A DNA stretch of 33,794 nt. Source: an uncultured bacterium. GTDB lineage: Bacteria; Electryoneota; Electryoneia; Electryoneales; Electryoneaceae. The position numbers were made by a program, and so were the translations under genes. The DNA is taken from positions 1 through 33,794 of the forward strand of contig CAJVXH010000016.1 in assembly GCA_913009835.1 (NCBI GenBank), in the 5' to 3' direction. Positions 1-33,794 of this stretch are shown one piece after another (positions within the stretch are counted from its first letter, which is position 1; the number at the start of each line of letters is the position of its first letter). The notes under the pieces were generated by a model. The model searched no databases. It was not told the DNA's origin and worked only from the letters and a program-made list of their open reading frames with translations.

Positions 1-337
1 TCGGAAAACAAATACAAATGCAGCCTCCGGTCAACATACTGACCCTGTCTTTTCTCTTGCTCATAGCTCACAGCTCACAGGCTTGAGTGATTCGTGTGGA
101 CAAGCCGGATTTATTATGAGGCATCCTCTTCAAGAACCAGTATAAAGTATAGCCTCTCCAGCGCTCACGCAAATGCATACGCCGAAATAATGAATGTAGA
201 TCAATTTGACGAGCAATTGTCCGAATAATAGAACAACACGCGATATTCCCCTGGTCCAGCTGGATACAGCCCTCCCCACGGTGAATGAGATCATGTCTCT
301 CACTAACAGTTGTACTAAATCCCTCCATAGAGAGAAA
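1..337. other. Left-edge stretch without a convincing gene
   Basis: No coding region here can be supported. The only long ORF in the track (68-328, minus, 86 codons) has no Shine-Dalgarno, no recognisable motif and begins only 10 bases after a terminator hairpin. The stretch does hold a short heptamer repeat (62-82) next to a CCTGTCTTTT segment. On the minus strand this reads as repeat, then AAAAGACAGG, the same order seen at other repeat sites in the window. Confidence 0.5.
62..82. repeat. Heptanucleotide array, CAYAGCT unit, 3 copies
   Basis: The units CATAGCT, CACAGCT and CACAGGC follow each other with an exact 7-bp period. On the minus strand an AAAAGACAGG-like linker follows a few bases later. 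The array is short, and its weight comes from matching the period and linker seen at other sites in this window. Confidence 0.6.
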
Positions 338-364
338 ACCCCGCGTACAATTTGTACGCGGGGT
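338..364 (-). terminator. Intrinsic terminator of the first secreted-protein gene
   Basis: There is a perfect 11-bp stem, ACCCCGCGTAC paired with GTACGCGGGGT, around a 5-base AATTT loop. On the minus strand it is followed by TTTCTCTC. It lies about 30 bases past the stop codon at 395. The GC-rich stem, short loop and pyrimidine/T-rich tail fit a rho-independent terminator. Confidence 0.85.
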
Positions 365-394
365 GAGAATGATAGATAATTCTGGAAAAACAGC

Positions 395-3292
395 TTACTT
401 CAGCAATGTGATCTTGCGCAGTTCACTGAGCTGACCTGGAACTTCAGCCTGGATGAAATACAGACCACTGGCCATGTTCGCGCCGTTGAAGGTCAAGGTG
501 TGCACACCAGCGTTGAATGTATCGTTGGCGAGTACAGCAACCTGCTGACCCATGACGTTGAACACTGTAACCTTAAGATCCGCTACTGCCGGCAAGCTGA
601 CGGAAATAGCAGTTGTCGGGTTGAACGGGTTCGGATACGCCTGGCCAAGTGAATACTCTTCCGGCAAGGAGGCTACAGCACCTTCTTCACCAGCAATACC
701 GAAGGATTCACCATCAACTGTCCATTCGGTGGAACCATCAGCAACCGCACCAGCCTTGGTGAAGGTGAAGGAACCCTGTGTGTAGTCAAATCCAGGATGG
801 TAACCGATATGACCTTCGAATGTGTACTGACCCGCAGGTGCTCCACCCGGAACCACAACCGAACGCGGTACTGATACGTTCATGAACGGCATGAGGTTGA
901 AGGTAAGTGGCGGACTAACTGGAATCGTCGTCATGTTCGGCAGAGTGGCTGTCTCCCAATAATCAACACCATTGAAGGTCGCACCAATAAAGGACTGGAG
1001 ACCTACCGTGTAGTTGATTGTACCGCCGCCAGCTGGAAGATCCGTGTTGTTGGTCGGAGTCAGATCCAGTGTGACAACCGGGCTCGCCAGGTTAGTAAGA
1101 ACTGCAGTTACGTGATGGCCATAATTCGCGTTGAAGGTGCCGGCCATTGCGTCAGCGTATGTGTAGAACTGAGTTTCCTGGTTGTCGTTCGGACCAGTCT
1201 GGTACGGGAACGGCTGCATGTAGCCATTAGTACCTGGAGTGGTCAATCTAGCTTCGACCCAGAAATCACCACTGAATCCCTGAAGAGCCGGAGCAGCGCT
1301 GACATCGAGGACAGCCTGAGTACCACCAGTATATCCAACAGCTTCGGTGAAGTTGTAGGTACCCTGATAAATCACCGCGCCCGGAACAGTACCGCCTGCA
1401 TAAACCAGGAAGTCCATTGAGCAGTTAGCTGGTGCTCCGCCTGCTGCCGAATGGAAGAAACCATTCATGCGCAATTCGGAGAAGTCAAACGTCCCATCAA
1501 CGTCGAAGTAATCAGAGTTAATGTCGGTCGGGTCAATGTGGACAGTCGGACCTTCGTTAATCAAATGACCGGCAGACAAGGAGCCAAAGAAGTTACGGGA
1601 GTCCGTACCGACCTCAAACATATCGTCAGCAAGAACGTCGACTTCCACTGCATAGGCATCGTTAGTCGGGATTTCGTCGCCAGCGAGAAGGTGGTATGCA
1701 CTGATTGGTACTAGACCACCAGCAGTTGGAACCCAGTAACCGATTTCCGGAGAGGTAGGATCATCAATCCAAAGATCAAGAGTTTCGCCAGCATTCAAGC
1801 TGTAAGGACCAGCTGGGTACACTGGATAAACCAATCCACCCAAATCCCAGACAGCCATGAAACCGGTTTCGTCGTTCGGAGCGTTGTTTGTCAACGTGAT
1901 CTTACCATAAACATCGGTACCAACCGAGGTCGGATAGGACATATCCAACACGGTCGAGATATCATGCTGCAGACTCATCTTTTCGACGGTCATATCGTCA
2001 ATCAGGTGATGAGTCATGGTACGTGCTACAGCTGGGGCGCTGAAATAAATACGCGTACGGACACCGTCCATACCAGCATACTCGGACATATCCCAGTCAT
2101 AGGTGAATCCGGATTCTGAGAACAGCTCCCAGACCGAACCATTGCCACCCACATACACGTAGTTACCTGTGGTAGCTACTGCAACCCAGCCGTTGGTGGT
2201 CGGGTTCCAGATTTCCGGACGCCAGACAAATTCATCCGGGAACTGGTTCGCGTATTCAATGTCACTGTTGAACTGCAGATCCATCCAATAGCTCTCACCT
2301 GGATTGAGGTCGGCAAGGTTGAATTCCGGACCTTCGAGGTAATGGGAGAATGGTTGGTCGATGTCAGCGAAGACACCAGCAACCATGGTCGGAGATGGTG
2401 CGGGCTGATATGCTACCGGGCAGGTAGCGATCTCAACCTGGAACGGAAGTACCGGAAGACCGGCAGCGGCAGCACCAGTTTCGAAAGTCGCCGGACCACC
2501 AATGTTGTTGCCGTCGGCATCATCTGCCCACACGGTATTACCATCAACCGTCACATCAATATCATCAACGATGAAACCGGTCATGGCGGTGTCGTTACCT
2601 GAGTTCCAGGCGGTGTCCGAGGAGAACCCAAACACGACGTGCACGTTTGAGTAGCCTACGTAAGCACTCAGGTCAAAGCTAGCAGCGACAAAGTTAGTCA
2701 TCCAGGGTTGCGTCGCAAATCCATCACCAGACCACACTGGATAGGCAGGAAGAAGGGCACCGAACCAGATGTGGAACGCTTCAGCATTAGCATCGCTGTA
2801 TGCGGGAGCGGTTGGTGTAGCGATTACCTTGGTCAAGCTGCCAGGATCGTTTCCGTAGAACACCCAGACATTTGCGCCGTCCCAGTTACCGCTTTCGAGG
2901 TTTGCCATGAAGTTGAATGTCAACGATGCTGAAGTCGCGGCAGACATATCAATCACCGGGCTGACCATGAACTGAAGCCAGTCATCAGCGTAACCACCCG
3001 TTGCCGGATCGCCATAACCATAGTCTGCACAACGCCAAGCGTTGACACCGTTCGCGGCCATGTAGTCGTCCGTGAACCAGTAATTTTGCTGGACGTCAGG
3101 ACTGGTCTGAGTCCAATCACTTACATCACCTTCAAAATCTTCACTCCAAACGATCTCATCCATCTCACCAATACTTGGTGACTGTGGATTTACGTTGAAT
3201 GAAGTTCTCTGCTGTACTATCGGGGCAGTCGCAAAAGTAGTTCCTGCCATAAGCAGAGCTAACGTGAGAAAAAGCACGATGTTCCTACGCAT
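395..3292 (-). CDS. Secreted jelly-roll/MAM-like protein with T9SS sorting domain
   Basis: This is a 965-residue exported protein with no catalytic motif that I recognise. The N-terminal signal peptide (MRRNIVLFLTLALLMAG..) is followed by a domain with the SPVIDMSAATSASLTFNF pattern. That pattern resembles the non-catalytic beta-sandwich domains found after immune-inhibitor-A type peptidases and in choice-of-anchor/MAM-like proteins. A second sandwich region occupies the middle. The ~105-residue shared module (VTLDLTP ... GYHPGFD ... SFTFTK) lies at about 760-870. The last ~80 residues are a T9SS type A sorting domain (AYPNPFNPTT, SGLYF, ending KITLLK). The start is supported by GGAGG six bases upstream of the ATG. 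An intrinsic terminator follows the gene. A surface-adhesin or matrix role is inferred from architecture only. Confidence 0.85.
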   Translation of the reverse strand: MRRNIVLFLTLALLMAGTTFATAPIVQQRTSFNVNPQSPSIGEMDEIVWSEDFEGDVSDWTQTSPDVQQNYWFTDDYMAANGVNAWRCADYGYGDPATGGYADDWLQFMVSPVIDMSAATSASLTFNFMANLESGNWDGANVWVFYGNDPGSLTKVIATPTAPAYSDANAEAFHIWFGALLPAYPVWSGDGFATQPWMTNFVAASFDLSAYVGYSNVHVVFGFSSDTAWNSGNDTAMTGFIVDDIDVTVDGNTVWADDADGNNIGGPATFETGAAAAGLPVLPFQVEIATCPVAYQPAPSPTMVAGVFADIDQPFSHYLEGPEFNLADLNPGESYWMDLQFNSDIEYANQFPDEFVWRPEIWNPTTNGWVAVATTGNYVYVGGNGSVWELFSESGFTYDWDMSEYAGMDGVRTRIYFSAPAVARTMTHHLIDDMTVEKMSLQHDISTVLDMSYPTSVGTDVYGKITLTNNAPNDETGFMAVWDLGGLVYPVYPAGPYSLNAGETLDLWIDDPTSPEIGYWVPTAGGLVPISAYHLLAGDEIPTNDAYAVEVDVLADDMFEVGTDSRNFFGSLSAGHLINEGPTVHIDPTDINSDYFDVDGTFDFSELRMNGFFHSAAGGAPANCSMDFLVYAGGTVPGAVIYQGTYNFTEAVGYTGGTQAVLDVSAAPALQGFSGDFWVEARLTTPGTNGYMQPFPYQTGPNDNQETQFYTYADAMAGTFNANYGHHVTAVLTNLASPVVTLDLTPTNNTDLPAGGGTINYTVGLQSFIGATFNGVDYWETATLPNMTTIPVSPPLTFNLMPFMNVSVPRSVVVPGGAPAGQYTFEGHIGYHPGFDYTQGSFTFTKAGAVADGSTEWTVDGESFGIAGEEGAVASLPEEYSLGQAYPNPFNPTTAISVSLPAVADLKVTVFNVMGQQVAVLANDTFNAGVHTLTFNGANMASGLYFIQAEVPGQLSELRKITLLK

Positions 3293-3661
3293 CGCTTACC
3301 TCCATGTTTTCCTTAACCCATTTGGGGTACCTACAACCCCATATGATTTCTTTGTACTGCAAAAATCAGACTCACAACTTAAACATATCACGTTGAGATC
3401 CCTACAACCCCACATGATTCAATACTGCAAATACCCAATATCTCCTGAAAAAGATCCCGTTAGTTGTAGATCCGTGAAAATACATAGCGAAGCTAAATTT
3501 AGAACTTTTTGAGTTCGCTCACAATCAATTCAACCAGCTTTATCCGAATATTGGAAGATAATGAGAGACACTCGAAAACTCCAAATCCTGAGTCCAATTA
3601 AACTCATCTCCACCCTGAATACATCTGCGTCCTTGCTAAACGTTGACTACAAGATGAATTA
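3293..3661. other. Intergenic region with upstream direct repeats
   Basis: These 369 bases lie between the subtilisin stop and the start of the 965-residue protein gene. They contain two imperfect copies of a ~32-base sequence (annotated separately), both upstream of the minus-strand start. The rest is AT-rich and no gene is seen. Confidence 0.6.
3330..3432 (-). repeat. Two ~32-bp direct repeats upstream of the 965-aa gene
   Basis: The first copy is at 3330-3365 and the second at 3401-3432. Both read CCTACAACCCCAYATGATT, then a short variable gap, then TACTGCAAA. They lie 71 bases apart, about 40 and 110 bases 5' of the start codon at 3292. Paired sites at this position fit regulator binding or a duplicated leader segment. 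The function is inference. Confidence 0.6.
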
Positions 3662-5878
3662 CTACTGTACGTGAATAAGCTTCTGCGTCACAGAACTTTC
3701 TCCATCCAACGTTGCCCGGATAAAATACACACCGCTGGAGAGACCGTCGCTGGACAGGCTGAATTCATGACGGCCCGCGTTGAAATCTTCCTCGGCCAAA
3801 ACACGCACCCTGCGCCCCTGAATATCATAGACCGCAACATGCAATTGAGCAGGATGGCTCAAATTCACGCGGATTCTGGTTTCAGAGTTGAAAGGGTTCG
3901 GCCAAGCCTGCTCCATGCTGAAACTATCTGGCAATGGCAGGTCCGACGCGATAAAATCACCGTTTGTACCCCAACCATCGATTGGATCGTCATCTATCCC
4001 GGTCATAACACCCTTGGAAAACTCAAACGAATCCTGCACCATCACATCCGGATACTCACCAACAAATCCGATCAGCGAATATGTTCCGTTGGGTGCATAT
4101 GAAGGTATACTCTGCGATAACATTGGAGAGGTTACTGTAGCCTGAGCATCGAGGGTGAATGGTTGGCTGGTGAATAACAGGCCGTAATCCTCACCGTTTG
4201 GCAGGTTGGCCATCGTCCAGAACTGTAGTCCACTGAAAACTGTGTCGGTATAGTTCACCAGCGTGGCATCAAATGTGATCACCCCGCCGCCATCACCCAC
4301 CTGAATCTCTTCCGGATCGAGTGAAAGAGATACTGTATCTGAAGAAAACACACCGCTAACTATCAAACTGAAATCCTGAGAACCATCTAACAACTCGCCA
4401 TCGTTCAGGACTTGTACCTGATAAACACCCGCGGTTGGATTCGCGACATACACCTGCTCGACATTATCCAGATCGTTGTCGCCCGTAAAGGCTGTCTGAG
4501 ATGGATCATTTGGGTTCAGAACGTAAGGCTGCCAGTCAGTTCCATCACTGACCCGGACAATCCTCATGTCGAGATCGTTGATCAATACCGGATTTGCACC
4601 CGGATCCGAAGCGGGCTCAGTCCAGGCAATCGTTGCCCGAAGCGGGGTTGATCCATCGGCAACAAACTCATAGGAGAACAACTCACCTTCAGTCAACACC
4701 AATTGCTGGATCAGGTCAGGGTTCTCCACATCCGCGGATATCATATCTGCCGCCGCGCGGATATTCAGCAACCCCCAACCGTACTTGTAGTCAGGGCCAT
4801 CTGCGCCACCACACTCATCTGCGGTGTGAATTGCCAATGCCTTTGATGTAGCCGATGGTAATGGCTGCCAGCTATGTGTGTTCTGGTAATGCTCTGCGAG
4901 CAAAAACATGCCACCAGCTACATTCGGGGTGGACATGGAAGTGCCTGACATGGAGGTATAACCAGTCGATAGCGTCGAATACAGCTGCACGCCATTGCCC
5001 ACCACATCTGGCTTGATGCGACCATCTTGAGTTGGACCACGACTGCTGAAGCCCGCAAGTGAAACGCTTCCGGGACCGGTATAGTTCAACACATCGTTGA
5101 CCGCCCCGACGGTCAGTACATTCTTGCCGAGGTTGCTCGATGCAATTGTTGACCAACCTGGGCCATCATTGGCCGCAGCCTGACAAATCAGGTAATTCGG
5201 CGCGAGGTAAGCAATCTCATCAAAACCAGCGGTTAACCAGGTGTATTCACTGTATTGACCACCAGAAGAATATGAGTGGCTCGATACCTTTAACCAATGA
5301 GCACTGCTCGCCATCTCTTGCTGATCCATAGCCCAATCGAACGTGGTGAGAGTTGTTCCGTAAGCCATGCCACGAGCATTCACATTAATTCCCGCAGCTG
5401 CCAACGTGCCAGAGGTGTGGTTCGCATGGGCTTCGTAATTTGATGTCCCATCGCCATTGCTGGATCGACCGGCGAATTCCGGATTGTTCGGGTTAGTCAC
5501 ACCATTATCCCAGACCGCTAAACCCCACGCGGTTGAACCATTCAGATCGTATCCGGTAATTCCACCTGGGTTCACTTGATTCACGCGAATCGTACGAGCT
5601 GCGTTCACATTGGAAGTGTACATGATGACAGGAGTACCATCTTTTTCTACACCTACCAGCTCTCGCTCCGGATCGGCATTGAGCTCACCCCAATAACCGG
5701 TACGAATTGCTTTCAGACGCTGATACTCCGGCCCCTGCATGGAGAGGTATCTCTCCGTCAGACGCTCACTCAATGCCTTCAACCCAGCTTCATCAGTTAC
5801 ACGGAGTTCTGCCAGGGCGGAAAAACACACCAGAAATGCGGCGACTAAAATTGTCAACCGCAAGAATCTCTTGCTCAT
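3662..5878 (-). CDS. Subtilisin-family (S8, KP43-like) peptidase with T9SS sorting domain
   Basis: This is a secreted serine endopeptidase. From the ATG at 5878 it has 738 residues: a signal peptide (MSKRFLRLTILVAAF..), an ~80-residue propeptide-like region, and an S8 catalytic domain. The predicted triad is Asp124 (AVWDNGV), His151 (AHANHTSG) and Ser314 (GTSMSTP), with oxyanion Asn237 (AAANDG). A KP43-type beta-sandwich follows (LINDLDMRIV, DNVEQVYVANP), then the shared ~105-residue module (SLDPEEI ... GEYPDV ... SFEFSK), then a T9SS type A sorting domain (AWPNPFNSET, SGVYF, KLIHVQ). The ORF track extends to a TTG at 5914. The ATG is preferred because it begins the signal peptide and gives the same Asp/His numbering as the neighbouring paralog. 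The Shine-Dalgarno is weak. The gene sits 3' of that paralog on the same strand. Confidence 0.92.
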   Translation of the reverse strand: MSKRFLRLTILVAAFLVCFSALAELRVTDEAGLKALSERLTERYLSMQGPEYQRLKAIRTGYWGELNADPERELVGVEKDGTPVIMYTSNVNAARTIRVNQVNPGGITGYDLNGSTAWGLAVWDNGVTNPNNPEFAGRSSNGDGTSNYEAHANHTSGTLAAAGINVNARGMAYGTTLTTFDWAMDQQEMASSAHWLKVSSHSYSSGGQYSEYTWLTAGFDEIAYLAPNYLICQAAANDGPGWSTIASSNLGKNVLTVGAVNDVLNYTGPGSVSLAGFSSRGPTQDGRIKPDVVGNGVQLYSTLSTGYTSMSGTSMSTPNVAGGMFLLAEHYQNTHSWQPLPSATSKALAIHTADECGGADGPDYKYGWGLLNIRAAADMISADVENPDLIQQLVLTEGELFSYEFVADGSTPLRATIAWTEPASDPGANPVLINDLDMRIVRVSDGTDWQPYVLNPNDPSQTAFTGDNDLDNVEQVYVANPTAGVYQVQVLNDGELLDGSQDFSLIVSGVFSSDTVSLSLDPEEIQVGDGGGVITFDATLVNYTDTVFSGLQFWTMANLPNGEDYGLLFTSQPFTLDAQATVTSPMLSQSIPSYAPNGTYSLIGFVGEYPDVMVQDSFEFSKGVMTGIDDDPIDGWGTNGDFIASDLPLPDSFSMEQAWPNPFNSETRIRVNLSHPAQLHVAVYDIQGRRVRVLAEEDFNAGRHEFSLSSDGLSSGVYFIRATLDGESSVTQKLIHVQ

Positions 5879-5928
5879 GGTAACCGTTCTTTTTAGACCC
5901 AATTGTGACCTCAACCATTCTGAGGACT

Positions 5929-5945
5929 ATGAGAGGACAAATATA
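5929..5945 (-). promoter_or_regulatory. Candidate promoter box of the first subtilisin gene
   Basis: On the minus strand this reads TATATTTGTCCTCTCAT, about 50 bases before the start codon. TATATTTG matches the Bacteroidota-type -7 consensus TAnnTTTG exactly. The same box, with 2 mismatches in 17, lies upstream of the paralogous subtilisin gene. No well-placed upstream TTG element is certain. Confidence 0.5.
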
Positions 5946-5982
5946 ACAAATGCCTTGACCCAAGATACTTCAAATCACCTGA

Positions 5983-6004
5983 CACGGACCCTGAAGAGTC
6001 CGTG
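5983..6004. repeat. Hairpin, CACGGAC/GTCCGTG family
   Basis: The sequence CACGGAC, an 8-base loop and GTCCGTG form a 7-bp stem. It lies between the two subtilisin genes, about 40 bases past the stop of the upstream one. It matches two longer copies at 16486 and 27002. It may double as a terminator, but no clear T-run follows. Confidence 0.6.
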
Positions 6005-6040
6005 GCATATTTCAATATGATTCATCTTAACCGCGATGAA

Positions 6041-8296
6041 TTATTTCATCAAAACCAGCTTGTGCGTCATATTCATATCGCCCGGTACTGAAGCCGTCAC
6101 GAAATACATGCCGCTGGACAAATCGCTGCCATCGAAGGTCAGGGTGTGGTTTCCAGCTTCGACGCGACCTTCGCTCAATGTCGCCACTAAACGACCATTC
6201 AAGTTGAACACCTGCACCGTCAGATCAACAGCCTCAGGTAGACTGACTACCATTGAGGTGGTTGGGTTAAACGGGTTCGGATACGCCTCACTCATTGCAA
6301 ATTCAACCGGAATCTCACTCCGTGAAGCCGCATCCCCGGTTATTACCTCATCAAAACCAGTACCCGACCAAGCTGCCAGATCACTATCAGACAAGCTGCG
6401 GTTTGAATTACCGCCCAGCTTCACCATCTCAAACGAGTCGCTGACAAGAATGGTTCCCGGGAAATATCCAACGTTACCGATGTAGTCATATGACCCGGTG
6501 GGGGCATATCCCGGAATCTGAAGCATCATGGTCCGGTCAACGTGCAGGTTCGGCGCGGCAGTGAAAGGATACTCAAACACCGGTCCGTAAGGGTTGCCGT
6601 TGGGTAGTACAACCGTGTTCCAGTAAGTGAGACCAGGAACTGTCTCGTTGAAGGTGTTTTGGAAATCGATGTTGTACGTCAATTGACCACCACCAGGGGC
6701 GATGTAGTTGTTGATCGGCGTCAGGCTCAACAGGAATTGAGGAGCGTCGCCACCAGTCAGTCCACGCACGACCAGGCTGTAATCCTGTGATCCATCCTGC
6801 AAAACGCCCTCGTGGGTGACGTGAACCATGTACGAACCAGCGTTCGGATTCTCAATCCAGATCTGCTCGACGTTGTCCACGTCATTGTCACCAGTAGTCG
6901 CTGCCGCAGCAGGAGAGTTCACGTTCAACTTCCACGGGTAGTACAACGTACCACTTCCCAAATCTTCAACCACCACGTCAATATCATTGATCAGTGTCGG
7001 GTTTGCCCACAAAGCCGCTTCAGGGTCGGTCCAACACACTGTTACTGTGATCGCCTCGAGGCCATCACTACTGAAGGTGTAATCGTGCTGCTCACCTGTT
7101 GTGAGTTGATATTCACCGATAACCGATGGATCCAGCTCATCAGATGCGATCAAATCGCAAGCGGCACGGGTGTTCATCAAGCCCCAACCATACTTGTAAT
7201 CCGGGCCGTCATTCGAACCACACTCATCAGCGGTGTTGAATAATACCGCACGCATCGTTGAAGAGAGCGGCACCTCGCTGTTATGAGTTTGTTCGTATAG
7301 CTCATACATGAGGAACATGGACCCGGCGATGTTCGGCGAGGCCATCGAAGTCCCTGTCATGGTAGTGTAGCCGGTGTTTGAGGTGCTGTAAAGACTCGTT
7401 CCATTGCCCATGATGTCCGGCTTGACACGACCATCATCCGGAGGACCTACCGAACTGGAACTGTTGATATTAACACTGCCCGGGCCGGTGTAGTTGCTCA
7501 CATCCTGTACGTTTCCGACCGCGAGGCTGTTCTTGCCACAGACATCATCATAGAGCGTGTGGAAACTACCTGCACCGAGGTTCCCGGCTGCAATGACAGC
7601 CTGGTAGTGAGGGGCGTCGTGCATGATCGTATCATATCCGCGCGCCCATTGATCATAGCTCCCGCTGTAGGGATCGCCAAATCCATATGAATGGCTGGAT
7701 ATCTTCATCCCTTGAGTTGCCGCAATTGCCATCTCGGCCTGGTCATTGTTCCAGTCATGAGAGGTCAAATGCGCGCCATTTGCCATGCCCTTAGCGTTGG
7801 CGCTGAGACCGGTCGCTATCATCGTGCCAGCGGTATGATTAGCATGACTTTGGTTGGTTGATGAACCATCCCCATTCGTTATACGACCAACGAACTCCGG
7901 ATGGTTGCCATTGGCCGAACTGCCGTCCCAATGATACAATCCGGTCGTCGTTGAACCGTCCAGGTCATATCCGGTAACACCACCGACCTGCACCAGGTCT
8001 GCACGAGTTGAATGTGCAGCGTCGACGTTGCGATACTGTGCAACAATAGCCTTGCCATTCTCGTCAACACCAACGAGAACCAAGTCTGGATCAGCGTTGA
8101 TCTGACCGAAAATTCCCGTGGTCATCTGCTGTGCTTCCAGAAAAGCCGGTCCACGCCAGCTCTCCCAGCGTGCTGAATATTCAGCCGCAAAGGCTTCCAG
8201 ATCCTCAACATTTGTTACGACCTCAAAGTCGCGCGCAATTGCTGATCCAAACGAGAGAACCAAGACTATCAGTAATAAGAAACTAGTGCGCATCAT
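6041..8296 (-). CDS. Subtilisin-family (S8, KP43-like) peptidase with T9SS sorting domain, paralog
   Basis: This is a secreted serine peptidase of 751 residues and the tandem paralog of the preceding entry. The signal peptide is MMRTSFLLLIVLVLSFGS. The propeptide-like region (INADPDLVLVGVDENGK) aligns with INADPERELVGVEKDGT of its neighbour. The predicted triad is Asp124 (YHWDGSS), His151 (SHANHTAG) and Ser317 (GTSMASP), with Asn239 (AAGNLG). A KP43-type beta-sandwich, the shared ~105-residue module (SLTPINN ... GYFPGT ... SFEMVK) and a sorting domain (AYPNPFNPTT, SGMYF, KLVLMK) follow. The ORF track starts at a TTG at 8371. I chose the ATG at 8296 because GGAGG lies 7 bases upstream; an adjacent ATG at 8293 is equally possible. 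The likely role is extracellular protein degradation. Confidence 0.92.
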   Translation of the reverse strand: MMRTSFLLLIVLVLSFGSAIARDFEVVTNVEDLEAFAAEYSARWESWRGPAFLEAQQMTTGIFGQINADPDLVLVGVDENGKAIVAQYRNVDAAHSTRADLVQVGGVTGYDLDGSTTTGLYHWDGSSANGNHPEFVGRITNGDGSSTNQSHANHTAGTMIATGLSANAKGMANGAHLTSHDWNNDQAEMAIAATQGMKISSHSYGFGDPYSGSYDQWARGYDTIMHDAPHYQAVIAAGNLGAGSFHTLYDDVCGKNSLAVGNVQDVSNYTGPGSVNINSSSSVGPPDDGRVKPDIMGNGTSLYSTSNTGYTTMTGTSMASPNIAGSMFLMYELYEQTHNSEVPLSSTMRAVLFNTADECGSNDGPDYKYGWGLMNTRAACDLIASDELDPSVIGEYQLTTGEQHDYTFSSDGLEAITVTVCWTDPEAALWANPTLINDIDVVVEDLGSGTLYYPWKLNVNSPAAAATTGDNDVDNVEQIWIENPNAGSYMVHVTHEGVLQDGSQDYSLVVRGLTGGDAPQFLLSLTPINNYIAPGGGQLTYNIDFQNTFNETVPGLTYWNTVVLPNGNPYGPVFEYPFTAAPNLHVDRTMMLQIPGYAPTGSYDYIGNVGYFPGTILVSDSFEMVKLGGNSNRSLSDSDLAAWSGTGFDEVITGDAASRSEIPVEFAMSEAYPNPFNPTTSMVVSLPEAVDLTVQVFNLNGRLVATLSEGRVEAGNHTLTFDGSDLSSGMYFVTASVPGDMNMTHKLVLMK

Positions 8297-8444
8297 CCTC
8301 ATGCCTCCACAGACAGTTGTGCTCTTCCCCACACCCATGAGGAGAGAACCGTGCCAGACCCAAACCTTCAATCTAAAGTATTCGCTTCAGATGAATCAAT
8401 GAAAAGTCAACAATCTGAAAAATATTCAATCCGCTGAACCCAAA

Positions 8445-8461
8445 ATGAGAGGACAATAATA
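8445..8461 (-). promoter_or_regulatory. Candidate promoter box of the second subtilisin gene
   Basis: On the minus strand it reads TATTATTGTCCTCTCAT, 15 of 17 bases identical to the box before the paralogous subtilisin gene. It lies about 150 bases before the start codon, which would give a long leader. TATTATTG is one base off the TAnnTTTG consensus. Confidence 0.45.
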
Positions 8462-8561
8462 GTCAGCGACAAATGACTGAATACACGTTCAACATCGGTC
8501 AAACCTGAACGGTGAACCGCAAAATCAGAACATCAATAAAGGTGGAATATAAGAGGGGCAA

Positions 8562-8585
8562 ATGCAGTGATCATGATCACTGCAT
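8562..8585. promoter_or_regulatory. Perfect 24-bp palindrome
   Basis: ATGCAGTGATCA is followed directly by its own reverse complement with no spacer. The dyad is long, exact and unspaced. That is more typical of an operator for a dimeric regulator than of a terminator, and no T-run adjoins it. It lies about 270 bases upstream of the second subtilisin start. Confidence 0.6.
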
Positions 8586-8635
8586 GGACCCCACTCCGCC
8601 ACGCTTACTGTTCAGTTGATTACATCTGAGACTAA

Positions 8636-8661
8636 AAGCCCCTGCCATTTGACGGGGGCTT
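8636..8661 (-). terminator. Intrinsic terminator of the 249-aa secreted-protein gene
   Basis: AAGCCCCTG pairs with CGGGGGCTT across an 8-base loop, giving 9 bp with one T-G wobble. On the minus strand the stem ends in CTTTTAGT. It lies 24 bases past the stop codon at 8685. Confidence 0.75.
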
Positions 8662-8684
8662 GGTATTCTTCGCATGAAGACAAA

Positions 8685-9434
8685 TTAAGGTAGCTTGGTG
8701 AATGTAAACGAATCAGTAAGGGCCGAATTTGGATAAAATCCCACATGCCCATGCAAGGTGTATTCACCAGGTGCCCAGGAGGCCGGAATATTCTGTGGCA
8801 ATATATTTCGAGTTATATGCATGAAAGGAGTGAGAGTGAAATTGTACTGAAATTGAACTCCGGTCATGATACCACTCGGACGCTCTATGATCGACCAGAA
8901 ACTCACACCAGGGTACGATGCACCGAAAGTCGATTGCAGGTGCACGCCCCAACGCATCAAACCGCCACTGGCTGGCATCGTTTGAGTGTTCGACCACACT
9001 GCGAGCAAGACTGGAAAATCAGAACTGTTGATCCTCACATACGCTCCAAATCCACTGCCAAAGAGAGCATCACCAATATCGTACTGTGCCAGAGCAGGCT
9101 GTTCCTGATCCGCTGACTGATCCCATAGCTTGTAGTAAATCTCATTGCCGGCTGTGAAACCGTTGATGACTACATCGTCGTTCTTTTCCCATGCGGTCAT
9201 GCTCAGCGGCCAAGTTCCAACCACAGCAGCGCCAACACACAGATCACCGTCATAAATACCTATCTCATCTCCTGCCTGCAAAGATGGACCATAATCCCAG
9301 GTGGCATCTTCAACTACTATTGCATATGGCAAACCCGTAGAAGCAACAGGAGTAAAATGTACTTGTGCAGAAACGCTCATCACCGTCATCAGGCAGGCTA
9401 GCAGGACTAAGCTCGCCGTTCTAATCGCCTTCAT
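8685..9434 (-). CDS. Short secreted protein with the shared beta module, no sorting domain
   Basis: This is a 249-residue exported protein. The signal peptide (MKAIRTASLVLLACLMTVMSVSA) is followed by a ~110-residue domain with the pattern GDEIGIYDGDLCVGAAVV ... TAWEKND ... GFTAGNEIYYKLWD. I recognise that pattern as a beta domain recurring in T9SS-linked secreted proteins. The second half is the shared ~105-residue module (PASGG ... SFWSI ... GFYPNS ... SFTFTKLP), which runs to the very last residue. No PNPFN sorting domain follows, so it may remain periplasmic or depend on a partner. The ORF track begins at a GTG. The following ATG at 9434 is chosen because GGAGG lies 5 bases before it. A TATTTTTG element (TAnnTTTG) occurs in the upstream region. 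Molecular function unknown. Confidence 0.8.
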   Translation of the reverse strand: MKAIRTASLVLLACLMTVMSVSAQVHFTPVASTGLPYAIVVEDATWDYGPSLQAGDEIGIYDGDLCVGAAVVGTWPLSMTAWEKNDDVVINGFTAGNEIYYKLWDQSADQEQPALAQYDIGDALFGSGFGAYVRINSSDFPVLLAVWSNTQTMPASGGLMRWGVHLQSTFGASYPGVSFWSIIERPSGIMTGVQFQYNFTLTPFMHITRNILPQNIPASWAPGEYTLHGHVGFYPNSALTDSFTFTKLP

Positions 9435-9620
9435 CACTACCTCCAGGTGGTCTGGTATTTATGGGTTAAACTGTCCAATACATCTCCGCCACAAAAATAC
9501 GAAATAGAAGTGGCCTGGGCCATAGATAATACTAAAAAACAAGAAAAAACTTTGGAGATTGTATGAAAAGGAGAGACTGGTCAATAAATCAAACGGGTCC
9601 AGATAAAGAAACCCTTAACT

Positions 9621-11009
9621 CTAGATTTCAGGCAGGATTACCGAAGTCTCCATGACTTTCTCAAAAGCCTTACGGCTGGAATATGTCGCTCGAAGACGTA
9701 TCCTCAACATGTACTCTCCTGGAGGCAACACTCCGGGACGTTCAACTTCTGGCTCGAATCTACCGGCAGCACGCACAAAATGTACGTTGTCATAACGCCA
9801 GATTATCGACTGCTCACCACCATCAAGAATGCGAGTGTGATCGCGCACAACCTCACCTTCTCCATCTACCAGTTCCAGATCGACCTGGGCTCGCTCGGTG
9901 AGTGTGAGACCTACTCTGATCCGTCCGGGCTCGCTGACCTGCAGCCTCGGCGGAACGGTCAAATCTACTCCCACCCAGACATAATGTGCGCCACCAGCAT
10001 GAGCGATGAAAGTTTGGCCAAAACGTCGCCATATCGCGATGCCGGTAGGTCCATCGAAGCGCGTCCGGCCCTTGCCACCCTGGCCCCAGGCACTGAGAAA
10101 TTCCAAATCCTTGTTGAATTTCAGTATACGGTTGTTGGTGCTGTCGGTGACGATAACGTTGTGATAGAGGTCAATCTCGACATGGCCAGCATAGGTTCCA
10201 CCCGTTCCCTCCATGCGAGAGATATCCACTTCATTGAGTATGGTCCCGTCATACCCGACACGACGCAAACGCTGCCCACCGCTATCAGTTACCGCGAAAT
10301 AGTTCAAACGGGGATTGGTATAATTATCTAAACTGTCAACCGCTGCGAGACCGACTGGACGATCGAATCCTTCTATGGTGTGTGAGAATACACCGCTGGT
10401 GTCATACACCACCACCCGATCACTCCCGGCATCAGCCACCAGTACGTATCCACCGGCGGTAACCGCAATTCCTCTGGGCAAAACGAGAGTCTCATCCCCG
10501 TGATTGCCAAACTCGCCCTCATAAATAAGATCGCCGTCAATATTACGCAATTTTACCACTCGACGATGACCTGAATCAGTCACAAAAACAAGGCCGTTCG
10601 GCAGGGCTGCCACATCCCAGGGCTCCTTGAGTGAGCCCGGGCCCTCATCACTGTACCCGTAAAGCCCTATGCTGTGCATGGACTTGTTATATATGATCCC
10701 ATTTTCGCCGGTGTTGATGCCATAGACTGTCACTTCGTCATCATCACCCTTTTTCTCCGGATCATCTGTGGCTTCCAGACGCACTACAGCCATTCCCTGC
10801 GGATTGTCAAAGTGCACCCGCCCGAAAGTGAAGATGTCCAGGTGAATTTGACGTGCCAGCACCACTCCCCAGGTGTGCTCCCAGGGTGGATACACCCAGG
10901 TGGTATGGTCCTCCTCGTAACGATCCGCCTTGTCCTTTTTGAATAAGGGCAGACCCATCCCCAGCTGCACGAACATCAGGGAAACCAGTATGATTAATGC
11001 TTGTGGCAT
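9621..11009 (-). CDS. NHL-repeat beta-propeller protein with C-terminal Ig-like domain
   Basis: This is a 462-residue protein with a hydrophobic N terminus (MPQALIILVSLMFVQLGMG), probably a signal peptide. Residues ~120-340 contain repeated NHL-type blades: EPWDVAALPNGLVFVTDSG.RRV, LPRGIAVTAGGYVLVADAGSDRV, GHVEIDLYHNVIVTDSTNNRI and FDGPTGIAIW. The C-terminal ~90 residues (RIRVGLTLTERAQVDLELVDGEG ... PPGEYMLRIRL) resemble a FlgD-like Ig fold. NHL propellers usually bind proteins, glycans or other ligands, so a surface or periplasmic binding role is inferred. There is no T9SS sorting domain. The start has no clear Shine-Dalgarno. It lies 79 bases downstream of uvrC on the same strand and might be cotranscribed. 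Confidence 0.8.
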   Translation of the reverse strand: MPQALIILVSLMFVQLGMGLPLFKKDKADRYEEDHTTWVYPPWEHTWGVVLARQIHLDIFTFGRVHFDNPQGMAVVRLEATDDPEKKGDDDEVTVYGINTGENGIIYNKSMHSIGLYGYSDEGPGSLKEPWDVAALPNGLVFVTDSGHRRVVKLRNIDGDLIYEGEFGNHGDETLVLPRGIAVTAGGYVLVADAGSDRVVVYDTSGVFSHTIEGFDRPVGLAAVDSLDNYTNPRLNYFAVTDSGGQRLRRVGYDGTILNEVDISRMEGTGGTYAGHVEIDLYHNVIVTDSTNNRILKFNKDLEFLSAWGQGGKGRTRFDGPTGIAIWRRFGQTFIAHAGGAHYVWVGVDLTVPPRLQVSEPGRIRVGLTLTERAQVDLELVDGEGEVVRDHTRILDGGEQSIIWRYDNVHFVRAAGRFEPEVERPGVLPPGEYMLRIRLRATYSSRKAFEKVMETSVILPEI

Positions 11010-11088
11010 GAAATGAGTCAGTCCGTGAAAATCAGAATCAGCGAATGTACACCGGGTTGCACTCAGGTAGGGAGATGAGGTTCCGTAT

Positions 11089-12990
11089 TCAAGACTGCCT
11101 TAACTCTGCAAGCAGCTTCTCCCCTGCCTTCTCAGAAAAGCCCGGCACTTCGGCGATCTGCTGAGAACTCGCTTCCTTCAACCGTTTCAACGATCCGAAA
11201 TGCCGCAGCAACTCCTTTGCCTTAGAGGGGCCAATACCGGATATGTTCTCGAGAGTTGAAGAGACCGACGCACCCTGTCGGAGTTTACGGTGATAAGTAA
11301 TCGCAAAACGATGGGCCTCATCACGCAGCTGCATCAGCAACTTCAACGCCGAACTGGTTTTCGGCAACGTGATCGGCTCCGCGTTTCCCGGAAAAACGAT
11401 CTCTTCCAGACGTTTTGCCAACCCAACTACCGGCAATTCGCGTAATCCCAGCTCATCCACAATGCGTCGCGCGGCGTTGACCTGCCCCCGTCCCCCGTCA
11501 ATAAGCACCAGGTCAGGCAGCTTGTCCCGATCCTCTTTCAGCAAACGACGATAACGCCGTCCAACCACCTCCTCCATCGACTTGAAATCGTCAATGCCCA
11601 CGACCGTCTTGATCTTGAAGTGGCGATACTCACGTTTGGCCGGACGTCCATCCTGAAAACGAACCATAGCCGCAACCGGCTGCTGACCGAAGAGGTTCGA
11701 GTTGTCGAAACACTCTATTGCCAACGGCGGATGATCCAATGATAGATGATCCGCCAGCATCAACAGGCTGTGCGGTATGCGTTCCGCCTTGGCCTTTGCC
11801 TGTAAACGTTCCCCGAGTAACAGCTTCGCGTTCGTCTTGGCGAGATGTACCTGCCTGAATTTTTCACCTCGCTGGGGGACAATCAACTTGACCTTCCGTT
11901 CGCGCTTCTCCGCCAGGTACATCAGCAACAGCTCTTCATCTTCCGGATCAAGTTCTGCCGGGATAAGGATTTCCGCCGGGACATGATGCACTTCGCCGAG
12001 ATAATAATCGGACAATACCCGCAGCCAGACCGTCGTCGCCGCATGTTCCTTAAGACGACTCAGGTTCATGTGATGTCGGCCGATGATCTTCCCCTCACGC
12101 ATCCTCAGAACCGCAACCACCCCGTCCTCGTCCTGTTGAGCCAACGCGAACACGTCGCGATCTATCGAATCCCGGGTCAACACGGTCTGACGAATGGTAA
12201 GCTGTTTCGTCCGCTCGATCTGATCACGTACCTTCGCCGCCTGCTCATACTTCAAATTCTGAGCCAGATCATGCATCCGCTGCTCGAGCATCTCGATTAA
12301 GGGAGCGTGTTTACCATGAATCGCGTTAACGAGTAACTTTAAGCCGTCTCCGTATTCGCTCTCACTGACCAGACCTTCACACGAGCCTTCACAGTTGCCG
12401 ATATGATACTCGAGACAGATCTTGTGCTTCTTCCGCTTGATGCTCTCCGGGGTGATCTTCAAGTTGCAAATACGAATCTGACACGCCTTCTGAAGCGTGC
12501 GCATCGTCTCCCGCATCTCGCTTACGTTTGTCAGCGGCCCATAATACTTCGACCCGTCCTGACTCGGCTTGCGAGTGAGAAATACCCTCGGAAAACCCTC
12601 TTTGGTAACCTTCAGATAGGGATACGAGCCCGGGTCGCGGACATCCATGTTGAAACGGGGACGGAAACGACGGATCAAGGTCGCTTCGACCACCAATGCG
12701 TCAACTTCGTTGGCGGTGACGATGGTCTCGAGATCCGCTATACGTGAGACCAGCATCTCGTACTGGAAACGTCCGTCATGACCCTTGGTGAAATAGCTGC
12801 GGACACGGTTGCGCAACACCTTCGCCTTGCCGACGTAGATCGTCTTTCCACTCGCGTCCTTGAACAGGTACACGCCTGGGTCTGTGGGCAACAGATCCAG
12901 CTTCTCCTTGATAGAGAGGGCTTCCAGCTCTTCAGACGCTGAAACATGGGCGTCGCTGTTCTTCACGGTTGTGTTGGGCATGATGGACAT
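11089..12990 (-). CDS. uvrC: Excinuclease ABC subunit C
   Basis: UvrC makes the dual incision of nucleotide excision repair after damage recognition by UvrA/UvrB, in the cytoplasm. At 633 residues it is of normal length. The GIY-YIG nuclease domain is at ~35-115 (GVYLFKD, IYVGKAKVLRNRV). The cysteines Cys175, Cys192, Cys200 and Cys204 (IRIC, KICLEYHIGNCEGSC) match the iron-sulfur ligands known in the family. The UVR domain that contacts UvrB is at ~235-270 (LKYEQAAKVRDQIE). The RNase H-like endonuclease domain (ECFDNSNLFG, DLVLIDGGRGQVNAA) and C-terminal tandem HhH motifs (ISGIGPSKAKELLRHFGS, VPGFSEKAGEKLL) follow. The start has only a weak Shine-Dalgarno, and an ATG three codons later is possible. 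It is a housekeeping gene inside a secretome region. Confidence 0.97.
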   Translation of the reverse strand: MSIMPNTTVKNSDAHVSASEELEALSIKEKLDLLPTDPGVYLFKDASGKTIYVGKAKVLRNRVRSYFTKGHDGRFQYEMLVSRIADLETIVTANEVDALVVEATLIRRFRPRFNMDVRDPGSYPYLKVTKEGFPRVFLTRKPSQDGSKYYGPLTNVSEMRETMRTLQKACQIRICNLKITPESIKRKKHKICLEYHIGNCEGSCEGLVSESEYGDGLKLLVNAIHGKHAPLIEMLEQRMHDLAQNLKYEQAAKVRDQIERTKQLTIRQTVLTRDSIDRDVFALAQQDEDGVVAVLRMREGKIIGRHHMNLSRLKEHAATTVWLRVLSDYYLGEVHHVPAEILIPAELDPEDEELLLMYLAEKRERKVKLIVPQRGEKFRQVHLAKTNAKLLLGERLQAKAKAERIPHSLLMLADHLSLDHPPLAIECFDNSNLFGQQPVAAMVRFQDGRPAKREYRHFKIKTVVGIDDFKSMEEVVGRRYRRLLKEDRDKLPDLVLIDGGRGQVNAARRIVDELGLRELPVVGLAKRLEEIVFPGNAEPITLPKTSSALKLLMQLRDEAHRFAITYHRKLRQGASVSSTLENISGIGPSKAKELLRHFGSLKRLKEASSQQIAEVPGFSEKAGEKLLAELRQS

Positions 12991-13013
12991 AATACGAGTT
13001 CAACAGTGAGGAC

Positions 13014-13041
13014 GGAGTCTGGAGTTGGGAGTCAGGAGCAA
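13014..13041. repeat. Heptanucleotide array, GGAGTCN unit, 4 copies
   Basis: GGAGTCT, GGAGTTG, GGAGTCA and GGAGCAA follow at an exact 7-bp period just 5' of uvrC. AAAGACAGG follows directly, and a GGCCCGTGCTTG hairpin lies about 25 bases further on. This is the same order as in the arrays at 16580 (reverse) and 24091. Confidence 0.65.
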
Positions 13042-13074
13042 AAGACAGGTAAGAAAAACCAGTTGTGAAAATAC

Positions 13075-13108
13075 AGGCCCGTGCTTGCTCGTCAAGCGCG
13101 GATTATCC
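13075..13108 (+). repeat. Interspersed hairpin element, copy 1
   Basis: AGGCCCGTGCTTG, loop CTCGT, CAAGCGCGGATTATCC. The stem CGTGCTTG/CAAGCGCG has 8 pairs with one G-T wobble. At least four more copies or variants occur in the window, always in intergenic DNA, so this is a REP-like family. Confidence 0.75.
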
Positions 13109-13139
13109 AGACTGAGCAATGAGCTCTGAGTCACATCTC

Positions 13140-13244
13140 GACCCCGAAGGGGTCATATCTGAATAGCTCCGGGTGTCAACCCGGAGGAACGGATGAACCC
13201 TCCCAACCTGCTCTTCCTCAAATACGTCCGCCCTGAAGGGGCGG
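13140..13244. repeat. Cluster of three short GC-rich hairpins
   Basis: Three stems occur in about 105 bases: GACCCC-GAA-GGGGTC (13140-13154), CTCCGGGT-GTCA-ACCCGGAG (13167-13186) and CCGCCC-TGAAG-GGGCGG (13228-13244). Clusters of this style (CCCGAAGGGG and GGGTN-ACCC stems) are familiar as REP-type intergenic repeats in many environmental bacteria. The cluster lies just past the stop of the Asp-box gene and could also end its transcript. Confidence 0.7.
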
Positions 13245-13266
13245 TATAAAATGTGAGGCGTCATCG

Positions 13267-15639
13267 TCACTTCACCAATATGATGCGCCGGTTGAGTACT
13301 TGTTCAGGAGTGTTCAACCGCAGGAAATACGATCCGGATGGTAGTTCGCTTGCATCAAACTGTACGCTGTGTTCACCCTGAGTAAGTAAACCTTCTTGCA
13401 GGGTAGCAACCCGGCGACCGAGTAGATCGAACACCTCAAGCCGTACTTCGCCAGGCCGTGTCAAGGAATACTGTACTGTAGTAGTGCCATTGAACGGGTT
13501 CGGGTACGCGCCGAGTGTCGCATAGGAAGCTGGTTGGAATTGCCAGACATCTTCTCCAACATGCGTGGTGGGGTTGTCCAGGTAGGCGAGACCGATACCT
13601 GTATCAATCCAAAGCCTGTCCCGCCATTGATCATACGCCACAGCCAAACAGACTTCCTTGCTGTAATCGCCAGGCATCTCTATGTCTTGTTCATCCCAAG
13701 TCAAACCCATGTTGGAGGAAGTGAAGAGAACGGGCCAATCATACGCTCCCGCAACCATCAAAGTGTCGTCGATTCCGGTAACGATATCCCAGGCAAAAAA
13801 GAATGATCCTGTTCCTCCATTATAAATTTCACCTCTTCCCTGCCAGACTCCATCCGGCAGATAACAAAACAATCTTGAACCAGCTCGCACGTATACCGTG
13901 TCACTCAAAAACAGCATTGGTGTTATTACTGATCCCACCAGGTTATCCGGCTGTGGAAAATTCAATTCCTCCCATGTTTCCCCAATGTCATCACTTCGAT
14001 ATATATCAGGAGGGTATGGAAATACGCCTGTCGCATATATTGAATTGTTGTGTACTTGAGGATATGACAATGAGGCCGGTGTAGGTCTCGTCTCCCAGGT
14101 TTCTCCGTTGTCCGTCGATACGCTCATATCATATGCCAAACCAAAAGAACCAACATATACAGTGTCCGAATCACTCTCGATCTGCGATATCCATCGGGGC
14201 GAGTCATAAGCGGGAAACTCGTTTTCCACGGAGAACGACCAACTTGCACCATCATCCGTCGATTTCATGAGGGTATGATAGTCTATCTCACCGTTGAAAG
14301 CCTGTTTCGTTCTTGACACTACTATGGTATCCGGTTGATAAGACACTGGTGCGAGAAAATACCCTTTGTCATCATCAACCCCCAGGGTTGGGATCGGTTG
14401 GAATTGAGTTGAACTCTCAGAAGCAAAAAACATATCACCGCCGGTACCGCATTGCAGAACACCGCCTTCTTCAATTAACAGTCCATGCCACATCTGCCAT
14501 GTCTCTATCCCGGTTTGGGGCATTGGGACTGGATACCAGTTCTCACCGTAATCCGTTGATTTGTACAGTCCCTGCCCCTCAAGCCCTACGTACAAATGAC
14601 CACTGAACTCGTTTCGGTAAAAAACACGGACATACCGTGGTACTTCGGGCAATCCCCGGTACACTCTGCTCCAGGTCAAACCTGAATCGACACTCTCCCA
14701 AACGCCCGTGTTATACCCGCCGATGAATAGCTTTCCAGCTACTTCAGGCACTGCCAAAATCCGAGTCACATAAGTGCTTTCTGGAAGACCTGAGGGGTGA
14801 ATCAGCGACCATGTTGATCCGTTGTCGTCCGAATAGAGCAATATTGTTTGGGGCTCATCCACCCAGGCAGTGGAACCAAGTGCATACAACTCGTCATCCG
14901 TACCGCGAGCCATGGATCCAACAAAACCCCGGTCTTCAATAAGGTCTTCCATGGGCGTCAAACGTTGCCAGTTCACACCACCATCAAATGAAGCAACAAT
15001 CCCACCAACTTCCGGTCCACCATTTGGACTATCTGGTCCCCAGTAGCCATAAAAATAGATGGTATCTGGCCGACATTGTTCCAATAATACTCCCGACACG
15101 CCAGCTGATATCGATTCATATTCCACAATCACCCAAGATGCACCGTGGTCATAGGAGAGTCCGATTCCAGTAACGGACACGAAATAGATCCGATCAGAGA
15201 ATATGTAAGTGGGTTCACCTTGGATGGCAATTGCATCGAGTGTGTCCGGCCACCAGGGCCAGACATCATAGTAGTCCCAAGTCATTCCACCATCGAAACT
15301 ATAGTTATTATAATGATCCAGATCATAGCGATCAAACACCGAGACAACCAGCGTGTCTGCTGATGATCCCATAGCAACACTATAACCACCATCTCCTTCC
15401 ACCGTTTGCATTACTGGTGAATCTGTTATTCGATCATTTACCTGTTCCCAATTGTTACCACCATCATTGGTCAGCCATACTCCCCCCAGTTGTAAACTCA
15501 TGAGAAGCCTGTTTCCGCTGCTGTCAGCAACTAGGCTTATTGGAGTGCCACTACCATGAATTGAGGCCTCCCACTGAGCTACTAACACGGTCGGAATCAA
15601 CAGAATAATAAGCGCAAAGCACCAGCCCGATTTTGTCAT
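13267..15639 (-). CDS. Secreted Asp-box (BNR) beta-propeller protein with T9SS sorting domain
   Basis: This 790-residue exported protein has a signal peptide (MTKSGWCFALIILLIPTVLVA) and eleven Asp-box motifs of the S-x-D-x-G-x-T/N/S-W type. Examples are TNDGGNNW, SFDGGMTW, SYDHGASW, SDDNGSTW, STDYGENW, STDNGETW and SSNMGLTW. Such repeats form blades of sialidase, GH74 or sortilin-type propellers. I see no sialidase RIP motif or catalytic arginines, so it is better read as a sortilin/photosystem-assembly-factor-like propeller, probably for binding. The C-terminal ~80 residues are a T9SS type A sorting domain (AYPNPFNGTT, SGSYFLRL, RRIILVK). The shared ~105-residue module is absent. AGGAG lies 8 bases before the ATG. 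A small secreted-protein gene lies 71 bases upstream on the same strand. Confidence 0.88.
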   Translation of the reverse strand: MTKSGWCFALIILLIPTVLVAQWEASIHGSGTPISLVADSSGNRLLMSLQLGGVWLTNDGGNNWEQVNDRITDSPVMQTVEGDGGYSVAMGSSADTLVVSVFDRYDLDHYNNYSFDGGMTWDYYDVWPWWPDTLDAIAIQGEPTYIFSDRIYFVSVTGIGLSYDHGASWVIVEYESISAGVSGVLLEQCRPDTIYFYGYWGPDSPNGGPEVGGIVASFDGGVNWQRLTPMEDLIEDRGFVGSMARGTDDELYALGSTAWVDEPQTILLYSDDNGSTWSLIHPSGLPESTYVTRILAVPEVAGKLFIGGYNTGVWESVDSGLTWSRVYRGLPEVPRYVRVFYRNEFSGHLYVGLEGQGLYKSTDYGENWYPVPMPQTGIETWQMWHGLLIEEGGVLQCGTGGDMFFASESSTQFQPIPTLGVDDDKGYFLAPVSYQPDTIVVSRTKQAFNGEIDYHTLMKSTDDGASWSFSVENEFPAYDSPRWISQIESDSDTVYVGSFGLAYDMSVSTDNGETWETRPTPASLSYPQVHNNSIYATGVFPYPPDIYRSDDIGETWEELNFPQPDNLVGSVITPMLFLSDTVYVRAGSRLFCYLPDGVWQGRGEIYNGGTGSFFFAWDIVTGIDDTLMVAGAYDWPVLFTSSNMGLTWDEQDIEMPGDYSKEVCLAVAYDQWRDRLWIDTGIGLAYLDNPTTHVGEDVWQFQPASYATLGAYPNPFNGTTTVQYSLTRPGEVRLEVFDLLGRRVATLQEGLLTQGEHSVQFDASELPSGSYFLRLNTPEQVLNRRIILVK

Positions 15640-15657
15640 GTTATGATCTCCTGATGC

Positions 15658-15687
15658 TGCGAGAGACGCAGATAAGCGCCTCTCGCA
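15658..15687 (-). promoter_or_regulatory. Hairpin between the small secreted gene and the Asp-box gene
   Basis: TGCGAGAG pairs with CTCTCGCA, and an inner CGC pairs with GCG around an AGATAA loop. It occupies most of the 71-base gap and ends about 18 bases before the next start codon, just before its Shine-Dalgarno. No T-run follows, so an RNA processing or translational-control element is more likely than a terminator. Confidence 0.55.
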
Positions 15688-15710
15688 ATTCTGATATCAG
15701 CTGGTTCTCT

Positions 15711-16136
15711 TCACTCTTCTTCAATAGACATGGACATGTACGCATTACCATGGTTGTAAGTAGCATTCCATGAGAGCCCGTACCACCCATCCGTAGTGTT
15801 CGTTTCGTTGTGAATAACATAACTACCTGAACCAGGGCCTTGAAGGAAATAGGAATACCCCTCCTGTTGAACTTCTCCCTTGCACTGTTGCCCACCTGCA
15901 TTTGAGATCGTACCAGAGAGCTGGATATCTACCTGTACAGGCATGTCATCCCCATTTGGATAGAAAAAGAATGGAATATCCTCATAATCCGACGAAGGAT
16001 TCCCACCAATGGCCAATGTTGGCCCTGTCCATGGTAGACGAATCGGTGGTATTTCAGGTGGTATTGCCAGCATTGCTGGCACAATACCGATAATCATCAC
16101 AGTGATGATCGCGAAAACTAACGTCTGCTTCTTCAT
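15711..16136 (-). CDS. Small secreted protein of unknown function
   Basis: This 141-residue protein has a clear signal peptide (MKKQTLVFAIITVMIIGIVPAMLA). A proline-rich mature N terminus (IPPEIPPIRLPWTGP) is followed by a glycine-, asparagine- and aromatic-rich beta-like body and an acidic end (SIEEE). It has no sorting domain, lipobox or known motif. The ORF track begins at a GTG. The ATG at 16136 is chosen because GGAG lies 5 bases upstream. It precedes the Asp-box gene on the same strand, so the two may form an operon separated by a hairpin. Function unknown. Confidence 0.7.
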   Translation of the reverse strand: MKKQTLVFAIITVMIIGIVPAMLAIPPEIPPIRLPWTGPTLAIGGNPSSDYEDIPFFFYPNGDDMPVQVDIQLSGTISNAGGQQCKGEVQQEGYSYFLQGPGSGSYVIHNETNTTDGWYGLSWNATYNHGNAYMSMSIEEE

Positions 16137-16485
16137 AACCACTCCTTTGTAAAACAGATCATTGTGGTGTCCACCCAGTCATGTCCGATAAAGATAACAT
16201 GATAGCAGTCACCTGTCAGTATAAAATACCCCCCCCAACTGTTATGCAAGTCCATTCCGCAACTAATTGCAGTTAGGAGAGACAAACATTACGTCATTGA
16301 ACTAGTTGTATACAAGTTATTCTACACCCATACTCTGTGATTTCCAAGCCATACCGAATAGAAACGGGCGCGCGCGAGGAGAAACGGAGCGATACATTAA
16401 CGTTAGGCCATCCCTGCTGGAAAAGCCCGCAGGGGCACCGTGTTGGGGTCATCGTCCAGCGGATAGAAATTGATAGAAGAAAAAC
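16137..16485. other. Upstream region of the small secreted gene
   Basis: No gene is seen. The region holds an 8-base C tract (16229-16236) and a GGAGAGACAAACATTA segment at 16276-16291. On the minus strand that segment reads TAATGTTTGTCTCTCC, resembling the boxes before the two subtilisin genes. A CCCTGC...GCAGGG stem occurs near 16410-16433. Confidence 0.45.
16229..16236 (-). promoter_or_regulatory. Eight-base G tract in a possible promoter
   Basis: On the minus strand a TTGCAT sequence, then AACAGTT, then eight Gs precede TATTTTATACT. This lies about 95 bases before the start of the small secreted-protein gene. If TTGCAT and a TATTTT/TATACT sequence act as promoter elements, the G tract lies within the spacer. 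Confidence 0.3.
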
Positions 16486-16512
16486 TGCCACGGACTTTTC
16501 CAGTCCGTGGCA
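16486..16512. repeat. Hairpin, TGCCACGGAC/GTCCGTGGCA family
   Basis: A perfect 10-bp stem surrounds a 7-base loop (TTTTCCA). An identical stem with a 4-base loop occurs at 27002, and a shorter relative at 5983. The arms are identical but the loops differ. Confidence 0.75.
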
Positions 16513-16535
16513 GATCGTTTCTTATGTCTCGGGTC

Positions 16536-16569
16536 GGATGATCCGCGCTTGACGAGCAAGCACGGGCCT
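16536..16569 (-). repeat. Interspersed hairpin element, copy 2 (inverted)
   Basis: This is the reverse complement of the 13075 element: on the minus strand AGGCCCGTGCTTG, CTCGT, CAAGCGCGGATCATCC. It is joined on its other side by AGAAGAT and then a heptamer array. Copies 1 and 2 form an inverted pair around the Asp-box and small secreted-protein genes. Confidence 0.75.
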
Positions 16570-16579
16570 ATCTTCTCCC

Positions 16580-16614
16580 GACTCAAGTCTCAGGACTCAA
16601 GACTCAGGACTTCT
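16580..16614. repeat. Heptanucleotide array, GACTCAR unit, 5 copies
   Basis: The units GACTCAA, GTCTCAG, GACTCAA, GACTCAG and GACTTCT keep an exact 7-bp period. The array ends at the base next to the stop codon of the giant C25 gene (16615). Confidence 0.75.
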
Positions 16615-19600
16615 TTATTTCAGCAGCATAATCTTCTGACGGTTCATCTGCTGCCCATATTGCACCTGCAGGAAGTAGACACCGCTGGAAATTCCCTTGT
16701 CCGGACTGAACAGGAATTGGTGACGTCCAGCATCCATATTCTTGGTAACCGACATAACCTGCTGACCGAGTACGTTGTAAACGGCGAAGGTGACTTTGCC
16801 CGTCTGCGGCAGAGCGTATGGAATCGTAATCGTCGGGTTGAACGGGTTCGGATAACCAGAACCGACCTCGAATTCAGTCGGCAGTGCGGCAGAACGAACT
16901 ACCAATTCCGCATGCGAACCTTGACCGAATACCAAGTCATCACCAACCAGCTCCGTTTCCAGAACTGAACCAGACCCATCCAGCACCCGAACGTCGAGAC
17001 TCGAACCTTCACCGAATCCAGCGATCTGCGACTCAGTATCACCCTTCCAGGCGACGATGATCGCGTCATCACGTTCCGGAAGCATATATCCAGAGCCGAC
17101 AACCGTCTGACCATCAAGGATCTCGATCACATCGACATCCATCTCCTGCATATCCTCATGCAGGGTCAGATGCACCAGGTAGGGCATACCTGACGGATCC
17201 GGTGCATTCGGTGCAACTGGCAATTCGGTGATCATCTGCTCGGTTGGTTGTCCAGCGAGCATCATACTGCTGCTGTATGCCCAGTTGACATTCGCATCAA
17301 CATAGACCTGGAGACCATCGCCTGGCGTCATGCTACCGATGGTATTTACACCCATATCCGGCCAGTAAATATCACCATCATCGTTCATGACAATGTTGAG
17401 ATTGGCAGCAATCGGGCTGAATGCCACGCTGACCGCAACCGGCGTTACAAAAGGTTGTCCGACCCAGTTCCACTGGTCCGCGGTGGCGCTGTACATCGTT
17501 GAAGGATTCAACTCGTCACCGTTGAAAACAAAGTTTTGCGCGGTATCAGTGTAGAAGCGATATCCTTCAGTCTGATCAATGTCGCCAATCGTATTGATAG
17601 CATGACTCGGCCAGTAAACGCCGCCGTCATCATCATAGACAATTTCCAGATCGGTGACAGACGCGAATACCTGATCTACAGCCAAGTCCAGAAGTGTTAC
17701 CGGGAAGGAAACCAGCTCGAATCGTCCACCCGCAACCGGAACAGAAATAATACCTGAACCCACCGTGAAGGTGGCGTCATCGCTGCCAGAGGCCATCATC
17801 GGGTTGGTAGCTGTAAAGGTGATTGTTTCAGAACCAATCCACGCCGGTGAAGGCGGAGTGATGGTCGCGACACGGTTCACGATACCAACGGTGAGATCAA
17901 CCTGACCCGTAGCTTCCCAGGTCAATTGATTGTCAGGATAATTCGGATCGGAAACGTAATCATCCAGATTGATCGTGGTGAAACTCTGACCCGGATCAAT
18001 TGACTGGTTAGGAATGTCGGTGACTATCGGCGGCTGGAAGGCATTACCAACGTACATGGCAACCGGAATGTCAGTGGATGGATGATCCTGATCGTTGGTG
18101 GCGACATTCACCGTTCCTTCGTAAATACCGTCTGGCAGGCCATCGCCGTCAAACGCTATCCGAGCGTCTGTGGATTCGCCCGGTTGCAGCAATCCGACTG
18201 TATCCAGAGCTTCAAACCATGTCGTCACCACCGAATAGCGGATAGCCAGATCATCCTCAACGTAAGTACCGTTATATACCGACGTCAGGCCGATAGTGCC
18301 GCCATCATTCTGCATACCAATTGTGGCAGAAGTAATGTCTACGGTGCCCATGTTAGCAAATTGGAAAACAATCGATCCATCGCCATGCAGCAACATCTGG
18401 AAACGATACTGTCCATTTCCACCATAACCGCCAATGTCGTAGTAGGTGATAACGGCAAGATCGCTGTTGTTGGTGTAGAAATAGATCGTGCCGCCCTGAC
18501 CCAGATCGAGGTCATCCCAGAACGGGGCAATCATCGATGCTGGCGGGTTGATCGGAGCCGAAGTGCTCGGCAATGCCTCATTACTGTAGGAGCCAGAGGC
18601 GGTCTGTCCCGAAGCAAATGTCAGGAAACCGTTGGTGTTAATGTAGACGTTGGTGTAGGTGACACCATAATACTCAAAGCTGAAACCAAGCGACCGAGCT
18701 GAGAAATAGCCGTCATCGCCACCACCATTGACAATGTCGCCTAATGGAAGAGCCGTGCCGTAGTTGCTGTGCCAGCTATATGTCGGACCACCAAGCTCGT
18801 TGCTATCAATCCATGAATAACCGTAGCTGTCAGGACCGCCGAGGTCATCGGTGCTGTTTCCACCACCGTTGTTATCCTTCAAATTATCGAGATCAATCGT
18901 GCGGGATTCTCCGGCAGCTTCCAGCTCCTTCTGACGCTGATACTCGTCCGGATCAACCGAGACTACTTCGGCTTGAGGTGTGTCAACCGATTCAGCGGGC
19001 AAGCCAACAGAAGCACGACGTTCTGCACTCTCAACCACGTTGTCAATTTCGGTGATGCTCCAATATACGTTGCCTTCAGCACCAACATTGGCAATGTGAA
19101 CGTTCTCAATGACAACTTGACCATCATATGGAACATTGATCTCAGCAGGAGTGATCTCAACTTCAGGATCTACTCCACCAAATCCACCAGACAAATCGTC
19201 GGCAAACACAATTGCGGTACCACCACTGATCGAGGAAGTATTATCACCATACATGCCCCAGTACAACCACTGGATACCATCATCCTGGTTCGGGCTTTCA
19301 ATACCGACCGTGCAAAGGTCGTTATCAGTGCCTGCACTACTCTCCTGTGAGAATGACTGGTATTGGAATTTGATCACACCATTCCCGGATGCAGTCGGCC
19401 ATAGCGCTGGATTGTAGAGGATGATCTGGAATACCTGAGAAGCACCGGTATAACGAGTCTGGCAATTCCACTGAACTGTATAGGTGCCATTGCCAACGTC
19501 ATAATAACCGTAGACACCACCACCTGTAGTAAGCAAGTCATCCCAGTTGGCGGCAAGCATCGCAGGAGGACCAGTCGGGCTCGGAATCGGCCAGTTCCTG

Positions 19601-22464
19601 AAGTTGTAAAGATCGTTTGAATCAAGCGAAATCGTGCCGTTGCTGTTAACTGTCATCACGCTGTAGAGTCCACCATAATACCCGAACACGAATGGAAGGT
19701 TGACCACCGTGCCATCATCGTCCTCGTTGGATGTATCAGAAATCCCCAGGTTATTACCTGGTGTCGAGATGTCCAGCCACACATAATCTGCATTCACACC
19801 ATAACCGCCGTCAATATTACTCAATGCCCAGTAACCATAGTTGTCTGGACCGGTAACGCCGTTGGCGGCTGGATCGCTGACAAAAACCCGGTAGGTTGTT
19901 GAGTCGCGGCCATTATCCTCATCCTCAATCACCAGCTTGAATTCTATCGGCATGCCTGGCCAGGCATCTGCTGTCGCTGTGATCGAGAATGGATCGCCAC
20001 TGTTAGATCCAACGCCGTTTGCCGGTACATCCGGATAGTTCGCTACGCCATCATTGATCGTTATGTTAGGAGTGGTCGTAGTGAGGGTTCCTGTAGCTCC
20101 GCTGACAGTGATGTCACCGAGGTTCGTCCAGGGAACCGCCATGTAGGCGGTCTCATCTGGATCAAGCTGACCGTCCCCTCCGAAAACCACGACCTGTGAA
20201 CCAGCCGCAACTGTGAAACCATAGACTGTCAACTGAGCATCCGAAACCTGATTCGCACCCACAGTAACTGTCAGTTCGGGGGTCATTCCATTCGGAGTGT
20301 TCGGGGAAACCGTAACCGAAACCGCGTCAGTAACGGTGGTCGAACCACCTGACGCCAGTGCCGGAACGGCAAAGGTATTCCCACCCACTATGGTGAGGTA
20401 AGGACTGCTCGTTGTCACTGTTGCTGTCTGGGAACCCACCGACGTCGAACCACCATTACGCATGGTCATATCAAGTGCAACAGTCTCACCAGGATTGGCA
20501 AGGTTGTCATCGCCAGCGCCATCATCGACCACTGTCGACTGAACATATACGTAATCCGCTGCCGTGCTCACTGTAATAGTAGCCTGGTAAGGGACCACGT
20601 TATCACCAACGACTGTCAGTGTCATCGAAGTTTCAACATCACTCGGATCGAACATCAAACGAATTGAACCCGAAGCGTCAATCCGATGCGTTGAAAGAAC
20701 CTCATCTCCATCGGCGAGAGTCGCCCAGATAAGTTCCGGCCAGTCACCTGGATGGTTTACATCAACATCGAGGTAGTTCTGACCCCAGTTGATAGCAGAA
20801 TCGTGAGTGACTACGATTTCATCCGGAACTCCAACCCAGGCACGTAGTGTCGGATCACCCATCAAATTGTTCCAATAGCTGAACCAATGAATGTTGGGAT
20901 CGCCCTGACTCGTACCCGTATAACCCTCATACAGGCGAAACTTACCGAGGTTCAAGGCCCAACCGAGGGAACGGATATTCCGCATGGTCATAGCCTCATA
21001 TATTCCAGAAACTACGACATTGTTGCATCGCGTGTTGGTGTGACTTGTACAAGTTCCAATCGCCGCGACACCACCCCGGAATGTGTTTCCACCTGAACCC
21101 GCGCGAAGGAAACCTTCCGTGAACTCTGTGGTCTCTGTGCCGAAATTCCCTGTGGAACAGGTAAGAATTGTGACGATAGGCAATCGTGAATCGTTGTTCA
21201 TTTGATCCAGGTAGGAGTTTGACCAACCGTTCATCCCGATATAGCCACGGTAATTGTGGAAGCTGATGCCTGCGTTAAAGGCATCCACTGTAGCCTCGGA
21301 AAAATTTCCTCCCATGGTATACCAGAGAGTATCAGAGTCAATGCTATACACATCGAGCATTTTCATAATCGCGCGATTTGTCATAATCGTGCTGATCCCA
21401 GAGGTAGAGGAACCAGCCTGCATATCAGCCTGGCTCAACCATGATGTATCGGTCATGTAGACATCGCGCTCATACGCAAGCGTCTTGTTTACCACACGGG
21501 CGAGTTCTGTGTTGCCATCCTGGACGGAGAAACGTCCTATTGCCAGATCAGCGATAAGGTCGCCGCCTTCCATCATCGTATAGGGATGATCAGTGTAGCA
21601 AGTCTGCCCGGAGTAGCTGTCGTAAGTGGCAGCCATATCACATGAGCCGTTGTGATCACCAACCAGCAACACGTATTCCAGCGGAATCGGATGGCCATTG
21701 TTGTAAGAGTTGCTAATGAGCGTGTTGATCGCCGAAGAGGAGCTCGTGCTGGTCGGATGACCAATCTCGACCACATATCCCTGCTGACGCTTCCACTGAA
21801 CGTAAGGCTCTATCCTGGTCATGAAAGTGGCGTTGTTCTCTATCACCACCAGGAGACGACCGACCGGCGCGACCTCGTTGACGTTGATCTCGTCAATGTT
21901 CATCACCATGCCACGAATTGTACGCGCCATCTCGGAAGAAACTGCAAACGGTTCCACACTGCCCTCGGCACGATCATCTTCACCTGCAAACTCCACCTCG
22001 AGATGCAAATCATTGGCGATCATGATCTCACCATCAGCGGCTACCCGAGCCGGAAGGACCGTTATTGGGAAAAGCCTGATACCCTTGAAAACGACAGGGT
22101 CACCGACTTCAACGCTCTCAAGAGTTCCCGCAAGTTCTTCAGCATATAGACCTGTGCCGACATACTCTGTTGCGTTTATCTGAGCCACAACACCCAGACC
22201 GTTCGGGACAACAATCATCGTCGTCGTACTAGGTAATGGCGACCCATTTGGAAGAAAGCCAGGGATGCTGATATAGCTACCTTGGTCATCCGTAACGAAT
22301 TCAACCATCGGTACTGATACCTGAGCTCGAACACCAGTCATGGTGCTCTCTACATTCTGCCATACCTGGGCAGATTGAGAGTCTAACGGTGCTGAAGCAA
22401 ATCCCAGCGAAACCATAATCAGAAGCAGGAAAGTCGTTCCCAAAGCAATCCCATGCCGATGCAT
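16615..22464 (-). CDS. Giant gingipain-family (C25) protein with T9SS sorting domain
   Basis: This exported protein has 1949 residues. The signal peptide (MHRHGIALGTTFLLLIMVSLGF) is followed by a propeptide-like region to ~200. A C25 domain spans ~205-545 (RLLVVIENNATF, YVLLVGD, DLAIGRFS, ILTCSTGNF, MGDPTLRAWVG). Cys436 lies at the gingipain nucleophile position. The paired G-H-G site reads NYRGYIG, with Tyr408, so activity is uncertain. Next come CARDB/Ig-like domains (to ~865) and two related beta-sandwiches starting PDNYGYW and PDSYGYSW. The second interrupts an Ig-like domain after a charged linker (YQRQKELEAAGES). Further Ig-like domains precede a sorting domain (GYPNPFNPTI, SGVYFLQV, KIMLLK). 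The track start is a TTG. The ATG at 22464 has GGAGG 7 bases upstream. Likely a surface peptidase or adhesin. Confidence 0.88.
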   Translation of the reverse strand: MHRHGIALGTTFLLLIMVSLGFASAPLDSQSAQVWQNVESTMTGVRAQVSVPMVEFVTDDQGSYISIPGFLPNGSPLPSTTTMIVVPNGLGVVAQINATEYVGTGLYAEELAGTLESVEVGDPVVFKGIRLFPITVLPARVAADGEIMIANDLHLEVEFAGEDDRAEGSVEPFAVSSEMARTIRGMVMNIDEINVNEVAPVGRLLVVIENNATFMTRIEPYVQWKRQQGYVVEIGHPTSTSSSSAINTLISNSYNNGHPIPLEYVLLVGDHNGSCDMAATYDSYSGQTCYTDHPYTMMEGGDLIADLAIGRFSVQDGNTELARVVNKTLAYERDVYMTDTSWLSQADMQAGSSTSGISTIMTNRAIMKMLDVYSIDSDTLWYTMGGNFSEATVDAFNAGISFHNYRGYIGMNGWSNSYLDQMNNDSRLPIVTILTCSTGNFGTETTEFTEGFLRAGSGGNTFRGGVAAIGTCTSHTNTRCNNVVVSGIYEAMTMRNIRSLGWALNLGKFRLYEGYTGTSQGDPNIHWFSYWNNLMGDPTLRAWVGVPDEIVVTHDSAINWGQNYLDVDVNHPGDWPELIWATLADGDEVLSTHRIDASGSIRLMFDPSDVETSMTLTVVGDNVVPYQATITVSTAADYVYVQSTVVDDGAGDDNLANPGETVALDMTMRNGGSTSVGSQTATVTTSSPYLTIVGGNTFAVPALASGGSTTVTDAVSVTVSPNTPNGMTPELTVTVGANQVSDAQLTVYGFTVAAGSQVVVFGGDGQLDPDETAYMAVPWTNLGDITVSGATGTLTTTTPNITINDGVANYPDVPANGVGSNSGDPFSITATADAWPGMPIEFKLVIEDEDNGRDSTTYRVFVSDPAANGVTGPDNYGYWALSNIDGGYGVNADYVWLDISTPGNNLGISDTSNEDDDGTVVNLPFVFGYYGGLYSVMTVNSNGTISLDSNDLYNFRNWPIPSPTGPPAMLAANWDDLLTTGGGVYGYYDVGNGTYTVQWNCQTRYTGASQVFQIILYNPALWPTASGNGVIKFQYQSFSQESSAGTDNDLCTVGIESPNQDDGIQWLYWGMYGDNTSSISGGTAIVFADDLSGGFGGVDPEVEITPAEINVPYDGQVVIENVHIANVGAEGNVYWSITEIDNVVESAERRASVGLPAESVDTPQAEVVSVDPDEYQRQKELEAAGESRTIDLDNLKDNNGGGNSTDDLGGPDSYGYSWIDSNELGGPTYSWHSNYGTALPLGDIVNGGGDDGYFSARSLGFSFEYYGVTYTNVYINTNGFLTFASGQTASGSYSNEALPSTSAPINPPASMIAPFWDDLDLGQGGTIYFYTNNSDLAVITYYDIGGYGGNGQYRFQMLLHGDGSIVFQFANMGTVDITSATIGMQNDGGTIGLTSVYNGTYVEDDLAIRYSVVTTWFEALDTVGLLQPGESTDARIAFDGDGLPDGIYEGTVNVATNDQDHPSTDIPVAMYVGNAFQPPIVTDIPNQSIDPGQSFTTINLDDYVSDPNYPDNQLTWEATGQVDLTVGIVNRVATITPPSPAWIGSETITFTATNPMMASGSDDATFTVGSGIISVPVAGGRFELVSFPVTLLDLAVDQVFASVTDLEIVYDDDGGVYWPSHAINTIGDIDQTEGYRFYTDTAQNFVFNGDELNPSTMYSATADQWNWVGQPFVTPVAVSVAFSPIAANLNIVMNDDGDIYWPDMGVNTIGSMTPGDGLQVYVDANVNWAYSSSMMLAGQPTEQMITELPVAPNAPDPSGMPYLVHLTLHEDMQEMDVDVIEILDGQTVVGSGYMLPERDDAIIVAWKGDTESQIAGFGEGSSLDVRVLDGSGSVLETELVGDDLVFGQGSHAELVVRSAALPTEFEVGSGYPNPFNPTITIPYALPQTGKVTFAVYNVLGQQVMSVTKNMDAGRHQFLFSPDKGISSGVYFLQVQYGQQMNRQKIMLLK

Positions 22465-22915
22465 TCTGTATCCTCCTAAAGCCAAACTGATCAATGTCTC
22501 TCACAATCCGTTGCCAGCGCCTTAATTCTAACACTGCAACCGATCTGCGGAAACTATTCAAGTTTTTCGTGTTCTTGGGTTTCAAAGCCACTACACCCGG
22601 AGCAATTACGAAAGTAGGTAATTTTGAACGCTAAATGAAGTGCTAGCGCTAATATTCCCAAAATAAAGTGAGTAGATCGGAGCTATTAGTTTCGAGATCG
22701 TGATTTCCAGTCCACTTCCACGAGAATAATACCAATTCCTCGAAAAATGCCTGAATCATATAATGCGAAAAACATAGATATAGATTACTGATACAATATA
22801 CTTTCAGACCCACTTTCCCGCTTGAACATTAATAGCTGAGAAAGGCAAGGACACATGATTTCCATGTGTCCTCACGGCCTTAGTTCAGAAAAAGTGGCTC
22901 CGTTTCAGCTCTACC
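22465..22915. other. Upstream region of the C25 gene
   Basis: These 451 bases hold no gene. They are AT-rich near 22745-22800 and contain one strong hairpin (22842-22881) near the SUMF1 gene stop. I see no clear promoter match. Confidence 0.5.
22842..22881 (-). terminator. Hairpin downstream of the SUMF1 lipoprotein gene
   Basis: AGGACACATG pairs perfectly with CATGTGTCCT around ATTTC, and an outer AAGGC/GCCTT pair extends the stem across a small internal loop. On the minus strand it starts 34 bases past the stop codon and is followed by TTTCTC. It is a probable but weak intrinsic terminator. Confidence 0.55.
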
Positions 22916-24085
22916 CTACTCTCCCAGCACTAATTCTGTCATCTGATTGGCAGCTACTCGAAAACCAATTGTGCTGAAACGGGTACTCGCCTCCATGGGC
23001 GCGCGAGATGCTGAACGAGAACTGTCCGGGGAGCTGAGGAAACTACCGCCCCTGGTTACTTTCATCGTGAAACGAGGCAGATGTTCATATGCAGTACCAT
23101 CCTCGGGCAATTGGCGATAATTATCGAAATAATCATCCTCAACCCACTCACTCACATTCCCATGCATATCGAACAAACCAAAGGCGTTGTACCGTTCAGT
23201 CGTCTTGACTTCGCTCAGAGTACCATACGGCCCGACCCAATCACTCTCCCGCAATTCGGATTCCGTCGCACCACTCCAGTATGGCGAATCCTCCCAGGCA
23301 CGGCAGGCATATTCCCACTCAGATTCGGTCGGCAAACGATAGTCCTGACCTGTCAGATGATTCAGTCGGTTTATGAATTCGTGGGCTTCATCCCAGTTCA
23401 GATAACGAACCGGTTCATCCAATGTCCAACTCGGAGGCGCGTTTCCAGACTGCCAACGGAAGGGTAGATCCCCCATCACAGACTTCCACTGACGTAGAGT
23501 CACCTCAGTTTGACTCAGCCAGAACTCGGTTATCTGTACCTCTTTAGTCGGCCCCTCATCCAGATCTCGCCCGATCTCATCTTCACCTGACCCGATCTCG
23601 AATGAACCTTCAGGGATCCTCGCAAATGACATTCCATAGGGACCGTCAACTATGTCAATCGTGTGAACCTCAGGCTCTTCTGGTTCAGGGGCAGGCTCAG
23701 GATCTGCTTCAACGACAACCGCGGGAGGAGGAACGGGAATTACCAAAGATTCCTTGCGCAATTCCTTGATGGGCGTGCGTTCACGAACCACTTCTCGCGC
23801 TGGCTCGACCACTATTCCGGGTTCTGCAACAACCGGTGCTGGAGCTCTCTCCACCTTGACCGGTTCCGAATTCATCACGTCCGCAGTGTCAGGACGGATC
23901 ACCTCAAGACTCTCAGGTGGAACAGGTTCTGAGATCGTCTCCGGCGGAACCACTGGCGCTTCCGGTTCTGCTTCACGTTGACAGGAGCAGCCACCGTCAC
24001 ACCCCGCGAGCAACGCTCCCAGGATGACCACCACTACAAGCAAACGAACAATCCGTATCGTCACGACAAAGCCCTCGTTGTTCAT
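22916..24085 (-). CDS. SUMF1-fold (FGE-sulfatase domain) lipoprotein, no catalytic cysteines
   Basis: This 389-residue lipoprotein has a signal ending LLAGC, so Cys29 would be lipidated. A Pro/Glu-rich linker (~35-145) would hold the domain away from the membrane. The SUMF1/FGE-type domain (~150-385) shows MSFARIPEGSFEIGS, TEFWLSQTEVTLRQW, YRLPTESEWEYACRA, FGLFDMHGNVSEWVED and RGGSF ... IGFRVA. Formylglycine-generating enzymes carry cysteines after RGGS(Y/F). Here it reads RGGSFLSSPDSSRSASR, so sulfatase activation is unlikely. GldJ and GldK of the T9SS/gliding machinery are also SUMF1-fold lipoproteins, so an envelope structural role is a reasonable inference. The ATG at 24085 has no Shine-Dalgarno and lies 5 bases from a repeat array. 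A GTG at 24064, with GAGGG 7 bases upstream, may be the true start. Confidence 0.85.
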   Translation of the reverse strand: MNNEGFVVTIRIVRLLVVVVILGALLAGCDGGCSCQREAEPEAPVVPPETISEPVPPESLEVIRPDTADVMNSEPVKVERAPAPVVAEPGIVVEPAREVVRERTPIKELRKESLVIPVPPPAVVVEADPEPAPEPEEPEVHTIDIVDGPYGMSFARIPEGSFEIGSGEDEIGRDLDEGPTKEVQITEFWLSQTEVTLRQWKSVMGDLPFRWQSGNAPPSWTLDEPVRYLNWDEAHEFINRLNHLTGQDYRLPTESEWEYACRAWEDSPYWSGATESELRESDWVGPYGTLSEVKTTERYNAFGLFDMHGNVSEWVEDDYFDNYRQLPEDGTAYEHLPRFTMKVTRGGSFLSSPDSSRSASRAPMEASTRFSTIGFRVAANQMTELVLGE

Positions 24086-24090
24086 ACTGA

Positions 24091-24222
24091 CTATAGGAAA
24101 AGATAGGCTATAGACTATAGGAAAAGATAGGCTATAGGCTATAGGAAAAGATAGGCTATAGGCTATAGGAAAGACAGGCTATAGGCTATAGGAAAGACAG
24201 GCTATAGGCTATAGGAAAGACA
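24091..24222. repeat. Heptamer-based array, GGCTATA units with AAARGAYA spacers
   Basis: A partial unit is followed by two 24-base units (GGCTATARRCTATAGGAAAAGATA) and three 23-base units (GGCTATAGGCTATAGGAAAGACA). Each is two 7-mers plus a GGAAARGAYA linker. The last linker runs straight into a GGCCCGTGCTTG hairpin. The array starts 5 bases from the ATG of the SUMF1 gene. Confidence 0.9.
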
Positions 24223-24253
24223 GGCCCGTGCTTGCTTGCAAGCGCGGATCACC
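24222..24253 (+). repeat. Interspersed hairpin element, copy 3
   Basis: AGGCCCGTGCTTGCTTGCAAGCGCGGATCACC directly continues the GGCTATA array. It is the same family as copies 1 and 2 with a shortened loop. Confidence 0.75.
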
Positions 24254-24294
24254 CATCGTATGTCAGCTGCGTTGGCGGAGCCAACATGGGCAAG

Positions 24295-24336
24295 AATCAG
24301 AAATCAGCAGTCAGTAATCAGTATTCAGTGATCAGC
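24295..24336. repeat. Heptanucleotide array, AATCAGT unit, 6 copies
   Basis: AATCAGA, AATCAGC, AGTCAGT, AATCAGT, ATTCAGT and GATCAGC follow at an exact 7-bp period. The last unit joins hairpin copy 4. Confidence 0.8.
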
Positions 24337-24363
24337 CGCGCTTGACGAGCAAGCACGGGCCTG
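24337..24363 (-). repeat. Interspersed hairpin element, copy 4 (inverted)
   Basis: On the minus strand it reads CAGGCCCGTGCTTG, CTCGT, CAAGCGCGG. It is inverted relative to copy 3, 85 bases away, so the two could pair into a larger cruciform. Confidence 0.75.
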
Positions 24364-24372
24364 TCAGTCTCC

Positions 24373-24386
24373 GCAGCCAGCAGCCA
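24373..24386. repeat. Heptamer duplication, GCAGCCA x2
   Basis: There are two exact copies of GCAGCCA at 7-bp spacing, 10 bases past hairpin copy 4. On the minus strand the order is repeat, then GGAGACTGACAGG, then hairpin, as at other composite sites. It is short on its own. Confidence 0.5.
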
Positions 24387-24482
24387 TGAATATAACCTCT
24401 CAGCTCGCTACTAACCATCTCCAGATCGTAATTGACATCAAATTTCAGATCGGCTATCTGATCCTAACCTATCGACTGACAG

Positions 24483-24504
24483 CCGGCACAATAAGTTGTG
24501 CCGG
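24483..24504. repeat. Perfect 9-bp hairpin
   Basis: CCGGCACAA, loop TAAG, TTGTGCCGG. It lies in the divergent region about 240 bases before the M6 gene. No T-run follows. Confidence 0.6.
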
Positions 24505-24683
24505 GGAACAGCTTAAGAAAATAGGCGGAACAGGTTGACGAACCTACAGCATAACTCAACGAGGCTTTATACTTGAATATTCGAGTTGCTCTATCTCAGG
24601 GAATATCCTGATATTGTGAGTCACGCTCAGAACTACTAGCTGTTGATTGACCAAGCATAAACATGATGTGAGCTACGTGTAGA

Positions 24684-24705
24684 CCGTGCCTGCAAAGCAG
24701 CACGG
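24684..24705 (+). promoter_or_regulatory. Leader hairpin of the M6 gene
   Basis: CCGTGCCTGC-AAA-GCAGCACGG pairs over 9 bp with a single bulged C. It ends 38 bases before the start codon, so it lies in the leader if transcription starts upstream. Its role is unknown. Confidence 0.45.
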
Positions 24706-24743
24706 CGTGAAAATGCTCATAAGCACACTCCTTGGGGGAGGAC

Positions 24744-26855
24744 ATGAGACAAAACCCACATCTTTCGCTTGCGATTGTCTTTGCTATCCTGTTATTGGCA
24801 TTGCCAGCAACAATGGTCGCGACACCGCTGCATCCAGAGACACTGGAGCTCGTTCAATCGGGACAAATCCCACCACCATATGCCTATGAACATTCCGTCG
24901 AATTGCATCAGATGGGCGTCGACGCGCCGATGCCTGTTTCCTTAGCTGGTGGAGCTCTGGACGTATACGCATTCAACTCCATCGTTCTGCTGGCACAATT
25001 CGCCGATAAACCGGCCATGACGCCACCCCCATTATATGACAACCTGATATTCTCTAACACGCCAGGGACACTTTACGATTATTTCCAGGAAGTGAGTTAC
25101 GGAGAATTCCAACTGGTCACTAGTGATTTCCCCAGCATGACCAATTGGCTGCCCATGCCGCAACTCTATTCATGGTACGTCAACGGCCAAAATGGCCTCG
25201 GTACGTATCCGCAAAACTGTCAGAAGATGGTTGAGGACGCCGTGGCAGCAGCAGATCCCATGGTCAACTTCGCCCAGTATGACCACGATGGAAACGGATC
25301 TGTCGATGGCCTGGTCCTGGTCCACTCTGGTACGGATGCCGCATGGTCGGGGTCAAATAACGATGTCTGGTCACACGCCTGGACGCTGCCTGCACCGTTC
25401 TGGACAGCCGACGGTGTCTACATCTCCACTTATTGCACAGTCCCGGAATTCTATAACGTCTCCGGCGACCTGACACCCGGTGTTATCGCGCATGAGATGG
25501 GACACGCTGTTCTCGGCCTGCCCGACCTATACGATACCGATTACAGTTCGATGGGGCTCGGATATTGGAGCTTGATGTCATACGGAATGTGGAATGGACC
25601 CATGCTGATGGGGGGATCACCAGCTCACTTGGATGCCTGGTCAAGGATTCAAGCCACCTTCGCCGCACCTGAGAACGTGATTCAGGATATGCCAGGTTTC
25701 CTCATCATGCCAGTAGAGCAAACCCCGCACATCATGAGGCTGTGGACCAACGGGATGTATGGAAACGAGTATTTCCTGGTTGAGAACCGTCAACCGTTCG
25801 GCTTCGACACATGGTTGCCAGGGGCGGAATTGCTCATCTACCACATCGATGACAATGTGACGACCTGGAACAACAACGAATGGTATCCGGGATACACCGC
25901 GAACGGCCATTATCGCATTGCAATTGAACAAGCTGACGCGATGTGGCACCTGGAGCAAAACGTGAACATGGGCGACCCGACAGATCCCTGGCCAGGCGCA
26001 CTGGGAGTGCCGTCCTTCGACCAGATCAGCTGGCCTAACAGCAATGATTACAACGGAAACGTTACAAACGTCGGCTGCGCGAACATGATGTCAATGCCAC
26101 CCACTGTTGGAGTTGATCTGCTGGTAGGCAATCCCATACCGCCATTTCAGCCAGCTTGGATCAACATTATCCCTCACACCTACCCAATCTTCATTCCAGT
26201 TGGAGGGGGATCATTCGGCTATGACATCCACATCTACAATAGTATTCCCGTGTCGAGATCCGGTCAGTTATGGTGGGAAGCCATTTTGCCCAACGGTAAC
26301 ACCTATTACATCGGGCGCCAGAACATCACAATCCAACCTGGACTCCCCTGGTCGAGCTTTAACCGGACCCAGAACATACCGGGGTGGGCACCGAATGGGG
26401 CATACCAGTTCGTCTGCAATGTCGGATACTATCCGGGTTTCATCGCTACAACTGCCATGATCCCATTTACCAAACAGGCATTGGTTGCCGATGGCGGTGA
26501 AATCGTTGAAGAATGGTCGATGGATATTCCCGACGACGAAAACGTCTACATTGAGTCCGCCGAACCGTTCGGACAGGATATGATGCTGCCAACTGAGTTC
26601 GCTGTCAGCGAGGCATGGCCTAATCCGTTCAACGCCGAAACCCAGATCTCGGTGTCATTGCCGGTCGCTACTGAAATCGTCGCGACGGTCTACAACACCC
26701 TGGGACAAAAGGTCGCAGTCATGGCTGATGGAGTTTTCCAAGCCGGTGATCACACGCTGACATTCTACGCTTCAGACCTTACCAGCGGAATGTATTTGCT
26801 AAACATTCGCACCGAAACAGAGAGCTTCACACGTAAACTGGTGCTGATGAAGTAG
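24744..26855 (+). CDS. M6-family (immune inhibitor A-like) metallopeptidase with T9SS sorting domain
   Basis: This 703-residue secreted zinc peptidase has a signal peptide (MRQNPHLSLAIVFAILLLAL). The M6 catalytic domain shows YDYFQEVSYGEF, a DHDGNGSVDG calcium-binding-like loop, the zinc motif HEMGHAVLGLPDLYD (His250, Glu251, His254 with downstream Asp261) and SLMSYGMW as a Met-turn region. A C-terminal catalytic-domain extension follows (YFLVENRQPFGFD, LIYHIDDN). The shared ~105-residue module (INIIPHT ... GYYPGF ... PFTKQ) and a T9SS sorting domain (AWPNPFNAET, SGMYLLNI, KLVLMK) complete it. The track start is a TTG at 24732. I prefer the ATG at 24744, preceded by GGGGGAGG, though the 2-base spacing is tight. 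It is the only substantial plus-strand gene, and repeat arrays lie on both sides. Its stop codon joins one of them. Confidence 0.92.
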   Translation: MRQNPHLSLAIVFAILLLALPATMVATPLHPETLELVQSGQIPPPYAYEHSVELHQMGVDAPMPVSLAGGALDVYAFNSIVLLAQFADKPAMTPPPLYDNLIFSNTPGTLYDYFQEVSYGEFQLVTSDFPSMTNWLPMPQLYSWYVNGQNGLGTYPQNCQKMVEDAVAAADPMVNFAQYDHDGNGSVDGLVLVHSGTDAAWSGSNNDVWSHAWTLPAPFWTADGVYISTYCTVPEFYNVSGDLTPGVIAHEMGHAVLGLPDLYDTDYSSMGLGYWSLMSYGMWNGPMLMGGSPAHLDAWSRIQATFAAPENVIQDMPGFLIMPVEQTPHIMRLWTNGMYGNEYFLVENRQPFGFDTWLPGAELLIYHIDDNVTTWNNNEWYPGYTANGHYRIAIEQADAMWHLEQNVNMGDPTDPWPGALGVPSFDQISWPNSNDYNGNVTNVGCANMMSMPPTVGVDLLVGNPIPPFQPAWINIIPHTYPIFIPVGGGSFGYDIHIYNSIPVSRSGQLWWEAILPNGNTYYIGRQNITIQPGLPWSSFNRTQNIPGWAPNGAYQFVCNVGYYPGFIATTAMIPFTKQALVADGGEIVEEWSMDIPDDENVYIESAEPFGQDMMLPTEFAVSEAWPNPFNAETQISVSLPVATEIVATVYNTLGQKVAVMADGVFQAGDHTLTFYASDLTSGMYLLNIRTETESFTRKLVLMK

Positions 26856-26982
26856 GCCATAGGCCATAGGCCATAGGCCATAGGCCATAGGCCATAGGCC
26901 ATAGGCCATAGGCCATAGGCCATAGGCCATAGGCCATAGGCCATAGGCCATAGGCCATAGGCCATAGGCCATAGGCCATAGG
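26853..26982. repeat. Heptanucleotide array, GGCCATA unit, ~18 copies
   Basis: About 18 near-perfect 7-bp units run for ~129 bases from the TAG stop codon of the M6 gene. They are followed by GGAAAAGACA and then a TGCCACGGAC hairpin. Because 7 is not a multiple of 3, all three minus frames read the same peptide heptad (YGLWPMA). That accounts for two spurious ORFs in the track. Confidence 0.95.
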
Positions 26983-27001
26983 AAAAGACACAAACATCAA
27001 C

Positions 27002-27025
27002 TGCCACGGACTGAAGTCCGTGGCA
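27002..27025. repeat. Hairpin, TGCCACGGAC/GTCCGTGGCA family
   Basis: A perfect 10-bp stem surrounds loop TGAA and is followed on the plus strand by a GTATTTTTCT tract. The arms match the copy at 16486 exactly. On the plus strand it could act as a terminator for the M6 gene, and the T-tract supports this. Confidence 0.75.
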
Positions 27026-27034
27026 GGTATTTTT

Positions 27035-27052
27035 CTCCAGACTCCAGACTCA
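27035..27052. repeat. Heptamer array, CTCCAGA unit, overlapping the ppx stop
   Basis: CTCCAGA, CTCCAGA and CTCA keep a 7-bp period. The last partial unit includes the TGA stop codon of the minus-strand ppx gene (27050-27052). Confidence 0.55.
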
Positions 27053-28603
27053 ATGTCGCAAATTTACGAGCTTCAGCGTGTATCCAACCTCCAGCCAGCG
27101 CTCCTGCTCACGTGCCAACTGACGCGCAACCAATGGATGCTCATGCAACCAACCCGGTTGAAATTCGGCTTCAAATCCGCTTTGTACGACTCGTAAAGCG
27201 CGCACCGGATCCTCTATAGAAGTGCGTTTTCTGTTCAGAGCCCATGCCATTCGGAACAGGAACAGCAACGGCATCGGGACGGCATCTTCCACCTTCAGTC
27301 GATCCAGTTTAATCCGCTTTCGATGATTCAGCACCAGAAAGGCGAGGTGTCCCTGTTCCTCACGAGTAAAACCTGGGAAATCACTGTTCCTGATCAAGTA
27401 TGTGCCATGCTTGTGGTAACTGGAATAGTTGATCGTCAGACCTATTTCATGGAGATCAGCAGCCCAGCGAAGAAGACGTTTCGGTGAACACAAGGAGCTG
27501 GGCAGATCCAGACGGATTTCGTCAAGATGCGCCGCAGCGAAATCGTAAACCCTGTCCCTCTGGAGTCGATCTACTTTGTGCCGATCCATCAAACGAGTGA
27601 GTGTCGCTATTCTACGATCTTTCCCGTCAGGAACCATCATCATATCGTGAAGAATACCCTGGCGCAACCCAGCCTTGGTGATGCGAATCCTATCCAGCTC
27701 AAACGTTTTCATTATCCCTGTCAGCAAAGCGAGGGCACCGGGGAATGAAGCCACACGCTCTTCGGGTAATCCTGCTCTGATAAAACTGTTCGTCTTGTTC
27801 TTGATAAACATCTTTGTGAGATTCTTCAGTGGTTTGAGTTCAATCCCGCCTGACCCCAACTCCATTTGTTCTATCAGAGAAGCGACCAACCGCATGGTAC
27901 CCGACGCACCGAGCACAACCTCAAACGACTCGCGACAGTCATAGACCTTGGTCGCACACAAAGCTTCAGCCACATCCGCAACTGTCGCCTTGAAAAGATC
28001 TGCGGTCAACTCCCGACCCTCGAAAACATTCCTGGTCAGGCTGATATTCCCCAGAGCTACGCTGTCTATGCAGACTGGCGAACGACCCTCACCGTAGATA
28101 AATTCCGTCGATCCGCCGCCAATATCTATTATGAATCGTTTCCGCTCCTGCGGAGCATCTTCGCTGATGATGCCCAGATAAATGAGACGCGCCTCTTCTT
28201 CTCCAGAGATAATGTCAATCGGAAAGCCAAGTGCTGCCTCGGACTCTCGGAATAGCTGCGAATCCCGACGCAATTGGCGAAAGGCGCTGGTACCAATCAC
28301 TCTAACATTCCCGGACGAAAAACCGGTGATTCGTTCTCCATACCGACGCAATACCAACAACACTTCTTCGCGTTTGCTGGGCTCAATAATACCGTCCGGC
28401 AGAAGGCCATCAACCAGTTTCGTGACCTCACGATGGTGATCCATATGCCGCCACTCACCATCGAGAACCCGGATGACGTGCAGGTGAAAGCTGTTCGAAC
28501 CGAGATCGACAATGGCGTATTCGTGACGGAGATCGTCTGGCGTAGTTTTAAGGTCCGTTGAATTCGCCTTCGGTTTACCGGATGTGTCCTGCCCAGGTTT
28601 CAC
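27050..28603 (-). CDS. ppx: Exopolyphosphatase / pppGpp phosphatase (Ppx/GppA family)
   Basis: Ppx/GppA enzymes hydrolyse polyphosphate from chain ends or pppGpp to ppGpp, in the cytoplasm. At 517 residues it has the usual length. Visible are the ASKHA phosphate-1 motif (IVDLGSNSFHL, ~31-41), GTSAFRQ (~104), ISGEEEARLIYLG (~132-144, with the family's catalytic glutamate), DIGGGSTEF (~160-168) and GASGTMRLVA. A C-terminal HD-like helical region (LLRWAADLHEIGLTINYSSYHKHGTYLI) follows. It starts with a GTG that lies 29 bases inside the 3' end of ppk, which implies translational coupling. The Shine-Dalgarno is weak. Pairing with ppk favours a polyphosphate role over strict GppA function. Its stop codon lies within a short heptamer repeat. 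Confidence 0.93.
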   Translation of the reverse strand: MKPGQDTSGKPKANSTDLKTTPDDLRHEYAIVDLGSNSFHLHVIRVLDGEWRHMDHHREVTKLVDGLLPDGIIEPSKREEVLLVLRRYGERITGFSSGNVRVIGTSAFRQLRRDSQLFRESEAALGFPIDIISGEEEARLIYLGIISEDAPQERKRFIIDIGGGSTEFIYGEGRSPVCIDSVALGNISLTRNVFEGRELTADLFKATVADVAEALCATKVYDCRESFEVVLGASGTMRLVASLIEQMELGSGGIELKPLKNLTKMFIKNKTNSFIRAGLPEERVASFPGALALLTGIMKTFELDRIRITKAGLRQGILHDMMMVPDGKDRRIATLTRLMDRHKVDRLQRDRVYDFAAAHLDEIRLDLPSSLCSPKRLLRWAADLHEIGLTINYSSYHKHGTYLIRNSDFPGFTREEQGHLAFLVLNHRKRIKLDRLKVEDAVPMPLLFLFRMAWALNRKRTSIEDPVRALRVVQSGFEAEFQPGWLHEHPLVARQLAREQERWLEVGYTLKLVNLRH

Positions 28604-30794
28604 GCCTGCTCTTCCCTTTTGAGGTGATCTTTTTCAACTTCTCGCTCTCGCGTTCACGACGTCCAGCTATCTTCATCAAAAATTCCTGGCCGTTTTCCAG
28701 CGAGTGCCCTTTGTAATGCATCGGCCGGCAATATGTCCCATCCGATTGCATTTCCCAATGATTGTACTTGTTCGAGAAACAATGATCCAGTATTGCGATC
28801 AGCTCCTTTTGTAGAAGCCCATCATCAACCGGACACAACACCTCAACACGATGCTCCAGGTTTCGCCGCATCGCATCAGCCGAACCTATGTAAAGCTCGT
28901 CCTCACCACCGTTATGAAAATGGAACACCCGGCTGTGTTCGAGGAAACGCCCCACAATGCTCCGCACCTGAATGCTGTCACTCAAGCCTGGAACTCCCGG
29001 ACGCAAACGGCAGCTATCTCGAACACACAGCTCTATTTTCACTCCTGCATGTGAAGCCTGGTATAACGCACGGACGATGTCCTTATCCTCCAGAGCGTTC
29101 AGCTTCATCCGGATCAATCCATTGTGGTTCTTCTGCTGATGCTCTATCTCCCGCTCAATCTTGGAGAGTAACCCCCTTTTCAACGTGCTGGGGGCCATCA
29201 ACAATTTCTGATATTTTCTGGAAGGACTGTAACCAGTGTTCAGAAAGTTGAATATCTCAGTTACATCTCGACCTATCTCACGGTCACAGGTCATCAAACC
29301 TAAGTCCGTATACTGTAGTGCGTTATCAGCATGATAATTCCCCGTGCTGACATGAGTGTAGGTTCGGAATCCGTTATAATCCTTGCGCACGATCTGAATC
29401 AGCTTGGTGTGAGTTTTGAAGCCCAGCACCCCGTAAGTTACATGAATCCCCACCTTCTCCAACTGATTGGCCCAGGCAATGTTCGCCTGTTCGTCGAAAC
29501 GCGCTTTTAACTCAATAACTACCGCCACCTGCTTACCATTTGCTACCGCTGCTTTCAAATATTCCACAACTCTGCTCTCTGAGGAAGTACGATACAAGGT
29601 CATCCGAATCGCGCGGACCTTTGGTTCCTCAGCAGCTTCACGGAGCAGACGCTCGACGGAACTGGTGAACGACTCGTAAGGGTGCACCAAAAGAATGTCA
29701 CCCTCGCGACGAAGAGCGTGAAAGATATGCTTCACCCCGTGCAGACGAGGGTGCTCTATCGGACGATGGGCTGGATATTTCAGATCCGGAAGGTTGAGCG
29801 AAGCGAGCTCCATCAAATCGTTCTTCCCGACCATGCCGTCAATCATGAACACATCCGACTCATCCAGCTTTAACGCACTAAGAAGCATCTCCAGATGAAG
29901 CGGGTCCATATCCGCCTCCACCTGCAGACGAACTATCGGTGCAAATGCCCGATCCCTGACTTCCTTCTCGATCAGTTCGAGCAAATCGTCTGCCTGCTCC
30001 TCGTTCTTCTCAGTGTTTGAGTTGCGAGTGACACGGAAAAGATCAATATTTTCGATCTCCACGCCCGGAAATAATAGATCCAAGTTGTGCGCGATTACGT
30101 CCTCAGCTTTTACAAACCTGAGTGAATCCCCAATCTTGATAAAGCGAGGAACGTCCAGTCCGACAGGTACTTTAACACGAGCGAGAGAACTCTCACCATG
30201 AGAGAGATGCTTGATCGTTACCAGCAAATTGAGCGACAAATTCGAGATGAATGGGAAAGGATGTGCCGGGTCCACTCCCTGGGGAAATACCAACGGAAAG
30301 ATGTTTTCGACAAAATGGTTTCGGAGGTTTTCGGCTTCTTCCCCGGTCAGATCCTGGTAGTCAAGTATGTCAATACCGCGTGGTTTCAACAAACGACGCA
30401 AGTTTTCGAAAATCTCAGACTTGTCATTCTCCAGACGCATGATCTCTTCATACGCCCAGCGTAATTGCTCCTCCGGACTGCGTCCATCAATGCTGAATGA
30501 ACGCACTCCCGCACCTATCAACTGCTTCAAACCGCCGATACGTTTCATGAAAAATTCATCGGTGTTCGACGAGCAAATAGCAACGTACTTCAAGCGTTCG
30601 AGCAGAGGATTTGCACTCTCCTCCGCCTCGTGAAGCACCCGGCGGTTGAAATTCAGCCAGGTCATCTCACGGTTTAGATACATCCCCGGCGCATCGAGCT
30701 GACTGTCCGCAAACTCCCACCCATCAGGTAGAGGGTCAGCGCCGATGTCAATGAGAATCGGATCACGTTCAGTTTCTGACTTTTTCCTTGTCAT
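28575..30794 (-). CDS. ppk1: Polyphosphate kinase 1
   Basis: PPK1 reversibly transfers the ATP gamma-phosphate to a growing polyphosphate chain through a phosphohistidine. At 739 residues it is full length. The N domain starts at YLNREMTWLNFNRRVLHEA (~39-57), and RLKYVAICSSNTDEFFMKR follows. The phospholipase-D-like catalytic half contains the phosphorylated histidine in GFKTHTKL (His462), THVSTGNYH, and the second conserved histidine in RFLEHSRVFHF (His620). AGGA lies 7 bases before the ATG. The C terminus is lysine/arginine-rich (KKITSKGKSRRE). It overlaps ppx by 29 bases and lies 122 bases after sixA on the same strand, forming a polyphosphate/phosphohistidine cluster. Polyphosphate storage and stress response are the expected roles. 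Confidence 0.96.
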   Translation of the reverse strand: MTRKKSETERDPILIDIGADPLPDGWEFADSQLDAPGMYLNREMTWLNFNRRVLHEAEESANPLLERLKYVAICSSNTDEFFMKRIGGLKQLIGAGVRSFSIDGRSPEEQLRWAYEEIMRLENDKSEIFENLRRLLKPRGIDILDYQDLTGEEAENLRNHFVENIFPLVFPQGVDPAHPFPFISNLSLNLLVTIKHLSHGESSLARVKVPVGLDVPRFIKIGDSLRFVKAEDVIAHNLDLLFPGVEIENIDLFRVTRNSNTEKNEEQADDLLELIEKEVRDRAFAPIVRLQVEADMDPLHLEMLLSALKLDESDVFMIDGMVGKNDLMELASLNLPDLKYPAHRPIEHPRLHGVKHIFHALRREGDILLVHPYESFTSSVERLLREAAEEPKVRAIRMTLYRTSSESRVVEYLKAAVANGKQVAVVIELKARFDEQANIAWANQLEKVGIHVTYGVLGFKTHTKLIQIVRKDYNGFRTYTHVSTGNYHADNALQYTDLGLMTCDREIGRDVTEIFNFLNTGYSPSRKYQKLLMAPSTLKRGLLSKIEREIEHQQKNHNGLIRMKLNALEDKDIVRALYQASHAGVKIELCVRDSCRLRPGVPGLSDSIQVRSIVGRFLEHSRVFHFHNGGEDELYIGSADAMRRNLEHRVEVLCPVDDGLLQKELIAILDHCFSNKYNHWEMQSDGTYCRPMHYKGHSLENGQEFLMKIAGRRERESEKLKKITSKGKSRRETWAGHIR

Positions 30795-30829
30795 GCACCA
30801 TTCCTGTAAACAAAGGGCTGTAGCAGGTG

Positions 30830-30908
30830 GGCTTTAGGCTATGGGAAATGACGAGATAGACAGTGTTTTTCATTTCCTATTGCCTATAGCCTTCAGTTCC
30901 TATAGCCT
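30830..30908. repeat. Two facing heptamer arrays (inverted) between sixA and ppk
   Basis: GGCTTTA, GGCTATG, GGAAATG are followed by about 20 bases and then CATTTCC, TATTGCC, TATAGCC, TTCAG, TTCCTATAGCC. The right half is a reverse-complement version of the left, so the region could form an imperfect cruciform. The units match the GGCTATA array at 24091 and its GGAAA linker. Confidence 0.65.
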
Positions 30909-30916
30909 GCTGTTCG

Positions 30917-31438
30917 TTACCACTTTTCATCGGGAAACATGAAACTCACCCACCGGGGTGTCATCAACCACTCGAGAACTCCTGGCCCATGGTAAGATTG
31001 ACCGGCGAACCGTACAGATGCCAACCCCGCTGTATCCATGTCCAGCATCGCAGTGTTATTAGCTGAAATCGCCCAGGCCAGAGCGTGGCTCATATGAGGT
31101 TGATGACCCACCATCATCACGTTTTCGCCCGGCTTGCGCATTTGAGTCAAAACGTCCTCAAGATCAAACGGGCTGCGTTCCGGAAGCAATTCCGATATCT
31201 CCTGCATCCGATCAACCCCGAGTTCATCGGCGGCAATCTGAGCTGTCTGTTGCGCACGGAGCAAGGGACTGTGAAAGATAATGTCAACCTGCCCACCTAT
31301 CCTCTTCAGAGCACAAACTACCAGCGAAGTGCGGTGGCGTCCCTTTTCCGTTAACGGACGAAGAGCATCGTTATAACTGCCATCGACAGCTTGATTCGCC
31401 GCAATCCCATGACGCAGAAAATACATCCGCCAATCCAT
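30917..31438 (-). CDS. sixA: SixA-type phosphohistidine phosphatase
   Basis: SixA-class enzymes of the histidine phosphatase superfamily remove phosphate from phosphohistidine, classically on HPt domains. At 173 residues it is typical for a small single-domain member. The catalytic RHG motif is at residues 9-11 (YFLRHGIA). An arginine lies in SPLLRAQQTAQI (~57-68), and the second catalytic histidine is His112 (VGHQPHMS). Small SixA proteins often sit beside ppk/ppx genes. Here it is first in the minus-strand order sixA-ppk-ppx, so it may act in phosphate or polyphosphate metabolism rather than two-component signalling. GGGAG lies 7 bases before the ATG. Confidence 0.88.
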   Translation of the reverse strand: MDWRMYFLRHGIAANQAVDGSYNDALRPLTEKGRHRTSLVVCALKRIGGQVDIIFHSPLLRAQQTAQIAADELGVDRMQEISELLPERSPFDLEDVLTQMRKPGENVMMVGHQPHMSHALAWAISANNTAMLDMDTAGLASVRFAGQSYHGPGVLEWLMTPRWVSFMFPDEKW

Positions 31439-31584
31439 TTATCGTCTCCCGATCACATTGATAGTTGCAGAAGCTCAAGTATCGCTACCTTTGAACCGGG
31501 TTTGCAAGTTTCTAGCGGCCAAGTATGCACAACCTTGGGACCTGACTCTCAGGTGCGATATGCGAGATCTGATAAAACGTCTGC

Positions 31585-31607
31585 CCCGACTTGCTTGTCA
31601 AGTCGGG
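31585..31607. repeat. Hairpin element variant, CCCGACTTG/CAAGTCGGG
   Basis: A perfect 9-bp stem with loop CTTGT is followed by ATTATC. The layout (CCCG-N-CTTG, short loop, CAAG, GATTATC tail) matches the GGCCCGTGCTTG family but with compensating base changes in both arms. Confidence 0.7.
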
Positions 31608-31634
31608 ATTATCAAGCTGAGTCTTTTGAAAACA

Positions 31635-31664
31635 GGCCCGGGGAGTGCTTGCAAGCGCGGGTTA
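31635..31664 (+). repeat. Interspersed hairpin element, degenerate copy 5
   Basis: The sequence AGGCCCGGGGAGTGCTTGCAAGCGCGGGTTATC keeps both ends of the family consensus but has extra bases in the left arm. It lies 28 bases from the 31585 variant in the same orientation. Confidence 0.55.
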
Positions 31665-31680
31665 TCTCTGATTGATATGC

Positions 31681-31709
31681 CCCTGTTACGACCGAAGGTC
31701 ATAACAGGG
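31681..31709. repeat. Hairpin CCCTGTTA-N-GACC / GGTC-N-TAACAGGG
   Basis: There are 12 paired bases with a single C-A mismatch around a GAA loop. The GACC-GAA-GGTC tip matches the GACCCC-GAA-GGGGTC stem at 13140. It may be a REP-type element, or help end the FG-GAP transcript (stop at 31823). Confidence 0.65.
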
Positions 31710-31822
31710 TTGATCCGCAACTTCACTAATACGAATTAGTTTCTCAGGACTCAAGCTGGCGAATCCCTGCGAACCGCAAACAGACGCGGGTCACAGGGGC
31801 ATATTTTTCTTCACTCCACTTG

Positions 31823-33322
31823 TCATCGTCCAATTCGGGTGAGGAACTGGCTGGAGTCTGAGGCGGCTGATGCTGCGTCCGGCACATTCCCCGGAAACGG
31901 CTGCTTGATGAAGTAGAATGCGTCCTCAGCGATGACGGTTGCTGGTGCAAGTCCCAGACGGGCGACGAGCAGGTATTCACCCGAAGGATATCCAGCCGGG
32001 AGATAATGCTGGATCTCATCTACGATGATCGGAACTCCGGGCTCAATATTGACATAGCGTTGGATGGGGATGTTAGGGTTGTCAGCGGGGCCATAGACTG
32101 TGACCTGTCCGATGTAGGTGGTGCCTTGAGCCAAGGTGTTGGTGATGTTGGCGGAATAGCCGAACCAGCCTCCAGTTTCAGGGATAATTGTTGGTGAATT
32201 GAAGGGTGCGATGGAGAGAGAAACACCGACATTGGTAACGCGATCATTTTCCCACCAGCTAACCATATCATCGTTGTTATATGGTATTACGACATCCAGG
32301 TCACCGTCACCATCCAGATCCCCGATATCCATGTCCTGCCCCCCACCTCCAGGTATGTAGTATATCGTTTCATACACATCATTACCCTGGTTTTCGAATA
32401 AAAATACGGAACCACTGAGTTCATTGAGGAAATCAGTGTCACCATCTCGATCAAAATCTATTGGAATTACTTTCTCTGGTCCGGTCATCCCAAAAATGCC
32501 AGTGAAAACTTGAATGTACTCAAGATCTCCTACATTCTTGAAGTACTTCTGTGGATTAATGGAAACGCCAACAGCGAAGTCGTTGAAACCATCATCGTTG
32601 ATATCGTCGATGGCAATGTCATATACCTCACCGTTAATTGGGACTGTGAAACCTGGTTCAAAACCATCGTCGAATTCAAATATGTAGATATTATACATTA
32701 CATCAGTCCAAACCATGTCGAGATCGCCATCATTATCCAAATCACCGAGGTCATAAGGCCCAGTCAACTGTCCAAAATAAAGATCGTTGTAGATCGCTGT
32801 AGAATCGGAAAAGACAAGATTTCCCAGGTTTTCCCACCAGAACACACCTTCATCATCCAAATTACCAATACAACAAATGAAATCCATATCTCCGTCTGTA
32901 TCGACATCGGCAGCTTTCATATTCCAGTGACCAATGACTGGGTCTATAGGGTAGAGGAGGGAGAAAGTTCCGTCGCCGTTATTAACTCGAAAAGTCACTA
33001 TCGTATCTTCGCCACTTCCGCTGATGATATCGGTGTCACCGTCGTAATCAAGGTCGCCTGCCCAGAATTGGGGATAAAGAGGAAGGTTTTCTGCAATCAG
33101 ATGATAGGTGAATTCACCCGCGCCATCATTCTCCCACCATACAAGATCCCTAATCCCTGAAGCGATGACATCCCCGTCACCGTCGTTGTCCATGTCAACT
33201 ACCTGAACTCGCCATGCTCCTCCTAATTCGACTGGCAGAACATGTTCGATGGGCTGGGCTAAGGCAGCTGATACCAACGAGATACCCAGTACAATAGCAG
33301 CAAGAATTCGACGTATGTTCAC
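31823..33322 (-). CDS. Secreted FG-GAP/VCBS repeat protein with the shared beta module
   Basis: This 499-residue exported protein has a signal peptide (MNIRRILAAIVLGISLVSAALA). It has seven FG-GAP-type calcium-binding loops of the D-x-D-x-D-G-x-x-D kind (DMDNDGDGDV, DLDYDGDTDI, DVDTDGDMDF, DLDNDGDLDM, DINDDGFNDF, DFDRDGDTDF, DLDGDGDLDV), predicted to form an integrin-like beta-propeller. The shared ~105-residue module follows (SIAPFNS ... TGGWFGY ... AFYFIK). About 25 residues later the protein ends without a PNPFN sorting domain. The ORF track starts earlier at 33361, but a GTG at 33322 has GGGAGG 6 bases upstream and begins the signal peptide directly, so it is preferred. A binding or adhesion role is inferred. 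Confidence 0.85.
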   Translation of the reverse strand: MNIRRILAAIVLGISLVSAALAQPIEHVLPVELGGAWRVQVVDMDNDGDGDVIASGIRDLVWWENDGAGEFTYHLIAENLPLYPQFWAGDLDYDGDTDIISGSGEDTIVTFRVNNGDGTFSLLYPIDPVIGHWNMKAADVDTDGDMDFICCIGNLDDEGVFWWENLGNLVFSDSTAIYNDLYFGQLTGPYDLGDLDNDGDLDMVWTDVMYNIYIFEFDDGFEPGFTVPINGEVYDIAIDDINDDGFNDFAVGVSINPQKYFKNVGDLEYIQVFTGIFGMTGPEKVIPIDFDRDGDTDFLNELSGSVFLFENQGNDVYETIYYIPGGGGQDMDIGDLDGDGDLDVVIPYNNDDMVSWWENDRVTNVGVSLSIAPFNSPTIIPETGGWFGYSANITNTLAQGTTYIGQVTVYGPADNPNIPIQRYVNIEPGVPIIVDEIQHYLPAGYPSGEYLLVARLGLAPATVIAEDAFYFIKQPFPGNVPDAASAASDSSQFLTRIGR

Positions 33323-33668
33323 GATAAACCTCCCTCTGATTAGGTGTCTGATGCAAAACATAAGATGGTTATTCGGAATCGCTAAGTCCAGTGTGGGCGG
33401 ACGATTTTCTTATTATTGCTGATAATCGTTGCGAACATGCCCCTGTGATGCCGCCGTCTTTTCAACAGTTCACGGGGATACTCAATCTCGAGAAGCAAAT
33501 AGGGTGTCATTCTGAGCGAAGCGAAGAATCTAGCTGTTTCATACGTCAGAGATGGTGCGTGGAATACGGTTGAGCGTGCAATTGGTTCGCTCTAACTTCC
33601 TCTCACGCGCACACATACTTCTACGTATTATCATGCTCGATACTCGTCAACTAGATCCTTCACTTCGT
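33323..33668. other. Intergenic region before the transposase fragment
   Basis: No gene is visible in these 346 bases. They contain a CATTCTGAGCGAAGCGAAGAATCT repeat (33504-33533) and a CATGCCCCTGTGATG segment similar to others in the 31.4-31.8 kb region. Confidence 0.5.
33504..33533 (+). repeat. CATTCTGAGCGAAGCGAAGAATCT intergenic repeat
   Basis: GTGTCATTCTGAGCGAAGCG followed by AAGAATCTAG closely matches an interspersed repeat familiar from many unrelated bacterial genomes, where it behaves like a small mobile or REP-like element. Only one copy is seen here. Confidence 0.6.
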
Positions 33669-33794
33669 TCAGCGACTGTATTCCGGAGTCAAGTTAGTTG
33701 TCTCCATATTCGGGTCTACGAAAGGCTTCATATCGCGCATCATCTGGTTGAGAATGACCAGCATTTTTCGTGAGATCGCGACGATGGCCACTTT
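33669..33794 (-). mobile_element. C-terminal end of an IS110-type transposase (runs off the window)
   Basis: The last 41 codons before a TGA are visible. They begin KVAIVAISRKMLVILNQMMRD. This matches the end of IS110-family transposases, where a KVAL.A.MRKLL.ILN.M.RD pattern closes the C-terminal (Transposase_20) region. The remainder lies beyond the right edge, so intactness cannot be judged. IS110 enzymes are DEDD recombinases, and their elements usually lack terminal inverted repeats. The call rests on this short motif. Confidence 0.7.

Follow-up and report, generated by a model that had tools for sequence, protein, structure and literature searches.

Intergenic stem-loops present in high copy and preceded by a short 5' tag are known as REP or REPtron elements, which are associated with RAYT proteins (TnpA-REP), IS200/IS605-like single-strand transposases (PMC3116915, PMC3733652, PMC8266576). 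The hairpin described here resembles these systems in its occurrence both singly and in inverted pairs, its location near gene 3' ends and its presence on the flanks of a RAYT. However, its tag is ACAGG rather than GTAG or CGTC, its tail, ATNATCC, is conserved, and its cognate RAYT comes from a relative, none having been found in the hairpin's own genome. Heptamer repeats of the GGGAATC and GGGGAYT types have been described in Xanthomonas and Nostoc (Rehm et al. 2015, PMC4692102). The arrays of the present genome share with them the 7-base unit, the intergenic location near the 5' neighbouring ORF on either strand and the overlap with stop codons, and with those of Xanthomonas also the inward-facing pairs and the polarity relative to gene edges (PMC4692102). 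Unlike them, they comprise many units, mostly not of the G-quadruplex type (GAGTCCT, GAGCTGT, GGCTATA), and are accompanied by an A-rich exit and neighbouring REPs. The TAACTGA direct repeats of marine Beggiatoaceae (PMC4679880) are likewise intergenic heptamers with a patchy distribution across phyla, but consist of one fixed unit located mostly upstream of start codons, whereas here many units are found, mostly after stops.

The window, i.e. the whole stretch of 33,794 nucleotides that was analysed, is contig 16 of a Calditrichota-like 3.59-Mb, 264-contig genome with a completeness of 86% (G000). Stretches of this genome totalling 903 kb were used and compared with 60 other genomes. Sequence at about ten contig ends (e.g. 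L048, L055, L063, L066 and L071) is presumably Illumina sequencing adapter, a contamination of the assembly. A scan of the window against Rfam 15 at the gathering score produced 0 matches, i.e. no known structured RNA.

The features of the relevant loci are listed in Table 1. The initial annotation had described a heptamer array leading through an AAARGAYAGG linker into a hairpin, and this order was confirmed by direct reading on the minus strand at 16612-16543. The array at 26853-26982 is, as had been reported, followed by the linker GGAAAAGACA and a different hairpin, CCACGGACT...AGTCCGTGG. At 24091 the order is real as far as ACAGG and CCCGTGCTTG, but the array is compound, with a period of 23/24 bp, and not a plain heptamer; because its unit consists of (GGCTATA)2 followed by GGAAA(A)GAYA, the 'linker' is itself repeated within the array. 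Two REPs, inverted relative to each other, are found in the locus at 24091-24365; each has an array on its outer flank, and the space between them holds an ATCAGT-type array. At 13014 both the array and the hairpin are present, but the linker AAAAGACAGG is located 28 nt away and the hairpin stands behind its own ATACAGG. The annotated linker is two joined things, an A-rich array exit and the ACAGG tag of the REP.

Table 1. Arrays, array exits and hairpins at the four loci of the window.
Feature	Position	Strand	Details and basis
Compound tandem array	24091-24225	+	23/24-bp unit (GGCTATA)2GGAAA(A)GAYA, 5.8 copies
REP 1 tag ACAGG	24220-24224	+	direct reading and conservation profile
REP 1 hairpin CCCGTGCTTGCTTGCAAGCGCGG	24225-24247	+	stem 24226-24234 / 24239-24247; pattern search, folding
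Imperfect heptamer array, ATCAGTA type, between both inverted REPs	24295-24336	-	strand is the one with GATTACT-type units
REP 2, inverted	24336-24364	-	hairpin 24336-24359, tag ACAGG 24360-24364; pattern search, folding
Short degenerate array, GGCTGCT type, outside REP 2, inward-reading	24369-24388	-	by eye
Degenerate heptamer array GGAGTCN	13014-13039	+	direct reading
A-rich array exit AAAAGACAGG	13040-13049	+	28 nt before hairpin; direct reading
REP: tag ACAGG and hairpin	13073-13101	+	pattern search, folding
Heptamer array GAGTCCT/GAGTCTT	16580-16612	-	begins just past stop codon of minus-strand ORF 16615-22494
REP: tag ATAGG (16567-16571) and hairpin	16543-16571	-	motif search, folding
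Perfect GGCCATA array, 18.6 copies	26853-26982	+	first unit overlaps TAG stop of ORF 24732-26855
A-rich array exit GGAAAAGACA	26981-26990	+	direct reading
Different hairpin GCCACGGACTGAAGTCCGTGGC	27003-27024	+	direct reading, folding
Short inward array GAGTCTG	27035-27051	-	beside stop of minus-strand ORF 27050-28603

ACAGG, a 9-bp stem-loop and ATNATCC make up the unit of the hairpin, which is a REP. Its copies are short palindromes, present in high copy and intergenic: the exact pattern CAGGCCCGTGYTTGCN{3,7}AARCGCGG occurs 143 times in the genome compared with 0 for the reversed control, and CCCGTGCTTG is found in 117 exact copies versus 3 for its reversed control. Alignment of 108 non-redundant copies revealed that conservation sets in sharply at ACAGG, five bases before CCCGTG, with 1.1-1.9 bits at positions -5 to -1 and no more than 0.25 bits at positions -6 to -40, while past the stem the tail ATNATCC is conserved. 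Since conservation stops at ACAGG, the REP does not extend into the AAARGA portion of the linker. Single-strand folding yields a stem of 9 bp, one pair of which covaries, being C-G in 72 of the 108 copies, T-A in 33 and mismatched in 3. The tag has the form NNAGG, with the variants ACAGG (73 of 108), TCAGG (15), ATAGG (11), GCAGG (3) and TTAGG (2). The GTAG and CGTC tags of the REP super-families (PMC3733652) are absent, the tags here being ACAGG, TCAGG and ATAGG, and the ACAGG-tagged hairpin represents a new REP family with a non-GTAG tag. It is present in 3 of 61 genomes (that of the window and 60 others), and a Calditrichaeota MAG is among the nearest hairpin-bearing relatives. Mosaics of several REP types, 220-290 bp in length, are also dispersed at many places in G000 (e.g. 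L050:16059-16282, L056:5548-5770 and L214:1568-1790), the best copies sharing 90-97% identity.

Assignment of the hairpin to a RAYT system, as initially proposed, is supported by the same-family genome G003, in which the RAYT at L239 carries the identical 23-nt hairpin core on both its 5' and 3' flanks, in inverted orientation; the hairpin is therefore a REP with a RAYT lineage. A second RAYT of this genome (L227), scoring above the NCBIfam REP-transposase cut-off, is flanked by ACAGGCCCGCGGTTGCTTGCAACCGCGG. In the window's own genome, 86% complete, none of the RAYT matches is accompanied by the ACAGG-tagged REP, and four of its RAYTs carry other REPs, of the CAGACAT, CCTGCGGG, GTAGCCCGG and CCTGTGA types. 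One own-genome RAYT, L246 (G000:C13:24819-25295), is flanked by a GCCCCTGTGA...TTCGCAGGG REP; it was missed by the Pfam model and was found with a relative as query and with the NCBIfam model. At L221:1400-2600 (contig 112) of G000, a 192-aa ORF of unknown function lies between two tandem clusters of the ACAGG-tagged REP with a period of about 47 bases, at the expected position of a RAYT.

The arrays belong to a known class, tandem heptamer repeats located at gene edges. Period 7 is in excess, with 51 arrays in 772 kb as opposed to 4-19 for lags 4-13, and twenty different units were seen among the perfect arrays. Arrays matching TGAGNNN are present in 32 of the 61 genomes, and several lineages have a favoured unit of their own. 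By eye, G-quadruplex-type GGG tracts are absent from common units such as GAGTCCT and GGCTATA, GGGCTCG arrays being an exception. The idea that the heptamers serve as three-frame stop codons was rejected, stop codons being absent from units such as GGGCTCG and GGACTGC. Dependence of the arrays on RAYTs is also not supported, as the numbers of the two are uncorrelated within the phylum (rho -0.05).

The arrays have a distinct polarity. In four genomes, with the array strand assigned via a word-count rule and ORFs called by a crude rule of length alone, genes lie closer to the 5' end of the G-rich strand in 58 arrays and closer to its 3' end in 20 (p = 2e-5); the median gene distance in G000 is 24 bp for the array 5' end versus 233 bp for the 3' end. 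Arrays begin no more than some tens of bases from a start or stop codon, many of them at stop codons, and run into intergenic space, where their exit is frequently A-rich, as in GAAAAGACA. Any of several hairpins may come next; the exit GAAAAGACA also precedes the CCACGGACT hairpin. Among loci of genome G019 that were chosen for containing TGAG arrays (L142-L161), GAGTTAT arrays with one altered unit adjoin PNPFN, a motif of T9SS-type C-terminal domains, and appear to lie within coding sequence.

Most copies of the hairpin lack adjacent arrays, the very outcome that the initial annotation had named as speaking against its proposal. Under a strict cut, a clear heptamer array is located within 80 bp on the 5' side of 18 of the 108 REPs and on the 3' side of 14, and on neither side of 78; with the loosest cut used, 64 REPs are still without an array. 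Moreover, arrays adjoin other REP families and an unrelated hairpin and are common in genomes without the ACAGG-tagged REP, and the proposal of a defined element in which only the repeats vary is not supported. Co-location is nevertheless statistically real: 11 of the 29 intergenic regions with an ACAGG-tagged REP contain an array, 2.7 times the length-stratified expectation of 4.0. By the same length-stratified comparison, REPs of the GCCCCTGn type have 11 array regions versus 3.2 expected and the ACGGACT hairpin 6 versus 1.1, while the AGGATGAC repeat shows no like excess (5 versus 3.8). The association of REPs and arrays exceeds the prediction from gene-edge placement alone. Synteny with the same-genus genome G001 comprised 31 reciprocal best hits, none of which had a clean boundary between an array-present and an array-absent state. 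At L187, L207, L212, L046 and L042, tandem duplications of 6-17 bases stop exactly at the REP tag, and some of them contain the first half of the REP stem.

Thus, two known repeat classes form a mosaic at the loci of the window; their co-location is real but incomplete, and they do not make up a fixed composite element. It is probable that REPs and gene-edge heptamer arrays are independent of each other and occupy the same intergenic niche.

As an alternative, arrays near REPs might be by-products of REP processing, whereby a RAYT nick next to the tag or a replication fork stalled at the hairpin lets the 5' flank slip and duplicate in tandem, steps of 7 bases being favoured. Such an origin would accord with the tandem duplications of periods other than 7, which are concentrated at the REP 5' edge (13 of 108 copies versus 1 of 108 at the 3' edge, p = 0.0013, an asymmetry to which clustered REPs may have contributed a few copies) and some of which include the half-stem CAGGCCCGTG. 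In other species, RAYT nicking is established to take place at dinucleotides next to the REP, guided by the tag in at least one case (PMC8266576); the tail of the present REP ends in CC and, judging from its sequence, would fit a GG-containing guide. However, the majority of arrays lie in regions without the ACAGG-tagged REP; they are also found on the 3' side of REPs, and the absence of a correlation between array and RAYT numbers argues in the same direction. Processing by-products are a possible but doubtful source of the arrays near REPs.

It is rather unlikely that the arrays function as RNA 3'-end structures, in which inward arrays would pair into long stems between convergent genes and insulate or stabilise the transcripts. 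Neighbouring array pairs are inward in 13 cases, outward in 3 and in the same direction in 6, many arrays start at stop codons, and the same arrangement has been published for the GGGAATC repeats of Xanthomonas (PMC4692102). Most arrays, however, are single, and the partner arrays in the window, GGCCATA and GAGTCTG, differ in sequence.

Pure coincidence of two intergenic repeat types appears unlikely and is disfavoured: both types are intergenic and REP-holding regions tend to be long, but the excess persists under length stratification for the ACAGG-tagged REP, the GCCCCTGn REPs and the ACGGACT hairpin alike.

A single composite mobile element, with array, linker and hairpin transposed jointly and the array subsequently diverging in sequence and length, is very improbable and largely refuted. 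The same order recurs at several loci, arrays are over-represented in REP regions, and a compound 23-bp array accompanies a REP twice, the array at 24091 having a homologous counterpart at L061:10118-10250. Nevertheless, most REPs are without a clear array, conservation ends at ACAGG, arrays occur on both sides of REPs and beside other hairpins, and RAYT-flanking REPs were seen without arrays. There is similarly little probability that inward arrays with their A-rich exit form the end modules of an as yet undescribed system, either an intergenic element or a boundary, common to Calditrichota, Xanthomonas and cyanobacteria. In such a system, a dedicated activity would determine both the polarity and the step of 7 bases, and REPs would preferentially insert behind the arrays.

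In the reading with two independent repeat classes, the REP would be a single-strand element of the non-autonomous kind, for which a RAYT provides the copying activity in trans; RAYT cleavage may disperse it as single-strand DNA in the window's genome. The arrays would probably grow by slipped-strand synthesis in 7-base steps, and stalling at the hairpin or nicking beside the tag may promote slippage, leading to the excess co-location.

A little-studied lineage has thus yielded a clean family of REPs, with a tag other than GTAG, and the cognate RAYT. With Xanthomonas-like array polarity seen in four genomes, the origin of heptamer repeats in bacteria becomes a single, common question. As tandem duplications cluster on the tagged side of the REP, it can be tested whether RAYT nicking is linked to the expansion of repeats.
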